A stretch of 64,000 nt of DNA from an uncultured Pelagibacteraceae bacterium (GTDB lineage Bacteria > Pseudomonadota > Alphaproteobacteria > Pelagibacterales > Pelagibacteraceae): positions 1 through 64,000 of the forward strand of contig CACCVU010000002.1 of the NCBI GenBank assembly GCA_902549495.1. Direction: 5' to 3'. The translations under genes were made by a program, and so were the position numbers. Of this stretch, positions 1-64,000 are shown piece after piece (positions within the stretch are counted from its first letter, which is position 1; every line of letters begins with the position of its first letter). The notes under the pieces are model-generated. The model was not told where the DNA came from and made no database searches. It saw nothing but the letters and a program-made list of their open reading frames with translations.

Positions 1-295
1 GTTTTTTTCTGTCACTGGAATTTACTTAATGTCATTTAATAATTTTGATATTTTTTTGATGATTGGTATCGCGGTTGTAGCAACAATTTTGCGTTTATAT
101 GATTTTCCAATGCCACCTTTAATTTTAGCTTTTGTTCTTGGAGGTTTAATGGAGGAAAACTTGAGAAGATCTCTTCTAATTAGCGATGGTTCATGGTCCT
201 TTTTATGGGATAGACCATTGACTGTCGTAATTATGCTAACAATTTTTTTGATTGTTGGGTGGCAGATTTATAGGAGTTTTTTTAGAAAAAACTGA
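1..295 (+). CDS. tctA: Tripartite tricarboxylate transporter permease TctA, C-terminal fragment
   Basis: The reading frame is open from base 2, upstream of the ATG at 29, so the gene enters from outside the window and only its last ~97 residues are seen. The residues preceding the internal Met (FSVTGIYL) and the following hydrophobic helices match the C-terminal end of TctA, the large membrane permease of the TctABC system, which takes up di- and tricarboxylates with a periplasmic binding protein. The protein ends in a basic tail after a last membrane helix. TctB/TctC would be expected upstream, outside the window. Family call is from memory of the fold; confidence is limited by the short fragment. 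Confidence 0.75.
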   Translation, partial: FFSVTGIYLMSFNNFDIFLMIGIAVVATILRLYDFPMPPLILAFVLGGLMEENLRRSLLISDGSWSFLWDRPLTVVIMLTIFLIVGWQIYRSFFRKN

Positions 296-444
296 CTATA
301 TAAATGTTAATTGTTGCTATTTTGTCACACAAAACCTCAATATATTCAACATTTTGAACATTGGTCATCGATTCTAAATGTTTGACCACAGCAAATACTA
401 TGTGTAATAAAAGCTTAACGTTAATTTATAAATTAAGGATAAGT

Positions 445-1104
445 ATGAAAAAAATACATCAAATTTTCATCACGCTAGTAATGCTTGCGTTTTCAAGCGC
501 ATCATACGCGGAGATAAAATATGGTGTGTCAGGTGCACTAACCGCCATTGATGCAAGCGGTACTGAGACAGAAGGCGGTGAAAAAAACAATGGTAATGCT
601 GACAACTTAGTTGTTATACCATCAATTTTTGCTGAATATGCTTACTCAGATACAGTATCAATTGGTTTAGATTACATTCCGTTAAAAGCTGATGTAAGTG
701 ATAAAACTTTGAAAAGAAGTGACACTGAGACATCTGTGACTGGAACAGCGACTACAACGTCGACTGCTAGAACACAAAAAGCTCAAGCAGAGTTAGAGAA
801 CCATATAACATTATATGCAAACTATAACTTTGGTAATGGTGCCTATGTAAAAGGTGGAGTTGCGCATGTTTCTCTTAACACTGACGAATCTTTAGGAACT
901 GGATCAAAATACGGTAATGCAGACATTATTGGTTATGTGATCGGATTTGGAGTAGGTTCAGGTAACTGGAGAACTGAGATTGCTTATACGGATTATGAAG
1001 ATATAAGTTTAACTTCTTCTGTAGCAAGAACAGGTGTTACGACTAATAACAAAATCGACGCCGACTTAGACACACTAGCATTAAAAATAGCTTACACTTT
1101 TTAG
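445..1104 (+). CDS. Outer-membrane beta-barrel protein
   Basis: The ORF track begins at a TTG at 361, but the ATG at 445 is preferred: it follows an AAGGAT ribosome site and starts a clear signal peptide (MKKIHQ..., hydrophobic core, cleavage near SYA-E, residue ~22). The mature ~197 residues alternate polar and aromatic residues in short strands, contain Ser/Thr/Gly-rich loops, and end in an aromatic residue (AYTF), the usual BAM signal of outer-membrane barrels. It resembles small 8-strand OmpA/OmpW-like barrels. Substrate unknown. The ~150 bp upstream of it carries no gene and probably holds its promoter. It is followed by a strong hairpin terminator. Confidence 0.7.
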   Translation: MKKIHQIFITLVMLAFSSASYAEIKYGVSGALTAIDASGTETEGGEKNNGNADNLVVIPSIFAEYAYSDTVSIGLDYIPLKADVSDKTLKRSDTETSVTGTATTTSTARTQKAQAELENHITLYANYNFGNGAYVKGGVAHVSLNTDESLGTGSKYGNADIIGYVIGFGVGSGNWRTEIAYTDYEDISLTSSVARTGVTTNNKIDADLDTLALKIAYTF

Positions 1105-1132
1105 TTTAAGAATTTTTATTATGTAGAAATTT

Positions 1133-1162
1133 AAAACCCACCGTTTATCGGTGGGTTTTTTA
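1133..1162 (+). terminator. Rho-independent terminator after the beta-barrel gene
   Basis: An 11-bp perfect stem (AAAACCCACCG / CGGTGGGTTTT) with a 5-nt loop is followed by a T run. It lies between two convergent genes and the A-rich 5' arm could also help end transcripts coming from the DoxX side. Confidence 0.9.
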
Positions 1163-1163
1163 T

Positions 1164-1550
1164 TTATAGCCTTACGTATTTTTTTTCTTTATCTACTGAC
1201 CATTCTTTTGTTCCATTAGCCACAATAAATAAAAATCCTCCAGCCAGACCTATATTTTTTAAAAACAAAATAAATTGTGTTTGATTTGTAAAGTCAAAAT
1301 GAAAAATAAAAGCGGTCAGGATACAAAAAATTGCTAAAAGACCAGCTGAAATTCTTGCTTGATAACCTATAATTATAAATATAGGCAAAATAATTTCTAT
1401 TGCGATCGTTGGATAAAGTAAAAATCCAGGCACCCCAAACCCTTGCATCCACCCCATAGTTCCATCAATACTAAAAATTTTGTTATAGGCTGAAATAAGA
1501 AATAAAGCCGAAATCAAAATTCTTCCAATTAAGTCCAAAAGATTAGCCAT
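1164..1550 (-). CDS. DoxX family membrane protein
   Basis: A 128-residue protein with four hydrophobic helices. The opening NLLDLIGRILISALFLISAYNKI and the mid-protein proline/glycine pattern (GVPGFLLYPTIAIEIILPI) are typical of the DoxX/DoxD-like family, small inner-membrane proteins of poorly defined role, sometimes linked to thiol or oxidative stress. Length is normal for the family. It is convergent to the beta-barrel gene and sits 51 bp downstream of an AbrB-like gene on the same strand, so the two may be co-transcribed. No active-site residues can be named. Confidence 0.8.
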   Translation of the reverse strand: MANLLDLIGRILISALFLISAYNKIFSIDGTMGWMQGFGVPGFLLYPTIAIEIILPIFIIIGYQARISAGLLAIFCILTAFIFHFDFTNQTQFILFLKNIGLAGGFLFIVANGTKEWSVDKEKKYVRL

Positions 1551-1601
1551 AAAAAAAAATTAGAATGATTTTAAGTTAATGTCAAAAAAAGATTGTTTAA
1601 T

Positions 1602-2678
1602 TCAGGTTTTTTTTAAAAACCTCAGTATTATAGGCACTATAAATAATATCATTAATAAGCGGATGATATGGTGAAAAGAAACAAACTCTGGATCAAGGTC
1701 GAAGAAGATTGCAATCACAGCTACCTCATAAATTCCTCCAGGGCAGTACGATAGCAACAATGTAAAGAAGTTTTTATCAATTATTAATCCCGCAACGACT
1801 GCTGCAGCAACACCTAATGCTACTAATAAGAAAGTTGCTACAAAACTATGTAATGCGTTTCTTCCTATTTCACTAAAAGTTTTATCGGCAAATCTACATC
1901 CCACTGAGGAACCTAAAATTAATAAACAATAATCGATAATATCAGGAGATATTTGATAACTTGCAACCTCTGTGATTTGCAATAGACCACTTGCTACTAA
2001 AGTTCCTGTTAATAAAGCAGCTGGAACTTTTAACTTGTCAAAGAACAAAATCAAAATTACTGACGATAAAATCAAAATTATTAAGTGATATAAATTTTGA
2101 TTTGTGATTACTTTTTCAGAAATATTTACGTTATCTACATCGTAAAAACTATTCACAATGAAAGGAAAAACTGTAATTATAATAATTAATCTTATTAGAT
2201 GAGATGTAGCTACTTGACTTAGATCAGTCTTTGCATCTTCAGCCAAAATCATTAATGGACCTAATGCACCCGGAGCAGCTGAAAAAATAGAAGTTTTTTT
2301 CTCATATTTAGAAAACTTTTCTAAATATTTTGAAACGATTAGAACACTTAAAATTATGTAAATTAACATTATAAAAGAGGTCCAGATCCAATCTTGCATT
2401 TGACTAAATAGATCCTTGTCTATGTAGTTACCAATATAAAGACCAAGAACAATTAATATCGAGGATAATACTAACCTAGGCATTTTAGTTTTAAGACCCA
2501 TCAATGAAGCCAAAGAAGTTATTAGCATTGGCCCTAAGAACCATGCTAAAGGAATCTTAAAATATTCAGCAATTACAGCACTTGGTATTGATATAATGAT
2601 GACAGATATAAACGGTATTGAAAATATCTGCTTAAAATTTTCTTTATTAAAAGGAATAGCTTGGTTATTCTGCATCAT
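1602..2678 (-). CDS. AbrB-family (COG3180-like) membrane transporter
   Basis: A 358-residue protein with about ten membrane helices. The internal duplication typical of the family is visible: a PxAWFLGPML-like motif near residue 45 echoed by KVPAALLTGTLVA near 218. The central SAAPGALGPLMILAEDAKTD stretch is characteristic of AbrB/'ammonia monooxygenase-like' permeases, which are thought to move organic acids. An MM start is used; the second start lies only 2 bp from the start codon of the divergent ProC-like gene, leaving no room for a conventional leader. Substrate unknown. Confidence 0.75.
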   Translation of the reverse strand: MMQNNQAIPFNKENFKQIFSIPFISVIIISIPSAVIAEYFKIPLAWFLGPMLITSLASLMGLKTKMPRLVLSSILIVLGLYIGNYIDKDLFSQMQDWIWTSFIMLIYIILSVLIVSKYLEKFSKYEKKTSIFSAAPGALGPLMILAEDAKTDLSQVATSHLIRLIIIITVFPFIVNSFYDVDNVNISEKVITNQNLYHLIILILSSVILILFFDKLKVPAALLTGTLVASGLLQITEVASYQISPDIIDYCLLILGSSVGCRFADKTFSEIGRNALHSFVATFLLVALGVAAAVVAGLIIDKNFFTLLLSYCPGGIYEVAVIAIFFDLDPEFVSFHHIIRLLMILFIVPIILRFLKKT

Positions 2679-2680
2679 TC

Positions 2681-3445
2681 ATGATTTTAGGATTTATAGG
2701 GACTGGTAAAATTTCATCATCAATTATTTTTGGTATTTTTAAATCAAAGTTAAAAATTAAGAGAATTTATATATCTTCAAGAAATAGAAACCTAGCTAAA
2801 AAACTATCTAAAAGTTACGGAAAAATAAAAATATTAAACAATAATCAAGAAATAATAGATAAATCCTCAGTAATATTTTTAGGTGTAACGCCTAATGTTG
2901 GAAACAAAATATTACCTAAATTGAGATTTTCAAAAAATAAAAAAATTATAAGTCTTATTTCGACTATTAATTTGAAAAAACTAAAAAAAATTACAAAAAA
3001 TAATAATATCGTTAGAGCAATACCTTTACCTCCAATAGAAATTAAAAAAGGACCGATTATTGTTTGTCCGCCAAGTAAATTTGCTAAGAATATTTTTAAA
3101 TATCTGGGTAAAGTTCTAGAACTAAAAAATGAAAAACTAAGCTATAAGTTTTGGTCTACCGCTTCTTTAATGGCAACATACTATGAGGTACTTAATACGA
3201 GTTCTAAATGGTTGAGCAAGAAAGGTATTAACAAAAAACTAGCTGCTACATATATAGCTGAATTATTTTTAGCATTGAGTCAGGACGCTCTAAATAAATC
3301 ATTTCAAGGATTTAAAAAACTCGTAGCAGACTCACAGACACCAAAAGGCCTTAATATGCAGGTTCTTAATGAATTGAAAAAAGGAAAATTCTTTACTAAA
3401 TTCAGTAAAGCTCTCGATAATGTGAATAAAAGAGTAAGTAAGTAA
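2681..3445 (+). CDS. Pyrroline-5-carboxylate reductase-like protein
   Basis: 254 residues. The N-terminus ILGFIGTGKISSSI is a Rossmann dinucleotide motif, and the rest follows ProC architecture: a VIFLGVTPN strand near residue 65, AIPLPP near 112 (usual ProC: MPNTP), and a C-terminal helical dimerisation region with SQTPKGLNMQ, like the ProC 'SPGGTT' segment. ProC reduces pyrroline-5-carboxylate to proline with NAD(P)H. The motif departures mean substrate could differ from true ProC. The start is 2 bp from the divergent AbrB-like gene and has no Shine-Dalgarno site. The livH start follows 3 bp after the stop. Confidence 0.65.
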   Translation: MILGFIGTGKISSSIIFGIFKSKLKIKRIYISSRNRNLAKKLSKSYGKIKILNNNQEIIDKSSVIFLGVTPNVGNKILPKLRFSKNKKIISLISTINLKKLKKITKNNNIVRAIPLPPIEIKKGPIIVCPPSKFAKNIFKYLGKVLELKNEKLSYKFWSTASLMATYYEVLNTSSKWLSKKGINKKLAATYIAELFLALSQDALNKSFQGFKKLVADSQTPKGLNMQVLNELKKGKFFTKFSKALDNVNKRVSK

Positions 3446-3448
3446 ATC

Positions 3449-4360
3449 ATGGAATATTTTATACAACAATTGGTTAATGGGATTACTTTAGGTTCAATTT
3501 ATGGACTTATCGCAATTGGTTACACCATGGTCTATGGAATAATTGGAATGATTAATTTTGCTCATGGAGATATTTTTATGATCGGAGCTTTTGTTGCTTT
3601 AATATCATTTATTATCTTCGGTTTAACAGGGGTGGCGTTACCAATTATTTTACTTTTAGTTTTACTAATAGCTATGCTTTTTACAGCTTGCTATGGGTGG
3701 ACAGTTGAAAAATTAGCCTACAAGCCCTTAAGAGGATCTTTTAGATTAGCTCCGCTTATATCTGCTTTAGGTATGTCGATTGTATTACAAAATTATGTCC
3801 AAGTTTCTCAAGGTGCAAGAGTAAAACCAATGCAGCCGTTATTTTCAGGAGGATTAGAGTTTTTTAAGAATTCGGAATTTATTGTTACGGTTAGTTATCT
3901 CCAAATTTTTATTGTTGTATTGACAATTATTTTAATGGGCATTTTTACATATTTAATCACTAAAACTGATTTAGGAAGAGCACAAAGAGCCTGCGAGCAA
4001 GATAGAACAATGACCGCTTTACTTGGAATTAATGTTGATAGAACAATTTCAATTACCTTTATAATTGGATCTTCTTTAGCTTCAGTAGCAGGAATGATGT
4101 TTGTACTTTATTACGGTGTAATTGATTTTTACATAGGATTTTTAGCTGGCATAAAAGCTTTTACTGCAGCTGTATTAGGCGGCATAGGATCATTGCCTGG
4201 AGCAATGTTAGGTGGCTTGTTAATCGGACTTATAGAAACCTTCTGGGCTGGATATGTTTCACTTGAATATAAAGATGTTGCAGCTTTCAGTGTTTTAATT
4301 GTTGTTTTAATATTCTTCCCTACAGGTTTTCTTGGCAAACCAGATATTGAAAAAGTTTAA
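3449..4360 (+). CDS. livH: Branched-chain amino acid ABC transporter permease LivH
   Basis: 303-residue inner-membrane permease. The N-terminus (QQLVNGITLGSIYGLIAIGYTM) and the MINFAHGDIFMIGAF motif are hallmarks of LivH; the C-terminal GGIGSLPGAMLGGLLIGLIE contains the cytoplasmic coupling helix that docks on the ATPase. It pairs with LivM to form the channel for leucine/isoleucine/valine or related amino acids/amides. Its stop overlaps the livM start by one base (TAATG), so translation is coupled. Confidence 0.95.
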   Translation: MEYFIQQLVNGITLGSIYGLIAIGYTMVYGIIGMINFAHGDIFMIGAFVALISFIIFGLTGVALPIILLLVLLIAMLFTACYGWTVEKLAYKPLRGSFRLAPLISALGMSIVLQNYVQVSQGARVKPMQPLFSGGLEFFKNSEFIVTVSYLQIFIVVLTIILMGIFTYLITKTDLGRAQRACEQDRTMTALLGINVDRTISITFIIGSSLASVAGMMFVLYYGVIDFYIGFLAGIKAFTAAVLGGIGSLPGAMLGGLLIGLIETFWAGYVSLEYKDVAAFSVLIVVLIFFPTGFLGKPDIEKV

Positions 4361-5628
4361 TGCAAAAACAGGATATAATTAAATCGTTTAAAGATAGTTT
4401 GTTTACCGGCTTGATAGCTTTAGCTTTATTTGGACCTATTGTTGGACTTAGAACTGCATCAAAAGGTGAAGGGCTGTTCATAACACCACAATGGGGAGTA
4501 GTTTTTTTACTTGTTGGATTATGTATTTTAGGAAGATTTTTAATTAATATTAATTCTGCAAGAAGAACTGAAATTAAAATTTTTTCAACACTGTCATCTA
4601 AGTTTTCTAGCATTACCGAGGATAAAGCTAAACATTTTGCAATAACAGGAATTTTGTTTGCAGTAGTATTTCCATTTCTACCGTTTACCGATAGATACTT
4701 TATGGATGTAGCAATAATGATTTTAACTTACATCATGTTAGGATGGGGTTTAAACATTGTAGTTGGTTTAGCTGGGCTTCTTGATTTAGGTTATGTAGCT
4801 TTTTATGCTGTTGGAGCTTATTCGTATGCACTTATTGCAACGACTTTTGGTTGGTCTTTTTGGATTTGTTTACCATTAGCAGGGCTTTTCGCTGCGTTCT
4901 TTGGGATTTTGTTAGGATTCCCAGTTTTAAGATTAAGAGGAGATTATCTTGCAATTGTTACATTAGGATTTGGCGAAATAATAAGAATAATTTTAATTAA
5001 TTGGTATGAAGTTACAAATGGCCCAGATGGAATTACAGGTATTCCAAGGCCATCATTTTTTGGTTTACCTTTTAAAAGATCACCTGATGAGGGCGAGATG
5101 AGCTTTCATACTTTTTTCGGATTAGAGTATTCTACAATGCATAGAATAATTTTTTTATATTATTTAATTTTAGTATTAGCTCTAATCACTAATTACTTTA
5201 CATTGAAGATCAGAAAATTACCTGTTGGAAGAGCTTGGGAAGCTCTACGAGAAGACGAAATTGCATGTAAGTCTTTGGGAGTTAATCCTACTAATACTAA
5301 ACTTACAGCTTTTGCTATTGGCGCTATGTTCGGTGGATTTGCTGGATCTTTTTTTGCTACAAGGCAGGCTTTTATAAGTCCAGAAAGTTTTACATTTATC
5401 GAGTCAGCGATCATAGTTGCAATTGTTGTCCTTGGAGGGATGGGCTCTCAAACTGGTGTAGTGCTCGCTTCAATTTTTTTAATTGGTATAACAGAAATTT
5501 TTAGAGATCTAGAACAATATCGAATGATCGCGTTTGGAGGAGCCATGGTGCTTATCATGATCTTCAAACCTAAAGGAATTCTAGCTAATAGAAAACCAAC
5601 TATTCTTATGCATGGAGACAAAAAGTGA
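4360..5628 (+). CDS. livM: Branched-chain amino acid ABC transporter permease LivM
   Basis: 422 residues, around ten membrane helices. Diagnostic stretches are LGWGLNIVVGLAGLLDLGYVAFYAVGAY in the middle, VTNGPDGITGIPRP, and the coupling segment GRAWEALREDEIACKSLGVN. It has an N-terminal extension with two additional hydrophobic helices, as in E. coli LivM. It forms the translocation pore with LivH. The last 4 bases overlap the GTG start of livG. Confidence 0.95.
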   Translation: MQKQDIIKSFKDSLFTGLIALALFGPIVGLRTASKGEGLFITPQWGVVFLLVGLCILGRFLININSARRTEIKIFSTLSSKFSSITEDKAKHFAITGILFAVVFPFLPFTDRYFMDVAIMILTYIMLGWGLNIVVGLAGLLDLGYVAFYAVGAYSYALIATTFGWSFWICLPLAGLFAAFFGILLGFPVLRLRGDYLAIVTLGFGEIIRIILINWYEVTNGPDGITGIPRPSFFGLPFKRSPDEGEMSFHTFFGLEYSTMHRIIFLYYLILVLALITNYFTLKIRKLPVGRAWEALREDEIACKSLGVNPTNTKLTAFAIGAMFGGFAGSFFATRQAFISPESFTFIESAIIVAIVVLGGMGSQTGVVLASIFLIGITEIFRDLEQYRMIAFGGAMVLIMIFKPKGILANRKPTILMHGDKK

Positions 5629-6416
5629 GTAATCTATTATCAGTTGAAAAATTGACAATGAAATTTGGCGGTCTAGTAGCAATAGACGATTTAAGTTTTG
5701 ATGCAAAAAACAATCAAATCACTTCTATTATTGGTCCAAATGGAGCTGGAAAAACTACAGTCTTTAATTGTTTAACAGGTTTTTATAAACCAACAACTGG
5801 CCAGATGTATTTGCATCAGGCTGACAATAAAGTTTCTTTAAGAAAGTACACTGATTTTAAAATTGCTCATGTTGCAAAAGTGGCTAGAACTTTTCAAAAT
5901 ATAAGATTGTTTCCAGCAATGTCCGTATTAGAAAATCTTTTAGTAGCTCAACATAATGAGTTGATGATTGCTTCAGGATACTCACTTTATGGCTTACTTA
6001 ATTTAAAATCTTATAGGGATAAAGAAAAACTAGCAGTGAATAAAGCAAAGTATTGGTTAGATATTATCGGATTGACGCATAGAGCAGACGATAATGCGGG
6101 AGATCTACCATATGGGGATCAACGTAAACTGGAAATAGTTAGAGCAATGTGTATTGAACCTAAACTCTTATGTTTAGATGAACCGGCAGCTGGACTAAAT
6201 CCAAAAGAATCTGCAGAGTTAAATAAACTTTTGAAGTTTATTAAAACTGAAAAAAAAACAGGAATTTTATTAATTGAACATGACATGAGCGTTGTGATGG
6301 GTATTTCCGACCACGTTGTAGTATTGAATTACGGAAAAAAAATATTTGAAGGAACTGCTGAACAAACAAAAAAAAGTAAAGAAGTAATTGAGGCATACCT
6401 AGGAGTAGATGAATAA
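5625..6416 (+). CDS. livG: Branched-chain amino acid ABC transporter ATPase LivG
   Basis: 263-residue ABC ATPase starting at a GTG that overlaps the livM stop (GTGA). Walker A is GPNGAGKTT (residues ~37-45), Q-loop FQNIRLF, signature region DLPYGDQRKLEIVRAM (the usual LSGGQ is replaced by LPYGD, normal for LivG), Walker B LLCLDEP and the switch histidine in LIEHDMSVV. It powers LivHM uptake together with LivF. One-base overlap (TAATG) with livF. Confidence 0.95.
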   Translation: MSNLLSVEKLTMKFGGLVAIDDLSFDAKNNQITSIIGPNGAGKTTVFNCLTGFYKPTTGQMYLHQADNKVSLRKYTDFKIAHVAKVARTFQNIRLFPAMSVLENLLVAQHNELMIASGYSLYGLLNLKSYRDKEKLAVNKAKYWLDIIGLTHRADDNAGDLPYGDQRKLEIVRAMCIEPKLLCLDEPAAGLNPKESAELNKLLKFIKTEKKTGILLIEHDMSVVMGISDHVVVLNYGKKIFEGTAEQTKKSKEVIEAYLGVDE

Positions 6417-7135
6417 TGCTTAAAATTTCAAACGTTGAAACATTCTATGGAAAAATACAAGCCCTGAGAGGAGTTGACATAGACGTAAATGATGGGGAAA
6501 TAGTTTCTCTAATAGGTTCAAATGGCGCCGGTAAGTCTACTTTATTAATGACCATAAGCGGTGTTAACAAAGCTAGAAATGGAAATATAACTTTTAATGG
6601 TGAGAGAATTGAAAACAGAGATCCACATAAAATAGTTGATCTGGGGATATGCCAAGTCCCTGAAGGAAGAAGAATATTTTCAAGATTAACTGTTGAAGAA
6701 AATTTAAGATTGGGTGCTTACACAAATGAACAAGGCAAGCATTTTGAGACAGATATTAAAGAGGTATATGACTTATTTCCAGTATTAAGTGATAGAAAAA
6801 TACAAAGAGGGGGAACATTATCTGGAGGAGAGCAACAAATGCTGGCAATAGGTAGAGCGCTAATGAGTAAACCAAAAGTATTACTCTTAGATGAACCTTC
6901 TTTAGGGATAGCCCCAAAACTGGTAAATCAAATATTTGCCTCAATAAAAAATATAAATAAAGAAAAAAATGTTACTATTTTTCTAGTTGAGCAAAATGCA
7001 AAAAAAGCACTAGAGTTAGCAGATCGTGCATATGTTTTAGTAAATGGCAAAGTTACCATTATGGGTTCTGGTCAAGACCTACTTAAAAACAAAGATATTC
7101 AAGCAGCTTACCTCGAAGGTGGGACAAAAAATTAA
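6416..7135 (+). CDS. livF: Branched-chain amino acid ABC transporter ATPase LivF
   Basis: 239 residues, slightly shorter than LivG, as usual. Walker A GSNGAGKST (near residue 35), family-typical QVPEGRRIFSRLTVEENL, signature LSGGEQQMLAIGRAL, Walker B VLLLDEPSLG and FLVEQNAKKAL. It forms the ATPase heterodimer with LivG. It is the last gene of the tightly coupled livHMGF run; the binding protein follows after 78 bp. Confidence 0.95.
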   Translation: MLKISNVETFYGKIQALRGVDIDVNDGEIVSLIGSNGAGKSTLLMTISGVNKARNGNITFNGERIENRDPHKIVDLGICQVPEGRRIFSRLTVEENLRLGAYTNEQGKHFETDIKEVYDLFPVLSDRKIQRGGTLSGGEQQMLAIGRALMSKPKVLLLDEPSLGIAPKLVNQIFASIKNINKEKNVTIFLVEQNAKKALELADRAYVLVNGKVTIMGSGQDLLKNKDIQAAYLEGGTKN

Positions 7136-7213
7136 GTTTTTTTCATATTTACAAGTTCATATTTAAGGTGTTCAATATCAATAATTAATTAATTAATAAC
7201 AAAGGGAAATAAT

Positions 7214-8317
7214 ATGTTTAGAATGTTTAATAAACTTCTTTCATTAATTGCCGGAACATTAATGCTTGCAACAGTATCAGCTAAAGCTGACGTTGTTGTT
7301 GCCTCTGCTGGACCTATGTCTGGTCAGTACGCTTCATTTGGTTCTCAGTTAAAAGCTGGAGCTGAAATGTGGTTAAAGCACGTTAATAAAAAAGGCGGAA
7401 TTAATGGTGAGAAAGTTAAATTAGAAATTGGAGACGATGCTTGCGATCCTAAACAAGCTGTAGCTGTAGCCAACAAATTTGCTGGTCAAGGTGTAGCTTA
7501 TGTTGCAGGTCATTTCTGCTCTGGTTCTTCAATTCCAGCTTCTGCGGTTTACAATGAAGAAGGAATTATTCAAGTTTCACCAGCTTCAACAAATCCAGCG
7601 TTAACGGATAAAGGTGGTAAATATACTTTTAGAGTTTGTGGTCGAGATGATCAGCAAGGTGAAGTTGCTGGTAAATTCTTAGCTGATAACTATAAAGGTA
7701 AAAAAGTAGCTATCCTTCATGACAAAACTGCTTACGGAAAAGGTTTAGCAGATGCGACGAGAAAAAATATGAAGAAAGCTGGCCTTAAAGAAGCTATGTA
7801 CGAAGCTTATACAGCAGGTGAAAAAGATTACTCTGCTTTAGTTTCGAAATTAAAATCTAATAACATCGACGCAGTTTATCTTGGTGGTTACCACACAGAA
7901 GGTGGTTTGATCGTAAGACAAATGAGAGACCAAGGTATGAAAACTAAATTAATCAGTGGTGACGCTTTAGTTACAGCTGAGTATTGGGATATTACTGGTG
8001 ATGCGGGTGAAGGTACTTTAATGACTTTCTCTCCAGATCCAAGAAATAATCCTGCGGCTGCAGATGTTGTAAAAGAATTTAAAGCTGCTGGTATTGAGCC
8101 AGAAGGTTATGTTCTTTACTCATACGCTGCGTTACAAGTATTTGAACAAGCTGCTAACCAAGCTGGATCAAACGACCCTGCTAAAGTTCTTAAAGTAATG
8201 AGAAAAGGTAAGTTTGATACTGTAATTGGTTCACTAAGCTTTGATAAAAAAGGTGACGTGAGCTTACCAGGTTACGTATTTTATGAGTGGAGCAAAGGTA
8301 ATTACAAAGAACTGTAA
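7214..8317 (+). CDS. livK: Branched-chain amino acid ABC transporter periplasmic binding protein LivK/LivJ
   Basis: 367-residue precursor with a signal peptide (cleavage near SAKA-DVVV, residue ~25). The mature protein begins VVVASAGPMSGQYASFGSQLKAGAEM and holds a conserved Cys pair (DDACDPKQA ... GHFCSGSSI) forming the LivJ/LivK disulfide. Type I periplasmic binding fold. It captures the amino acid for LivHMGF. An AAAGGGAAAT ribosome site and more G+C-rich codon use than its neighbours suggest high expression, normal for a SAR11-type binding protein. The gene has a 78-bp leader of its own and a strong terminator, so it may also be transcribed separately. Confidence 0.95.
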   Translation: MFRMFNKLLSLIAGTLMLATVSAKADVVVASAGPMSGQYASFGSQLKAGAEMWLKHVNKKGGINGEKVKLEIGDDACDPKQAVAVANKFAGQGVAYVAGHFCSGSSIPASAVYNEEGIIQVSPASTNPALTDKGGKYTFRVCGRDDQQGEVAGKFLADNYKGKKVAILHDKTAYGKGLADATRKNMKKAGLKEAMYEAYTAGEKDYSALVSKLKSNNIDAVYLGGYHTEGGLIVRQMRDQGMKTKLISGDALVTAEYWDITGDAGEGTLMTFSPDPRNNPAAADVVKEFKAAGIEPEGYVLYSYAALQVFEQAANQAGSNDPAKVLKVMRKGKFDTVIGSLSFDKKGDVSLPGYVFYEWSKGNYKEL

Positions 8318-8337
8318 TTCATTTGCTTAACTAATTT

Positions 8338-8364
8338 AAAAGGGGGCTTAGGCCCCCTTTTTTT
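8338..8364 (+). terminator. Rho-independent terminator after livK
   Basis: AAAAGGGGGC / GCCCCCTTTT stem with a 4-nt loop (TTAG) followed by a T tract. One of the most G+C-rich hairpins in the window; it ends the liv operon. Confidence 0.95.
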
Positions 8365-8373
8365 ATTTATAGA

Positions 8374-8718
8374 ATGGAATTTATGGAAATAACTTATGAT
8401 GATTTTAAAAAAGTACAAATTAAAGTTGGTACTGTCTTAGAAGTAAAAGTAAATGAAAAAGCAAGAAAACCTTCATTAGTAGTTAAGGTAGATTTTGGAA
8501 AAGACATAGGGATTAAGCAATCCTCAGCTCAGATTACTCACTATTACACTCCAGAAAATTTAGTTGGAAAACAGGTTATTGGAGTTTGTAATTTTCCGAC
8601 AAAAAATATAGCTGGTGTTGTATCAGAAGTTTTAGTACTTGGAGCTATTGAAAAAGACGGAAAAGTTGTCCTAGTGCACCCATCTCAGAAAACTGATAAT
8701 GGTTTAGATATTGCATAA
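8374..8718 (+). CDS. csaA: CsaA-type tRNA-binding domain protein
   Basis: 114 residues (or 111 from the second Met at 8383). The entire protein is one OB-fold tRNA-binding domain: DFKKVQIKVGTVLEV, ARKPSLVVKVDFG, and the C-terminal GVVSEVLVLGA segment match CsaA, a dimeric export-related chaperone that also resembles the C-terminal domain of MetRS. Length is right for stand-alone CsaA. It follows the liv terminator and shares one base with the next start (TAATG). Confidence 0.85.
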   Translation: MEFMEITYDDFKKVQIKVGTVLEVKVNEKARKPSLVVKVDFGKDIGIKQSSAQITHYYTPENLVGKQVIGVCNFPTKNIAGVVSEVLVLGAIEKDGKVVLVHPSQKTDNGLDIA

Positions 8719-9155
8719 TGAGTTCTGAAACATTTAATTGGAGCTGTAAACACACTTGGTCTAGAAGTGCAAAAAATACATTTTGGTGTTTATTAGGTTG
8801 TTCAATAGGTGATTTTGGAACAATTTTATTTTTTCAATTAACTCAAATTCCTTTTCCTGTTCTAGCTATTATGACTTTAGCAATTATAAACGGGATAATT
8901 ACAAGTATAATTTTAGAAACTATTATCTTATTAAGACAAAATTTTTCTTTTAAGTTAGCTTTTAAAACAGCTGTTGGAATGAGTTTAATCTCAATGGTAA
9001 GTATGGAAATTGCTATGAATGCTACTGATTATTTTCTTACAGGAGGAGCTATTTTAACTTGGTGGGTAGTGCCGATAATGTTAGCTGTCGGTTTTGTTAC
9101 CCCTTGGCCATATAATTATTGGAGACTCAAAAAATTCAACGAAACTTGCCATTAA
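8718..9155 (+). CDS. DUF4396-type membrane protein
   Basis: 145 residues with four hydrophobic helices. The conserved features WCLLGCSIGDFGTI near residue 25, MEIAMNATDY near 95 and VGFVTPWPYNYWRLKK at the end fit the DUF4396 family, of unknown function and often found next to metal- or copper-handling genes. Translationally coupled to csaA and convergent (4-bp overlap) to cytochrome b561. A role in metal or redox homeostasis is inference from the neighbours only. Confidence 0.6.
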   Translation: MSSETFNWSCKHTWSRSAKNTFWCLLGCSIGDFGTILFFQLTQIPFPVLAIMTLAIINGIITSIILETIILLRQNFSFKLAFKTAVGMSLISMVSMEIAMNATDYFLTGGAILTWWVVPIMLAVGFVTPWPYNYWRLKKFNETCH

Positions 9156-9682
9156 GTAATCTTTTTTAAGATTTTATCCTTAAAAACAAAATGATGAACA
9201 ATTACCGCTAGTATATGCAGAATTACAAGTGCTAATAATAAGTAATTAGCGTAAATGTGAACTTGGTAATAAGCATCAGCTAAAACAAAATTATCTTTTT
9301 CAAATCCATATTTAAAAAATATAAAATTAAGTGTTTCACCCATATAAAGTTTCTTAAGAATTCCAGAGATAGTTATGGAAAAAATAGTTACATAAAGCAA
9401 AAAATGATTAGCCTTCCCAATAAAGACTTGGCCTTTAAAAAAACTTCGTGTTTCAGATGGACTTGGGTTAAAAAATTTCCAAATTAGTCTAAACAAAGTA
9501 AGATAGAAAACGGTTATTCCAATTAGGATATGTATATTTTCAAGTTCAATTCTTTCATCAGAAAATTCAAGCCCTACTAAATAAAATCCAAAAGGAACTT
9601 GGGCAATTAAGACAATAAATGTAACCCAGTGGAACAATTTGGCCAATAGGCCATATTCATTTTGACTGTTAAAAATTCTCAT
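9152..9682 (-). CDS. Cytochrome b561 family protein
   Basis: 176-residue four-helix membrane protein. It opens EYGLLAKLFHWVTFIVLIAQVPFGFYL, with the His-containing first helix of bacterial b561 (CybB), has ENIHILIGITVFYLTLFRLIWKF, and later His residues (YQVHIYANYLLLALVILHILAVIVHHF) as haem ligands. Such proteins pass electrons across the inner membrane, for example from quinol to oxygen species. Next to it on the other strand are a DUF411 protein and a cytochrome c', making a small electron-transfer neighbourhood. Confidence 0.85.
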   Translation of the reverse strand: MRIFNSQNEYGLLAKLFHWVTFIVLIAQVPFGFYLVGLEFSDERIELENIHILIGITVFYLTLFRLIWKFFNPSPSETRSFFKGQVFIGKANHFLLYVTIFSITISGILKKLYMGETLNFIFFKYGFEKDNFVLADAYYQVHIYANYLLLALVILHILAVIVHHFVFKDKILKKIT

Positions 9683-9700
9683 TATTAATTATAATTAAAT

Positions 9701-10183
9701 ATGTCATTTAAAAGCACTTCATCTAAATTCATTATTTTTACAGTAGTATTAATCTCTTTTTTTTATATCTTTAATTTTGTCACACATAAAAAAGACGCTT
9801 TAGCCAATATTAACAATAAACAAATTGTTGAAGTCTTTAAGACACCCTCATGCGGATGTTGCTATGGGTATGTCTTATTTTTAGAAGAAGAAAAATTCAA
9901 AGTAAAACAAACAGATATTAGAAGCCTTCATACAATAAAACAAAAATATAATATTCCAGTAGAAATGCAGTCTTGTCATACTACAATTATGGGTAAATAC
10001 TTTATTGAAGGTCATGTCCCGTTTGAAGCAGTTGATAAATTATTAAGAGAGCAACCAGATATTGATGGTATAGCACTACCCGGAATGCCTATTGGCACAC
10101 CAGGAATGCCAGGTGATAAAGATGAGCCCTATGTTATTTATCAACTTAAAGATGGGAAATCCTCAGTATTCATGACAATATAA
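9701..10183 (+). CDS. DUF411 metal-binding protein, membrane-anchored or exported
   Basis: 160 residues. An N-terminal hydrophobic segment (residues ~10-26) anchors or exports it. The DUF411 core is clear: EVFKTPSCGCCYGYVLFLE with a CGCC metal-binding motif near residue 51, MQSCHTT near 88, EGHVPFEAVDKLL, and GIALPGMPIGTPGMPG. DUF411 proteins are associated with copper and other soft-metal resistance. It is followed after 5 bp by the cytochrome c' gene, so the two are probably one unit. Confidence 0.85.
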   Translation: MSFKSTSSKFIIFTVVLISFFYIFNFVTHKKDALANINNKQIVEVFKTPSCGCCYGYVLFLEEEKFKVKQTDIRSLHTIKQKYNIPVEMQSCHTTIMGKYFIEGHVPFEAVDKLLREQPDIDGIALPGMPIGTPGMPGDKDEPYVIYQLKDGKSSVFMTI

Positions 10184-10188
10184 ATTTT

Positions 10189-10638
10189 ATGATGCAAAAG
10201 ATAAAAATAATAAAATCACTTATTATTATTTTTTCTTTAAGTCTTTCTTTTTCTGCTAATGCTCAAACTGTGGAAGAAATTATTAAAGGTAGAAAAGCAA
10301 TGTTTAGCGAAAACTATCAAAACGCTAAAAAAATATCCATATTATTGAAATCTAAAAGAATTGAGGAGGCTAAACCTTTAATGAAAAAAATTTCAGATAA
10401 TTATATAAAATTATTAGATTATTTTCCTGAAAATGCAAAAGAGGGATTTAAAACAGGAGCACTACCGAGCATTTGGGAAAATAAAGATGAATTCAATGCT
10501 CTAATGAAAAAAGCATCAGATGATATGATAAAACTTGCCAAAGCTATAGATACTGCTGAAGATCTAAGAGCAGCGCAGAAAGAATTAATGTGGAGAAATT
10601 GTTCGGCTTGTCATAGTAAGTTTAGAGCACCTCATTAA
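10189..10638 (+). CDS. Cytochrome c'-type (class II) cytochrome
   Basis: 149-residue precursor with a signal peptide ending near ANA-Q (residue ~25). Mature part is a helical bundle with a single C-terminal haem site, NCSACHSKFRAPH, the position and sequence typical of class II cytochrome c/c' (CxxCH with following K/R). These periplasmic proteins bind NO or shuttle electrons. Co-located with DUF411 and b561. Needs the Ccm haem-lyase system, not in this window. Confidence 0.85.
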   Translation: MMQKIKIIKSLIIIFSLSLSFSANAQTVEEIIKGRKAMFSENYQNAKKISILLKSKRIEEAKPLMKKISDNYIKLLDYFPENAKEGFKTGALPSIWENKDEFNALMKKASDDMIKLAKAIDTAEDLRAAQKELMWRNCSACHSKFRAPH

Positions 10639-10644
10639 ATTTAA

Positions 10645-11232
10645 ATGCAACTTTTTCCATTAATTTTATTCGGTATTGCAACCGCTTTTTCTCCTGGTCC
10701 AAATAATATTATGACATCTTATACAGCTTTTAATTTTGGGTTTAGAAAAGCCATTCCAACTATGCTTGGAGTAATTATCGGATGGACGCTTTTAATTATT
10801 CTTTTGCAACTTACATCTGGAGCTATTTTTCAAAAGTATGCATTTATTCAAACTGCAATAAAAATATTAGGATCAATCTACTTATTATATATGGCATACA
10901 AATTATCTTTTGCAGGACAAACAAAAGATAAAAAAATTGATCCAAAGCCAGTAACTTTTTTAAATACTTTTTGGTTTCAATTCGTAAATCCTAAAAGCAT
11001 TATCGTTGGTTTAACTTCAATTTCTTTATTTATTGATACACAAAATAACTATTTAAGAGACTCGATTGTTTTAACATTTGTATGGTTTTTGATGGCTGTT
11101 GGAAGCCAAACAGCCTGGTGTTTAATGGGTAAATACATGAGAAAATTCGCCACAAGTGATAAATTTATTAAGAATTTTAATTACACAATGTCTTTTTTAC
11201 TTATCGTTTGTGTGATTTTGTTCTATGTATAG
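10645..11232 (+). CDS. LysE/RhtB family amino acid exporter
   Basis: 195 residues and about six helices. The N-terminal PLILFGIATAFSPGPNNIMTSYTAFNFGFRKAIPTMLG motif is diagnostic of LysE/RhtB exporters (FSPGPN signature), with FWFQFVNPKSIIVGLT mid-protein. Family members export amino acids such as lysine, homoserine or threonine; the substrate here is unknown. It lies 6 bp after the cytochrome and 3 bp before acnA. Confidence 0.85.
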   Translation: MQLFPLILFGIATAFSPGPNNIMTSYTAFNFGFRKAIPTMLGVIIGWTLLIILLQLTSGAIFQKYAFIQTAIKILGSIYLLYMAYKLSFAGQTKDKKIDPKPVTFLNTFWFQFVNPKSIIVGLTSISLFIDTQNNYLRDSIVLTFVWFLMAVGSQTAWCLMGKYMRKFATSDKFIKNFNYTMSFLLIVCVILFYV

Positions 11233-11235
11233 CGC

Positions 11236-13908
11236 ATGAAATTTAACAGTAAAAATTCCTTTAAATCATTAGATAATATTTCATCATCAGGTAAAGAATA
11301 TAAAATTTTCAATTTAAAAATAGCCGAAAAGAATGGTTTAGACGGAATTTCAAAACTACCTAAATCTCTTAAAGTTTTATTAGAAAATTTACTTAGATAC
11401 GAAGACGATATAACTGTCGATAAAAAACAGATTTTAGCAATCAAAGAATGGTTAAAAAATAAAAAATCTAATACTGAAATAGCTTACAGACCAGCTAGAG
11501 TTTTAATGCAAGATTACACAGGAATCCCAGCGGTGGCGGATTTAGCTGCTATGAGAGATGCTGTAAAAGATAAAAATAAAGATCCAGAAAAAATAAACCC
11601 CTTGTCAACTGTAGACTTAGTAATCGATCATTCAGTAATGGTTGACGAATATGCTTCAAGGAAATCATTTGGTAAAAATGTAGAAAGGGAATTTTCTAGA
11701 AACGGAGAGCGTTATTCTTTCTTAAAATGGGGACAAAAAGCTTTTAATAATTTTAGAGTAGTACCACCAGGAACAGGTATTTGTCACCAAGTAAACTTAG
11801 AATATTTGTCTAAAGTTGTTTGGTCATCTAAAAGCGGGAATGATTTATATGCTTACCCAGATACTTTGGTTGGAACGGACAGCCACACTACAATGGTTAA
11901 CGGGTTATCCGTATTAGGTTGGGGAGTTGGTGGTATCGAAGCCGAAGCTGCTATGTTAGGACAACCAATTTCAATGTTAATTCCAGAAGTGGTTGGCGTT
12001 GAAATAAAAGGTAAACTTAAAGAGGGTACAACTGCAACTGATTTAGTCTTAACAATAGTGGAAATGTTAAGAAAAAAAGGTGTTGTGGGTAAATTTGTAG
12101 AATTTTATGGAGAAGGACTAAAAAATTTAACTTTAGCTGATAGAGCAACTATTGCTAACATGGCTCCTGAATATGGAGCGACATGTGGTTTCTTTCCTGT
12201 TGATGATGAGTCACTTAAATATTTAAAATTATCTGGACGAGATAGTGCAACAATTTCTTTGGTAGAAAAATATTCTAAAGAACAAGGGCTATGGGCAAGT
12301 AATGATGTTGAGTTTACTGATACAGTATCTTTAGATGTAAGCACAGTTGTAACAAGTATCTCTGGACCTAAAAGACCTCAAGATAAAGTTTTACTAACTG
12401 AGGCAGCAAGTTCGTTCGCTAAAGTTTATAAAGAAAACGCTAAAAGATCTAAAGTTGTAGAGTCGGATGTTGCAGGAGCAGATTTTAAATTAAAAGATGG
12501 AGATATTGTTATTGCAGCAATTACCTCTTGTACTAATACATCAAATCCAAGTGTTCTAATCGGAGCTGGACTTCTTGCTAAAAAAGCTTATGAGAAAGGA
12601 TTAAAAGTAAAACCGTGGGTCAAAACTTCTTTAGCGCCAGGATCGCAAGTTGTTACAGACTACCTAGAAAAAGCTGGCTTAAATAAATATTTAGATGAAT
12701 TAGGTTTTAATCTTGTAGGATATGGTTGCACTACATGTATTGGAAATTCAGGACCATTAAATAAAAATATATCAGAAGCAATTAACGAAAAAGATTTATA
12801 TGCGGTTTCAGTTTTATCTGGGAACAGAAACTTTGAAGGTAGAATAAATCCAGATGTAAAAGCAAACTATCTTGCTTCGCCTCCTCTAGTTGTTGCTTAT
12901 GCTTTAGCTGGGAGTATGAATTTTGATTTATATAAATCTTCTCTTGGGAAAGATAAAGCTGGAAAAGATGTTTTCTTAAAAGATATTTGGCCTAGCAACA
13001 AAGAAATTGAAGATATTATGCTTACCTCTTTAAATGCTGATATGTTTAAAAAAAGATATTCTAACGTTTCAGAAGGACCAAAAGAATGGAGAGAGATCGA
13101 TACAGTTGATAGTGATATTTATAATTGGGAACAAAACTCAACATATGTAAAAAGACCACCTTTTTTTGATAATCTTCCTGATAAACCTGAAGGTTTTAAG
13201 GCAATTAACGATGCTAGAATACTTTTGTTATTAGGAGACACAGTAACCACAGATCATATTTCTCCAGCAGGAAGTATCAAGAAAGATAGTCCTACAGGAG
13301 ATTATTTTATGGAGCACCAAATTCAGCAAAAAGACTTCAACTCTTATGGAGCTAGAAGAGGAAACCATGAAGTAATGATGAGAGGAACTTTTGGAAATAT
13401 CAAAATTAGAAATGAAATGGCTCCAGGAACAGAGGGTGGATTTACTACTCTACAGCCTGATGGCAAAGTTATGAGTGTTTATGAGGCTGCAATGGAATAT
13501 AAAAAAAGAAATAATGATTTAGTTGTCGTTGCTGGTAAAGAATACGGAACAGGATCCTCAAGAGATTGGGCAGCTAAAGGAACAAAGCTACTAGGGATTA
13601 AAGCTGTATTAGCTGAAAGTTTTGAAAGAATTCATAGATCAAATTTAGTAGGTATGGGTGTTTTACCACTACAATTTAAAGAAGGTTTTGATAGAAAAAA
13701 GTTAAAAATAACTGGAGCTGAACTCATTACAGTAGTTGATATTGAAAAAGGAATAAAACCAAGAGCAGAGGTAGCTTGTGAGATCAAATATAAAGACGGT
13801 ACAATTAAAAAGATACAAGCTTTGAGTAGAATAGATACTGAGAATGAAATAGAATATTACAAAAATGGAGGAATTCTTCAGTATGTTTTACGTAACATGC
13901 TCAATTAA
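11236..13908 (+). CDS. acnA: Aconitate hydratase AcnA
   Basis: 890 residues, the full length of AcnA/IRP-type aconitase. The [4Fe-4S] ligands are visible as C432 ([10 protein letters not shown]) and C498/C501 ([12 protein letters not shown]). Other signatures are [12 protein letters not shown], the swivel-domain [14 protein letters not shown] and [15 protein letters not shown]. It isomerises citrate to isocitrate in the TCA/glyoxylate cycle and could also hydrate 2-methylaconitate. Its stop overlaps the prpD start (TAATG), linking it to propionate use. Confidence 0.95.
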
Positions 13909-15413
13909 TGAGAAATATAACAGTAAAAGTTCACCCATCTAAAGCTAATTTAAAAAAGAAAGAACAACTAGCGTGGAAGATTGCAGAAATTTCATCTGAC
14001 AAAGCAAAATTAAATAAAGATGCAATCGAGATGGTTATCAATAGAATTATTGATAATGCGTCAGTAGCAATAGCGTCCTATAATAGGAAGCCCGTTGTTT
14101 CTGCAAGACAAATGGCTTTAGCTCACCCCAGAAAGAACGGAGCAAATGTTTTTGGATTAAGTTCTAAAGTTAAAGTAGATTGTGAATGGGCTGCTTGGGC
14201 AAATGGTACCGCAGTAAGAGAACTTGATTATCATGATACTTTTTTAGCAGCAGATTACAGCCATCCGGGAGACAATATACCTGCAATTTTAGCCGTGGCT
14301 CAACAAAAAGGATGCAATGGATTGGATCTTATCAGAGGTATTATAACTGGTTATGAAGTTCAAGTTAATTTAGTAAAAGGGATTTGTTTACATGAACATA
14401 AAATAGATCACATAGCACATTTAGGACCAAGTGTTGCAGCAGGTTTAGGAAGTTTATTAAAATTAAATACGGAAACAATCTATCAGTCAGTTCAACAAGC
14501 TTTGCATACAACTATTTCAACTAGACAATCAAGAAAAGGAGAAATTTCAAGTTGGAAAGCTTTTGCTCCTGCACATGCCGGCAAATTAGCAGTCGAAGCA
14601 GTTGATAGATGCATGAGAGGTGAGGGTGCGCCTAGTCCAATATACGAGGGTGAAGATAGTGTTATAGCTTATGTTCTATCAGGTCCGGGAAAAAAATATA
14701 CTGTTCCTTTACCAAAAGTTAATGAGCCAAAAAAAGCAATATTAGAAACTTACACCAAAGAGCATTCTGCTGAGTACCAGTCACAAGCTTTAATTGATTT
14801 AGCAAGAAGTTTAAATAAGAAAATCAAAAATTTAAATAACATAAAAAAAATTACAATCGAAACTAGTCATCATACTCATTATGTAATTGGAACTGGTGCT
14901 AACGATCCTCAAAAAATGGATCCTTATGCAAGTAGAGAAACTTTAGATCACTCTATAATGTATATATTTGCAGTAGCTTTAGAGGATGGAGCTTGGCATC
15001 ATGTAAAGTCTTACACACCACAAAGAGCTAGACGAAAAAGTACAGTTCAACTTTGGCGAAAAATAGCAACTAAAGAGAATAAGAAATGGACAAAAAAATA
15101 TCATAACAGAGATCCTAAAAAGAAATGTTTTGGCGGAAAAGTTATTGTAAAAATGAAAAATGGTTCCACAATATCAGAAGAGATCAATGTTGCAGATGCC
15201 CATCCAGCTGGAAAACGACCTTTCGGAAGAAAAGAATATATTAATAAATTTAAAGTTCTAACAGATAATATTATTTCAAAAAAAGAGTCACAAAGATTTC
15301 TAAAATGCGTTCAAAATTTGAGAAAGTTAAAACCTAAAGATTTAAAAGGACTGAATGTTGAAATTTTACCTAAAATGAGAAAAAGAATTAAAAACGGTAA
15401 AAGTATTTTTTAA
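13908..15413 (+). CDS. prpD: 2-methylcitrate dehydratase PrpD (MmgE/PrpD family)
   Basis: 501 residues. Several stretches are near-signature for true PrpD rather than generic MmgE proteins: [59 protein letters not shown] and [20 protein letters not shown]. PrpD dehydrates 2-methylcitrate in the methylcitrate cycle for propionyl-CoA. Co-translation with acnA fits, since aconitase completes the rehydration to 2-methylisocitrate. prpB and prpC are not in the window. The C-terminal ~70 residues are rich in lysine, in line with the genome. Confidence 0.9.
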
Positions 15414-16376
15414 TCATTTGATTTTCTTTGCTAAATCATTAGCACTTAACCAAGCATTTTCAACTTTAGGACCGATAAACCAATCTGCGCACAATCCTAA
15501 CCTCAATTTTTTATTCCAATAACTTTTTAAAGGTGAACCATTAAAATTATACGAATATTTCCATCCGTGTGTTTTTTTGAAAATAATTTTATTTTTTTTA
15601 TACCCTGTAAAATTTAAAAATTTTGAAATCAAAGTATTTTCTGCTTTATTACTTTTTTTATATTGATTTATGTTTTTTTTAGCCCACTCAACAGAGGACT
15701 GCAATGTCCAAAGAGAATTTGAAGAGTTAAATCTACTTTTACTATTTTCATGAGCTGCCCAAGTTAAAATATCATCGTTAAATTTTATACTACTCACAGG
15801 AACAGCTTTTTGATTTTTAAAAGCTAACATTGTTGTAATATTTGGCTCCATATTTATCTTTAAATTCGATATTTTTTTTTCTAAATATTTTCCTGCTATT
15901 TTTTTTGATTGGGGGAATGGACAAGTTAATATTATCGACTTAGCTTGAATATATTCACCATTATCTAGTTTTATTTCCCAGAAGTATTTATTATTAAAAA
16001 TTGATTTGACTGAAGATTGAAAACTTTTTTTTATTTTTTTGGTATAAAATTTAGAAATAAAATTGTTGCCTTTCATACCAATAAATTTTTCTGAAATTTC
16101 CTTTTTTTCAAACGTAAAATCTAAATGATTTCCAGTCCAAATTTTTGCTTCTTTTTTTTTACAAAGAGTTTTTATAAACTTTAAAAATTCTTTAGATTTT
16201 GGAGAAATATATTGAACCCCATGGTCAAAACTTAAATTTTGTTTTAATCTTTTATTTGATGCACGTCCGCCCGGACCTCTTGCTTTATCAAGAATATGCA
16301 CAGAGTACTTTTTTGATAGAAGGTAAGCTATTGTAGAGCCAGATACACCTGACCCTATAATACAAAAGTCTAACAT
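15414..16376 (-). CDS. FAD-dependent NAD(P)/amine oxidoreductase (COG3380/renalase-like)
   Basis: 320 residues. N-terminal dinucleotide motif MLDFCIIGSGVSGSTIAYLL, followed by the DKARGPGGRASNKR segment typical of COG3380 renalase-like flavoproteins, and DHGVQYISPKS. The C-terminal LRLGLCADWFIGPKVENAWLSANDLA is the second FAD-contact motif. Substrate unknown. It overlaps by one base with the TerC gene upstream on the same strand and converges on prpD. Confidence 0.8.
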   Translation of the reverse strand: MLDFCIIGSGVSGSTIAYLLSKKYSVHILDKARGPGGRASNKRLKQNLSFDHGVQYISPKSKEFLKFIKTLCKKKEAKIWTGNHLDFTFEKKEISEKFIGMKGNNFISKFYTKKIKKSFQSSVKSIFNNKYFWEIKLDNGEYIQAKSIILTCPFPQSKKIAGKYLEKKISNLKINMEPNITTMLAFKNQKAVPVSSIKFNDDILTWAAHENSKSRFNSSNSLWTLQSSVEWAKKNINQYKKSNKAENTLISKFLNFTGYKKNKIIFKKTHGWKYSYNFNGSPLKSYWNKKLRLGLCADWFIGPKVENAWLSANDLAKKIK

Positions 16377-16993
16377 TATAAGAATAAAAATTTATACTTT
16401 TCATTAATTGAGAGAACTTCATAACTAACAAGTCCTCCAATTATTAATTGTATTGAAATTACTAAAATTACAAATAAACCTAAATATCCAAGCCACATAT
16501 GTTTTTTGATATAATCAGCAAAATAACTTGCAAGAGTTGCGATCAAAAATACTGATAACAACAAACCTATTACCATTAAGTGAAAATTACCTTTCGAGGC
16601 AGCTACTACTGCAATAGTATTATCAAAACTTAATGTAAGATCAGCAATTAATACTTGATAAACTCCAACACTAAAGCTTTTAGTCTCAGCAGATTTTAGT
16701 TGTGGTGTTTTAATTTTATTTTTACCAAAAAAGTCTTGTCTTAAATTATTTATAACCCATAAAAGTAAAACCCCGCCTAGGATCTTTATCCAAGCAAATT
16801 CAAACAAATAATTAGCCCCTGATGCAAAAATAATTCTAAACAAGAATGCTGCAGCAACACCCCATGCTATAATTTTTCTTCTATTTTCTGTTGCAAATCC
16901 TGCAGCGATTAAACCTATTATGATCGCGTTATCCGCAGCCATAACTATATCTATGAGGATTATTTGTACTGAGATAATTACTTGCTCTAACAT
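16376..16993 (-). CDS. TerC family integral membrane protein (first copy)
   Basis: 205 residues, about seven helices. The two acidic repeat motifs of TerC/YjbE proteins are present: DIVMAADNAIIIGLIAAG near residue 15 and ADLTLSFDNTIAVVAASKG near 120. TerC proteins are linked to metal (Mn or Ca) transport and tellurite resistance, and Asp/Asn in these motifs are probable ion ligands. A second, shorter TerC lies at 57273-57845. Confidence 0.85.
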   Translation of the reverse strand: MLEQVIISVQIILIDIVMAADNAIIIGLIAAGFATENRRKIIAWGVAAAFLFRIIFASGANYLFEFAWIKILGGVLLLWVINNLRQDFFGKNKIKTPQLKSAETKSFSVGVYQVLIADLTLSFDNTIAVVAASKGNFHLMVIGLLLSVFLIATLASYFADYIKKHMWLGYLGLFVILVISIQLIIGGLVSYEVLSINEKYKFLFL

Positions 16994-17040
16994 TCGAGAA
17001 TCAATGTATATAAGGTTATTAAGATATATTAAAGAATAAA

Positions 17041-18366
17041 ATGGAACTGTTCAAAAGCTCATCAAAATTTTCAAAAAAACAAATAATTTTGTTGTCCATA
17101 CCGGTTTTTTTTTCAAACATGGCTATTCCATTAGTAGGAATGGTTGATACAGGTTTGATGGGTAATTTAAGCGAGACCAAATATTTAGCAGCAACTAGTA
17201 TAGCTACATCGGTTATGACAATGATTGTTTGGAGTTTTGGTTTTTTAAGAATGGGGACTGTTGGAATAGTTGCCCAGGCTTATGGTAGAAGTGATTATAG
17301 AGAGATAGTAAAAACGATTTTAAGAAATATAGCCCTTGCTCTAATTGCAGCATTTATAATAATTATTTTCTTCCCGGCTTTAAAAATTGCAATCAGTTAT
17401 TTTTTTTCTCCCTCTGATGAAACAGAGGTATTAATAAAAACTTATTTAAATGTGAGAATTTTTTCAATTCCTGCAGAATTAATTATTTATGTTTTAGTGG
17501 GTTTTTATCTAGGAATACAAAAAACTAAAATTTCAAGTTTTTTAATAATTGTTCTATCAAGTTTGAATATCATTTTTAGCTCTCTACTAGTTTTAACCTA
17601 TGATTTAAAAGTTTTTGGTGTAGCTCTAGGAACATTAATTTCAAGTTATATAACCTTAATTATTTTCACGATATTTACCTATAATTTTATTATTCAAAAA
17701 TTCAAAGTAATTCCTAAATTTGAAAATTTAGTAGTAAGATCTAAATTAATAAAACTTTTAAATATAAATTTAGATATTTTTATAAGAACTTTATTTCTCA
17801 CATTTGCTTTTCTATGGGTGACTTATCTCGGTTCAAAAATTGGAGAAGATTATTTAGCAGTTAATACAATATTAATGCAATTTATAATTTTATCATCATT
17901 CTTCTTAGATGCTTACGCATTTTCCACTGAAGGGATTATAGGTTTCGCTGTAGGGAGAAGAAACCGAAAATCTTTTTTAGAAGTTGTAAGAAATTCTATT
18001 CAGGTAAGTTTTATCACTGCTATTATTATATCAATAATTTATTTAGTATTTTTTAAAGAAATAATTTACATAATTACTGATATTGAAATTTTAAGATATA
18101 TTTCTTTTCAACATATCTTATGGGTAATTATAATTCCGCCAATTGCATGCTTTTGTTATCAATTAGATGGAATATTTATCGGAGCATCACAAACAAAAGA
18201 AATTAGAAATGCAATGATAGTATCTGTTTTAAGTTATATTGGAGTTTCGATCTTCTTAACAAAATATCTAGACAATCACGGTATTTGGTTATCTCTTTTA
18301 TTATTTATGATATTTAGGTCTTTGACTTTACAATATTATTTTAAAAGTATTTTGAAAAAATTCTAA
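17041..18366 (+). CDS. MATE family (DinF-like) efflux transporter
   Basis: 441 residues and twelve predicted helices. The start KKQIILLSIPVFFSNMAIPLVGMVDTGLMG and GFLRMGTVGIVAQAYG are typical of the DinF subgroup of MATE exporters. These use H+ or Na+ gradients to expel drugs or metabolites. The ATG at 17041 directly follows an A-rich stretch without a clear ribosome site. The EamA gene follows at once (stop TAA then ATG). Confidence 0.85.
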   Translation: MELFKSSSKFSKKQIILLSIPVFFSNMAIPLVGMVDTGLMGNLSETKYLAATSIATSVMTMIVWSFGFLRMGTVGIVAQAYGRSDYREIVKTILRNIALALIAAFIIIIFFPALKIAISYFFSPSDETEVLIKTYLNVRIFSIPAELIIYVLVGFYLGIQKTKISSFLIIVLSSLNIIFSSLLVLTYDLKVFGVALGTLISSYITLIIFTIFTYNFIIQKFKVIPKFENLVVRSKLIKLLNINLDIFIRTLFLTFAFLWVTYLGSKIGEDYLAVNTILMQFIILSSFFLDAYAFSTEGIIGFAVGRRNRKSFLEVVRNSIQVSFITAIIISIIYLVFFKEIIYIITDIEILRYISFQHILWVIIIPPIACFCYQLDGIFIGASQTKEIRNAMIVSVLSYIGVSIFLTKYLDNHGIWLSLLLFMIFRSLTLQYYFKSILKKF

Positions 18367-19230
18367 ATGCAATTTTTATATAAAATACCGGGCTATATTC
18401 TACTCTTATTTGGCGGTTTTTGTTTAAGCTGGGGAGGATTTATTATTAGATCTTTTGAAGAGGCAAGTATCTGGCAAATATTATTTTTAAGATCTTTTTT
18501 TTTTCTTTTAGCTCTAATAGCTTTTCTTTTTGTAACTTATAAAAAAAATACCTTTAATATTATTAAAGATTCTGGCCTTCCAGGTTTATTAGGAGGTTTT
18601 GTTTTATCATTTAGCTTCGTTGCTTTTGTTGTTGCAATGAGCAATACAACAGTAGCAAATGTCGTTTTTATTATAAGTACACAAACTATGTTTCTGGCAA
18701 TATTTGGATATTTTTATCTAAAAGAAAAAGTTTCTTTAATCGGGTTAATATCAATCCTTCTTGCTATGTGTGGTATTATTATAATGGTTGGAGACTCTAT
18801 TTCAGGCGGATCATTATTTGGAAACATAGTGGCTTTAGCAATCCCAATAAATTTTGCGATTTTAGTAATGATAATTAGAAAAAATACCAAAGTTGATATG
18901 GTTCCGGCAATTTTTTATTCTGGAATATTTAGTTTGATTTACGGCTTTTTCTTAGCAGAGTCCTTTGAATTCACTAAACATGATCTATGGATGGGTTTTC
19001 TTCTTGGAGTTCCGCAATTAGCAGTTAGCTTTATTTGTATAACAATCGGATCAAGAACAGTTGAGTCAGCAACAGTTGGAATTTTGATGTTGATGGAAAC
19101 TTTATGTGCGCCTCTTTGGGTATGGTTATTTTTAAATGAAATTCCTCCAATTAGTGTATTTATAGGTGGCGCAGTCATTATTTCGGCAATAATATTGAAG
19201 AGTTTTGATAAAAAACATAGCAAGACTTGA
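18367..19230 (+). CDS. EamA/DMT family transporter
   Basis: 287 residues with ten hydrophobic helices in two EamA repeats (roughly residues 10-140 and 150-280). Typical features are GGFCLSWGGFIIRSFEEASIWQILFLRSFFF, the first-repeat end IFGYFYLKEKVSLIGLISILLAMCGIIIM, and the second-repeat LMETLCAPLWVWLFLNEIPP. Drug/metabolite exporter or nucleotide-sugar type; substrate unknown. It abuts the MATE gene and lies before the glycine riboswitch. Confidence 0.85.
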   Translation: MQFLYKIPGYILLLFGGFCLSWGGFIIRSFEEASIWQILFLRSFFFLLALIAFLFVTYKKNTFNIIKDSGLPGLLGGFVLSFSFVAFVVAMSNTTVANVVFIISTQTMFLAIFGYFYLKEKVSLIGLISILLAMCGIIIMVGDSISGGSLFGNIVALAIPINFAILVMIIRKNTKVDMVPAIFYSGIFSLIYGFFLAESFEFTKHDLWMGFLLGVPQLAVSFICITIGSRTVESATVGILMLMETLCAPLWVWLFLNEIPPISVFIGGAVIISAIILKSFDKKHSKT

Positions 19231-19277
19231 ATAATTTGCATTTGACTTTTTACTTTATTTAGAGGAAAGTCTTTTCC

Positions 19278-19348
19278 GTAACGGGAGAGACCATTTAGGC
19301 GCCGAAGGAGCAACCACCCCGGAAACTCTCAGGCAAAAGGACCGTTAC
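19278..19348 (+). ncRNA. Glycine riboswitch, aptamer 1
   Basis: P1 is GTAACGG (19278-19284) with CCGTTAC (19342-19348). Inside are the conserved glycine-aptamer core GGGAGAGACC, the GCCGAAGGAGCAA segment and ACTCTCAGGCAAAAGGACC. It is joined by a 2-nt linker to a second aptamer, giving the usual tandem glycine-binding arrangement in front of gcvT. The short upstream AGAGGAAAGT may form the kink-turn leader seen in many tandem glycine switches. Confidence 0.95.
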
Positions 19349-19350
19349 CG

Positions 19351-19437
19351 TAATAACTCTGGAAAGCAGGCGAAAGCCTCACCGAAGGATTAAATCTCTC
19401 AGGTACATAGACAGATGGGGTTAGATAAGAGTTATTA
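19351..19437 (+). ncRNA. Glycine riboswitch, aptamer 2, P1 reaching the gcvT start codon
   Basis: Core elements are CTGGAAAGC, a GGC-GAAA-GCC hairpin, CACCGAAGGATTAAA and TCTCAGGTACATAGACAGATGGGG. P1 can form ten perfect pairs: TAATAACTCT (19351-19360) with AGAGTTATTA (19428-19437). The 3' arm contains the only plausible gcvT ribosome site (AAGAG) and the A of the ATG, so ligand-stabilised P1 would directly cover the start. There is no terminator hairpin, which points to translational control. Confidence 0.9.
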
Positions 19438-20531
19438 TGGAAGTACAAAAAACAGCTTTATACAATTATCATAAAAATTTAGGAGCAAAGTTTGTTCCTT
19501 TTGCTGGCTATGAAATGCCTATTCAATATAAAGATGGTATTGTTAAAGAACATATTTCTACAAGAACACACGCCGGATTTTTTGATGTCTCACATATGGG
19601 GCAATTTTTTTTAGAAGGGGATGAAACATTAATAGAGTCATTAGAGAAGATTATACCAGCAGATTTAAAAAATTTGAAAATTAATCATTCAAAATATTCT
19701 TTTTTACTTAATAATGAAGGTGGAATAATTGATGATTTAATTATTACGAGAACAGAAAAAGGTTTTTGTATAATCTTAAACGCAGCTTGTAAGGAAAATG
19801 ATATAAAACAAATTTCTCAATTTTTAAAAAAACATCATAAACATCTTTTAAACAACAATTTATCTTTAATAGCGTTACAAGGACCTAAATCTGTAGAGAT
19901 TTTAGAAAAATTAATTCCAGGCGTCGCTAATTTAAAATTTATGACAGGAAATAATTTTGATTATGAAGGTGAAAATCTATATGTAACAAGATCTGGATAT
20001 ACGGGTGAAGATGGTTTTGAAATCTCAATTTCAAACACAAAAGTTGAAAAGCTTATCGATTACTTAATTTCAAACGAAGTTAAACCGATAGGTTTGGGAG
20101 CTAGAGATACATTAAGATTAGAGGCAGGTCTGTGTTTATACGGTCATGATTTAAATGAAAAAATAAATCCAGTAGAGGCTAATTTAAAATGGGCTATAGC
20201 AAAAAAAAGGAAAGAAGTTGGCGGCTTTAATGGATGGGAAAAAATAAAAAATTTATTAGCAAACGGAAGTGAAAAAATTAGAGTTGGTATAAAGCCAGAT
20301 GGAAAAGTTATAGCTAGAGAAAATACGAAAATCTTTTCTTTAGATAATAATGAAATAGGATTCGTTACTAGCGGTACTTTTGGCCCGAGTGTGAACGCTC
20401 CAGTTGCAATGGGATATGTTAAATCAGAATTTTCTGAGGTAGGTACATCTATTCAGCTTGAAGTAAGAGGAAAAAAATATGGAGGTAAGATTTCTGAACT
20501 TCCATTTTATAAAAAAAGTTATGTTAAATAA
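19437..20531 (+). CDS. gcvT: Aminomethyltransferase (glycine cleavage T protein)
   Basis: 364 residues, normal GcvT length. Signature stretches: LGAKFVPFAGYEMPIQY, HAGFFDVSHMGQF, ALQGPKSVEIL, TRSGYTGEDGFEIS and LGARDTLRLEAGLCLYGHD. It transfers the aminomethyl group from lipoyl-GcvH to tetrahydrofolate. First gene of gcvTHP under the tandem glycine riboswitch; its start codon lies inside the aptamer-2 P1 helix. Confidence 0.95.
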   Translation: MEVQKTALYNYHKNLGAKFVPFAGYEMPIQYKDGIVKEHISTRTHAGFFDVSHMGQFFLEGDETLIESLEKIIPADLKNLKINHSKYSFLLNNEGGIIDDLIITRTEKGFCIILNAACKENDIKQISQFLKKHHKHLLNNNLSLIALQGPKSVEILEKLIPGVANLKFMTGNNFDYEGENLYVTRSGYTGEDGFEISISNTKVEKLIDYLISNEVKPIGLGARDTLRLEAGLCLYGHDLNEKINPVEANLKWAIAKKRKEVGGFNGWEKIKNLLANGSEKIRVGIKPDGKVIARENTKIFSLDNNEIGFVTSGTFGPSVNAPVAMGYVKSEFSEVGTSIQLEVRGKKYGGKISELPFYKKSYVK

Positions 20532-20543
20532 GGAGAAACAAAT

Positions 20544-20924
20544 ATGAGTGAAAAAAAGTTTTCTAAAAAACATGAATGGGTTTCACTAGATGGAGACGTT
20601 GCTACAGTAGGAATAACTAAGCATGCAACAGAAATGCTCGGTGACATTGTTTTTGTGGAGGTTCCTGATGCAGGTAAAGCTGTAGAAAAAGAAGGTCAAG
20701 CAGCCGTTGTAGAGTCTACTAAAGCTGCGAGTGATGTTTATTCTCCTATTTCTGGAGAAATTACTGAGGGAAATAAAGCCATTGCAGATGATCCCGGAAG
20801 CGTAAATACTGACCCTGAAGGTGCCAGCTGGTTTTTTAAGTTAAAGATAAAAGATAAAGGTGAGTATGACTCCCTAATGTCAAAAGACGAATATGATAAA
20901 TTTTGTAAGGAGAACCCTAGTTAA
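20544..20924 (+). CDS. gcvH: Glycine cleavage system H protein
   Basis: 126 residues. The lipoyl lysine is K60 in [15 protein letters not shown] strong AAGGAG site lies before the ATG. GcvH carries the aminomethyl intermediate between GcvP, GcvT and the lipoamide dehydrogenase. One-base overlap (TAATG) with gcvP. Confidence 0.97.
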
Positions 20925-23791
20925 TGATTGACGATAATTCAAAAGAATTTATTAAAAGACATATTGGTCCTTCCGAAGAAGATCAGACCAAAATGTTGCA
21001 ATATGTTGGGTATAAATCATTAGAGGATCTAATGAGTAATACTGTACCAGAAAAAATCTTATTAAAAGATGATCTTAGAATCGATCAGCCAATGTCAGAG
21101 AACGATGCTTTAAAAAAATTAAAATCTATATCTAAAAAAAATAAAATCTTCAAAAATTTTATTGGAATGGGTTACTATAATTCTATTACACCTAATGTAA
21201 TTCTTAGAAATATTTTAGAAAATCCAGGATGGTATACATCTTATACACCTTACCAACCTGAAGTGGCGCAAGGTCGACTTGAAATGCTTTTAAATTTTCA
21301 ACAATCAATAATTGACTTAACGGGCATGGATATAGCAAATGCTTCTTTGTTAGATGAAGCAACAGCGACAGCAGAGGCAGTAGGATTGAGCCAGAGATTA
21401 GATAAGACTAATTCAAAAAAAATATTTATTTCAAGCAATTGTAATCCTCAAACAATTGATCTCATAAAGACTAGAACAAATCCTTTTGGTTTAGAATTGA
21501 TCATTGGTGATGAAAAAAAAGAACTTTCAAAAATTAATGAAGATATAATTTGCGGTGTTTTATCTTATCCGGGAACTTTAGGTGAGATAAACGATCCTAG
21601 TGAAAGCATCAGTCAAATTCACAAAAAAAACGGAAAAGCTATTTTGGTTTGTGACTTATTGGCTTTAGCTAGATTAAAAACTCCAGCTGAACTTGGAGCT
21701 GATATTGCTGTCGGTAGTGCTCAAAGATTTGGTATTCCAATGGGTTACGGCGGGCCTCATGCTGCATTTTTTGCTACAAAAGAGGAATTTAAAAGATCAA
21801 TGCCAGGAAGAATAATAGGCGTTTCAAAAGATAGACACGGAAAAAAAGCTTACAGGCTTTCTTTACAAACTAGGGAGCAACACATTCGAAGAGATAAAGC
21901 AACAAGCAATATTTGTACTGCTCAAGCTTTATTGGCTATCATTTCTGCTGCTTTTGCAATTTATCATGGACCTGAAGGAATACTTAAAATTGCGAATAGA
22001 ACTTCTAAATTAGCAAAAATCTTTGCTGATAATATTAAAGCAAGCGGTTATAAAATTCTATCAGATCATTTCTTCGATACCGTTACGATTAAAACCAATG
22101 AAAAAACAAATCCTATTTTTGAGGCTGCACTTAAAGAGAATATAAACCTTAGAAAAGTTGATAAAGATCATTTATCTGTTGCGTTTGATGAAGCAAAAAA
22201 ACTTGATGATGTAAACTTATTGTTAAAAACATTTGGAATAACTAAAGTAATTAAACAAGACGTTAAGGTTGAACTGGATAATCTTCCAAAAAATCTTTTA
22301 AGAACTTCAAAATACTTAACTCATCCAGTTTTTAACAAATACCATTCTGAAACTGAGATGTTAAGATATCTTAAGAAACTAGAAGATTGTGATATTGCAC
22401 TTAATAGATCAATGATTGCTTTAGGATCTTGTACAATGAAACTCAATGCAACAGCAGAATTAATTCCTATTACTTGGAAAGAGTTTTCACTTCCACATCC
22501 TTTTGTCCCTACAAATCAAATGGAGGGTTATAAGATTCTTTTTAATGATCTAATAAACGATCTGAAAGAAATTACTGGATATGACGCAGTTTCTTTACAG
22601 CCTAACTCTGGGGCTCAAGGAGAGTATGCAGGTCTAATGACTATAAGAAAATTCCATAAAAATAATAAACAAGAAAATCGTAACGTTTGTCTAATTCCTG
22701 ACTCAGCTCATGGAACTAATCCAGCAAGTGCCCAAATGTGTGGGATGAAAGTGGTTGTAGTCAATTGTGATGAAGATGGAAACGTGGATATAGACGATCT
22801 TAAAAATAAAGCTGAGAAACACTCAAAAGACTTAGCTGCTTTAATGGTTACTTACCCCTCTACTCATGGAGTATTTGAAGAAAAAATTATGGATATTTGT
22901 GAAGTAATTCATAAACATGGCGGACAAGTTTATATGGATGGAGCAAATCTAAACGCACTTGTAGGTGTTGCAAAACCCGGGAAATTTGGACCAGATGTTT
23001 GTCATATTAATTTACATAAAACATTTTGCATACCGCACGGTGGAGGCGGACCAGGAATGGGACCAATCGCTTGCGCGAAGCATCTAGCTGATTTTTTACC
23101 AACACATGAAATTATTAAAGAGGCAGGCCCTAAGAACGGAATGGGAGCTGTATCAGCTGCACCTTGGGGTAGTTCAAGCATACTTCCAATATCCTGGATG
23201 TATATAAAGATGATGGGTGCTGAGGGATTGAAAAAAGCTTCACAAGTTTCAATTTTAAATGCAAATTACATTTCAAAAAAATTATCCAAAGATTACAAAG
23301 TTCTTTATACTGGCAAAAATGGAAATGTTGCACATGAATGTATAATTGATATCCGTCCAATAAAAGCAAGTTCAGGAATCACTGAGGAGGATTTAGCAAA
23401 AAGACTGATTGACTTTGGCTACCATGCTCCAACAATGTCATGGCCTGTTGCTGGTACAATTATGATTGAGCCGACTGAAAGTGAAAATTTGGAGGAGATT
23501 GATAAATTTTGTAATGCACTTATAAAAATTAAAAAAGAAATTAATTTAGTGGAGTCATCAAAGTTTGACAAAATTGATAATCCGCTGAAAAACGCACCTC
23601 ATACTTATGTCGAATTAGCTTCTAGCGAGTGGAAGCATGCTTACTCAAGAGAGGAAGCGGCTTTTCCCACTGAGTATGTAAAAAACAATAAATATTGGGC
23701 ACCAGTTGCTAGAGTGGATAACGTTTTTGGAGATAGAAATTTAGTATGTTCATGTCCTTCAATGGATGAATATAAAGATGAAGCTGCTTAA
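20924..23791 (+). CDS. gcvP: Glycine dehydrogenase (decarboxylating), P protein
   Basis: 955 residues: the single-chain GcvP with both N- and C-terminal halves fused, as in E. coli. The PLP lysine is K699 (NLHKTFCIPHGGGGPGMGPI). Other conserved parts are FIKRHIGPSEEDQ at the start, YTPYQPEVAQGRLE, GSAQRFGIPMGYGGPHAAFF and the C-terminal NKYWAPVARVDNVFGDRNLVC. It decarboxylates glycine and loads GcvH. The flavoprotein gene at 23801 begins 9 bp later, so read-through into the next cluster is possible. Confidence 0.97.
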   Translation: MIDDNSKEFIKRHIGPSEEDQTKMLQYVGYKSLEDLMSNTVPEKILLKDDLRIDQPMSENDALKKLKSISKKNKIFKNFIGMGYYNSITPNVILRNILENPGWYTSYTPYQPEVAQGRLEMLLNFQQSIIDLTGMDIANASLLDEATATAEAVGLSQRLDKTNSKKIFISSNCNPQTIDLIKTRTNPFGLELIIGDEKKELSKINEDIICGVLSYPGTLGEINDPSESISQIHKKNGKAILVCDLLALARLKTPAELGADIAVGSAQRFGIPMGYGGPHAAFFATKEEFKRSMPGRIIGVSKDRHGKKAYRLSLQTREQHIRRDKATSNICTAQALLAIISAAFAIYHGPEGILKIANRTSKLAKIFADNIKASGYKILSDHFFDTVTIKTNEKTNPIFEAALKENINLRKVDKDHLSVAFDEAKKLDDVNLLLKTFGITKVIKQDVKVELDNLPKNLLRTSKYLTHPVFNKYHSETEMLRYLKKLEDCDIALNRSMIALGSCTMKLNATAELIPITWKEFSLPHPFVPTNQMEGYKILFNDLINDLKEITGYDAVSLQPNSGAQGEYAGLMTIRKFHKNNKQENRNVCLIPDSAHGTNPASAQMCGMKVVVVNCDEDGNVDIDDLKNKAEKHSKDLAALMVTYPSTHGVFEEKIMDICEVIHKHGGQVYMDGANLNALVGVAKPGKFGPDVCHINLHKTFCIPHGGGGPGMGPIACAKHLADFLPTHEIIKEAGPKNGMGAVSAAPWGSSSILPISWMYIKMMGAEGLKKASQVSILNANYISKKLSKDYKVLYTGKNGNVAHECIIDIRPIKASSGITEEDLAKRLIDFGYHAPTMSWPVAGTIMIEPTESENLEEIDKFCNALIKIKKEINLVESSKFDKIDNPLKNAPHTYVELASSEWKHAYSREEAAFPTEYVKNNKYWAPVARVDNVFGDRNLVCSCPSMDEYKDEAA

Positions 23792-23800
23792 TCTCTTTAA

Positions 23801-25027
23801 ATGAAAATCGCTGTTATCGGCTCAGGTATTTCAGGATTATCTTCCGCATATTTTCTTTCGAAAAAATATAAAGTTGATCTATACGAAAAAGAAGATCACT
23901 TTGGAGGTCATTCTTTTACCTACGAGATAAAAGAAGATGATAAGATTGTTCCAGTAGATCTAGGCTTTATAGTTTTTAATGAGGTTACTTATCCAAATTT
24001 AGTAAATTTTTTTAATGAATTAAAAGTTCCTTATGAAAAAAGCGACATGTCATTTTCTGTATCAATTAAGAATAGTAATGTTGAATATAGCGGAAGTGGT
24101 ATAGGAGGTATTTTTGCTAATAAATTAAATCTTCTTAATTTAAAATTTTTATATATGATTAGAGAGATAATTTCATTTTATAAAACTGCTCCAAAATTAC
24201 TTGAAAGTGAAATTAAAGAAGAGACTCTAGGAAATTTTCTTAATAAAAAAAAGTTATCAAAATACTTCATCGAGTATCACTTAATTCCCATGGTTGCTGC
24301 TATCTGGTCGATGCCATTTAATAAGGCAAAGGAAATGCCATTAAAATTTTTTTTAAATTTTTTTACTAATCATGGTTTATTTAAATTTAAAGATAGACCG
24401 CAATGGTACACAGTTTCAAATAGAAGTAGAGCTTATGTAAAAAAAGTAACAGATAAAATTAGTGGAGAAATTTTTAAAAATTATAAAGTGGATAAGTTAA
24501 TTAGAAGCGATGACAATATAAGGGTAATTATTGGAAATGAATATGTTGACTATGATCAAGTAGTACTAGCTTCCCATGCAGACCAAAGTTTAAGAATGAT
24601 AGAAAAACCAACGGAACTAGAAAAAAATATATTGGAAAAATTTAATTACGTGAAGAATGAGGCCTATTTACATACTGATAAGAGACTAATGCCTCACAAA
24701 AAAAGAGCCTGGTCTAGTTGGAACTCTGTTTCAGACGGACAAAAGACATGTATTACCTATTGGTTAAATAAATTACAAAATTTAGATACATCTAAAGACT
24801 ATTTTTTAACTTTAAACCCTATTTGTAAAATTAATGAAAATTCTGTTATAAAAAAAATTAACTTTACCCACCCATATTTGAATTCAAAGAATACCGCGCT
24901 TCAAAAAGATCTAAGATTAATACAAGGAAAAAAAAGGACTTGGTTTTGTGGAAGTTATTTTGGTTACGGATTTCATGAAGATGGATTAAAATCGTCTATA
25001 GATTTGATAAATAACTTTAAAATTTGA
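23801..25027 (+). CDS. FAD-dependent oxidoreductase (COG2907-type amine oxidase family)
   Basis: 408 residues. N-terminal MKIAVIGSGISGLSSAYFLS FAD motif, then the family-typical DHFGGHSFTYEI and DLGFIVFNEVTYPNL; near the end CGSYFGYGFHEDGLKSS is the second FAD site. COG2907 proteins nearly always occur with a DUF1365 gene and a cyclopropane-type fatty acid methyltransferase, exactly as here, in light- or stress-inducible clusters; a role in desaturating or modifying membrane fatty acids is likely but inferred. Its stop overlaps the next start (TGATG). Confidence 0.85.
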   Translation: MKIAVIGSGISGLSSAYFLSKKYKVDLYEKEDHFGGHSFTYEIKEDDKIVPVDLGFIVFNEVTYPNLVNFFNELKVPYEKSDMSFSVSIKNSNVEYSGSGIGGIFANKLNLLNLKFLYMIREIISFYKTAPKLLESEIKEETLGNFLNKKKLSKYFIEYHLIPMVAAIWSMPFNKAKEMPLKFFLNFFTNHGLFKFKDRPQWYTVSNRSRAYVKKVTDKISGEIFKNYKVDKLIRSDDNIRVIIGNEYVDYDQVVLASHADQSLRMIEKPTELEKNILEKFNYVKNEAYLHTDKRLMPHKKRAWSSWNSVSDGQKTCITYWLNKLQNLDTSKDYFLTLNPICKINENSVIKKINFTHPYLNSKNTALQKDLRLIQGKKRTWFCGSYFGYGFHEDGLKSSIDLINNFKI

Positions 25028-25785
25028 TGAACTCCTGCATTTACAATGGCGAAGTAACTCATACAAGATTTAAACCTGTAAGACATTTTTTAAAATATAA
25101 AACTTTTTCATTATTAATTGATTTAGATGAAATCAATCAATTAGACAGATCAATAAATATTTTCTCTCATAATAAGTTTAACATTTTTAGCTTTTATGAC
25201 AAAGATCATGGAGAACGTGACGGAAGTGATTTAAAAGAATGGGTTCTCAAAAACATTAGTAAGTTAAATATAAAAGGTGAAATTAATAAAGTTAAAATAC
25301 TTTGTTATCCAAGAATTTTTGGTTATGTGTTCAACCCTTTAAGTATTTTTTATTGCTACGAGGATGATAAAATAAAGGCGATTTTTTATGAGGTAAAAAA
25401 TACTTTTAATGAGCAGCATACATATATTTTTAAAATTAAAGATAATGAGGAAATAGCTCAAAAATGTAAAAAAAAGTTTTACGTATCGCCATTTATGGAT
25501 ATGGAAACTTACTATAATTTTAAATTACTCAATCCCAATGATAAACTCTCAGTCTTTATTAAACAAACAGACTCGATAGGAACAGTTTTAACAGCCACCC
25601 AAACAGGAGAGAAAAAAGAATTTAGTTCGAAACAACTCATGTTTAACTTTTTTAAGTATCCGTTAATGACAATTAAAATTATTAGTTCGATACATTTTGA
25701 AGCATTACTTTTATGGAAAAAAGGGGCAATATACAGAAAAAGAAATACTAAATTAAAGAATAATCTAAGTTACGAAGAATATTAA
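25027..25785 (+). CDS. DUF1365 family protein
   Basis: 252 residues from the ATG at 25027, which overlaps the upstream stop (TGATG); the track uses the TTG one codon earlier. DUF1365 features are visible: YNGEVTHTRFKPVRHFLKYKTFSLLIDLDE at the start, DHGERDG, LCYPRIFGYVFNPLSIFYCY and YEVKNTFNEQHTYIFK. The function is not established; it accompanies COG2907 and the CFA-type methyltransferase in many proteobacteria. TAATG overlap with the next gene. Confidence 0.85.
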   Translation: MNSCIYNGEVTHTRFKPVRHFLKYKTFSLLIDLDEINQLDRSINIFSHNKFNIFSFYDKDHGERDGSDLKEWVLKNISKLNIKGEINKVKILCYPRIFGYVFNPLSIFYCYEDDKIKAIFYEVKNTFNEQHTYIFKIKDNEEIAQKCKKKFYVSPFMDMETYYNFKLLNPNDKLSVFIKQTDSIGTVLTATQTGEKKEFSSKQLMFNFFKYPLMTIKIISSIHFEALLLWKKGAIYRKRNTKLKNNLSYEEY

Positions 25786-26975
25786 TGAGTCTATTTAAAA
25801 TTACAGAAAAATTTGTCTTGAATAAATTAAAGAACATCTCGCAAGGAAATCTAAAACTCATTAATTATGATGGAAAAGTTTTTCATTTTGGTGACTTAGA
25901 GAGTAAATTATCTTCAGATATCAAAATTAATAATCCAAATTTTTACCTAAACGTCGTTATGGGTGGAAGCTCAGCTTTAGGTGAAGCTCACATGAAAAAA
26001 GATTTTTATTCCTCAAATTTAACAAATTTAATCGAACTTACAGCGAGAAATATCAATACAATTTACTCTTTTTCAGGAAGTTTAAAATTACAAAAAATCA
26101 AAAATTTTCTAAAAAAAATATTTGCATCAAACACAAAATCTAAAAGTAAAAAATATATTTCAAAACACTATGATTTAGGGAATGAATTTTTTTCGTCGTG
26201 GCTTGATAAATCTCTTACTTATTCAAGCGCAGTCTATAAAAACGAGAAAGATGATTTAGAAATCGCTCAAAGAAATAAATTTCAAGAGCTTATAAATTTA
26301 ATGAATATTAAAGATGGAAACAAGGTTTTAGAGATAGGGTGTGGCTGGGGTGGATTTGCTGAATTTTTAGCTAAAAATTATGATGTGAGTGTAGACTGTA
26401 TCACAATTTCTAAAAATCAATATGAGTTTACTAAAAAGAAGATTTTCAACTCAGGACTAAACAATAAAGTTAATGTTAAATTTTTAGATTACAGAGATCT
26501 CAAGGAAAAATATGATCATGTAGCTTCGATAGAAATGATAGAAGCTGTTGGTGAAAAATACATGGACCAATATTTTGGTATAATTAAAAATGTTCTTAAT
26601 TTTGGGGGAACTGCTGCAATTCAAGGCATCGTGATAAAAGATGACTTATTTGAAAGATATAGAGCAAATGAGGATTTTATTCAAAAATATATATTTCCAG
26701 GCGGGTTTTTACCCTCAATTCAATTTATGGAAAATCTAATTAAAAAAAATGACCTAAAACTAGAAAAAATTAATACATACTCTGACGATTATGCCAGAAC
26801 TTTAGCAACTTGGAGAAAAAATTTTTTAAGTGCATGGGAAAAAATTAGCCCACTTGGTTTTGATGAATATTTCAAGCGTATGTGGGAATTTTACTTATCT
26901 TATTGTGAAGGCGGTTTTAAGTCTAGAAACATTAACTTGATTCAATTCTCTATGTCTAATAGATATTCGTCATGA
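25785..26975 (+). CDS. Cyclopropane-fatty-acyl-phospholipid synthase family methyltransferase (Cfa/UfaM-like)
   Basis: 396 residues. SAM-binding motif VLEIGCGWGGFAEFLA (near residue 180), preceded by KKYISKHYDLGNEFFSSWLDKSLTYSSAVY, which is the substrate-recognition signature of CFA synthases, and followed by SIEMIEAVGEKYM and the catalytic-region YIFPGGFLPS. It methylates unsaturated phospholipid acyl chains in the membrane. In this gene context (COG2907, DUF1365, DUF3833) it more likely resembles UfaM-type enzymes leading to methylated or furan fatty acids than classical Cfa; that is inference. 4-bp overlap with the next gene. Confidence 0.85.
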   Translation: MSLFKITEKFVLNKLKNISQGNLKLINYDGKVFHFGDLESKLSSDIKINNPNFYLNVVMGGSSALGEAHMKKDFYSSNLTNLIELTARNINTIYSFSGSLKLQKIKNFLKKIFASNTKSKSKKYISKHYDLGNEFFSSWLDKSLTYSSAVYKNEKDDLEIAQRNKFQELINLMNIKDGNKVLEIGCGWGGFAEFLAKNYDVSVDCITISKNQYEFTKKKIFNSGLNNKVNVKFLDYRDLKEKYDHVASIEMIEAVGEKYMDQYFGIIKNVLNFGGTAAIQGIVIKDDLFERYRANEDFIQKYIFPGGFLPSIQFMENLIKKNDLKLEKINTYSDDYARTLATWRKNFLSAWEKISPLGFDEYFKRMWEFYLSYCEGGFKSRNINLIQFSMSNRYSS

Positions 26976-27496
26976 AAAAATTTATAATACTATTTTTACT
27001 AATTTTAACGACAGGATGTGCAAATAAAATGAAACCAACAGATTTTAAAGATCAAAAACCAAGACTAGTTATCGAAAATTATTTATCGGGTAATGTTAAA
27101 GCTTGGGGGGTATTACAAAATAGATCTGGAAAAGTTACGAGACAATTTAAAGCTGATCTAAATGGAAAATGGGATGGTTCTCAACTAATTTTAGACGAAG
27201 TTTTTGATTGGAACGATGGGGAAAGACAAACTCGTCAATGGACTATTAAAAAAATTGATGAACATAACTACGAGGGAACAGCCCCTGATGTAGTTGGAAC
27301 AGCTAAAGGATATTCATATGGTCCAGCTTTTAAATTTGAATATGTATTGCTGGTGCCAGTCAAAGGCAAAAATATTAAAATTACTTTTGATGATTGGATT
27401 TTCATGCAGGATGATCGTGTGGCAATAAACAGAGCGACAATGACTAAATTTGGAATTAAAGTAGCTGAATTAACCGTAATGTTTGTAAAAGATTGA
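26972..27496 (+). CDS. DUF3833 lipoprotein
   Basis: 174 residues with a lipoprotein signal (hydrophobic LFLLILTTGC, lipobox Cys at residue 16). The body, with GNVKAWGVLQNRSGKVTRQFKADLNGKWDG and AGKGYSYGPA-like stretches, fits DUF3833, a lipocalin-like family of unknown function that travels with the CFA/DUF1365 cluster. Membrane-tethered in the periplasm; a lipid-related role would fit its neighbours. sodB starts 1 bp after its stop. Confidence 0.8.
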   Translation: MKKFIILFLLILTTGCANKMKPTDFKDQKPRLVIENYLSGNVKAWGVLQNRSGKVTRQFKADLNGKWDGSQLILDEVFDWNDGERQTRQWTIKKIDEHNYEGTAPDVVGTAKGYSYGPAFKFEYVLLVPVKGKNIKITFDDWIFMQDDRVAINRATMTKFGIKVAELTVMFVKD

Positions 27497-27497
27497 T

Positions 27498-28082
27498 ATG
27501 TTTGAGCTTCCTAAATTAAATTACAGTAATTCAGCTCTTTCTCCAATCATGTCAGAGCAAACTTTGGACTTACATCATGGCAAACATCATCAAACATATA
27601 TTACTAATTTAAATAACTTTATAAAAGGTTCTGATTATGAAAAATTATCTTTGGAAGATATAATTAAAAAATCATCAAATGAAAAAAAAGCAGGAATTTT
27701 CAACAATGCTAGCCAACATTGGAATCATAATCTTTTTTGGAAGTGCATGAAACCTAATGGTGGAGGAAATGTTCCATCCAAGCTTGAAAGTAAGATTAAA
27801 GAAGATTTTGGAGGTTTTGAAAAATTTAGGGAGGAATTTATCAATGCAGGAGTTACTCAGTTTGGATCTGGATGGTGTTGGTTGTCTTTAAAAGAAGATA
27901 AGCTTGTAGTAACTAAATCACCAAATGCTGAAAACCCAATTATTCATAATATGAAACCTATATTAGGTTGTGATGTGTGGGAGCACTCGTATTACTTAGA
28001 TTACAGAAATAAAAGACCAGCTTATTTAGAAAATTTTTTTGATAAATTAATCAATTGGGAATACGTTAACTCTCTTCTTTAA
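27498..28082 (+). CDS. sodB: Superoxide dismutase, Fe-type
   Basis: 194 residues, standard SodB length, no signal peptide, so cytoplasmic. Metal ligands lie in DLHHGKHHQTYI (His), NNASQHWNHNLFW (His) and DVWEHSYYLDYRNKR (Asp and His). The Gln in NNASQHWNH and FGSGWCWL favour the iron form. It removes superoxide. Coupled to the lipid-modification genes, which supports an oxidative-stress theme for the region. Confidence 0.95.
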   Translation: MFELPKLNYSNSALSPIMSEQTLDLHHGKHHQTYITNLNNFIKGSDYEKLSLEDIIKKSSNEKKAGIFNNASQHWNHNLFWKCMKPNGGGNVPSKLESKIKEDFGGFEKFREEFINAGVTQFGSGWCWLSLKEDKLVVTKSPNAENPIIHNMKPILGCDVWEHSYYLDYRNKRPAYLENFFDKLINWEYVNSLL

Positions 28083-28835
28083 TTATCTTTTAACAAGTTT
28101 ATCTACTAAAAATAAATAAAGTCTATAAGGTAATATTCTTAAAAATTTTAAAGTTAAAGTTAATCCTTTTGGGAAGTGAATTTCAAAAGCATTTCCTTTC
28201 ACCAAGCCATTATAAATTTTTTCTGCGGCATATTCAGGAGTTTTTAAAAATGGCATAGGAAACTCATTTTTATCGGTCAAAGGAGTTTTGATGAAACCTG
28301 GCGATACTACTGACACCCTCACTCCAAATTTTTTAAAATCAAAGTAAATACTTTCGCTAAAATTAGTTAGAGCAGCTTTTGAAGGACCATAACCGCTTGA
28401 ATTTGGCAGACCTCTGTAACCTGCAATCGAAGAAACTATCGAAATGTGTCCAGATTTCTTATTTTTAAAATAATCTTCAACAACTTTTACGCAATCAATA
28501 ACCCCTAAAAAATTAACATTAATTACATTTTTAATTTTATCTGGATCTATATTTTGCTCATCTTTTGGCTCGTAAGTTCCACTGGAGAACAAACAAATGT
28601 CAATATCACCAAAAGTATTTAAAACATCTTTAAAAACATTATTTATTTGGGATTGGTTCGTTACATCCAGAGGAAATGAACTTATGTTGTTATGTTCAGC
28701 TAACTCATCCAAAAGTTCTTTTCTTCTTGCAGATACTGCAACTTTCCATCCCTCGTTAGCAAATTTTTCAGCTACTGCCTTTCCAATTCCGCTACTTGCA
28801 CCTGTAATCCATATTTTTTTCTGATTTTCAGACAT
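28083..28835 (-). CDS. Short-chain dehydrogenase/reductase
   Basis: 250 residues. Cofactor motif WITGASSGIGKAVAEKF, NFLGVID, catalytic Ser in SIVSSIAGYRGLP and YGPSKAAL with the YxxxK pair, so a complete SDR active site. The C-terminal ~30 residues (LTLKFLRILPYRLYLFLVDKLVKR) form a hydrophobic/basic segment that could bind the membrane. SDRs of this type are regular members of the COG2907/CFA cluster. It is convergent with sodB and divergent from tspO by 21 bp. Confidence 0.85.
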   Translation of the reverse strand: MSENQKKIWITGASSGIGKAVAEKFANEGWKVAVSARRKELLDELAEHNNISSFPLDVTNQSQINNVFKDVLNTFGDIDICLFSSGTYEPKDEQNIDPDKIKNVINVNFLGVIDCVKVVEDYFKNKKSGHISIVSSIAGYRGLPNSSGYGPSKAALTNFSESIYFDFKKFGVRVSVVSPGFIKTPLTDKNEFPMPFLKTPEYAAEKIYNGLVKGNAFEIHFPKGLTLTLKFLRILPYRLYLFLVDKLVKR

Positions 28836-28856
28836 AAATTAGTTATACCTTAATTT

Positions 28857-29321
28857 ATGACTAAGAATAAATATTTATCTCTTGCATTCATTCTTTTAAT
28901 AACATTTTTGGCTTCTGGAATCGGTGGATTTACTACTGCTACTTTTAAAGAGCCTTGGTATTCTCAGATAATTCTTCCAAGTTTTAATCCTCCGAGCTGG
29001 GTGTTTGGACCTGTATGGACAGTTTTGTATATCTTAATGTCAGTAGCAATTTGGCGTATTTGGATAAACTACTATGATAATAAAATTTTAAATTTATATT
29101 TTTTACACCTCTTTTTCAATATGATTTGGAGTATTATTTTTTTTGGTTTTCATCAAATAGGACTAGCATTACTAGATTTAGTTTTAATTCTCATATTTAT
29201 AGTTCTCTTAATGAAAATTTATTATTTGAAGGATAAGATTAGTTTTTTTTTGATGGTCCCTTACTTTTTATGGAGCGGTTACGCTTTAGTATTAAATTTT
29301 AATATTTTTATTTTAAACTAA
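28857..29321 (+). CDS. tspO: TspO/MBR family protein
   Basis: 154 residues, five helices. Typical TspO sequence: FTTATFKEPWYSQIILPSFNPPSWVFGPVWTVLYILMSVAIW, and Trp-rich helices ending in VPYFLWSGYALVLNFNIF. TspO binds porphyrins, regulates pigment or stress responses in alphaproteobacteria and degrades photo-reactive protoporphyrin in some. The location beside sodB and photolyase genes fits protection from photosensitisation. Confidence 0.9.
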   Translation: MTKNKYLSLAFILLITFLASGIGGFTTATFKEPWYSQIILPSFNPPSWVFGPVWTVLYILMSVAIWRIWINYYDNKILNLYFLHLFFNMIWSIIFFGFHQIGLALLDLVLILIFIVLLMKIYYLKDKISFFLMVPYFLWSGYALVLNFNIFILN

Positions 29322-29339
29322 ATTAAGCTATACAAACGC

Positions 29340-30134
29340 ATGAACTACAAAAAAACTTTTAATTTTTTAAAATCTTTACCTGCAAAATTAAATTCATTTT
29401 ACAAAAAAAAATCAAAATCTGGAATTAAAGTAAATAACAAATCAAAAAATAAGAAAGATTTTGATCCGGTAACTAATTTTGATAAATCTTTTGAAAAATA
29501 TATAAGATCATTAATTCTTAAAAAATTTCCTAACGATTCTATTATTGGAGAAGAATTTGACGATAAAAAGTCTGATAATCATTTTCAATGGTCAATAGAC
29601 CCGATAGATGGAACAAGAGCTTTTGTTATTGGAGCACCGACTTGGTCCAACTTAATAGGCCTTTCTCTTAACGAAAAATCAAAAGTTGGTTTAGCAAATT
29701 TTCCAGAATTAAATAAATTTTATATAAATGATAAAAAAAAATCCTATATTTTCAAAAATAATAAAAAAAAAATTCTTAAATCTTCTAATAATAGTAATTT
29801 AAAAACAATTAAAATTATCGGAAACTTTCATGGAACCTTAAGCTATGAAAGACAAAGAAAAGTTATAAAGAAATTTGGTTGGTCATTTAGGTTAGCTGGA
29901 TTTGATGCTTTAAATTATTGTTTATTAGCTGAAGGAACAGTAGATGCTGTGATAGAAGCTAACTTAAAGCCTTATGATATTTTACCTTTAATACCCATCA
30001 TCAAAAACTCAGGCGCAATTGTAACTAATTGGAAAAATGAACCTGCAGAAATAGGAGGTAATATTATCGCTTCATCTAATAAAGCTTTACATAACAAGAT
30101 TCTAAGATTACTAAAACCTTTTACAAAAAAATGA
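29340..30134 (+). CDS. Inositol monophosphatase family phosphatase (HisN-like)
   Basis: 264 residues. Metal-binding motifs of the family: DPVTNFDKSFEKYIR, GEEF, SIDPIDGTRAFVIGAPTW (near residue 88) and the C-terminal KPYDILPLIPIIKNSGAIVTNW (usual WD replaced by YD). The TRAFVIGAPTW version resembles bacterial histidinol-phosphate phosphatase HisN, so it may serve histidine synthesis; hisI lies further on at 37.4 kb. A 3'-phosphonucleotide or inositol phosphatase is the alternative. The 4-bp overlap couples it to the Yip1-like gene. Confidence 0.7.
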   Translation: MNYKKTFNFLKSLPAKLNSFYKKKSKSGIKVNNKSKNKKDFDPVTNFDKSFEKYIRSLILKKFPNDSIIGEEFDDKKSDNHFQWSIDPIDGTRAFVIGAPTWSNLIGLSLNEKSKVGLANFPELNKFYINDKKKSYIFKNNKKKILKSSNNSNLKTIKIIGNFHGTLSYERQRKVIKKFGWSFRLAGFDALNYCLLAEGTVDAVIEANLKPYDILPLIPIIKNSGAIVTNWKNEPAEIGGNIIASSNKALHNKILRLLKPFTKK

Positions 30135-30652
30135 TTAATTTATTTATAAATAGAGTTTTTAGAGCTATCAAAATAGATATAGATCTTTACGAAGAAGTTG
30201 AAAAAGATAAAAAAGCGACTTTTCAAGCAGGTATTGTAGTTGTGTTATCAAGTCTTGCTGCCGGTGTTGGATCTTTGCATTTGGGAGCTTCAAATTTTCT
30301 AATCGCTCCTGCGCTTTCTCTTTTAAGCTGGTATGTGTGGGCTTATATAATTTATTTTGTTGGCGTAAAACTCTTTGGAGATATTAGAACTAAAAGTGAT
30401 CACGGTGAACTTTTAAGAACGATTGGGTTTTCAAGTGCACCTGGATTAATCAGAGTCTTTGGAGTCACACCAGAGTTAATGACAGTAACATTTGTTGGCT
30501 CAGCTTTCTGGATGCTTGCTTGTATGGTTGTTGCAGTAAAATCTGCATTAGACTATGATAGCCTTTGGAAAGCATTTGGAGTTGTAATAGTTTCTTGGCT
30601 AGTGCAAGCATTCTTTTTATTCTTAATAATTGTTTTATTTAAAGGTTTCTAA
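30131..30652 (+). CDS. Yip1-like membrane protein
   Basis: 173 residues; soluble N-terminal ~25 residues (VFRAIKIDIDLYEEVEKDKKAT) followed by four or five hydrophobic helices. The pattern ALSLLSWYVWAYIIYFVGVKLFG and LLRTIGFSSAPGLI is typical of the Yip1 superfamily proteins of bacteria. Function unknown. It overlaps by 4 bp with the phosphatase and by 4 bp, convergently, with the small CxxC protein on the other strand. Confidence 0.65.
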   Translation: MINLFINRVFRAIKIDIDLYEEVEKDKKATFQAGIVVVLSSLAAGVGSLHLGASNFLIAPALSLLSWYVWAYIIYFVGVKLFGDIRTKSDHGELLRTIGFSSAPGLIRVFGVTPELMTVTFVGSAFWMLACMVVAVKSALDYDSLWKAFGVVIVSWLVQAFFLFLIIVLFKGF

Positions 30653-30813
30653 AGAGGAAAAATTCTTTTTGAAAGGTTACAACTGTTACAGATTTTGTAG
30701 CTATGCATAATTAAGTTTTGTTTTACACTTTCGTCCTCTTTTCTGCATTCTTCACAAATATTATCTACAGTATCTTTGTTATCGTCTACGACAATATGGT
30801 CATCGTTTTTCAT
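30649..30813 (-). CDS. Small double-CxxC (zinc-ribbon-like) protein, 54 aa
   Basis: Not in the ORF track. Reading the minus strand from the ATG at 30813 gives a 54-residue protein ending at 30649. It has an acidic N-terminus (MKNDDHIVVDDNKD) and two CxxC pairs, NICEECRKED and YKICNSCNLSKR, 22 residues apart, the layout of a minimal zinc ribbon. No function is known to me. It is convergent with the Yip1-like gene (4-bp overlap) and divergent from msrA, whose signal-peptide start is 23 bp away. The in-frame Cys spacing argues for a real gene; no strong ribosome site is visible. Confidence 0.6.
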   Translation of the reverse strand: MKNDDHIVVDDNKDTVDNICEECRKEDESVKQNLIMHSYKICNSCNLSKRIFPL

Positions 30814-30836
30814 AAAAATTAATATATCATTAAATC

Positions 30837-31410
30837 ATGAAAAAATATTTATTTATAATTTTAATTTTTTTAATAAGCACGTCTGCTCAATCAAAAAATT
30901 TAAAAAAAAGTGTATTTTGCTGGAGGATGCTTTTGGTGTATGGAGGAGTCGTTTGATGGAGTTGAGGGTGTTTTATCTACAGTTTCAGGTTATTCAGGTG
31001 GGCATTTAAAAAATCCTACTTATCATGATGTTATTTATAAAGATACAGGCCACGTAGAAGCTTTAGAAATAACTTATGATCCAAATAAAGTGAACTATGA
31101 AAAATTACTAAATATTTTTTGGAGAAATATAGATCCTTTCGACTCGGAAGGTCAATTTTGTGACAAAGGTAAGAGCTATAGATCGGTAATTTTCTTTCAA
31201 AATCAACTAGAAAAAGAATTTATTGATAAATCTTTTAAAAATTTAGAAAAGAAATTTAGTAAAAAAATTGTTACTTTAGTGTGGAAATTTGAGGAATTTT
31301 ATCAAGCAGAAGATTATCACCAAGATTATTATGAAAAAAATTTTATTCGTTATCTAATGTATAAAAAGGCGTGTAAAAGAGAAGATACCTTGAGAGAAAT
31401 ATGGAATTGA
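30837..31410 (+). CDS. msrA: Exported peptide methionine sulfoxide reductase MsrA, with a frameshift at an A8 tract
   Basis: The catalytic domain runs from about 30910 (VYFAGGCFWCMEESFDGV, catalytic Cys in GCFWC) through GYSGG and YHQDYYEKN, full length for MsrA. In its own frame a TAA lies immediately upstream at 30901. A signal peptide begins at the ATG at 30837 (MKKYLFIILIFLISTSAQS) in a different frame. Removing one A from the run of eight at 30902-30909 would join them into one exported protein (...SKNLKKVYFAGGCFW). So this is either a sequencing/assembly indel, a real frameshift, or slippage-corrected expression. The only start left in the catalytic frame without correction is GTG at 30910. 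Overlaps the next gene by 10 bp. Confidence 0.85.
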
Positions 31411-31856
31411 AAAAAATAATTTTATCAATTTTTTTTGTGGGTTTTGTTAGTTCAGCAAATGCAGAAATAATAAAACCAGCCGAAAATTTATCTGCTTATG
31501 ATGTTATTAAAATACAATTAAATGCTTTAAAAAATAATGATGATAAAGATAACGGCATAAAACAAACATGGATATTCGCTCATCCTGATAATAAAAAAAT
31601 GACTGGCCCATATCCTAGATTTAGAATTATGCTCTACGATGTGCATTATAGAATATTGTTAAACCATTTTTCGCATAAGATAGATTTAATTACGAACACT
31701 GAAAATAAATTTGTTTATGGAGTAAAAGTTTTAACCGATGAGAAGCAACAATTTTTTTATGAATGGCATGTAAGTAAAGGTAATGAGGAAAATTGTACAA
31801 ATTGTTGGTTTACTACAGCAGTTTCAATGCCACTTGATCAAGGAAATTCAATTTGA
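31401..31856 (+). CDS. DUF4864-type exported protein
   Basis: 151 residues with a signal peptide (cleavage near ANA-E, residue ~22). The body (VIKIQLNALKNNDD..GIKQTWIFAHPDNKKMTGPYPRF) fits DUF4864, a small exported family of unknown function. Two Cys in ENCTNCW near the end could bind metal or form a disulfide. It overlaps msrA by 10 bp and the next small gene by 4 bp, so is part of the same unit. Confidence 0.7.
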   Translation: MELKKIILSIFFVGFVSSANAEIIKPAENLSAYDVIKIQLNALKNNDDKDNGIKQTWIFAHPDNKKMTGPYPRFRIMLYDVHYRILLNHFSHKIDLITNTENKFVYGVKVLTDEKQQFFYEWHVSKGNEENCTNCWFTTAVSMPLDQGNSI

Positions 31857-32053
31857 AAAGACCACCTTTTGCTATTCGATACTTAATTATTGGTGCAATA
31901 TTAGTGGTGCCACCAATACTTAGCACTCATTATGGAACAATATATTTAGGTAAGCATAATGGTGTACTTCTTGGCTTTTGCGTTGGAATAGTTTGTGTAT
32001 CTTTTGCGTGCTGGAAACTTTTTATTGATGAGTGGAGGGATGACGAGGACTAA
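31853..32053 (+). CDS. Small two-helix membrane protein, 66 aa
   Basis: Starts at a TTG overlapping the previous stop (TTGA), the only start that fits the frame. Two hydrophobic helices (YLIIGAILVVPPIL and GVLLGFCVGIVCVSFACW) flank a short loop, and the tail is acidic (DEWRDDED). I do not recognise a family. The coupling on both sides (4 bp with DUF4864, 1 bp TAATG with the photolyase-like gene) supports it being a real gene of this operon. Confidence 0.65.
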   Translation: MKRPPFAIRYLIIGAILVVPPILSTHYGTIYLGKHNGVLLGFCVGIVCVSFACWKLFIDEWRDDED

Positions 32054-33189
32054 TGAAATTCGAAATCTCAAGAGACGGAGCCTTAAAACGGCTTGATGCT
32101 TTTATAAACAGTGAGTTAGTAAATTATAGTTTTAAAAGAAATTTTGATTTAGGGCCAAAAGACAAATCAAATGTATCTTGCTTGTCACCTTACATCTCTC
32201 ACAGATTAATAACTGAATATGAAGTTGCAAAGTCAGTTTTAGCAAAGTTTCCATATCAAAAAGTTGAAAAATATATCCAAGAAATATTTTGGAGAGTTTA
32301 TTGGAAAGGTTGGTTAGAACTTAGACCTCAAGTTTGGACTGACTTTATAGAAGATTTAAAAGGATTAAAGGAAGATGACAATTATAAAAAAGCAATCAAT
32401 GGTGAAACTCAAATTGAATGTTTTAATGATTGGGTGAAAGAGCTTAAAGAAAATAATTATCTACATAATCATACAAGAATGTGGTTTGCTAGTATTTGGA
32501 TATTTACTTTAAATCTACCATGGCAAAAAGGGGCAGAATTCTTTATGAAACATTTATTTGATGGTGATGCGGCTTCAAATACATTGAGCTGGAGATGGGT
32601 TGCTGGACTTCAAACTAAAGGGAAGCACTATGTTGCCCAATCATGGAACATAAGCAAGTTTACTAATAATAAATATAAGAATATTAAATTAAATGAGAAC
32701 GCTTTACCCGTAATAGACAAAAGAGAATATAAATTAAATCCACTTAATTTTATTACAGAAGATAATTCAAATGAAAATTTATTAATATTTGAGAACGAAT
32801 CTAACTTAGAAAATAAAAATTTAAAAAAATATAAAAATATTTACTTAGTTTTATTGAGCAATGATGCTCGAAGAATAAAGTTTGGACAAAAGGTACTAGA
32901 TTATAAATCAGAAATAATTAATGACCAAAAAAAAAGATTTGAAGATTTACAAATCATAGATGAGGTAAAATTTCAAACTCTTGCAGATGAAATTAACTCA
33001 TTTGATGTTGTCCACCCATGTATTGGAGAGAATTTTTCTTTTTTAAATTCTATAAGAAAAAAGCGAAATTTAGAATTAAACTTCGTTTTGAGTGAGGAAG
33101 ATAAATTTTCTTGGCAGTTTTCTAATAAAGGATTTTTTAATTTTAAAAACAATATTCCTAAAATTTTGACTAATTTTAATTTACAGTAA
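32053..33189 (+). CDS. Photolyase/cryptochrome-like FAD-binding protein lacking the N-terminal antenna domain
   Basis: 378 residues. It begins directly at the FAD-domain start of photolyases (RDGALKRLDAFINSELVNYSFKRNFD, then SCLSPYISHRLITEYEV), with IQEIFWRVYWKGWLELRP, NHTRMWFASIWIFTLNLPWQKGAEFF and DGDAASNTLSWRWVAGLQTKGKHY, which are the flavin- and lesion-facing segments. The usual ~130-200-residue N-terminal Rossmann antenna domain is missing. Instead ~150 residues follow the FAD part (from about residue 235) with beta-alpha-beta-like pieces (NIYLVLLSND, FDVVHPCIG, ELNFVLSEED) ending GFFNFKNNIPKIL. This may be a permuted alpha/beta domain. DNA repair or light sensing are both possible. Confidence 0.75.
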   Translation: MKFEISRDGALKRLDAFINSELVNYSFKRNFDLGPKDKSNVSCLSPYISHRLITEYEVAKSVLAKFPYQKVEKYIQEIFWRVYWKGWLELRPQVWTDFIEDLKGLKEDDNYKKAINGETQIECFNDWVKELKENNYLHNHTRMWFASIWIFTLNLPWQKGAEFFMKHLFDGDAASNTLSWRWVAGLQTKGKHYVAQSWNISKFTNNKYKNIKLNENALPVIDKREYKLNPLNFITEDNSNENLLIFENESNLENKNLKKYKNIYLVLLSNDARRIKFGQKVLDYKSEIINDQKKRFEDLQIIDEVKFQTLADEINSFDVVHPCIGENFSFLNSIRKKRNLELNFVLSEEDKFSWQFSNKGFFNFKNNIPKILTNFNLQ

Positions 33190-33190
33190 T

Positions 33191-33316
33191 TTATTTAGAG
33201 GAACATCTCTTTGAACAATATTTTACTTTGTCCCAATTAAGCCTCCATTTTTTTCTCCAAGTAAAAGGTTTATTACAAACTGGACAAGTTTTTTTGGGCA
33301 AATTAGCTTTTTTCAT
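33191..33316 (-). CDS. DUF2256 small zinc-binding protein, 41 aa
   Basis: Not in the ORF track. Minus-strand ATG at 33316 gives [20 protein letters not shown], then a [15 protein letters not shown] segment and stop at 33191. The order KxCPVCxKPFxWRKKW...W..VKYCSxRC is the DUF2256 signature, a ~40-60-residue treble-clef-like zinc protein commonly encoded beside photolyase/cryptochrome genes. It overlaps the upstream DUF393 gene by 14 bp and is convergent with the photolyase-like gene. Confidence 0.9.
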
Positions 33317-33662
33317 TTTTCAGAAGGTGTTTATTTTTTATAAATAGAAAATAAGCTGCAATCTCATAGAAAATATTTAATATGAAAAATAGAGGCTTAA
33401 TTTTAAATATTTTATATAAAAAATTATATTTAGGAATATTTTTCCAAATTATTAAAAAAGACTCTGCTCCATCAATTACTTTACCGTCTTGTATAACATG
33501 CATTCTTCTTAAAAGTTCTTTATATGATTTTGAGGTAATTTTCTGAGCTTCTTCATTATTATTTACATCTATCCATTCTACACTGTCATCACTATGTTTT
33601 TTATAATGATTGATTTCGGCTCTACAAATATTACATGAATTGTTAAAAAAAACTTTAACCAT
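33303..33662 (-). CDS. DUF393/DCC thiol-disulfide family protein
   Basis: 119 residues. Starts [22 protein letters not shown], with the CxxC at residues ~10-13 in the thioredoxin-like position, then [13 protein letters not shown] and [15 protein letters not shown], all typical of the DUF393 (formerly DCC) family. C-terminal hydrophobic helix ([16 protein letters not shown]). Such proteins cluster with photolyases and SDRs. It overlaps the CryB-type gene by 8 bp, upstream on the same strand. Confidence 0.85.
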
Positions 33663-35145
33663 TAGTATTTTCTTTTATAAAATTATTGGCAGCTTTAAAA
33701 ATTCTTGTTTTTCTCTCTTTATTCATTTTTTCAGAAACTCTAACCATCATTGCAAGTCTTGGATTTTTAAGAAAAAATTTTTTATTTTTGTCGATAAATC
33801 TCCAATATAAACCATCCATCACATCGCACCATTCTCCATTTTTAAAATCCATCATTTTTTGAAAATATTTAGATCCACAAATATAAGGTTTTGTAGAAAA
33901 AATACCTCCATCACTAAATAGTCCCATGCCATAAACATTAGGAGACATGACCCAATCAGAGGAGTCTACAAACATTTCCATAAACCATTTATAAACTTGT
34001 TGAGGATGTATCTCACACATATTCATTATATTTGATAGGATCATTAATCTCTCAATATGATGAGTCCAACCATACTTTTGGGCATTTTTAATTGAAAAGT
34101 CTAAAGGCTCAAGACCTGTTGTTCCTTCATACCAAGATTTTTTCATCTTTTTTTTGTGATTAAAAAAATTAGCCTCTTCAAGTTTAAGATCGTAATTCTG
34201 ATAAATACCTCTAATAAATTCTCTCCAGCCGATTATTTGACGAGTAAATCCTTCATAAGAGTTTATTCTAATTTTATTTTCCAATTTTTTTGTTTTTTCT
34301 ATAATTTCACTTGGCGTAATTAAACCAATATTTATAAAAGGGCTTATAGCGCTATGAAATAAAATATTTGAATTATGGCTTACCGCATCTTCATAATCCC
34401 CAAACAATTCGAACCTATTTATTAAAAAATTATCAAACCATTTATTCACATCTTTCCTAGTTGTAGGAAACCAAAAATTTTCCACATTTCCAGGATGATT
34501 ATTAAATTCTTTTGTAACTATTTTTTTTAGATTAGCAGTATGAGTACTATCTACAAATTTTGGTATAGATGGAACTTTAAATCCTTTTGGTAATTTTTTT
34601 CTATTTTCTTCATCAAAACTCCACTTCTTGCCTTTAGGTTCACCATTTTTATCTACGAGAATATTTAGTTTTCTTCTTACAATTTTGTAGAAATTTCCCA
34701 TTAAAGGTTTTTTGGTTCCTGATAAATATTTTTTAAATTCTTCTCTTTTTACAAGAAACATAGGAGTGTCAACAATTTTAAAATTTATTTTATTTTTTCT
34801 TAAAAGAGAAATAATTCTTTTTTCAAAAAATTTATCCTCAATTTCAAAAAAAGTAACCTCTTTAATCTTTTTTTCTTTAATGGTTTTTTCTAGTTTTTTT
34901 TCGTAGGATAATTTAAAATCTTTATTTACATCTTTATAAATTACATTAAAGTTTTTTGATTTTAGTTCATCTTTGAAAGATCTCATTGAAGACAAAAAAA
35001 GAAGAATTTTCAATTTATGATGTTTTTCAAAGGTGCATAGACCATAGTCTTCTGCCATAAAAAAAGTATGGTCTTTATAATCAGAGAGATATTTTGGGTT
35101 AAAAAGTTGATTTCCTAAAATTATAAAAAGCTTCATAGGTAACAA
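33655..35145 (-). CDS. CryB/PhrB-type photolyase-related protein (COG3046)
   Basis: 496 residues. N-terminal domain LFIILGNQLFNPKYL and later FTRQIIGWREFIRGIYQNYD, TTGLEPLDFSIKNAQKYGWTHHIERLMILSNIMNMC and DSSDWVMSPNVYGMGLFSDGG identify the COG3046 family of (6-4) photolyase/cryptochrome-B proteins, which bind FAD and often a [4Fe-4S] cluster. Cys are present in SNIMNMCEIHP and GEWCDVMDGLYWRF, but the intervening region reads KYFQKMMDFKNGEWC, without the CxxC usual in cluster-bearing members, so the cluster is doubtful. The start methionine is chosen as the second Met or the first (two residues apart). Divergent from the SDR gene. Confidence 0.9.
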   Translation of the reverse strand: MLPMKLFIILGNQLFNPKYLSDYKDHTFFMAEDYGLCTFEKHHKLKILLFLSSMRSFKDELKSKNFNVIYKDVNKDFKLSYEKKLEKTIKEKKIKEVTFFEIEDKFFEKRIISLLRKNKINFKIVDTPMFLVKREEFKKYLSGTKKPLMGNFYKIVRRKLNILVDKNGEPKGKKWSFDEENRKKLPKGFKVPSIPKFVDSTHTANLKKIVTKEFNNHPGNVENFWFPTTRKDVNKWFDNFLINRFELFGDYEDAVSHNSNILFHSAISPFINIGLITPSEIIEKTKKLENKIRINSYEGFTRQIIGWREFIRGIYQNYDLKLEEANFFNHKKKMKKSWYEGTTGLEPLDFSIKNAQKYGWTHHIERLMILSNIMNMCEIHPQQVYKWFMEMFVDSSDWVMSPNVYGMGLFSDGGIFSTKPYICGSKYFQKMMDFKNGEWCDVMDGLYWRFIDKNKKFFLKNPRLAMMVRVSEKMNKERKTRIFKAANNFIKENTNG

Positions 35146-35220
35146 AATACATATTTTATTCAGATATTACACGCGTCATTATTTGCATGTAAATAACCTT
35201 TAATAATGTTATTTTTAATT

Positions 35221-35931
35221 ATGAAAAAAGTAATTTTAGGAGCAACTGGATCAATTGGTTCTTCTTTAGCAAAAAAATTAGTTGACAGCGGTGAACAGGT
35301 GCACTTGGTTGGAAGAGATGAGAATAGTTTATCGGAGTTAGCAAAAAATTTAAACTCTACATTTACAGTTTGCGATGTCTTAGAGGAAAACTTTTCTGAA
35401 AAAATACTAAATGATTTAAAAGATGAACCTATTAACGGCTTAGCTTTTTGTGTGGGATCAATTGATTTAAAACCATTAAAGTTAACAAAAAAAAGTGACT
35501 TTATGCAATCATTCAATTTAAATCTAATTTCTGCAACTGAAGTAATTAAAACTTTAGCAGATAACTTAAAAAAAAATAAAGGTTCAGTTGTTTTATTTTC
35601 AACAGTAGCAGTGAAACAAGGCTTTCCGAACCATGCAATAGTTTCATCAGCAAAAGGTGCCATAGAGGGTTTGACTCTAGCTTTAGCAGCTGAGTTCGCT
35701 CCAAATGTGAGGGTTAATTGTATAGCACCTAGTTTAACAAACTCTAAAATTTCAAATTTTTTACTTAAAAATGAAAAAGTTGCCGAGGGTATTGCAAAAA
35801 TGCACCCAATGAAAAGAATAGGTGAGGGTGGAGACTCAGCTTCTGTTGCAAAGTTTCTCTTAACAGATGAAAGTTCTTGGATAACTGGCCAAATATTAGG
35901 TGTTGACGGAGGAAGATCATCTGTCGCATGA
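35221..35931 (+). CDS. SDR family protein lacking the catalytic Tyr
   Basis: 236 residues from the ATG at 35221 (the track starts 5 codons earlier). KKVILGATGSIGSSLAKKL is the cofactor motif; GSVVLFSTVAV carries the Ser; but the expected YxxxK reads VSSAK (HAIVSSAKGAIEGL), so the Lys is present and the Tyr is Val. C-terminal PSLTNSKISNFLL and SSWITGQILGVDGGRSS are classical. SDR relatives with this A-x-x-AKGA pattern occur beside photolyase genes in other bacteria as far as I recall. Function may be binding or an altered chemistry. Confidence 0.8.
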   Translation: MKKVILGATGSIGSSLAKKLVDSGEQVHLVGRDENSLSELAKNLNSTFTVCDVLEENFSEKILNDLKDEPINGLAFCVGSIDLKPLKLTKKSDFMQSFNLNLISATEVIKTLADNLKKNKGSVVLFSTVAVKQGFPNHAIVSSAKGAIEGLTLALAAEFAPNVRVNCIAPSLTNSKISNFLLKNEKVAEGIAKMHPMKRIGEGGDSASVAKFLLTDESSWITGQILGVDGGRSSVA

Positions 35932-35957
35932 CAATCTTCAAAAAAAACAACTAAATA

Positions 35958-36455
35958 ATGTTTATGAAAAATTTATTAGTAATAGCTTTTACTCTTTTGT
36001 TAAGCTCAAGTTTAATGGCTGCGGGAAGTGATAGTAGTAGTGGATCATCTTCTGATAAAGAATCTTTATACGAGGATGCAGTAAAATTAGTTAAAAGAGC
36101 TGGAAAATTAGAAAAAAAAGATAAGACTGACAAAGCTAAAAAATTGTACTCACAAGCTTTTAATAAATTAGAAAAAGCATATAAATCAGACAAAAAAAAT
36201 CCTGATATTCTTAACTACATGGGTTTCACAACAAGAAAAACTGGAAACTTTGAAAAAGCCGAAAAGTTTTATTTAGAAGGGTTAAGTTTAAAACCAAATC
36301 ACAATGGTATTAATGAATATTTAGGTGAACTTTATGTGCAAACTAATAGAATAGATAAAGCTAACGAGAGATTAGAAGTTCTAAAGAGTTGTAATTGTAA
36401 AGAATATGGTGAACTTGAGTTAATTATTAAAACTAAAGGCTCAAAAGTTTACTAA
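35958..36455 (+). CDS. Exported TPR-repeat protein
   Basis: 165 residues; the better start may be the Met two codons in (MKNLLVIAF). Signal peptide with cleavage near LMA-AG, a Ser/Gly-rich linker (GSDSSSGSSSDKE), then helices matching tetratricopeptide repeats: AKKLYSQAFNKLEKAYKSDKKNP, ILNYMGFTTRKTGNFEKAEKFYLEGLSLKPNH and INEYLGELYVQTNRIDKANERLEVL. Periplasmic scaffold role is likely; partner unknown. A CNC motif (SCNCKEYGEL) follows the repeats. Confidence 0.8.
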   Translation: MFMKNLLVIAFTLLLSSSLMAAGSDSSSGSSSDKESLYEDAVKLVKRAGKLEKKDKTDKAKKLYSQAFNKLEKAYKSDKKNPDILNYMGFTTRKTGNFEKAEKFYLEGLSLKPNHNGINEYLGELYVQTNRIDKANERLEVLKSCNCKEYGELELIIKTKGSKVY

Positions 36456-36829
36456 GATAAATCTACTGCAAACTTTTTTAATTTTTCAATTGGTATAAGT
36501 TCTAAGGTCTTAATATTTGTCTTTTTCAAATAAACTGAGCAGGCTGCATTCTCTTCGATAGCTCTAGCGTACCAAGTCGCACACACACACCAGCAGTCAC
36601 CCTCTTTCAAACCTGGAAATCCAAATTCAGGATGAGGCGTAATTAAATCATTACCTACTTTCTTTGACCAAATTAAAAATTTATCTGTCACTTTTGCACA
36701 AACTGTGTGAACCCCTCTATCATTTTTATCTGTATTACAACATCCATCCCTAAACCAGCCTGTCAATGGATCATTAGAGCAAGGTTCTAAAGGCTCACCG
36801 AAAACATTTTTTTGAATTTCATTACTCAT
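36452..36829 (-). CDS. DUF2237 family protein
   Basis: 125 residues. QKNVFGEPLEPCSNDPLTGWFRDGCCNTDKNDRGVHTVCA and GDCWCVCATWYARAIEENAA match the DUF2237 family, which has several conserved Cys and unknown function, and is frequent in marine bacteria and cyanobacteria near stress genes. The length is complete. 4-bp overlap with the oxygenase upstream on this strand and with the TPR gene end. Confidence 0.85.
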   Translation of the reverse strand: MSNEIQKNVFGEPLEPCSNDPLTGWFRDGCCNTDKNDRGVHTVCAKVTDKFLIWSKKVGNDLITPHPEFGFPGLKEGDCWCVCATWYARAIEENAACSVYLKKTNIKTLELIPIEKLKKFAVDLS

Positions 36830-37434
36830 CTAGAAAAAACATTAGCAATTTTTTCATCTATTTCTAGATTAAATGAAAAGGATCTTCTCTCTCCACTTGA
36901 TTTAAATGGATATGCTGTATGCATTAAATAATGTGGAAAAAGAATTACATCACCTTCTTTGGGTTGATGATTATAAATGCTATCACTTAAGAACATCTTG
37001 TTTCCATTTATAAAATCTATTGTGCCATCAATATTTGTTTTTTTATGGCCCTTTGGAACAAATTTTGGAATTTTTAAGTAACCCACACCAGATATATGTC
37101 CATCATGGTAATGTATTGGGTTATATTCATTATTAAATTGTCTCACTATCCAAAAATTTTTAATTGAAATTTTCTTTACATTTTTTCCAATAGTTTTAAA
37201 GACATATTTTTTTACTTCATTAGAAATTACTTTTTCCAAATTTTTTTTTACAAAAGATTTCGGTAATTGAAATTCTTGTTTTACCTGCCCGACTAATTTT
37301 TTTGAATAATCCAGTTTTTTTAATAAACTCTTTTTATTTAAAATTTGGTCAACCTCATTATTAATTTTTTTTATTAATTTATTTGAAAATTTTAATTTAG
37401 CTATTTTTGGACCAAAAGGGCTTATTACTTTCAT
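36826..37434 (-). CDS. Putative 2OG-Fe(II) oxygenase
   Basis: 202 residues. The segment FNNEYNPIHYHDGHISGVGYLKIPKF carries the proximal metal His/Asp-type residues, and DVILFPHYLMHTAYPFKSSGERRSFSFNLEI holds the distal His and the 2-oxoglutarate-binding Arg, following the TIGR02466-like pattern of bacterial 2OG dioxygenases. Substrate unknown. It overlaps the DUF2237 gene by 4 bp and lies 2 bp downstream of hisI, so the three form one minus-strand unit. Confidence 0.75.
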   Translation of the reverse strand: MKVISPFGPKIAKLKFSNKLIKKINNEVDQILNKKSLLKKLDYSKKLVGQVKQEFQLPKSFVKKNLEKVISNEVKKYVFKTIGKNVKKISIKNFWIVRQFNNEYNPIHYHDGHISGVGYLKIPKFVPKGHKKTNIDGTIDFINGNKMFLSDSIYNHQPKEGDVILFPHYLMHTAYPFKSSGERRSFSFNLEIDEKIANVFSR

Positions 37435-37436
37435 AA

Positions 37437-37904
37437 TTATAGCTTAGTTGGATTAGGTTGACCTTTATAAACTTTTTCAGGATCAAATTTTTTCTCTTTT
37501 TCTTTGAATTCTAATTTAATTTCTTCAGAATTTTCAATTTTTCCTAAAGGTATTGATCTGTAAAAGCATGACTTATATCCTACATGGCAACTTGCTCCGT
37601 TTCCAATATCTACTGACATCCACAATGCATCCTGATCATCATCTATTCTTAAATCAATAACTTTTTGCACAAAACCGCTTGTTTTTCCTTTGTGCCAAAT
37701 ATCTTTTCTAGATCTACTCCAATAATGAGCTTCTTTAGTTTCAATTGTTTTTTTTAGAGATTCCTCATTCATGTAACCGTGCATTAATAATTCACCTGAG
37801 CCACTGTCAGAGGTGGTTACTGGAATAAGTCCATCTTTATCAAATTTAGGAGATAGAAATTTTCCTTCTTCTACCTCAAAAACGCTTTCTCTCTTTTTGA
37901 ACAT
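37437..37904 (-). CDS. hisI: Phosphoribosyl-AMP cyclohydrolase
   Basis: The ORF opens at 37946, but the Met at 37904 (MFKKRESVFEVEEGKFLSPKF) is the likelier start, giving 155 residues. HisI signatures: LLMHGYMNEESLKKTIETKEAHYWSRSRKDIWHKGKTSGFVQKV, DDDQDALWMSVD, and GASCHVGYKSCFYR with the zinc Cys residues. It opens the purine ring of PR-AMP in histidine synthesis. It ends 2 bp from the oxygenase and is divergent from folE. Confidence 0.93.
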   Translation of the reverse strand: MFKKRESVFEVEEGKFLSPKFDKDGLIPVTTSDSGSGELLMHGYMNEESLKKTIETKEAHYWSRSRKDIWHKGKTSGFVQKVIDLRIDDDQDALWMSVDIGNGASCHVGYKSCFYRSIPLGKIENSEEIKLEFKEKEKKFDPEKVYKGQPNPTKL

Positions 37905-37978
37905 GAGGGTAAAATAATGAAAAAAAGACAAAATAGCAATTTGCATTAATCAAATATGTCCTATAAAACCTTTAAACA

Positions 37979-38587
37979 ATGAAGTTAGTTAAAGACGCAG
38001 ATAAAACATCCTCAAAAAAGCCTGAAGTTTCCGATAAACAGGCCGAAGAGGCGTTTAAAACTATTCTTAAATGGATAGGAGAAGATCCAAACAGAGAAGG
38101 TCTTGTTGAGACACCAAAAAGAGTAATTAAAGCATTTAAGGAATATTTTAAAGGTTATCATCAAGATGCTGAAGCTGATTTATCCAAAACGTTTGGAGAC
38201 GTGGAGGGATATGACGATATGGTAGTGGAAAAAAACATCACACTTGAAAGTCATTGTGAGCACCACATGGCGCCTATAATTGGAGTAGCGCATGTAGCTT
38301 ATATTCCTAACAAAAAGGTTGTGGGTTTAAGTAAATTAGCGAGAACGGTAGAAATATTTTCCAAAAGACTTCAAACTCAAGAAAGACTTACAATGCAGAT
38401 CGCTAAAACTTTAATGAATTCATTAGACGCGAAAGGAGTAGCAGTTACCATTGACGCTGCTCATCAATGTATGACCATGAGAGGCGTCAAAAAGGAGAGA
38501 GCTACAACAGTTACTAACTATTTTTTAGGTTCTTTCAGAGAAGACTTAAGTATTCAAAATAGATATTTAAGATATATTAAAAAATAA
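37979..38587 (+). CDS. folE: GTP cyclohydrolase I
   Basis: 202 residues. Zinc and catalytic region ESHCEHHMAPIIGVAHVAYIPNKKVVGLSKLAR, second zinc Cys in DAAHQCMTMRGV, ending FLGSFREDLSIQNRYL. It makes dihydroneopterin triphosphate for folate. The first ~20 residues are a charged extension. FolE is light-inducible with photolyases in some proteobacteria (it can feed the MTHF antenna), which fits its position after the photolyase block. It abuts the AcuI-like gene. Confidence 0.95.
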   Translation: MKLVKDADKTSSKKPEVSDKQAEEAFKTILKWIGEDPNREGLVETPKRVIKAFKEYFKGYHQDAEADLSKTFGDVEGYDDMVVEKNITLESHCEHHMAPIIGVAHVAYIPNKKVVGLSKLARTVEIFSKRLQTQERLTMQIAKTLMNSLDAKGVAVTIDAAHQCMTMRGVKKERATTVTNYFLGSFREDLSIQNRYLRYIKK

Positions 38588-39589
38588 ATGTCTCAAAAAT
38601 TTAAAGCTGTAGTAATAGATAATCAAAACGAAAAATTTACAAGAGAAATTAAAGAAATCGACACAAGTCATCTTAAAGATGGAAATGTTTTAGTCAAAAT
38701 AGATTATTCAAGTCTTAATTATAAAGATGCATTAATTTTAAATAATGGAGGTAAAATTGTTAGAAAATTTCCCTTCGTTCCAGGTATAGATTTTTCAGGT
38801 ACTGTAGTTGAAAGTGAAGATAATAAATTTAAAAAAGACGATAAAGTAATTTTAACTGGCTTTAGGGTAGGTGAGGCTTTCTTTGGTGGTTTTGCTCAGT
38901 ACGCTAAAGTTGACGCTAACTTTTTAATCAAAATACCTAAAGACTTGGATACTCATAAGTCTATGATGCTCGGCACGGCAGGTTTTACAGCTCTTTTGTG
39001 CTCTTTTGCAGTCAAAGCTAAAGAAGAATTGTTGTTAGGTGAAAAAGTAAAAGATGTTTTGGTTACTGGCGCTACAGGGGGTGTTGGAAGTATTGCCGTA
39101 ATGATCTTATCTAAAATGGGATATGATGTTCACGCTGTAACTGGAAAAAAAGATAAAAATGATTATCTAAAAGGTCTAGGTGCGAAAAATATTATAGACA
39201 GAAAAGAATTTGAGGGAGAAAGTAAACTTCTAGAAAAAGGAGTTTGGGACGGAGTTGTTGACACTGTAGGAGGTGCTGCCTTAACAAAAATATTTGCACA
39301 AACAAAACCCGGCGGAATAGTTGCTGCGTGTGGAAATGCAGGGGGAATAAAAATCAACACAAATGTGATGCCTTTTATTATAAGAGGAGTAAAACTATGG
39401 GGCATCGATTCGTCTGGTTCCTCAATAAAAAGAAGAGAGTTTGTCTGGGGCGAAGCAGCGAAATTGATTGATTTTTCAAAAGTTCAATCGTTTACTAAAG
39501 AGCTCTCGTTTTCTGAACTTTTAGATACTTATCCTATGCTTTTAAAAGGTGAGTTTTCTGGAAGAGCTATAGTAAATCCAAATAAATAA
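38588..39589 (+). CDS. acuI: Acrylyl-CoA reductase-like MDR oxidoreductase (AcuI/YhdH family)
   Basis: 333 residues, zinc-less medium-chain reductase. LVKIDYSSLNYKDALILNNGGKIVRKFPFVPGIDFSGTV, the TGATGGVGSIAVMIL cofactor motif and GIDSSGSSIKRREFVW are typical of AcuI/YhdH, which reduce acryloyl-CoA with NADPH. In SAR11-type marine bacteria this is linked to DMSP-derived acrylate and 3-hydroxypropionate detoxification; together with prpD at 13.9 kb it fits a propionate route. Function assignment is by family. Confidence 0.8.
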   Translation: MSQKFKAVVIDNQNEKFTREIKEIDTSHLKDGNVLVKIDYSSLNYKDALILNNGGKIVRKFPFVPGIDFSGTVVESEDNKFKKDDKVILTGFRVGEAFFGGFAQYAKVDANFLIKIPKDLDTHKSMMLGTAGFTALLCSFAVKAKEELLLGEKVKDVLVTGATGGVGSIAVMILSKMGYDVHAVTGKKDKNDYLKGLGAKNIIDRKEFEGESKLLEKGVWDGVVDTVGGAALTKIFAQTKPGGIVAACGNAGGIKINTNVMPFIIRGVKLWGIDSSGSSIKRREFVWGEAAKLIDFSKVQSFTKELSFSELLDTYPMLLKGEFSGRAIVNPNK

Positions 39590-39607
39590 ACTATAATCAT
39601 TTAAATA

Positions 39608-40498
39608 ATGGATTGGGATAAATTAAAAATTTTTCATACTGTTGCTGAGGCATCGAGTTTCACTAAAGCATCTACAATCTTAAACTTAAGCCAATCAGCA
39701 ATTAGCCGCCAAATTCAAGGCTTAGAGACCGATTTAAAGGTCCAATTATTCGAGCGTCATGCTAGAGGTTTAGTGCTTACTGAAAATGGTGAGTATCTTT
39801 TTAAATCAGCCCACGAGGTTATCTCCAAATTGAAAGATGTTGAGTCAAACTTAAGCGGTCACAAAGATAAACTAAACGGAAAACTTATTGTAACTACCGT
39901 TGTAAGTTTTGGAACTACTTGGCTTACACCTAGAATAAAAGAATTCATGGATCTTCATCCAGGTATAGAAATTGAATTAATTTTCGACGATAGAGAGCTA
40001 GATTTAGCAACTCGTGAAGCAGATGTAGCCATCAGAATGAGACGACCAAAACAATTAAATTTAATACAGAAAAAATTCGTAGACTTCAATTATCACATAT
40101 ATGGTTCAAACGAATATTTAGAAAAAAACGGTTATCCAAAAACGCTTAAAGATTTAGATAAACACAAATTTATTACTTATGGTAAAGGAGCTCCTTCTCC
40201 TGTTTATAATCCTGATTGGGTATTGAAGGTTGGTTCAAAAGATGGAAAGAAAAGAAGATCTTTGATGAAAGTAAATAGCGTTTACGGCTTGTTATTAGCT
40301 GTTCAAAGCGGCGTTGGTTTGGCTGCGCTTCCAGATTACATAGCTCATAACATTAGTGGTATCTCCAAAGTTTTACCAAACGAACCTGGCAAGCCGACCG
40401 AAACACATTTTGTTTATCCATCTTCTCTAAAAAATAATGCAAGACTTATGGCTTTTAGAAACTTTCTTTTTAGCAAGGTAAACGAGTGGAAATTTTAA
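39608..40498 (+). CDS. LysR family transcriptional regulator
   Basis: 296 residues. N-terminal winged helix-turn-helix: KLKIFHTVAEASSFTKASTILNLSQSAISRQIQGLETDLKVQLFERHARGLVLTENGEYLF. The effector domain (residues ~90-290) begins GKLIVTTVVSFGTTWLTPRIKEFMDLHP. The SFTKAS/LNLSQSA form is common to GcvA/alphaproteobacterial LTTRs. Possible target is the adjacent acuI-like gene, but the genes run in the same direction, unlike classic LTTR pairs. Overlaps rseP by 13 bp. Confidence 0.9.
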   Translation: MDWDKLKIFHTVAEASSFTKASTILNLSQSAISRQIQGLETDLKVQLFERHARGLVLTENGEYLFKSAHEVISKLKDVESNLSGHKDKLNGKLIVTTVVSFGTTWLTPRIKEFMDLHPGIEIELIFDDRELDLATREADVAIRMRRPKQLNLIQKKFVDFNYHIYGSNEYLEKNGYPKTLKDLDKHKFITYGKGAPSPVYNPDWVLKVGSKDGKKRRSLMKVNSVYGLLLAVQSGVGLAALPDYIAHNISGISKVLPNEPGKPTETHFVYPSSLKNNARLMAFRNFLFSKVNEWKF

Positions 40499-41604
40499 TA
40501 TCTTTTATCATACCGTTTATAATTCTACTTACAGTTGTAGTATTTATTCATGAATATGGCCATTATTACTATGCTAAGAAGTATGGAGTAGGTGTCACAG
40601 ATTTTTCTATAGGATTTGGTAAAGAAATATTTGGCTTTAATGACAAATCTGGAACAAGGTGGAAATTCTGCGCTATTCCTCTTGGCGGATATGTAAAATT
40701 TTTTGGCGACAGAAATGTTTTTAGTCAAGCAGAGCAAGAAGAATTGTTAAAAAATTACAGTAAAGAAGATCAAGAGAAATTATTTGTGGTCAAACCTTTA
40801 TATCAAAGATCAATAATAGTAGCGGCTGGACCTTTTGCAAATTTTTTATTAGCAATATTTATTTTTGCATTCATCTACATGTTCGCTGGAAAAGATTTTA
40901 CTCCTGCTCAAATACAAGAGGTTCAAGTGGAAAGTCCTGCTGAAGAGGCAGGCATTAAACCAGGTGATATTATCCAATCTATAAATGGCAAAGATGTAAA
41001 TAGCATTATGGAAGTTTCAGCTTTCATTAATTCCTCTTCATCAGAGATAATTGATATCGGTATATTAAGAAATGACAGTGAAATTACATTTTCTGTAAAA
41101 CCTGAGGTAATTAAAGGGGAGGACTCTTTAGGCAATAAAGCAAATAAAAAGATTATCGGTATAAAGATAGCGCCTTTAAATGATGAAATTAATAGAGAAA
41201 GATTAGGCCCAGCAACCGCTTTATTTTATGCTTTTAAAGAGACTTGGTTTGTAATTGATGCTTCATGGAATTTTACTATTTCAATGTTTAAAGGCACAGG
41301 AGACACCACTCAACTTGGTGGCCCTATAAAAATAGCTAAAATAACTGGTCAGGTCGCAAAAATGGGTTTTATAGCCTTTCTAAGCATTATGGCTTACATA
41401 TCGATTAGCTTAGGATTTATTAATTTGTTACCTATTCCTATGTTAGATGGAGGACACTTAATGTTTTATGCTTTTGAAAAGGTTTTAGGTAGACCTCTAA
41501 CTCAAAAGACCCAAGAAGGATTTTTTCGAATCGGTCTTTTTTTGCTACTTTCTTTAATGTTTTTTACAACATTTAATGATTTAAAAGATTTAGGCTTATT
41601 TTAA
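40486..41604 (+). CDS. rseP: Site-2 zinc metalloprotease RseP (M50)
   Basis: 372 residues from a GTG that overlaps the LysR gene end by 13 bp. HEYGH active site at residues 22-26 in the first helix, FSIGFGKEIFGF, one PDZ domain (around VESPAEEAGIKPGDIIQSINGKDV, residues ~145-205), and the second metal site NLLPIPMLDGGHLMFYAFE near the C-terminus. It cleaves membrane-bound anti-sigma factors or signal-peptide remnants in the membrane. Single PDZ and 372 residues are normal for alphaproteobacteria. Confidence 0.93.
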   Translation: MEILISFIIPFIILLTVVVFIHEYGHYYYAKKYGVGVTDFSIGFGKEIFGFNDKSGTRWKFCAIPLGGYVKFFGDRNVFSQAEQEELLKNYSKEDQEKLFVVKPLYQRSIIVAAGPFANFLLAIFIFAFIYMFAGKDFTPAQIQEVQVESPAEEAGIKPGDIIQSINGKDVNSIMEVSAFINSSSSEIIDIGILRNDSEITFSVKPEVIKGEDSLGNKANKKIIGIKIAPLNDEINRERLGPATALFYAFKETWFVIDASWNFTISMFKGTGDTTQLGGPIKIAKITGQVAKMGFIAFLSIMAYISISLGFINLLPIPMLDGGHLMFYAFEKVLGRPLTQKTQEGFFRIGLFLLLSLMFFTTFNDLKDLGLF

Positions 41605-41627
41605 GCCATTTTTTTAATCAAAAAAGT

Positions 41628-41708
41628 CAATAAAATCAACGATTTTTGACCACACAATATATTGTGTTGATATTTACGTGAAACACCAAAAAAATGTTGA
41701 TTTTATTG
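41628..41708. promoter_or_regulatory. Nested inverted repeats upstream of the HU gene
   Basis: A 13-nt perfect inverted repeat (CAATAAAATCAAC 41628-41640, GTTGATTTTATTG 41696-41708) flanks a 16-nt perfect palindrome ACACAATATATTGTGT (41652-41667). This lies 39 bp before the HU start. No T-tract follows, so a protein-binding or bent regulatory region is more likely than a terminator; autoregulation by HU is possible but unproven. Confidence 0.5.
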
Positions 41709-41746
41709 GATTTTTATTGAAATTAGGAAATAACTAAGGGGCATAA

Positions 41747-42022
41747 ATGAATAAAAAACAACTAGTAGCAAAAATATCGTCCACACTGGGTCAAAGCAAA
41801 GCTGATGCAGAGAGAACTTTTGATTCAATAACGACTATTATTTTAGATGCTTTAAAGAATGACGATACTGTAAAAATAGCTGGATTTGGTACTTATAAAG
41901 TAGCAAAAAGAAAAGCTAGGGTAGGTAGAAACCCACGTACAGGAGAGTCTATTCAAATTGCAGCATCCCAAAAAGTTAAGTTTTTACCAGCCAAAAGCTT
42001 AAAAGAAATGTTTAATAGATAA
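41747..42022 (+). CDS. hup: HU family DNA-binding protein
   Basis: 91 residues. MNKKQLVAKISSTLGQSKADAERTFDSI and VKIAGFGTYKVAKRKARVGRNPRTGESIQIAASQKVKF contain the complete HU dimer fold and the DNA-wrapping beta arm with RNPRTGE. An AAGGGG ribosome site and palindromic upstream region suggest strong, regulated expression. A perfect hairpin follows the gene. Confidence 0.97.
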   Translation: MNKKQLVAKISSTLGQSKADAERTFDSITTIILDALKNDDTVKIAGFGTYKVAKRKARVGRNPRTGESIQIAASQKVKFLPAKSLKEMFNR

Positions 42023-42030
42023 ACGTTTTA

Positions 42031-42067
42031 TTTAGCCCTTATTTGATAATCTCAAATAAGGGCTAAA
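42031..42067 (+). terminator. 16-bp perfect hairpin after the HU gene
   Basis: TTTAGCCCTTATTTGA (42031-42046) pairs perfectly with TCAAATAAGGGCTAAA (42052-42067) across a TAATC loop. A T-run does not follow on the + strand, so it may act as an mRNA 3'-end stabiliser rather than a classical terminator. Confidence 0.65.
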
Positions 42068-42161
42068 CTACTTGCAAAAACTGCATAGCTCAAATTAAGA
42101 CAATTCAATTCTTTTTCAATAGTTAAAACACTATAACGCACGCTTAACAAGGGAGTTAGTT

Positions 42162-43454
42162 ATGAAAAAATACTTAGGATACTTTCTAGCAGGTACAGCC
42201 ATTTACTTTGGCTTCGCGGGTCTTGGATATGCTGAGACTACAGTGTCTGCAGAAGTACAATACATTTTTAATACCCTATTATTTTTAATGTCAGGTTTCT
42301 TGGTCATGTGGATGGCCGCAGGTTTCGCAATGTTAGAGTCAGGATTAGTAACATCAAAATCTGTATCAGCAATCTGCGCAAAAAATATAGGTTTATATTC
42401 AATCGCCGGAGTAATGTTCTGGTTGGTTGGTTACAATTTAGCTTACGGTATCCCAGAGGGCGGATATATTGGTTCATTTACACCATGGAGTGACAATTCA
42501 TCATTAGAGACAGGATATTCTGATGGATCTGATTGGTTTTTCCAAATGGTGTTCTGTGCAACTACAATGTCAATCGTATCTGGTACATTAGCTGAAAGAA
42601 TTAAGATCTGGCCATTTTTCTTATTTGCCGCAATTTTAACTGGAATTATCTATCCAATTTCAATGGGTTGGCAGTGGGGTGGCGGATGGTTATCGGTAGC
42701 TGGATTCTCAGACTTTGCTGGTTCAACATTAGTACATGCTGCTGGAGGAGCTGCGGCTCTTGCAGGTGCAATCGTATTAGGTGCTAGAAGTGGCAGATTC
42801 TCTGGAAAAGGCGAGGCTAAGCCGATGGCACCATTTGCTGCATCATCAATTCCGTTAGCAACATTAGGAGTATTTATACTTTGGTTAGGTTGGTTCGGAT
42901 TTAATGGTGGATCTCAGTTAGCTTCTGGAACGCTAGAAGACGTTTCAGCAGTAGCAACAATTTATATCAATACGAACTTAGCTGCAGGTGGTGGTGTATT
43001 AGCTGCTGCAACAGTATCAAGAGTGATTGGTGGAAAAACTGACGTTGTAATGATGCTAAACGGCGCAATTGCTGGATTAGTAGGTATTACCGCAGAACCA
43101 TTAACACCAAGTCCTCTAGCTGCAATCTTTATTGGAGCAATAGCTGGAGTATTAATGTACTTCTCAACAAAACTATTGTTCAAAATGAAAATTGATGACG
43201 TAGTTGGAGCCATCCCAGCACACTTAGTAGCTGGAGTATGGGGTACATTAGCAGTGCCATTAACAAATGGAGATGTTACTTTCGGAGCACAATTCTTAGG
43301 AACTATCTCAGTTGTGGTATTCGTATTCATAGTCTCATTTATTGTTTTCCAAATTATAAAAAGTACAATTGGATTAAGAATAAGCAAGGAAGCTGAAAGA
43401 CTAGGAACTGACAAAGCAGAAGTCGGTGTAATAGCTTACGGTATTAGAGACTAA
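42162..43454 (+). CDS. amtB: Ammonium transporter AmtB (first of a tandem pair)
   Basis: 430-residue precursor with a cleavable signal (cleavage near GYA-ETTVS, residue ~25) and eleven membrane helices. The twin pore histidines are H192 (STLVHAAGG) and H354 (IPAHLVAG). Signature helix FAMLESGLVTSKSVSAICAKNIG and DWFFQMVFCATTMSIVSGTLAERIK are clear. C-terminal tail contains the GlnK-contact region (ISKEAERLGTDKAEVGVIAYGIRD). Ribosome site AAGGGAG. No glnK lies beside it. Confidence 0.97.
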   Translation: MKKYLGYFLAGTAIYFGFAGLGYAETTVSAEVQYIFNTLLFLMSGFLVMWMAAGFAMLESGLVTSKSVSAICAKNIGLYSIAGVMFWLVGYNLAYGIPEGGYIGSFTPWSDNSSLETGYSDGSDWFFQMVFCATTMSIVSGTLAERIKIWPFFLFAAILTGIIYPISMGWQWGGGWLSVAGFSDFAGSTLVHAAGGAAALAGAIVLGARSGRFSGKGEAKPMAPFAASSIPLATLGVFILWLGWFGFNGGSQLASGTLEDVSAVATIYINTNLAAGGGVLAAATVSRVIGGKTDVVMMLNGAIAGLVGITAEPLTPSPLAAIFIGAIAGVLMYFSTKLLFKMKIDDVVGAIPAHLVAGVWGTLAVPLTNGDVTFGAQFLGTISVVVFVFIVSFIVFQIIKSTIGLRISKEAERLGTDKAEVGVIAYGIRD

Positions 43455-43488
43455 TTAAAATTCCCTCCCTCGTTAGTTGGGAAAAATT

Positions 43489-43530
43489 ATAAGGCCTGGT
43501 TCGGTTCCCCCGTCCAGGCCTTATTTATTT
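43489..43530 (+). terminator. Rho-independent terminator between the amtB genes
   Basis: ATAAGGCCTGG (43489-43499) / CCAGGCCTTAT (43514-43524) stem of 11 bp with a 14-nt loop (TTCGGTTCCCCCGT), followed by TTATTTTA. It separates the two ammonium transporter genes transcriptionally. Confidence 0.9.
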
Positions 43531-43608
43531 TACAAAGCTCGTATGCATTAAATTCATGCTTCAAATCTCTGTAATTTGATATCAAGTCTTCAAAAAAAAG
43601 GGGGAAAC

Positions 43609-44898
43609 ATGAAAAAATTAACTTTCATTTTATTAGGTTGTATTTCTGCTTTACTAATTAGCTCTCAAAGCTTTGCAGAAACTACAATGTCTCAAGAAGG
43701 ACAATATATTTTTAACTCGTTAGGGTTTTATATAGGTGGAGTGCTAGTAGCTTTCATGGCAGCAGGTTTCTGCATGCTTGAGAGTGGATTAGTTACAACA
43801 AAAAGTGTGTCGACAATTGCCGCGAAAAATATAGGTAAATTCGCTATATGTTCACTGATATTTTTCTTAGTAGGCTATAATTTGGCTTATGGCGTGCCGG
43901 AGGGAGGCTACGTGGGCTCATTTACGATTTGGACAGACTCATCTGACGCTGAAACAGGTTATTCAGGTTATTCAGACTGGTTCTTTCAAACTATGTTCGT
44001 GTGCGCGACAGCTTCCATAGTGTCTGGAGCAGTTGCAGAAAGAATTAAGATCTGGCCATTCTTTATTTTTGCAGCAATTATGGCAGGCGTGATTTACCCA
44101 ATTTCTATGGGTTGGCAGTGGGGTGGCGGCTGGTTAGCTAGCGGCGGATTCTCTGATTTTGCTGGATCAACTTTAGTTCATGGATGCGGAGGTGCCGCGG
44201 CATTAGCTGGAGTAATTGTTTTAGGAGCTCGTGAGGGAAGATTTGGCAGAAGAGGTGAAAAGAGATCAATGCAACCTTTTGCGGCTTCAAGTATTCCATT
44301 AGTAACACTCGGAACTTTTTTGCTTTGGTTTGGATGGTTTGGTTTTAATGGCTTTAGTCAATTAGCTATGGGTACTTTTGACGATGTTAATGCAATATCA
44401 AAAATTGCAGTAAATACTCATTTAGCAGGTGCAGCAGGGACTTTTACTGGTGCTGCGATTACAAGATTGATTGGTGGAAAAACTGATATTGTAATGATGC
44501 TTAATGGTGCGTTAGCCGGATTAGTTGCTATAACAGCAGAACCTTTAACACCTGGTCCAATTACAGCTATGTTCATTGGTTCCATAGGAGCAATTATAAT
44601 GTATTTCGGTACAAAAATGTTAGAGAGCTATGGTTTGGATGATGTAGTTGGTGCCATTCCTGTACACATGTTTGCAGGAATATTTGGAACATTAGTTGTG
44701 CCTTTAACGAATCCAGATACATCTTTTGGAACTCAATTCATTGGTACTGCATCTGTATGTATATTCAGTTTTGTTCTTTCATGGATTACCTTCAGTGTTC
44801 TTAAATCAACTATAGGATTAAGAATTAGTAAAGCTGCTGAAAAATTAGGAACCGACAAAGCCGAAGTTGGTGTTTCAGCTTATTCTATTAGAGACTAA
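43609..44898 (+). CDS. amtB: Ammonium transporter AmtB (second copy)
   Basis: 429 residues from the ATG at 43609, after an AAAAAGGGGG ribosome site and at the start of a signal peptide (MKKLTFILLG..., cleavage near SFA-ETT); the track starts 11 codons upstream. Pore histidines H191 (STLVHGCGG) and H353 (IPVHMFAG). It is clearly a paralog of the upstream copy over its whole length, including an identical TDKAEVGV tail motif, but differs in signal peptide and several helices, so the duplication is not recent. Its own leader and terminator suggest separate regulation. Confidence 0.96.
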   Translation: MKKLTFILLGCISALLISSQSFAETTMSQEGQYIFNSLGFYIGGVLVAFMAAGFCMLESGLVTTKSVSTIAAKNIGKFAICSLIFFLVGYNLAYGVPEGGYVGSFTIWTDSSDAETGYSGYSDWFFQTMFVCATASIVSGAVAERIKIWPFFIFAAIMAGVIYPISMGWQWGGGWLASGGFSDFAGSTLVHGCGGAAALAGVIVLGAREGRFGRRGEKRSMQPFAASSIPLVTLGTFLLWFGWFGFNGFSQLAMGTFDDVNAISKIAVNTHLAGAAGTFTGAAITRLIGGKTDIVMMLNGALAGLVAITAEPLTPGPITAMFIGSIGAIIMYFGTKMLESYGLDDVVGAIPVHMFAGIFGTLVVPLTNPDTSFGTQFIGTASVCIFSFVLSWITFSVLKSTIGLRISKAAEKLGTDKAEVGVSAYSIRD

Positions 44899-44907
44899 AA
44901 ATTTAAT

Positions 44908-44935
44908 AAAGGCCCGAGAAATCGGGCCTTTTACT
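44908..44935 (+). terminator. Rho-independent terminator after second amtB
   Basis: AAAGGCCCGA (44908-44917), GAAA loop, TCGGGCCTTT (44922-44931), then TACTCTTTG. The 3' arm just reaches the last base of the convergent gene at 44931. Confidence 0.9.
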
Positions 44936-45956
44936 CTTTGTTTTCTTCCCAAATACGCTTCCAGTCAATGTTAGGAGAAAGTCCAAATATAGAATTTATA
45001 TTTGTAAAATGAACAGCAAGAGAAGGTATAGGTGATATACACAATTCTCTTTCATAAATTTCATGTAATGGTTTTTCAAAAGGTGCATGTTCTTTTTTAC
45101 ACATACTTAAATATTTTTCCCAGTATTTTTCTATTATTTGTTTACTAGTTAAAAAGGTGCATAAAGTTTCATCCACTTTTCTCCAATGATAATTTTGTCC
45201 TAAAAAATTCTGAGTAATACCAGCCCTTGTATATAAATACGGGTAATCGCTCGGACATATAATTATCTCTTTATTTAATTGTGAGGCTATCCTTTCATAT
45301 GTAAAAATCATTTCACTTATCGAATTACGTTGATGTAAATAATCATCTTCAACAAAATAAATCAAATCTTCACAATTTTTAGCTTCCAACAAAGACTGGT
45401 GAATATTGGCCATATTAGAAATTTGATTAGAGGATATATCCTGTCCCCTTTCATTAATTTTTTCGATTTCTTTTTCGAATTTGGAAACATCTAAATTTAT
45501 TAAATAATATTCTGTTTTAAATTTTTTAAATATTGAATCTATTTTTTTTAAGTTTTCTTCCGAGGAATTATGATCAATAACTTTAAAGCTAATTTTTAAA
45601 TTTTTAAGCTGAGTGTTAGATTTTGCAGAATACAATAATGACCTAATAGTTCTCAAAGTGTATTCAATTTTTTTCTTTTCAAAAAGCCTGTTTTTATTTT
45701 GAGTTAACATATTCACGCTAGTGCATGTTCTAATTATGATATCTAAAGATTTTACAGGTCTAGTTACTTTAACTATTCCTAATGGAAGATTAATAGAATT
45801 TTTGCCAATAATAGTCGCTTCATCATTAATTTTTTTATTGATTGTAACTATCTCAAATGTATTTTGATCAATAATTTCAAACCCTAACATTCTGCATAAT
45901 TTGATAAAGATTTTTTTTAAAAATCCTGTTTTTTTTGAATTTTGAAAGTTTTTCAT
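44931..45956 (-). CDS. Unassigned protein, possibly glycosyltransferase-like
   Basis: 341 residues, soluble apart from a slightly hydrophobic basic N-terminus (KKIFIKLCRMLGFEIID). The central VKSLDIIIRTCTSV strand, YTLRTIRSLLYSA helix, ISFKVIDHNSSEENLKKIDSI, and DLIYFVEDDYLHQRNSISEM have the order of a GT-A fold, with VEDDYLH in the position of a DxD-type metal motif, and a YERELCISPIP tail. I do not recognise the exact family; the sugar-transferase idea is inference. Convergent with amtB and divergent from the rhodanese gene by 38 bp. Confidence 0.5.
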   Translation of the reverse strand: MKNFQNSKKTGFLKKIFIKLCRMLGFEIIDQNTFEIVTINKKINDEATIIGKNSINLPLGIVKVTRPVKSLDIIIRTCTSVNMLTQNKNRLFEKKKIEYTLRTIRSLLYSAKSNTQLKNLKISFKVIDHNSSEENLKKIDSIFKKFKTEYYLINLDVSKFEKEIEKINERGQDISSNQISNMANIHQSLLEAKNCEDLIYFVEDDYLHQRNSISEMIFTYERIASQLNKEIIICPSDYPYLYTRAGITQNFLGQNYHWRKVDETLCTFLTSKQIIEKYWEKYLSMCKKEHAPFEKPLHEIYERELCISPIPSLAVHFTNINSIFGLSPNIDWKRIWEENKE

Positions 45957-45994
45957 ACTAGCAAAATATATATAATAGTTTAATTAGTTGATCT

Positions 45995-46393
45995 ATGAGT
46001 ATTAAATCTTCACAAAAATTGGTTGAAGAAGCCAACGAAATCATTGAAACACTAAGTCCATCGGAAATAAAGAGTCTTATTGAAAAAAATGAGATAACTT
46101 TAATTGATGTCAGGGACATCAGAGAGCTTTGGAGAGATGGCACAATTGAAAATGCAAAACACATCCCAAGAGGTATGCTAGAATTCTGGTTAGATCCTAA
46201 TAGCAGCTATTATCAAGAGAATAAAATTAAAGATACTAAAAAAATGGTTTTCTTCTGTGCAATGGGTTTTAGATCTGCACTTGCTACTAAAGCACTAGTT
46301 GATATGGGTTTTAAAAATGTAGCTAATGCTAAAGGTGGATTTGATGCTTTAAAAAATGCTGGACTAAAAGTAGTTCAAAAAGATAAAAAATAA
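45995..46393 (+). CDS. Rhodanese-like sulfurtransferase
   Basis: 132 residues, one rhodanese domain. TLIDVRDIRELWRDGTIENAKHIPRGMLEFW and the active-site loop KMVFFCAMGFRSALATKALVDMG contain the persulfide-carrying Cys (FFCAMGFRSA), followed by NVANAKGGFDALKNAG. Acts in sulfur transfer or thiol stress. Convergent with the DsbA-fold isomerase gene (stop to stop 0 bp). Confidence 0.9.
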   Translation: MSIKSSQKLVEEANEIIETLSPSEIKSLIEKNEITLIDVRDIRELWRDGTIENAKHIPRGMLEFWLDPNSSYYQENKIKDTKKMVFFCAMGFRSALATKALVDMGFKNVANAKGGFDALKNAGLKVVQKDKK

Positions 46394-46981
46394 TTATTTA
46401 CTGGCTTCTTTTAAAACAAATTCAATTCTATCCTGACCCCAGAAAACTTTATTATTAGATACAAAAGTTGGAGCTCCAAAAACTCCTTTTTCATATGCCT
46501 CACTTGTCTTTTTTTTTAAACTTTCCTTAATTAAAGAGGAGGTGGCTCTTAAAGCAAAAGTTTTTGGATTTACATTTAAGTTTTTTAAAACTTTTTGAAT
46601 TATATTTTCGTCATTCATATTTAAACCGTCCTGCCAAATAGAGTTAAATATATTATCAATATAATAGCTTTTAAAATTATCTTCTTCTGCCACAAATACA
46701 CCCCTCATTAAATTCAAACTTCTAATTGGAAAATAAGAGTTAAATTTAAATTTTACGTTATTTCTTTCAGCTATCAATTTACAATCTCTAATCATATGTT
46801 TAGCTTTTGCAGGTATAAAAGCTGGAGCCTTAATTCCATGCAAATTATGTAAACCACCTAAAAGAATTGGTTTATATCTAATTTTTATTGATGCTTTGTT
46901 TTCAATTTTTCTAATTTCCTTATGTGCAAGAAAAGAATATGGACTTACAAAATCAAAATAAAAATCAAAAGGCTTAATCAT
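46394..46981 (-). CDS. 2-hydroxychromene-2-carboxylate isomerase family (DsbA-fold) protein
   Basis: 195 residues from the Met at 46981 (MIKPFDFYFDFVSPYSFLAH), preferred to the upstream Met at 47002. FDFVSPYSFLAHKEI carries the Ser in place of the DsbA Cys, as in NahD/kappa-GST isomerases; YKPILLGGLHNLHG and GVFGAPTFVSNNKVFWGQDRIEFV complete the glutathione-dependent fold. Aromatic degradation or glutathione transfer role; substrate unknown. Overlaps the ABA4-like gene by 8 bp. Confidence 0.85.
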   Translation of the reverse strand: MIKPFDFYFDFVSPYSFLAHKEIRKIENKASIKIRYKPILLGGLHNLHGIKAPAFIPAKAKHMIRDCKLIAERNNVKFKFNSYFPIRSLNLMRGVFVAEEDNFKSYYIDNIFNSIWQDGLNMNDENIIQKVLKNLNVNPKTFALRATSSLIKESLKKKTSEAYEKGVFGAPTFVSNNKVFWGQDRIEFVLKEASK

Positions 46982-47444
46982 TGAAACTAATTTTTTTGGC
47001 AAAGAAAATTCTAAAAAACCAATAAATGACTAATCCAATAGGTCCAGAGAAATAAGTAATTACTAAAGAGGGTATTGTAATAATTTTTGGGATAAAATAT
47101 TTTCTTGCATCCCTGACTATCCATGCTCCTGCGAATAAGCTAATTGAAAGAAAATGGAGCCAAAAAATTAAGAGTAAAATTTCGTTTGCGAACATTGAAT
47201 ATAGTCCATCTAATCCGCCATATAATTCAAACCCACTTAAAATATCATTATCTAAGTAAAGATTGTAAGATAAATAGCCGTAAGCTGTAGCTAAAAGTAG
47301 AGGAGCAATAATTGATTGTGCAAAGAAATTTGTAATACCATGGTTAGGAAAAATAATTAGTAACAACCAAAAAGGAATTACTCCCCAGTTTGCGACTAAA
47401 TAAATAGTTTCTGAATTTATTAATTCTAAAAGATCATTTATCAT
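46974..47444 (-). CDS. ABA4-like (DUF4281) membrane protein
   Basis: 156 residues and four helices. NWGVIPFWLLLIIFPNHGIT and HFLSISLFAGAWIVRDARKYFIPKI are typical of the DUF4281/ABA4-like family; plant ABA4 takes part in neoxanthin formation, but the bacterial members have no established role. PSLVITYFSGPIGLVIYWFFR completes the pattern. A link to carotenoid/retinal chemistry here would be speculation. Confidence 0.8.
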   Translation of the reverse strand: MINDLLELINSETIYLVANWGVIPFWLLLIIFPNHGITNFFAQSIIAPLLLATAYGYLSYNLYLDNDILSGFELYGGLDGLYSMFANEILLLIFWLHFLSISLFAGAWIVRDARKYFIPKIITIPSLVITYFSGPIGLVIYWFFRIFFAKKISFND

Positions 47445-47470
47445 TAAAAATAATATAGTATATTAAATAA

Positions 47471-48031
47471 ATGAATCCCACATTAAATAAAAGTGATTTT
47501 GAGGAGCTCACTACAAACTTGAAAGACCTAGCTTACTCTTATTTAGAAAAATATAATCCGTCAAAACAACAGTTAAAAGTATATCTATTAAAGAAATACT
47601 TGTTAAAGATAAAAGGAAGTAGATCTAAAAAAGAAGTTTCCGCAATTATAGATGAAATAATTTTAAATTTAGAAAAGAATAAGATTTTAAATGATGAGAT
47701 GTACTCTGACTCAAAGGCTAGGATGTTTTTAAAAAGAGGTTACTCCCTTAATAAAATAAATCAGTCATTAAGAAGCAAAGGAATAGAAGATAAATATGTA
47801 AAGCAAAGCATTGATAAAATTAAAGAAAATGAAATAGAACCCGATTTTGTTTCTGCTTTAAAGCTTTGCAAGAGAAGAAGAATAGGACCTTTAAGACCAG
47901 AGAGTAATCGTGAATTATTCTATAAAAAAGATATGGGAATATTAGCTAGGGGAGGATTTAGTTTTGATTTATCAAAAAGAGTTTTAGATTTGGATACCCA
48001 AGAATTTAATAAATTAATCAAGCTTATCTGA
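47471..48031 (+). CDS. recX: Regulatory protein RecX
   Basis: 186 residues. Three-helix repeats typical of RecX: DLAYSYLEKYNPSKQQLKVYLLKKYLLK, LEKNKILNDEMYSDSKARMFLKRGYSLNKINQSLRSKGI (the most conserved block) and a final ALKLCKRRRIGPLRPESNRELFYKKDMGILARGGFSFDLSKRVL. RecX controls RecA filaments. recA is not in this window. The 3' end overlaps the small membrane gene on the other strand by 18 bp. Confidence 0.85.
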   Translation: MNPTLNKSDFEELTTNLKDLAYSYLEKYNPSKQQLKVYLLKKYLLKIKGSRSKKEVSAIIDEIILNLEKNKILNDEMYSDSKARMFLKRGYSLNKINQSLRSKGIEDKYVKQSIDKIKENEIEPDFVSALKLCKRRRIGPLRPESNRELFYKKDMGILARGGFSFDLSKRVLDLDTQEFNKLIKLI

Positions 48032-48157
48032 TTTTTTGTTTTTTTCTTCTTCGACTAAAATATCAAGCTTTCTTTTTAATGCATTTCTTACTAGAATAAA
48101 AAACAATACACCAAAAAAGGTTACAGAAAGTATTATAATTAAAATTGTTTTAATCAT
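48014..48157 (-). CDS. Small single-helix membrane protein, 47 aa
   Basis: Missed by the track. ATG at 48157 gives one transmembrane helix (IKTILIIILSVTFFGVLFFILV) followed by a charged tail (RNALKRKLDILVEEEKNKKSDKLD). Its start overlaps the cysQ end by 8 bp, so it is translationally coupled to cysQ and forms a DUF3553-cysQ-small membrane protein unit. No family recognised. The tail overlaps recX convergently. Confidence 0.6.
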   Translation of the reverse strand: MIKTILIIILSVTFFGVLFFILVRNALKRKLDILVEEEKNKKSDKLD

Positions 48158-48929
48158 TTAAATTTTCAGACCTTTTAATCAATAAACTAGGATTTCTATA
48201 ATCTTCTTTACCATACAAAAAAGGCTTTTCATCTAATGTCTTGATTATTGCTCCAGCATTTTGAGCTATAGCATGTCCCGCAGCGTAATCCCATTCATTT
48301 GCTCTTTCTCTAGCTGCGTAAATATCGTATTCACCTGTTGCTATTACACAAAATTTATATGAGCTAGCCATTTTTACAATTGAGGTAACATTAAACTCTT
48401 TTAATTTGTTTAAAATTATATCTGAAGGTTTAATGACACTAGATAAAGCTACAACTTTTCCTTTTGGCTGTTGTTTTTTACAAGAAATCTTTTTTGTTAC
48501 ATTCTCTTCGATCAAATAACTTTCTCCAGGAGAGTACGAAAAAAAAAGTCTTTTCTTTTTGGGAACACCCACTAGTCCAAGAACCGGTACAGTATTTATT
48601 ACTAAAGCTGCATTTAATGTATATTCATCTTTTCCAGCTATATATTCTTTTGTCCCATCAATAGGATCAATCAACCAAAAAATTTTCGATTTATTTTTTT
48701 CATTAAGATTAACTGTTTCTTCAGAAATAATTGGTATATCAGGTGTTAAACTAGAAATTTTTTTTGAAATAATGTCATTCACTTTTAAATCTCCATTGCT
48801 TACAGGAGAACCATCATCCTTGATCTCAATTTTTAAACCATCGTTGTAAAGTTTTATTGTATCGTCTCCAGCCTCTATAAAAACATCAATGAGTCCTTCC
48901 GCTATTTTTTTTAACTCGGCTTTATTCAC
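48150..48929 (-). CDS. cysQ: 3'(2'),5'-bisphosphate nucleotidase CysQ
   Basis: 259 residues from a GTG start that overlaps the DUF3553 gene by 8 bp. Motifs: IKDDGSPVSNGDLKVND, ISEE, FWLIDPIDGTKEYIAGKDEYTLNAALV and NEWDYAAGHAIAQNAGA, the metal and substrate sites of the IMPase superfamily in the form typical of CysQ (KEYIAGKDEYT). It clears PAP from sulfate assimilation. Most like CysQ, with inositol phosphatase less likely. Confidence 0.9.
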   Translation of the reverse strand: MNKAELKKIAEGLIDVFIEAGDDTIKLYNDGLKIEIKDDGSPVSNGDLKVNDIISKKISSLTPDIPIISEETVNLNEKNKSKIFWLIDPIDGTKEYIAGKDEYTLNAALVINTVPVLGLVGVPKKKRLFFSYSPGESYLIEENVTKKISCKKQQPKGKVVALSSVIKPSDIILNKLKEFNVTSIVKMASSYKFCVIATGEYDIYAARERANEWDYAAGHAIAQNAGAIIKTLDEKPFLYGKEDYRNPSLLIKRSENLND

Positions 48930-49095
48930 TTTCTACTCTTTCTAATTTTACGTTTTCGATGTTAATTACTCTTTTTCCATAATTTTCAAAATTAACTGTT
49001 ACTTTATTACCTATAATAGATTGCACTTGACCTATACCCCATTCACTATTAGCAGGGTTTTTAACATAATCACCTGGTTCGAAATCAATAAGCAT
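48922..49095 (-). CDS. DUF3553 family protein, 57 aa
   Basis: Missed by the track. Minus-strand ATG at 49095: MLIDFEPGDYVKNPANSEWG, then IGQVQSIIGNKVTVNFENYGKRVI. This is the DUF3553 pattern (F-PG-x-V-x-P...EWGxGQVQS...VTVNFE..GK), a small SH3-like barrel of unknown function widespread in alphaproteobacteria. It overlaps cysQ by 8 bp and lies 39 bp from the divergent mnmA start. Confidence 0.85.
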   Translation of the reverse strand: MLIDFEPGDYVKNPANSEWGIGQVQSIIGNKVTVNFENYGKRVINIENVKLERVESE

Positions 49096-49134
49096 TATGG
49101 AAAATAAATAACAAATATATTATACACTTAAATA

Positions 49135-50262
49135 ATGAATTCACTAGGAATTAATAAATCGAAAAAAGAAACAAAAGTAGTTGTTGCAATGTCTGGAGGC
49201 GTAGACTCGTCTGTTGTAGCCGCTCTGATGAAAGAGGAGGGTTATGATGTTAAAGGTATTACTTTAAAACTTTATGATGATACAAAACAATCTAAAGATG
49301 GAAGACAGTGCTGTGCGGGACAAGATATAATGGATGCTAAAAGAGTCTCAGAAAAAATAAATATTGACCATGAAATTCTGTATTACCAAAAAAAATTTAA
49401 ATCAGAAGTCATAGACTCTTTTATTGATAGTTATGCAGTTGGAGAAACCCCTATCCCATGCGTTCAGTGTAATCAGACTGTAAAATTTAGAGATTTATTT
49501 AAATATGCTAAAGATTTTAAAGCAGATGCATTAATTACAGGTCACTATGTATCAAGAATTCAAAACAATGGTCATGCAAGTATGTATAGAGCTAAAGATA
49601 TAAATAGAGATCAAAGCTATTTTCTGTTTAGCACAACACAAGAACAGCTTGATTATTTGAGATTTCCTTTGGGCGAAATTGATAAATCTGAGACAAGATC
49701 CATAGCAAAAAAACTAAACTTAAATGTTGCTGATAAACCGGATAGTCAAGATATCTGTTTTGTACCAAATGGTGATTATAGTTCAGTTATAAAAAAATAT
49801 AGACCCGAGTCATTTCAAAAAGGAGACATAGTTGATCTCAATGGAGATAAAATCGGTGAACATCAAGGGATAATTAATTATACGATAGGTCAAAGAAAAG
49901 GAATAAAAATTTCAAGTGAAAAACCTCTTTACGTAATAAATATTAATGCCAATGAGAACAAAGTTATTGTGGGAAATAAAGAAAATTTAGAAATCAAACA
50001 AATCCAACTTAGAGAATTAAATATTTTGGCAAACAAAGATGAGTTTAACGAAATTATTAATATTAAAGTTAGGTCAACAGGTAGACTTTTAAAAGCAAAA
50101 ATAAAACTTGTTAAAGACTATGCTCAAGTCGAAATCTTAGATAAAGAGACTGGGATTTCACCGGGACAAGCATGTGTTTTTTATTCAAAAGATACTTTTG
50201 GGGATAAAGTTCTAGGAGGTGGCTGGATAGATAAGACTTTTAACAATAAGTTATCCACGTAG
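49135..50262 (+). CDS. mnmA: tRNA-specific 2-thiouridylase MnmA
   Basis: 375 residues. PP-loop [17 protein letters not shown], catalytic cysteines C109 (IPCVQCN) and C208 (SQDICFV), HYVSR, and DRDQ-type RDQSYFLFS. It thiolates U34 of Lys/Glu/Gln tRNAs. The ~15 N-terminal residues before the PP-loop are a charged lead. Conserved C-terminal beta-barrel ends SPGQACVFY. It is followed by the structured-RNA-like segment. Confidence 0.97.
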
Positions 50263-50332
50263 TTAACATACAGCTACAAGACACGCATTAAGTGATAACA
50301 AATTTCTATAGTATGTGATTTAATGTTTTTAA

Positions 50333-50510
50333 TTAAGAGGCAACTCTTAACTGGCCATTTAGGGAAAAACCGAGAGGTTCAAGCTTAAAGGGCAGAAAGG
50401 TGAACCTAGTAGCGCTAGAATAGTTCATCGGGAAGGCTTGGCGGTAGCGCCTAAAACGACGAGCCAAAACTACTAAATTTCTGGGCGAAAGCCTAGAAAT
50501 TTAAGTGGTT
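50333..50510 (+). ncRNA. Candidate structured RNA of unknown class
   Basis: The 238-bp gap after mnmA has no ORF but is far richer in G+C than the surroundings (31 of 60 bases in 50401-50460). Hairpins: TTAAGAG-GCAA-CTCTTAA (50333-50350); AACC-GAGA-GGTT (50368-50379) as an alternative to AGGTTCA/TGAACCT (50375-50381/50401-50407); TGAACCTAG..CTAG..GTTCA (50401-50427); GGCTT/GAGCC enclosing GGCG-GTAG-CGCC (50435-50465); and TAAATTTCTGGGC-GAAA-GCCTAGAAATTTA (50474-50503), extendable by six pairs to 50468-50510. Three GNRA loops on the + strand indicate transcription rightwards. I cannot match it to tmRNA, RNase P, 6S or SRP RNA. Confidence 0.65.
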
Positions 50511-51202
50511 CTCTTCCAAAAAAATCTTGATAATAGATAAAATAAAATTACGCCGACAAAATAATTCCACTCCAACGCATGTTTAAATTGTGTATTTCCT
50601 TTTGTAACTAAAATAGGCAAACTTAAAATTGCAACAACCACTAATATTGAAACAAGAAAAGCTTTGACCACTAAGACTTTTTTATTAATAAATTTTTCTA
50701 ATTTATTTTTAAGTTTGTATAAATGGTAAACTAATAAACCCTGAGCAATAAGCTCAAAAATTATAAATAATAATAAAACAACTCGTCTAAAAAGTTTATA
50801 AATTTGAATATCAAATTTTATTCCTAGAAAAATAGAATGAATAGCTAAAAATATTGCTGATAAAATTCCAAATTTTTTAAAGTTAAAATTAATATCTGAA
50901 GAGTATAATTCATTTACTAAATTATTATTTTCTCTCCAATAATAATACAATAAAACTGCAGTAAATATCATTGAAGGTTTAAAAATTAGGTATTGGGGAA
51001 AGGTTCTTGATGCTCTACTTATAGACAAACTTCCATCTAGATAAGGAATTGAAAAAGCAGATCTTCCAAGCTGATCAACTGTAAATATGGTTCCTTCTAA
51101 TAATTCTGGGTTCTGAGATATTATTAAACAAAAATTAATAGCAAGCAATGGAACTAAAAATATCCAAATACTCAATTTTCTAATTTGAGTTATTGCATGC
51201 AT
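50501..51202 (-). CDS. Unassigned multi-pass membrane protein
   Basis: 233 residues with six probable helices: IWIFLVPLLAINFCLII near the N-terminus, PSMIFTAVLLYYYW, FGILSAIFLAIHSIFLGI, VVLLLFIIFELIAQGLLVYHLY, VVKAFLVSILVVVAILSLPILV and WNYFVGVILFYLLSRFFW. The loop after the first helix has a polar GTIFTVDQLGRSAFSIPYLDGSLSISRASRTFPQ stretch, reminiscent of Frag1/DRAM-like eukaryote-type proteins. No motif gives a function. Its stop codon lies inside the long hairpin of the candidate RNA on the other strand. Confidence 0.55.
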   Translation of the reverse strand: MHAITQIRKLSIWIFLVPLLAINFCLIISQNPELLEGTIFTVDQLGRSAFSIPYLDGSLSISRASRTFPQYLIFKPSMIFTAVLLYYYWRENNNLVNELYSSDINFNFKKFGILSAIFLAIHSIFLGIKFDIQIYKLFRRVVLLLFIIFELIAQGLLVYHLYKLKNKLEKFINKKVLVVKAFLVSILVVVAILSLPILVTKGNTQFKHALEWNYFVGVILFYLLSRFFWKRTT

Positions 51203-51216
51203 AAATATTTAAATGA

Positions 51217-51300
51217 TTATTTCTTCTTATTTCTTTTTCTAGCTCTTCTTTTTTTTGATCCGATTTTTCTTCTTCCTCGGTGCTTTTTTGGATAACCCAT
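51217..51300 (-). CDS. 27-residue very basic protein with a strong ribosome site
   Basis: Missed by the track. Minus-strand ATG at 51300 encodes MGYPKKHRGRRKIGSKKRRA and seven more mostly basic residues (RKRNKKK), then a stop at 51217. About two thirds of the residues are Lys or Arg. It has one of the best Shine-Dalgarno sites in the window (GGAGG, seven bases before the ATG). Size and charge resemble tiny ribosomal proteins (bTHX or the AURKAIP1/COX24-like bS22 group), but I cannot assign it. It sits between the unassigned membrane protein (15 bp) and the divergent metC. Confidence 0.65.
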   Translation of the reverse strand: MGYPKKHRGRRKIGSKKRRARKRNKKK

Positions 51301-51307
51301 ATTTTTG

Positions 51308-51312
51308 CCTCC
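51308..51312 (-). promoter_or_regulatory. Strong Shine-Dalgarno site of the 27-aa gene
   Basis: GGAGG on the minus strand, seven nucleotides before the ATG at 51300. Most genes in this window have no such site, so its presence marks the tiny ORF as translated. Confidence 0.8.
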
Positions 51313-51366
51313 TTTTTTATATCTTAATTAGTAAAGTACTATATAAAAGTCAGATATACTTATTTT

Positions 51367-52563
51367 ATGAAAAAGTCTATAAGCACATTCTTAAAACACC
51401 CCACTAAAGACAGTACTAATAGGTCTGCAAATCCTCCAGTGACTAGAGCCTCAACTATTTTATTCAATTCAATTCAAGAAATGTATCAACATGAATTGAA
51501 AATTAAAAAACATAAAAAAGTATCACATTACACCTATGGAAGGTATGGAAGCACGACGACAATAGAACTCGAAAATATTTTAAAAGAATTAGAGCAGGCT
51601 TATCACGTTTTTTTGACAGGAACTGGTTTTGGAGGAATAGCTTTGGCCTTAATGTCTCTCTGTAGACCAGGAGATGAAATTTTGGTTTCTGATAATGTAT
51701 ATGGTCCAACAAAAGAAATATCTCAAGAATTACTTAGAGAGTTCAATGTAAGTGCAAAATTTTATAATCCAGATTCATTTGAAGACCTAAAAAATAAAAT
51801 TTCAAAAAAAACAAAAATGATATTAGTTGAAAATCCTGGAAGTAATACTTTTGAATTTCAAGATTTATCAAAAATCACTCAGTTAGCAAAAAGAAAAAAA
51901 ATTTTTACTCTTTTAGACAATACATGGGGAACTCCGCTTTATCTGAAGCCATTAAAAATTGGTTTTGACATGTCATTTTGTTCTGCAACAAAATATTTTT
52001 CAGGTCATTCAGATGCTATGGGTGGTTCTCTAGCTGTTAATAAAAAAGTTTTTAAAAAGATTATGTTTTTTTATAAATTATCTGGCTACAGAATGTCAGC
52101 TGATGAGGCTTATTTAATCATAAGAGGTTTAAGAACTTTAGACACAAGACTAAAACAACATAGTGAGAATACAAAAGTTATTATTAATTTCTTAAAAAGA
52201 CAAAAAAAAATAAAAGAAATTCTTTACCCTCACAATCCTTCCTCTAAAAATTATAAACTTTGGAAAAAATATTACTCTGGCGCAACTGGCTTGTTATCAA
52301 TAGTTATTAAAAGCAAAAAAAAATCTTCTGTTATACAATTTGTAAATTCGTTAGAATTATTTGGCATAGGATATAGCTGGGGAGGTTTTGAAAGCTTAGC
52401 TATACTTCAAGAATTAAAAAATAATAAAAAAGATGAATATTTGAAAGGACGTCAATTTTACCGATTTAACAAAGATGAATTTATTGTAAGACTACACATT
52501 GGATTAGAAGATCCAAAAGATTTAATTAACGATCTAAAAAAAGGTTTAAAAAAAATTAAGTAA
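51367..52563 (+). CDS. metC: Cystathionine beta-lyase family PLP enzyme (MetC-like)
   Basis: 398 residues. PLP lysine K209 in SFCSATKYFSGHSDAMGGSL; TYGRYGSTTTIELENILKELE at the substrate-entry region and LVENPGSNTFEFQDL are typical of MetC. It splits cystathionine to homocysteine in methionine synthesis; cysteine desulfhydrase activity is a possible alternative. TAATG-coupled to the MFS gene that follows. Confidence 0.88.
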   Translation: MKKSISTFLKHPTKDSTNRSANPPVTRASTILFNSIQEMYQHELKIKKHKKVSHYTYGRYGSTTTIELENILKELEQAYHVFLTGTGFGGIALALMSLCRPGDEILVSDNVYGPTKEISQELLREFNVSAKFYNPDSFEDLKNKISKKTKMILVENPGSNTFEFQDLSKITQLAKRKKIFTLLDNTWGTPLYLKPLKIGFDMSFCSATKYFSGHSDAMGGSLAVNKKVFKKIMFFYKLSGYRMSADEAYLIIRGLRTLDTRLKQHSENTKVIINFLKRQKKIKEILYPHNPSSKNYKLWKKYYSGATGLLSIVIKSKKKSSVIQFVNSLELFGIGYSWGGFESLAILQELKNNKKDEYLKGRQFYRFNKDEFIVRLHIGLEDPKDLINDLKKGLKKIK

Positions 52564-53786
52564 TGAAAAATTTTTTTCCGAATAAAACTGCATTTTATGC
52601 TTTAATAGCGGCTTGTTTCGTTGTCTGTGCAACTATGGGAGTAAGACAAACATTTGGACTTTACTCAAGTGAATTTGAGACAACTGGAGGAACGTCAAAT
52701 ACAGAATTTGGATTAGCGATTGCAGTTCATGCAATCTTTTGGGGAATCTTTACTCCAATTTTTGGAAGAATTTCTGACAGACTAGGTGGTTATGTTGTAA
52801 TAGTTCCCGCTTTAATTTTCTACTCGATATCAATGCTGTTAATGGGAAATAACTTCATTTCAGGTATGTGGCTACAAATTAATTTAGGTCTACTTGTTGG
52901 TTTGGGTTTAGCAGGCGCTGCCGGGACTATTCTTACCCCAATGATTTCAAAACATTTTCCAAATGAAAATAGAAGTAAAGCAGCAGGTATTGTTACAGCT
53001 TGCGGAGGTTTAGGAATGTTTATATTTCCTATTCTGGCAAATATTTTTAAAAATATTTCTTCTTGGCAAATGTCTTTTATTATTTTTTCGATTATTTTAT
53101 TTTTTATGTGTATACCCGGGTTTTTTGTTAGACTTCCTAAAAATCAAGTATCAAATCAAAATACTAATATTGACAATCGAAGTTTAAAAGAAGTGTTAAA
53201 AGAATCTTTTGCGCATAAAGGATTTAGATTATTAGTTTTAGGTTTTTTTGTTTGCGGTTTTCAAATTACTTTAATAGCTACTCATGTCCCAAGATATGTT
53301 CAAGATAAAGGGCTAGCAGATTGGACGGGAATGGCTATCCTAGCATTAATTGGTTTTTTTAACATTATTGGAACTTTAGTGATGGGTTATTTAGGAGATA
53401 AATATAGTAAAAAAATACTTTTAAGTGGGCTTTATTTTTTAAGAGGAATAACATTAATTCTATTTATTTTTTTACCAGCATCAAATCTGTCTGCTGTGTT
53501 GTTCGGTACATCTTTTGGATTATTATGGCTTGCTACTGTACCAGCTACTAACGGTATCGTTGCTCAAATTTTTGGAACAAAAAATTTAACTCTTCTCTTT
53601 GGCATTGTATTCCTAAATCATCAATTCGGATCATTTCTGGGAGCTTACTTAGGAGGTTATTTTTACGATCAATTTGGAAGTTTCGATTACGCTTGGTATC
53701 TTGCTATAGTCTTATCATTTATTGCTGCAGCTCTTCACCTTCCAATAGACGAAAAGCCTCTGGCAACTGTGGATAAAACTATCTAA
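52563..53786 (+). CDS. MFS transporter
   Basis: 407 residues and twelve helices. MGVRQTFGLYSSEFETTGGTSNTEFGLAIAVHAIFWGIFTPIFGRISDRLGGY carries the MFS loop 2-3 motif (GRISDRLGG), and TLVMGYLGDKYSKKILL repeats it in the second half. It resembles oxalate/formate or monocarboxylate-type (MCT-like) carriers. Coupled to metC, so export or import of a sulfur amino acid-related compound is possible but unproven. Confidence 0.85.
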   Translation: MKNFFPNKTAFYALIAACFVVCATMGVRQTFGLYSSEFETTGGTSNTEFGLAIAVHAIFWGIFTPIFGRISDRLGGYVVIVPALIFYSISMLLMGNNFISGMWLQINLGLLVGLGLAGAAGTILTPMISKHFPNENRSKAAGIVTACGGLGMFIFPILANIFKNISSWQMSFIIFSIILFFMCIPGFFVRLPKNQVSNQNTNIDNRSLKEVLKESFAHKGFRLLVLGFFVCGFQITLIATHVPRYVQDKGLADWTGMAILALIGFFNIIGTLVMGYLGDKYSKKILLSGLYFLRGITLILFIFLPASNLSAVLFGTSFGLLWLATVPATNGIVAQIFGTKNLTLLFGIVFLNHQFGSFLGAYLGGYFYDQFGSFDYAWYLAIVLSFIAAALHLPIDEKPLATVDKTI

Positions 53787-53787
53787 G

Positions 53788-53852
53788 GTTGTAAATTGAG
53801 TCCCTAAGTGAATCAAAAGTGAATCAAAACGTGAACATTTTTTATTTACAAC
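53788..53852. promoter_or_regulatory. Repeats upstream of the CADD gene
   Basis: The 139-bp gap before the CADD gene holds a tandem direct repeat GTGAATCAAAA x2 (53808-53829) with a partial third copy (GTGAAC at 53831), enclosed by an inverted repeat GTTGTAAAT (53788-53796) / ATTTACAAC (53844-53852). Probably an operator or a leader structure. Confidence 0.4.
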
Positions 53853-53925
53853 TCAAAATTGTGGATAATTTTTTTATTTAATCATTCAAATTTTTTTTAT
53901 AGGCTTGAAATAACAAAGGAGAAAT

Positions 53926-54594
53926 ATGTTTTCATCAAATCTAGGAAAAAAGTTAGACAAATACCACTTACTCAAACACCCGTTTTATCAAATTTACTGG
54001 AATGAGGGTAAATTGAATAGGGAAATTATTAAAGATTATGCTGAACAATATTACCAGCACGTTAAAGCGTTTCCAAGATACATAAGTGCAACTCACTCTA
54101 TTTGCGAAGATATAGAGAAAAGAAGAATTCTCCTGGAAAATTTACAAGATGAGGAAAACAAAGATGGTGATCACCCGAAACTTTGGAAAAATTTTGCAAA
54201 AGCTTTAGGAGCTGATGATAAAAAAATAGAAAACGCAAAACTTGATTGGTTTACAAAGGATATGATTGATAATTTTTTCGCTCAAGCGAGAAAATCTTAC
54301 GCTGAAGGTTTAGCGTCATTATATACCTATGAAAGACAAATTCCTGAAATAGCGGAGACTAAAATCCAAGGTTTAAAAAAATTTTACGGAGTAAATTCAA
54401 AAGAGGGACTAGAATTTTTTGAAGCTCATAAATCTGCTGACGTTATTCATAGAGCTGAATGTGAAAAACTTTTGGACGGACTTTCTAAAGAGGAACAAAA
54501 GAAGGCCGAAAATGCTTCATTGTTAACTGCTAGATATCTATGGAATTTCCTAAGCGGAATGGTTTCTAAGCACAAACTACAGCAGGCAGCATAG
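53926..54594 (+). CDS. CADD family protein, probable alternative p-aminobenzoate synthase
   Basis: 222 residues, all-helical haem-oxygenase-like fold with PqqC resemblance. LKHPFYQIYWNEGKLNREIIKDYAEQYYQHVKAFPRYISATHS, LENLQDEENKDGDHPKLW and FFEAHKSADVIHRAECEKLL hold the His/Glu residues expected for the dimetal site. It matches the CADD group (TIGR04305-like), which in Chlamydia and others makes p-aminobenzoate from its own tyrosine in a self-sacrificing reaction and is used in folate synthesis where pabABC is absent. An AAAGGAG ribosome site precedes the ATG. Confidence 0.85.
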   Translation: MFSSNLGKKLDKYHLLKHPFYQIYWNEGKLNREIIKDYAEQYYQHVKAFPRYISATHSICEDIEKRRILLENLQDEENKDGDHPKLWKNFAKALGADDKKIENAKLDWFTKDMIDNFFAQARKSYAEGLASLYTYERQIPEIAETKIQGLKKFYGVNSKEGLEFFEAHKSADVIHRAECEKLLDGLSKEEQKKAENASLLTARYLWNFLSGMVSKHKLQQAA

Positions 54595-54602
54595 TTAGCA
54601 AA

Positions 54603-54651
54603 GTCAAGATTGACAATTTAGTTCAAGAGGAATACCTATGAACTATTAATG
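54603..54651 (+). promoter_or_regulatory. TauE leader: small hairpin, ribosome site and three-codon mini-ORF
   Basis: GTCAA/TTGAC hairpin (54603-54614), then an inverted repeat TAGTTCA / TGAACTA around AGAGG. The AGAGG site is spaced for an ATG at 54638 that reads Met-Asn-Tyr-stop, whose TAA overlaps the TauE ATG (TAATG). TauE translation may be reinitiated from this mini-ORF. Confidence 0.4.
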
Positions 54652-55737
54652 GAAATATATCTTCCTATAGTTCAAGTTCATATAGATATAATCACAATTT
54701 TATTTATTAGTTTTGCAGTCGGAGTTCTTTCAGGTTTATTTGGTGTCGGTGGAGGGTTTTTAATGACACCATTTTTAATATTTTTAGGAATCCCACCAGT
54801 TTATGCAGTTCCTAATGAAATAAATAATATATTAGCAACTTCAGTTTCTGGATCAATGACACATTGGTTTAAAAACACACTAGATTATAAAATGGGACTG
54901 ATGATAATTATTGGTGGAGTTGTAGGGACCATACTAGGTATTATAACTTTTACTTTTTTTAAAGAAACTGGGAAGTTAAGTTTAATTATTTCATTATCAT
55001 ATATGTATCTTCTTGCGATTATCGGTACATTGATGCTCATCGAGGGTGCTAAAGAAATTGATAGAGCTAGAAAAAAATTAATTTTAAAACAAAAATTACA
55101 CACACACTACTGGATACATGGCTTACCGCTAAAACTTAGATTTCCAAAATCAAGACTTTACGAGAGCGCTTTTACGCCAATCTTACTTGGTATTATAGTA
55201 GGATTTGTTGCGGCGTTAATAGGAGTGGGAGGAGCTTTTTTGATGGTGCCTGCAATGATTTATATAATAGGTATGCCAGTAAAATTTATACCTGGAACAT
55301 CTTTATTTGTCACAGTTTTTATAAGTGCACTAGTGACTATATTGCATGCATTTAACTATGGCTCTATAGATTTGATTTTGGTGATAATTTTAGTTGTAGG
55401 TTCTATTATCGGAGTACAGGTTGGTCAAAAAGTTGGGCAATATTTAGATAGCTCACATTTAAAAACTTTATTTGCAATGTTGTTATGTGCAGTCGCGATA
55501 GCTATTGCATATGATACATTTTTTTATGAGGGAGCAAGGCAATTAAAAGATGCTGAAATAGTTAATTTAGAGAACCTAAACTTTTTCTCTAAATTTATTT
55601 CAAAGCTATCTGAAAATAATCCACTTCTTTATGGATCAATGGCAATACTTTTAGCCATTTTATTAGGAATAATAGGTGCAGGCGGTAGACAATTATTGAG
55701 TAAATACAAACACATCTTTCTAATTAAAAAAAATTAA
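54649..55737 (+). CDS. TauE/SafE family sulfite/organosulfonate exporter (longer form)
   Basis: 362 residues, about nine helices. FISFAVGVLSGLFGVGGGFLMTPFLIFLGIPPVYAV and the mirrored second motif FVAALIGVGGAFLMVPAMIYIIGMPVKFIPGTSLF are the two TauE/SafE repeats. A cytoplasmic insertion (IDRARKKLILKQKLHTHYWIHGLPLKLRFPKS) and an extra C-terminal helix distinguish it from the compact form next door. Exporter or importer of sulfite, sulfonate or related anions. Confidence 0.88.
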   Translation: MEIYLPIVQVHIDIITILFISFAVGVLSGLFGVGGGFLMTPFLIFLGIPPVYAVPNEINNILATSVSGSMTHWFKNTLDYKMGLMIIIGGVVGTILGIITFTFFKETGKLSLIISLSYMYLLAIIGTLMLIEGAKEIDRARKKLILKQKLHTHYWIHGLPLKLRFPKSRLYESAFTPILLGIIVGFVAALIGVGGAFLMVPAMIYIIGMPVKFIPGTSLFVTVFISALVTILHAFNYGSIDLILVIILVVGSIIGVQVGQKVGQYLDSSHLKTLFAMLLCAVAIAIAYDTFFYEGARQLKDAEIVNLENLNFFSKFISKLSENNPLLYGSMAILLAILLGIIGAGGRQLLSKYKHIFLIKKN

Positions 55738-56483
55738 ATTAAAGCTCTAATTAATCCAAAAATTGAGACTAAAATTAAAAAGTAAAGCACATACTTTTTA
55801 TAATTCTCTTTTGAGCTTCCGGTAAATAATTTTGTGCCAATTGAAACGCCAAAGGGAACAATTAAAATAAGAGGTAAAGTTCTATATAATACAGTATAAT
55901 TTAATATATCATTAAAGTAAGCGAGAATTAATGCATATAAATCAGTGAAGAAAAATAGAGCAGCTAACGATGCCCTAATTACTGCTGGTTCAGCTGCAAT
56001 TATTAAAAAATATAGTGCTATCGGCAAACCAGCCAAAGTACCAAATCCATTAACTGTCCCAGCTGTTGCTCCGACAAAAAATTTGGAAATATTGTGATTT
56101 AATTTTTTGTTTTTATATCCACGTAATAATAAAAAAGCAAAAATAAGAACTGTTATCGAAATTATTAAATGTGTTACTCTTGGCTCCAATATAGAAAGAA
56201 GATGCACACCAAAAGGAGTTCCAATTGACACCCCCACAAGTAAATAAAAAACGAATTTCCAATTAATTTTTTTCCATATACTTGGTATCATAAAAAAACT
56301 TGCTATTATTTCTAACAATAAGATTATTGGTACAATTTCTTTTGGTGGTAAAATAAAAGATAACAATGAAACACTTGATGCAGAAAAACCAAAGCCGCTA
56401 AAACCTCTAACAGTTGATGCAAAAAGTATAATTCCACAAAAAAACAAGAACTCTAAAAATGATAAATCTATTGTTGTTAACAT
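55734..56483 (-). CDS. TauE/SafE family transporter (compact form)
   Basis: 249 residues, eight helices. FASTVRGFSGFGFSASSVSLLSFILPPKEIVPIILLLEI and FVGATAGTVNGFGTLAGLPIALYFLI are the two family repeats. Only distantly similar to the convergent neighbour at 54649, with which it shares a 4-bp 3' overlap. Substrate unknown. Confidence 0.85.
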   Translation of the reverse strand: MLTTIDLSFLEFLFFCGIILFASTVRGFSGFGFSASSVSLLSFILPPKEIVPIILLLEIIASFFMIPSIWKKINWKFVFYLLVGVSIGTPFGVHLLSILEPRVTHLIISITVLIFAFLLLRGYKNKKLNHNISKFFVGATAGTVNGFGTLAGLPIALYFLIIAAEPAVIRASLAALFFFTDLYALILAYFNDILNYTVLYRTLPLILIVPFGVSIGTKLFTGSSKENYKKYVLYFLILVSIFGLIRALI

Positions 56484-56487
56484 ATAA

Positions 56488-57276
56488 TTAATTTAAAATT
56501 GTCATTGGATCTAATTTTATTTCGAACCAATTTAAGCGAATATCCAGATGGGGTCCTGTAGCTCTTCCACTTTGACCAAGAGTGCCAACAATCTGTCCTT
56601 TTTTAACTTTTTGTCCTTTTTGAACATTTATATCTTTCATGTGCATGTACAAGGTACTTATTCCATGACCATGGTCAAAAATGATAGTTCCTCCAGTGAA
56701 ATACATATCTTTTTCTACTAATGTAACCACTCCATCCATCATTGATTTTACAGGAGTACCCTCAGGTGCATGAAAATCAATTCCATAATGAGGTCTTCTT
56801 GGTTTTCCATTTAGAATTCTTTGACTACCGTAAACACCCGTGATGATATATTTATCTATAGGGTAAACAAATTTATCTTTGAAAAAAATTAGATTACTAT
56901 TTATTGCTCTAGCATCTCCAATTAATTTATTATCTTTTTTTATCCTTTCATAAACTTCTGGCGGCGGAGTGACTTTTTTCGGTGGAAGGCCATCAATTCT
57001 CTGAATTTTATATTCTCTTTTGAAGACCTGCTTTTCAATTAATTTTGTTTCTTTTTTATTTTGTATTTTTATTACTACGTTATTTTTTCTATCTCTATCT
57101 AGTCCAAAAGCAAAAAACCCATCTTTTGAGACTCTTATTTTTCTGTTATCTATGAACACTTTTGATTTCGGATCTGTTTTACCAAGAATAAAAGAGCCTT
57201 GTTTAAAATTTCCTTGAAACTCAACAGCGTGAGAAATATTAAATATAATCAAAAAAAATAATGCATATCTAATCAT
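56488..57276 (-). CDS. Exported M23 (LytM) peptidase-like protein with altered HxH motif
   Basis: 262 residues from the ATG at 57276, which overlaps the TerC stop (ATGA) and begins a signal peptide (MIRYALFFLIIFNISHA-V); the track starts 26 codons upstream. N-terminal Ig-like region (residues ~20-85), then the LytM domain: PHYGIDFHAPEGTPV (HxxxD), DHGHGISTLYMHM, and GPHLDIRLNWFEIKLDPM. The final zinc motif is normally HLH but reads HLD here, so metal binding may be altered or activity lost. Acts on or regulates cell-wall hydrolysis in the periplasm. Confidence 0.88.
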   Translation of the reverse strand: MIRYALFFLIIFNISHAVEFQGNFKQGSFILGKTDPKSKVFIDNRKIRVSKDGFFAFGLDRDRKNNVVIKIQNKKETKLIEKQVFKREYKIQRIDGLPPKKVTPPPEVYERIKKDNKLIGDARAINSNLIFFKDKFVYPIDKYIITGVYGSQRILNGKPRRPHYGIDFHAPEGTPVKSMMDGVVTLVEKDMYFTGGTIIFDHGHGISTLYMHMKDINVQKGQKVKKGQIVGTLGQSGRATGPHLDIRLNWFEIKLDPMTILN

Positions 57277-57845
57277 AATAAAATTATAAGATCCTCGTAA
57301 ATTAACTGAAATGAAACAATTAAAATTGCTAATAAACCTACCCAACTTATCCAAGAATATTTTTTTATTAACTTAGCAGTATAATTTGCAGCAAACGCCA
57401 TCAGCAATATTGATAATCCTAATCCAAAAGCTAAAAGCATATAATGATCTTTAGCTGCACCAGCTACTCCTAAAACGTTGTCTAAACTCATAGTTACATC
57501 TGCAAGAATAACTGTGAAAATTGCTTTTTTAAAATTTGAATTATCAACTTCAATATTTTTTTCTTCAATTTTATTTTGAATAACATCACGATAAAGCTTA
57601 TAGCAAATATAGAGTAACAATATCCCCCCAATAAGTCTTAACCCTGTAATCTGTAATAAATAAGCTGTTATAAAGGTAAAAATAATTCTTAAAACTACTG
57701 CTCCTCCAATGCCCCAAAATATAATTTTTTTTCTCTTAGAAGACTCAAATTTTGATGCAACCATTCCAATAATAATTGCATTATCGCCTGCTAAGACTAA
57801 GTCTATCAAGATAATTTCAATTAATATAATTAGTTGCTCTGTCAT
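57273..57845 (-). CDS. TerC family integral membrane protein (second copy)
   Basis: 190 residues, about seven helices. Acidic motifs DLVLAGDNAIIIGMVASKF near residue 15 and ADVTMSLDNVLGVAGAAKDH near 114 mirror the first copy at 16376, including the basic cytoplasmic segment between. The two copies differ enough to be separate subfamilies. The stop overlaps the M23 start by 4 bp. Metal-ion transport is likely. Confidence 0.87.
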   Translation of the reverse strand: MTEQLIILIEIILIDLVLAGDNAIIIGMVASKFESSKRKKIIFWGIGGAVVLRIIFTFITAYLLQITGLRLIGGILLLYICYKLYRDVIQNKIEEKNIEVDNSNFKKAIFTVILADVTMSLDNVLGVAGAAKDHYMLLAFGLGLSILLMAFAANYTAKLIKKYSWISWVGLLAILIVSFQLIYEDLIILL

Positions 57846-57869
57846 AATGAAATTTATATTCTATAAAAT

Positions 57870-58628
57870 ATGAACTATAAAAATATTAAAATAGAAAAGC
57901 GAGGAAATTACGCAATTATTCAAATTGCTAACAATAAAAATAATAGTTTAGATGAAAAAACCCTAAATGAAATAGCTAATGCAACCAAGCATTTAAATAA
58001 AACTAAAGAAATAAAATGTATTGGTTTAATTGGTGGATCAAAGTTTTTTTCTCCTGGAGCTGATATCAAAGAATTAGAAAAATTAAACTCCAAACAAGCA
58101 AAAAAACAAAAACTATTCTCAAATATTGATAAACTAAAAGATATTGATATTCCAATCATTGCATTTGTCGATGGTTATGCATTAGGCGGAGGCTTTGAAT
58201 TGGCTCTTTCAAGTGATCTCATTATTGCTAGTGATAATGCAAAGTTTGGATTACCCGAAATTAATTTAGGACTTATTCCGGGTATAGGTGGAACACAAAA
58301 AACTAAAAAATTTACTTCAAATCAAAATATAAAATATCTAGCTATGTCCGGAGATATTATCGATTCTGAAACAGCGATGAAGTTTGGGATAGTCTCACAA
58401 ATTATTCCAAAAGAAAATTTTAATGACTTTATGATTAAATTTTTGATCAAAATTTCTTCAAAACCTAAAAAATCACTTCAAATTATTAAAAAACTTGTAA
58501 ATTTAGAGATTAACTCTAAGAATGCTTTACAAAAAGAAAGACAAGAATTTTATAAGCTTTTAGATAGTAAAAATAAAAAAATTGGTATCGAAAGTTTTAT
58601 TTTAAAAAAAACACCAGTGTGGGATTAA
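57870..58628 (+). CDS. Enoyl-CoA hydratase/isomerase family protein
   Basis: 252 residues. Crotonase fold: FFSPGADIKELEKL is the first oxyanion-hole segment, DGYALGGGFELALSSDLIIASDNAKFGLPEINLGLIPGIGGTQ includes the second and the catalytic Glu positions (PEINLGLIPG). Fatty acid beta-oxidation or related acyl-CoA chemistry. Convergent with the GT17 gene (4-bp overlap). Confidence 0.88.
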   Translation: MNYKNIKIEKRGNYAIIQIANNKNNSLDEKTLNEIANATKHLNKTKEIKCIGLIGGSKFFSPGADIKELEKLNSKQAKKQKLFSNIDKLKDIDIPIIAFVDGYALGGGFELALSSDLIIASDNAKFGLPEINLGLIPGIGGTQKTKKFTSNQNIKYLAMSGDIIDSETAMKFGIVSQIIPKENFNDFMIKFLIKISSKPKKSLQIIKKLVNLEINSKNALQKERQEFYKLLDSKNKKIGIESFILKKTPVWD

Positions 58629-59503
58629 AGATCAAACCACTCTAAGTATTTTTCTTTATTACTTACAAGATATCTTGGCAAAAGATCAGGATCAATTTTT
58701 TTAAGTTTGTAGTCGCTGTCCCATTTACTTTTAGAACTTTTGTCTGCAAAATGATCATAGAACATTTCTCTTTTAGAAATTTTATCTCTAATTTTATCAA
58801 CTGTTATTCCACTTAATTTGAATTCATCATGATGGCCAAAGTTCATAAATTTTTCAAACATATCCTCAGGACTTTTTAAATTTGTAAAATGCCACCCACC
58901 ATCGTTTATAATATTTAAATTTGAATATTTGGTGTTAGAAAAATATGTATCTATTCTCCAAATAGGATATTTTTTAAACTTGATGTTTCGAAGCCAAGAA
59001 AAAGATTTCAAATTCTTTTTTCTACACCCTTTAGTACCTGGCCAGAGCATTCTGTTATACAGTAAATTGAACTTAAAATAAAAAAATAGCTGATTAAATA
59101 TTACAATATCATTTTTATTTTTCTTGAAATCTTCAGAGTCTAAATTTGGGATTTCATCATTATCACTTAACATTATAAAATCATCATCATCAGCATCTTT
59201 GATAGCATTTAAATGCTCATCGTAAGATAATTCAATTCTTTTTAGACTATTCGCTCTTTGTAAAGTTGGATTATTATTTTCTTCAACAATTCCGTCAGGT
59301 TCTTTATCTATCACGATATATTTAATTTTATCTTTGAACTTGGGATAATTGTTTATATCAAAATTTAACTTTTTCTTTTTACCGCTATGGGAATAAGTTG
59401 ATTCAGTAACAATAAATTTATCAACTTTATCTTTAAGAACGTTTAATCTTACTTCGTACATCATGTGTTCGTTGTAAAAAGACGTACAATCAATGATTTT
59501 CAT
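58625..59503 (-). CDS. Glycosyltransferase family 17-like protein
   Basis: 292 residues. It opens MKIIDCTSFYNEHMMYEVRL and VDKFIVTESTYSHSGKKKKLNF, continuing through ADDDDFIMLSDNDEIPN (acidic metal site), NQLFFYFKFNLLYNRMLWPGTKGCRKKNLKSFSWLRNIK and GGWHFTNLKSPEDMFEKFMNFGHHDEF. This is the GT17 pattern (beta-1,4-N-acetylglucosaminyltransferase-like). Probably adds sugar to surface polysaccharide. Confidence 0.85.
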   Translation of the reverse strand: MKIIDCTSFYNEHMMYEVRLNVLKDKVDKFIVTESTYSHSGKKKKLNFDINNYPKFKDKIKYIVIDKEPDGIVEENNNPTLQRANSLKRIELSYDEHLNAIKDADDDDFIMLSDNDEIPNLDSEDFKKNKNDIVIFNQLFFYFKFNLLYNRMLWPGTKGCRKKNLKSFSWLRNIKFKKYPIWRIDTYFSNTKYSNLNIINDGGWHFTNLKSPEDMFEKFMNFGHHDEFKLSGITVDKIRDKISKREMFYDHFADKSSKSKWDSDYKLKKIDPDLLPRYLVSNKEKYLEWFDL

Positions 59504-59598
59504 TAATTTTTAACCTCAAGGTTGTAGACATTATGCATACCTGTAATCTAATTTTAACACAATTAAAGTAATCTATATTTTGAGAAATTAAAACTATT

Positions 59599-59982
59599 AT
59601 GAGAAAACATTATTTAATTCTTGCAGTTTTTTTGTGCATGAGCTCAGCCTTTGCTGCAGGACATATAACAAAAGCTCAAAAAGAAAAAACAATAGAGTGT
59701 TTAGGTCACTACAGTGCAACAGCTGTTTTACCAGCTGAGACTATCGAAGTTAAAAACATGGAATTAGCTTTGGCTTCAGTAAAAGTTATAAGAGAATACC
59801 TTTCATCCGAGGGTGTTAAAGATGATGAGATGAACAAAGGCATGAATGCTTATGTAGACAAAGTTTATGGCAAGCCTTTTGATAAATCTAAAAATGGTGA
59901 GTGTAATAAATTTATTTATAAGCAAATTAAAGGTTCAGAAGAAAAAATCGAAAAATTATCTAGAACGATTTATGCAGGCTAA
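59599..59982 (+). CDS. Small exported protein with two conserved-looking Cys
   Basis: 127 residues with a signal peptide (cleavage near AFA-AGHITK, residue ~20). The mature ~107 residues are helical and contain two Cys (TIECLGHY and GECNKF), likely a disulfide. I do not recognise a family. It is the first gene of a run of seven same-strand genes (59599-61937) made mainly of small alpha/beta-barrel proteins; the next start is 2 bp away. Confidence 0.6.
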   Translation: MRKHYLILAVFLCMSSAFAAGHITKAQKEKTIECLGHYSATAVLPAETIEVKNMELALASVKVIREYLSSEGVKDDEMNKGMNAYVDKVYGKPFDKSKNGECNKFIYKQIKGSEEKIEKLSRTIYAG

Positions 59983-59984
59983 AA

Positions 59985-60272
59985 ATGAGCGGATACGTTA
60001 TAGCTAATATAGATGTAAAAAATCCTGAAGCTTATAAAGAATATATTGGTAAAGTTGTGCCTACAGTTCAAAAATTCGGAGGAGAATACCTTGTACGTGC
60101 CGGTGAGTACAAAGTTATAGATGGTGAGTGGAAATACCCTAGAACAGTAGTAATTAAATTTCCAACTTATGAAAAAGCTTTAGAGTGGTATGACTCTAAG
60201 GAATACAAACCAGTAAAACCTATTCGATTAGCAAACTCAGTTGCTAATGGAATAATAATTAGAGGAGTTTAA
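59985..60272 (+). CDS. DUF1330 family protein
   Basis: 95 residues. SGYVIANIDVKNPEAYKEYIGKVVPTVQKFGGEYLVRAGEY and RTVVIKFPTYEKALEWYDSKEYKPVKPIRLANSVANGIII follow DUF1330 throughout, a ferredoxin-like dimeric alpha+beta barrel. Function unknown. Second gene of the small-barrel operon. Confidence 0.92.
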   Translation: MSGYVIANIDVKNPEAYKEYIGKVVPTVQKFGGEYLVRAGEYKVIDGEWKYPRTVVIKFPTYEKALEWYDSKEYKPVKPIRLANSVANGIIIRGV

Positions 60273-60285
60273 ATAAAAGTAAACA

Positions 60286-60576
60286 ATGGAAAAAGAAATG
60301 TTAGTACATCTTAAATTTAAAGAAGGCAAATTAGAAACTTTCACGAAATGGATGCAATCAGATGAGGGTATGAGTGTTAGAAAAAGTGTTGCATATCCGG
60401 AAAAAACTGTTGGTGCTATGATCCCAGATAAAAGCGGAATGCTATTTAAAGTTAATGTTCATAACGAAGCAGGAATGAAAGAGTTTGTAACTGGAAATAA
60501 CTCCACAGCTAAAGCAATTTATGCTGAGTGTGTAGAAAGTGCTCAGTTATTTGAACTATCTAAAATAAACCTATAA
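60286..60576 (+). CDS. Unassigned small protein with ferredoxin-like/dimeric barrel appearance (a)
   Basis: 96 residues: beta (EMLVHLKFKEG), helix (KLETFTKWMQSDEGMSVRKS), two strands (KTVGAMIPDKSGMLFKVNVHN), helix (EAGMKEFVTGNNSTAKAIYAEC) and final strand (VESAQLFELSKINL). The order and size match ABM/DUF1330-like alpha+beta-barrel subunits. No family recognised. Between DUF1330 (13 bp) and the next barrel gene (10 bp). Confidence 0.55.
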   Translation: MEKEMLVHLKFKEGKLETFTKWMQSDEGMSVRKSVAYPEKTVGAMIPDKSGMLFKVNVHNEAGMKEFVTGNNSTAKAIYAECVESAQLFELSKINL

Positions 60577-60586
60577 AGGAGAAAAA

Positions 60587-60874
60587 ATGAAAAACTACAT
60601 GGTAACACACACTTTCAAATCTGCTGAAATGAAAGCTAAATTTACAGAAACAGTGGCTTCTATGAAAATGGAAGATATTGTTAAAAGTATGAAAAGTGAC
60701 AATGCTGCTTGTCAAATGACTTGGAATACACCGGGCGATACAATGGAAATGTTTTGCTGGTGGAAAGGAAAAGATGAGCAAGCAATTATTAATCAATTAG
60801 GTCAAATGAATGATTTTTTCACTCCTCATAAATTTGTTGAGTGCACAGATCAAGTCATGGACTATAACGCATAG
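60587..60874 (+). CDS. Unassigned small protein with ferredoxin-like/dimeric barrel appearance (b)
   Basis: 95 residues, preceded by AAAGGAGAAAAA. Strand MKNYMVTHTFK, helix AEMKAKFTETVASMKMEDIVKSMKS, strand AACQMTWNTPGDTMEMFCWWKGKD, helix EQAIINQLGQMNDFF, and final strand HKFVECTDQVMDYN. Same alpha/beta layout as its neighbours, with low sequence similarity by eye, so not a recent duplicate. Two or three Cys (AACQM, MFCWW, VECTD). Confidence 0.55.
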   Translation: MKNYMVTHTFKSAEMKAKFTETVASMKMEDIVKSMKSDNAACQMTWNTPGDTMEMFCWWKGKDEQAIINQLGQMNDFFTPHKFVECTDQVMDYNA

Positions 60875-60881
60875 GATATTT

Positions 60882-61298
60882 ATGATAGACAAATTTGGAA
60901 ACGCATTTTATTTAATTATTTACTTAGCACATTTTATTATAGTTGGTAGCTACGCTTACCAATTGGTATTTGATACTAAAAAATTTCTTAAGGGTAGAGG
61001 GGTAGATAAAACTGCAACTTTAATTACAAGATTTGCAGGCTCATTCATGATTGCCACTGTTCTAATGGCAATATATATCGCTTTTATTAGATCAGGTGGT
61101 GTAGAAGCTACTTGGGCCTTCTTTAACTTAGTTTTTATAATGAATGTTTCGATATTAATTGTAAATTTTTATACATTAAAAATTGACAAAACAGGTTTAA
61201 CTAAAAAAACTAGAAACGATGGAATATATGCTCCACTCGTTCTTGTTATTATCAGTGCAATTCTTTGTTACGGTTTGGCTGATAAAATTTACGTTTAA
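60882..61298 (+). CDS. Unassigned four-helix membrane protein
   Basis: 138 residues from the ATG at 60882 (AGGATAT before it); the track start at 60810 overlaps the previous gene. Helices: AFYLIIYLAHFIIVGSYAYQLVF, FAGSFMIATVLMAIYIAFI, WAFFNLVFIMNVSILIVNFYTL and YAPLVLVIISAILCYGLA. No family recognised. It sits between barrel genes, so may provide the membrane partner of the set. Confidence 0.55.
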   Translation: MIDKFGNAFYLIIYLAHFIIVGSYAYQLVFDTKKFLKGRGVDKTATLITRFAGSFMIATVLMAIYIAFIRSGGVEATWAFFNLVFIMNVSILIVNFYTLKIDKTGLTKKTRNDGIYAPLVLVIISAILCYGLADKIYV

Positions 61299-61306
61299 GG
61301 AGATAC

Positions 61307-61600
61307 ATGGCAAAGTTTATGAATATTGTTAGATGCAAAGTGAAATCATCTGGCAGAGAAGAATATTTGAAAAAAATAGATGAGATGCCAAAATTCGATG
61401 GGCAGATTTCAGCTAAATATGTTGAAACGAAACCTAATGAATTTTTTATGTTAGGTGAATGGAATTCTGAAGATGACATTGCTAAAGCAAGATCAAAAAT
61501 GATTGCATTCTTGGATACACTTCGGCACACTTTGGAAGAACTGTCACCAGATTTGGGAGTAACTGATCCTCATTCTGGTACAGTTGTAATTGAGAAATAG
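61307..61600 (+). CDS. Small ABM-like alpha/beta barrel protein (c)
   Basis: 97 residues after a strong AAGGAG site. MAKFMNIVRCKVKSSGREEYLKKIDEMPKFDGQISAKYVETKPNEFFMLGEWNSEDDIAKARSKMIAFLDTLR has the ABM (antibiotic biosynthesis monooxygenase-like) pattern: strand, helix, strand, strand (EFFMLGEWNSEDD), helix. Substrate unknown. Confidence 0.6.
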   Translation: MAKFMNIVRCKVKSSGREEYLKKIDEMPKFDGQISAKYVETKPNEFFMLGEWNSEDDIAKARSKMIAFLDTLRHTLEELSPDLGVTDPHSGTVVIEK

Positions 61601-61613
61601 GAAAGGGGTAACA

Positions 61614-61937
61614 ATGGCAAAATTTTATACACTTGGGTGTTACACAGCTAAAGGTCTTGGAGGATTTGTAAGTAATCCATCTACTGACAGAAAAGCTGCA
61701 ACATCTGCACTTGCTGCTTCTGTGGGAGCTAAAGTAACTCAATACTCAGGCCTTAGAGGAAAATATGATTTTATGGCAGTGATTGAAGGAACTTTTGAAC
61801 AAGCTGCTGCAGCTGCAATGGTTGCTGTTTCTAGTGGTGCTGTTTCAGATTTTACAATTTTAGAAGATGTAAATCTTAATGAAATAGCTAAAACTGCACA
61901 GAAAATGGCATCATCATACAAAGAGCCAGGAAAATAA
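61614..61937 (+). CDS. GYD domain protein
   Basis: 107 residues from the ATG at 61614 after a GAAAGGGGTAA ribosome site; the track begins 8 codons upstream. AKFYTLGCYTAKGLGGFVSNPSTDRKAATSALAASVGAKVTQYSGLRGKYDFMAVIEGTFEQAAAAAMVAVSSGAVSDFTILEDV is a GYD domain (GKYDFMAVIEG), another ferredoxin-like dimeric fold of unknown function. Last gene of the small-barrel run; it ends at the very edge of the convergent methyltransferase gene. Confidence 0.9.
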   Translation: MAKFYTLGCYTAKGLGGFVSNPSTDRKAATSALAASVGAKVTQYSGLRGKYDFMAVIEGTFEQAAAAAMVAVSSGAVSDFTILEDVNLNEIAKTAQKMASSYKEPGK

Positions 61938-62645
61938 TTATTTTCTGTAGCTAATACATTTTAAGGTATCAGTGAATTTTATTTGATTTTTATATTTAGA
62001 TTTTATTTCACTGATACCAAATTTTATTTCTTTATTACTCATATTTAATAAGCATGAAATATATCTCTCTTTGATCATTCTAATGTATTTTTGTTTAGAG
62101 ATGTTTACTTTAAAATTAAAGTTAGTATAGCTTATTTTTTTTAAGTTATTTTTGATTATCTTAAATAAAACTTCGTCTCTTTTTAAACTTTTTTCTAAAT
62201 TTTCCTTCATTTTTTTAAAACAAGGAATACTATTATTTTTTGTTTTTAGTGAAAAAATTAGTATTTTGCCATTAGGATTTAAACTTTTTTTTGCAAGGTT
62301 TAGAAGGTTATTTAGCTTTGTTTTTGTAAAAAAATGAATAGTTTGTTTGATTAAGATTAGATCATATTTTTCTTTTGTCTTTAAATATTTTAAGGCATCA
62401 ATTTTCTTAAATACAATATTCTTTTTTACATCCTTGTTTGCAATAATATCAATTCCTATGGGCTTCTTTCTAAATTTATATTTTTTTTGAAGGGCGCTAA
62501 TAATATTCGCTCTTCCACATCCAATATCCAATATTTTTGTATCTTTATTAAGATTAATTTTCTTTTTAAGAAATTTATTAAATTGGGAGATATAAGGTTT
62601 AGATGATAACCAGGTTTTATTATCCCAGTTTTTAAGTTTTTTCAT
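61938..62645 (-). CDS. Class I SAM-dependent methyltransferase
   Basis: 235 residues. TKILDIGCGRANIISALQKKY (motif I, near residue 40), KPIGIDII (motif II), DLILIKQTIHFFTKTKLNNLL (motif IV) and NPNGKILIFSLKTKNN. Lysine-rich. Substrate unknown; together with the adjacent SGNH-like gene and GT17 it may belong to a surface or secondary-metabolite group. Its 3' end carries a 12-bp inverted repeat. Confidence 0.85.
   Translation of the reverse strand: MKKLKNWDNKTWLSSKPYISQFNKFLKKKINLNKDTKILDIGCGRANIISALQKKYKFRKKPIGIDIIANKDVKKNIVFKKIDALKYLKTKEKYDLILIKQTIHFFTKTKLNNLLNLAKKSLNPNGKILIFSLKTKNNSIPCFKKMKENLEKSLKRDEVLFKIIKNNLKKISYTNFNFKVNISKQKYIRMIKERYISCLLNMSNKEIKFGISEIKSKYKNQIKFTDTLKCISYRK
61966..62018. 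repeat. 12-bp perfect inverted repeat inside the methyltransferase 3' end
   Basis: GGTATCAGTGAA (61966-61977) and TTCACTGATACC (62007-62018), 29 bp apart. It may form a stem in the 3' end of either convergent transcript and is 28 bp after the GYD stop. Confidence 0.5.
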
Positions 62646-63758
62646 TTAGTTCTTAATTTTGTTTTTTATATTTTTAATAATATTTTTAACAAATATTTCA
62701 GTATGATAAACATCGTTTAAGTGGGAAGCTAAATCATTAGGTTTGTAGATTTCATCTTTATTTAAATTACTAAAATCAATTTTTGACATATTAATATAAG
62801 TAATCCTTTTATCTTTACTTAGAGACAAAGTATCATTTATGTAACTAGAGACATCAACACTATAAGTTTTTTCTAAATGTCTTTTATGAGGGAAACTTAC
62901 AATAAAAATTTTTTCAATATTTCTCTCATTAGCTAAGTAATCTAAGAATTCATTCAAAGATTTTTTAAAATTTCTTTCTACATCACTGTTATAATTTTCA
63001 AGTTCTTTCATTATTTCCCTAAATCCACATTTGTGTACACTTCTATTTTTATATCCATTCTTTAAGATATTATTTAATTGATTGATGTTACGTTTTAAAA
63101 AGTAATTTATTTTTTTGACTGGAAATTTAATTATTTTATTTAAAGTACTTTGAAAATTTAATTCAGAGTATAAATATAATTTAGAATAATCATATGTTGC
63201 CCTGGTAAACTTCTCCCTGCTTATACTATCTAGCTTACCGTTTTTTGAATAAATTTTTTTATTTTTGTATCTGCAAAATTCATCTCCAATATCAGTTTGA
63301 TCAATATAAATTATAAGTAGATCTGGCTTTATATTGAATTCTTGTTTTAAAATTTCATATTGCTTATGCATCAAAGATGGAGCGAAAGATGTTATGCCAG
63401 CGTTATAAACAGTGTAATTATTTTTAATTGCAAAATTTTTAATCATTTCCTCTGATTGTTTTATTTCAGAAATACTTTCAATCCATGAGTCACCTTGAAG
63501 CAAAATTGTTTTATCCTTTGTATTGTTTTTATTAATAACAGAGAACAAGTAACCATTCTCCTTATCCCCCCATCTATTTGCATCTCTCAAATGATGAATT
63601 TTATTTGAGTAATTTTTATGAAAAATGAAGTTTTCTTTACTTTTGAACAACAAATTTTTATTTTTACTTATTTCAACAAGGCCCCATAGGCCAAATAAAA
63701 AATATGTTAATGAAAATAATAAAAAAAATAAAATTGATTTAAATACAACTTTTTTCAT
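62646..63758 (-). CDS. Membrane-anchored SGNH-type (AlgJ/AlgX-like) protein
   Basis: 370 residues from the Met at 63758 (MKKVVFKSILFFLLFSLTYFLFGLWG), with one N-terminal membrane anchor; the track opens 21 codons upstream. TILLQGDSWIESISEIKQSEEM carries the GDS nucleophile motif, NAGITSFAPSLMHKQYEIL and DLLIIYIDQTDIGDEF resemble further SGNH blocks, and NDLASHLNDVYHTEIFVKNI may hold the final catalytic Asp/His. Periplasmic acetyl-transfer or deacylation of polysaccharide is possible. Confidence 0.65.
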   Translation of the reverse strand: MKKVVFKSILFFLLFSLTYFLFGLWGLVEISKNKNLLFKSKENFIFHKNYSNKIHHLRDANRWGDKENGYLFSVINKNNTKDKTILLQGDSWIESISEIKQSEEMIKNFAIKNNYTVYNAGITSFAPSLMHKQYEILKQEFNIKPDLLIIYIDQTDIGDEFCRYKNKKIYSKNGKLDSISREKFTRATYDYSKLYLYSELNFQSTLNKIIKFPVKKINYFLKRNINQLNNILKNGYKNRSVHKCGFREIMKELENYNSDVERNFKKSLNEFLDYLANERNIEKIFIVSFPHKRHLEKTYSVDVSSYINDTLSLSKDKRITYINMSKIDFSNLNKDEIYKPNDLASHLNDVYHTEIFVKNIIKNIKNKIKN

Positions 63759-63808
63759 TTGATAAATAAATGTTTCTATTATCAATGATATACTATATGA
63801 TTGACTAT

Positions 63809-64000
63809 ATGAAATCTCCAAATAGCCCAGATATACCTAATTCTTTAAATGAACATTGGATGCCATTTTCATCTAATAAGGATTTTAAAAAAAATCCCAG
63901 GCTTATTGCAAATGCAAAAGGAGTTTATTTAAAAACTCATGAAGGACATACTCTAATTGATGGAAGTTCCGGCCTATATTGCAATCCATTAGGTCACGGT
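63809..64000 (+). CDS. Class III aminotransferase, N-terminal fragment
   Basis: Not in the track; the gene runs off the right edge. From the ATG at 63809: SPNSPDIPNSLNEHWMPFSS, then NPRLIANAKGVYLKTHEGHTLIDGSSGLYCNPLGHG. The EHWMPFxxNxxFxxxPRLxxxAxG..Y...G..LxDGxxGLYCxxxGHG pattern is the beginning of omega-amino acid:pyruvate (beta-alanine) aminotransferases. Such enzymes use PLP to move the amine of beta-alanine, taurine or polyamines to pyruvate. Only 64 residues are visible. Confidence 0.85.
   Translation, partial: MKSPNSPDIPNSLNEHWMPFSSNKDFKKNPRLIANAKGVYLKTHEGHTLIDGSSGLYCNPLGHG

Follow-up and report, generated by a model that had tools for sequence, protein, structure and literature searches.

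SAR11 bacteria are among the most abundant bacterial groups of the sea, and IMES-1 RNA (RF02034), like IMES-2 RNA (RF02035), came from marine environmental sequence; the two families are distinct. Among better known bacterial RNAs, 6S RNA (RF00013) is likewise a free-standing regulatory RNA of a size similar to IMES-2, and alpha-tmRNA (RF01849) also comes from a gene that is structured and rich in G+C within an AT-rich genome; in P. ubique, tmRNA is a separate gene (PMC2704228). IMES-2 does not have the 6S fold, there is no 6S match in the window that we analysed (a stretch of 64,000 nucleotides from an uncultured Pelagibacteraceae bacterium), and at the IMES-2 locus there is no Rfam match to tmRNA (RF00023/RF01849). 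In the open literature that we searched, we found no function for IMES-2 and only one, unrelated, mention of the name.

The element at 50333-50510 on the + strand of the window is an IMES-2 RNA gene and thus belongs to a family already in Rfam. Our Rfam scan of the whole window gave a full-length match at 50326-50467 (+), spanning positions 1-141 of the 141 of the model, with 153.9 bits (E = 2.6e-40) against a curated gathering cut-off of 54.7 bits. The sequence-only reading had called the element unassigned and perhaps undescribed and had proposed an Rfam search; the search gave RF02035, the kind of outcome that the reading itself had named as refuting it, and the claim was wrong. Its statement that the element is not tmRNA, SRP RNA, RNase P RNA or a glycine switch holds, since a scan of the region at relaxed thresholds gave no credible family other than IMES-2. 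The remote members L312 and L315 also match IMES-2 only, and L310, which carries the second of the two 3' types described below, matches IMES-2 and otherwise gives only sub-threshold noise. The window has two above-cut-off matches in all, IMES-2 and a glycine riboswitch, whose aptamer lies at 19272-19354 (+) with 64.3 bits. Our element agrees with the Rfam family in its full-length match, hairpin order and SAR11/marine origin; the Rfam model as displayed lacks a contact between the loops of hairpins P3 and P4, the terminator and the promoter cassette seen here.

The gene lies in a gap of 238 bp between the stop of mnmA (50262) and that of a convergent membrane-protein ORF (50501), and no ORF of at least 60 aa was found inside it, in keeping with the earlier description of an ORF-free gap of about 240 bp. 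Also as described, the element is about half G+C: the IMES-2 match has 46%, compared with about 28-35% in 4-kb windows. The flanking mnmA (49135-50262, +) was identified by NF001138 with 425 bits. The membrane-protein ORF (50501-51202, -), which adjoins mnmA in most RNA-bearing genera, has no Pfam or NCBIfam match. Of additional note, a conserved ORF at 51217-51300 (-) encodes a very basic peptide of 27 aa, MGYPKKHRGRRKIGSKKRRARKRNKKK, to which Pfam gives no match; by eye, near-identical frames follow mnmA in SAR11 members L252, L254, L255 and L257.

The region 50326-50520 folds with z = -4.89, and none of 200 shuffles folds equally well. The predicted RNA consists of four hairpins, P1-P4, which are backed by strong covariation: P1 (50333-50350, +; GCAA loop) has 100% of alignment cells paired and 5 of 7 pairs doubly changed; P2 (50351-50395, +), with an internal loop GAAA/CAAG and a GAGA tetraloop, about 95% and 12 of 15; P3 (50399-50429, +), 92.4% and 8 of 8; and P4 (50435-50465, +), 98.3% and 7 of 8. 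P1 and P2 make up a constant 5' half, and P3 and P4 a variable 3' half. Over an alignment of 79 sequences from more than 10 genera, made to a model with the P3 and P4 loops left unpaired, 96.0% of the 3448 cells of the whole structure are paired, and 34 of 44 pairs are doubly changed, with 583 doubly changed cells compared with 161±14 in shuffles (0 of 500). Since G-U cells far exceed A-C cells in the conserved pairs (229 to 18), the + strand is the RNA strand. Base pairing takes up nearly the whole conserved length; invariant among the unpaired bases are GCAA, GAAA, GAGA, CAAG and GGGCAGAAA. Taken together, the fold, the covariation, which had been asked for as a check, and the Rfam match support the earlier proposal of a structured non-coding RNA in this gap, and the GCAA, GAGA and GAAA loops and long 3' hairpin that it listed are present. 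Its two mutually exclusive pairings fared differently: AGGTTCA/TGAACCT is confined to the window sequence and its nearest relatives, and across 56 relatives 48.7% of its cells are paired, compared with 48.4% in shuffles (180 of 500), which gives no ground for assuming a switch. A resemblance of GGTTCAAGC to a tRNA T-arm was also set aside, because by eye this strand pairs within P2 (AAUC/GAUU and AACC/GGUU variants).

Our alignment further points to pairing between the loops of P3 and P4, in which GCGCUA (50412-50417, +) and UAGCGC (50445-50450, +) would form a kissing helix of 6 bp. In this helix 96.0% of cells are paired and 41 are doubly changed, compared with 9.1±2.3 in shuffles (0 of 500), and slid versions reach at most 56% paired; in 56 sequences, the nested structure together with this helix has 96.8% of cells paired. 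Six perfectly complementary pairs of hexamers occur in the two loops: GCGCUA/UAGCGC, GUACUA/UAGUAC, GUGCUA/UAGCAC, GCACUA/UAGUGC, GUUCUA/UAGAAC and GAACUA/UAGUUC. The covariation of the helix is limited to 2 of its 6 base pairs, and 14 sequences lack the outer pair (columns 112-144). Because some of the hexamers, for example GCACUA, cannot pair with themselves, it is the P3-P4 pairing that is conserved, not a P3-P3 dimerization. The two loops may pair inside a single molecule or across two. As far as could be checked, the kissing contact is novel and an addition to IMES-2.

In a draw from the Pelagibacteraceae, IMES-2 was found in 259 of 397 genomes and 12 of 14 genera; 108 of 247 genomes in a draw from the order and 2 of 289 in a draw from the class carry it, all of them Pelagibacteraceae, which bears out the earlier suspicion that the RNA is restricted to SAR11. 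Every positive genome has a single copy, and complete single-contig genomes with IMES-2 (G001, G007 and G015) indicate strains that may be suitable for its study. The listed GTDB genome contigs with the exact 3' motif are likewise all Pelagibacteraceae/Pelagibacterales. In the genus of the window, G113, G180 and G211 have no match and G108 a marginal one; since mnmA is also unassembled in all four, these absences are probably assembly gaps. Several complete genomes of genus g3 have no match either, and there the absence is genuine. One of them is P. ubique HTCC1062, which explains why a P. ubique screen does not list this RNA (PMC2704228); tmRNA and the glycine riboswitch are in this genome at the coordinates published in that study. 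Weak hits in match-less genomes were considered as divergent copies and rejected, being around or below chance, and those viewed resemble coding DNA and lack the conserved motifs; in P. ubique, the intergenic recA-protease region is not a copy of IMES-2 either. Because several complete genomes do without it, IMES-2 is accessory, and because it is absent from complete relatives, it is not a replacement for tmRNA, SRP RNA or RNase P RNA.

The same absences bear on the idea that IMES-2, as a 6S-like RNA bound to RNA polymerase, takes the place of the canonical 6S RNA. In its favor, IMES-2 is free-standing and single copy, and Rfam detected 6S RNA (RF00013) in 0 of 31 SAR11 genomes while detecting it in Caulobacter and four other controls. 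However, several complete SAR11 genomes lack IMES-2, so it is no general replacement, and its fold, made of four short hairpins and the kissing contact, has no long duplex with a central bubble; we consider this idea improbable. As a separate observation, SAR11 bacteria, with 0 of 31 genomes matched by Rfam, may either lack 6S RNA or have a very divergent one. IMES-1 (RF02034), considered as a replacement, matched none of 33 genomes in a search that had no positive-control genome.

The genomic position of IMES-2 differs among genera. It follows mnmA in genera g1, g6, g232 and g233 and in the examined members of g236-g239; it precedes an O6-methylguanine-methyltransferase-like (ATL-type) gene in g3; and it lies in the neighborhood of selO, a gene named by eye, in g2 (with SNase and SRAP genes) and g234 (with an RmuC-family gene). 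The corresponding sites are empty elsewhere: in G003 and G026 mnmA runs directly into the convergent membrane gene, in G003 only a few bases separate a small ORF from the ATL gene, and the mnmA and ATL loci that we examined in match-less genomes have no IMES-2. Within genera the position is stable, and no gene partner is conserved across all contexts. Because it occurs at mnmA, ATL and selO loci, with mnmA and ATL sites empty elsewhere, IMES-2 is not confined to one gene. A riboswitch or cis-acting leader would keep a fixed position 5' of one gene class, and IMES-2 does not. It lies directly 3' of mnmA here and directly 5' of the ATL gene in g3, as might suit a cis-acting element of mnmA or the next gene (a 3' UTR element, attenuator or riboswitch), but the downstream gene here is convergent, the contexts vary by genus, mnmA and ATL genes also occur without the RNA, and the AGGTTCA/TGAACCT pairing is not conserved; a cis-acting role is therefore largely refuted and very improbable.

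The unit that changes place consists of the RNA, its upstream region with a tandem repeat and a promoter-like box, and a terminator-like hairpin; comparison of the loci indicates that IMES-2 travels as a promoter-RNA-terminator cassette that has been relocated over evolution. Around the non-mnmA loci, of the L027 type (g3), L032/L315 (g2) and L312/L314 (g234), genes connected with DNA repair or recombination are found (ATL, an integrase family, SRAP, SNase and RmuC), an association that may be due to chance.

Upstream of the RNA, a tandem 9-bp direct repeat, TTATCCACG|TAGTTAACA (50251-50268, +), made of DnaA-box-like units, overlaps the stop codon of mnmA and is a candidate distal promoter element. 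Among 78 upstream regions, which are related by ancestry and so do not give independent counts, the best TTATNCACA match reaches at least 7 of 8 positions in 72, compared with about 4.7 after shuffling, and 40 cases have a second unit exactly ±9 bp away, compared with 0.02 expected per offset. The sole unmismatched TTATNCACA match in the window is this repeat. In most sequences a TTATCCACA-like unit lies some 65-90 bp 5' of the RNA, frequently doubled into two adjoining direct repeats of 9 bp, and the element is retained at all three kinds of locus. The unit resembles a DnaA box, but a 9-bp period is unusual for DnaA boxes. A chromosome origin at this site, to which the TTATCCACA-like box might point, was considered and rejected: GC skew, positive in most of the window, does not durably change sign at the RNA, exact TTATCCACA boxes are no commoner than the reversed pattern, and the units repeat with a period of 9 bp. 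Elsewhere, between the end of an MFS gene and a CADD-family gene of putative folate metabolism (TIGR04305), two exact TTATCCACA boxes were seen at 53768-53776 and 53860-53868 (-), at a distance of 92 bp.

Closer to the RNA, a -35-like box, AAGTGATA (50290-50297, +), is nearly invariant in 68 distinct upstream regions from all loci, and conserved T/A positions about 17 bp past it mark a putative -10-like region, TATGTGATTTAAT (50312-50324, +); the spacing between the two is 17-18 bp. The box does not appear to be a promoter common to other genes, as CAAYNNNNAAGTGATA with one mismatch occurs at background elsewhere in the genomes. At the 3' end, a terminator-like hairpin of about 19 pairs with a GAAA loop (50468-50510, +) keeps a stem of 9 or more pairs in 78 of 78 relatives tested and probably serves the convergent membrane gene too. 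The U-tract is strong in other genera and weak in the genus of the window (TTCTCTT).

The two halves of the RNA differ in how they vary. Most members of genus g1 share 98-100% identity in the 5' half (P1, P2), whereas for the 3' half (P3, P4) there are two types that share only about 43-44% identity: type A, in the window, and type B, in the g1 members L043, L298, L300 and L303. The type-B 3' half is 83-88% identical between g1, g6 and g232. Since the flanking mnmA and membrane genes of the type-B g1 members are still g1-like, the exchanged tract would be about 100 bp, beginning at the invariant GGGCAGAAA. The two types may have arisen by short-tract recombination or may be an old polymorphism kept across genera; both are possible. 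Two 3' types common to several genera around a constant 5' half, together with different insertion loci, empty sites and an integrase-family gene nearby in g3, could suggest that the RNA belongs to a mobile or selfish cassette or to a phage-related conflict system and that its 3' half is under diversifying selection. However, viral contigs, phages and plasmids have no IMES-2 match, which also rules against a phage or plasmid origin, and the RNA is single copy, stable in position within genera and without an encoded protein that we could find; such a system is quite unlikely.

Based on these findings, we propose, with moderate confidence, that IMES-2 is a trans-acting non-coding RNA of some 180 nt, encoded by a free-standing, single-copy gene that has a promoter-like region and a terminator of its own, and that its transcription is regulated and it acts as an RNP. 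In this scheme, a DNA-binding protein at the tandem 9-bp repeat would control transcription, which would start from the conserved promoter with its AAGTGATA box. P1 and P2 form a nearly constant 5' domain, and P3 and P4, with their loops kissing, an exchangeable 3' domain. Judging from this architecture, the folded RNA would act as an RNP: the invariant bases of P1 and P2 and the GGGCAGAAA linker may bind a conserved partner, and the rigid P3/P4 unit could offer a second, more variable surface. A free-standing, accessory gene with a terminator and a promoter with a possible regulator site would also suit a trans-acting sRNA that regulates mRNAs through base pairing, but hardly any of the conserved length is unpaired, the kissing contact occupies the most exposed loops and no conserved open seed region is apparent. 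In view of this near-complete pairing, of the invariance of the loops and linker and of the lock formed by the kissing contact, we favor a protein-binding RNA and think a base-pairing sRNA unlikely.

More tentatively, and as a rather doubtful reading, IMES-2 might be a mosaic, in which a constant 5' recognition domain is joined to an exchangeable kissing-loop 3' domain on a regulated, relocatable promoter-RNA-terminator cassette, and diversifying selection, for instance against a protein or phage partner that varies, might maintain the 3' types across genera. What is new here for the IMES-2 family is a tertiary (kissing) contact that can be tested, a modular or mosaic 3' half, a tandem-repeat promoter cassette, a candidate regulator site and the absence of the RNA from P. 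ubique.
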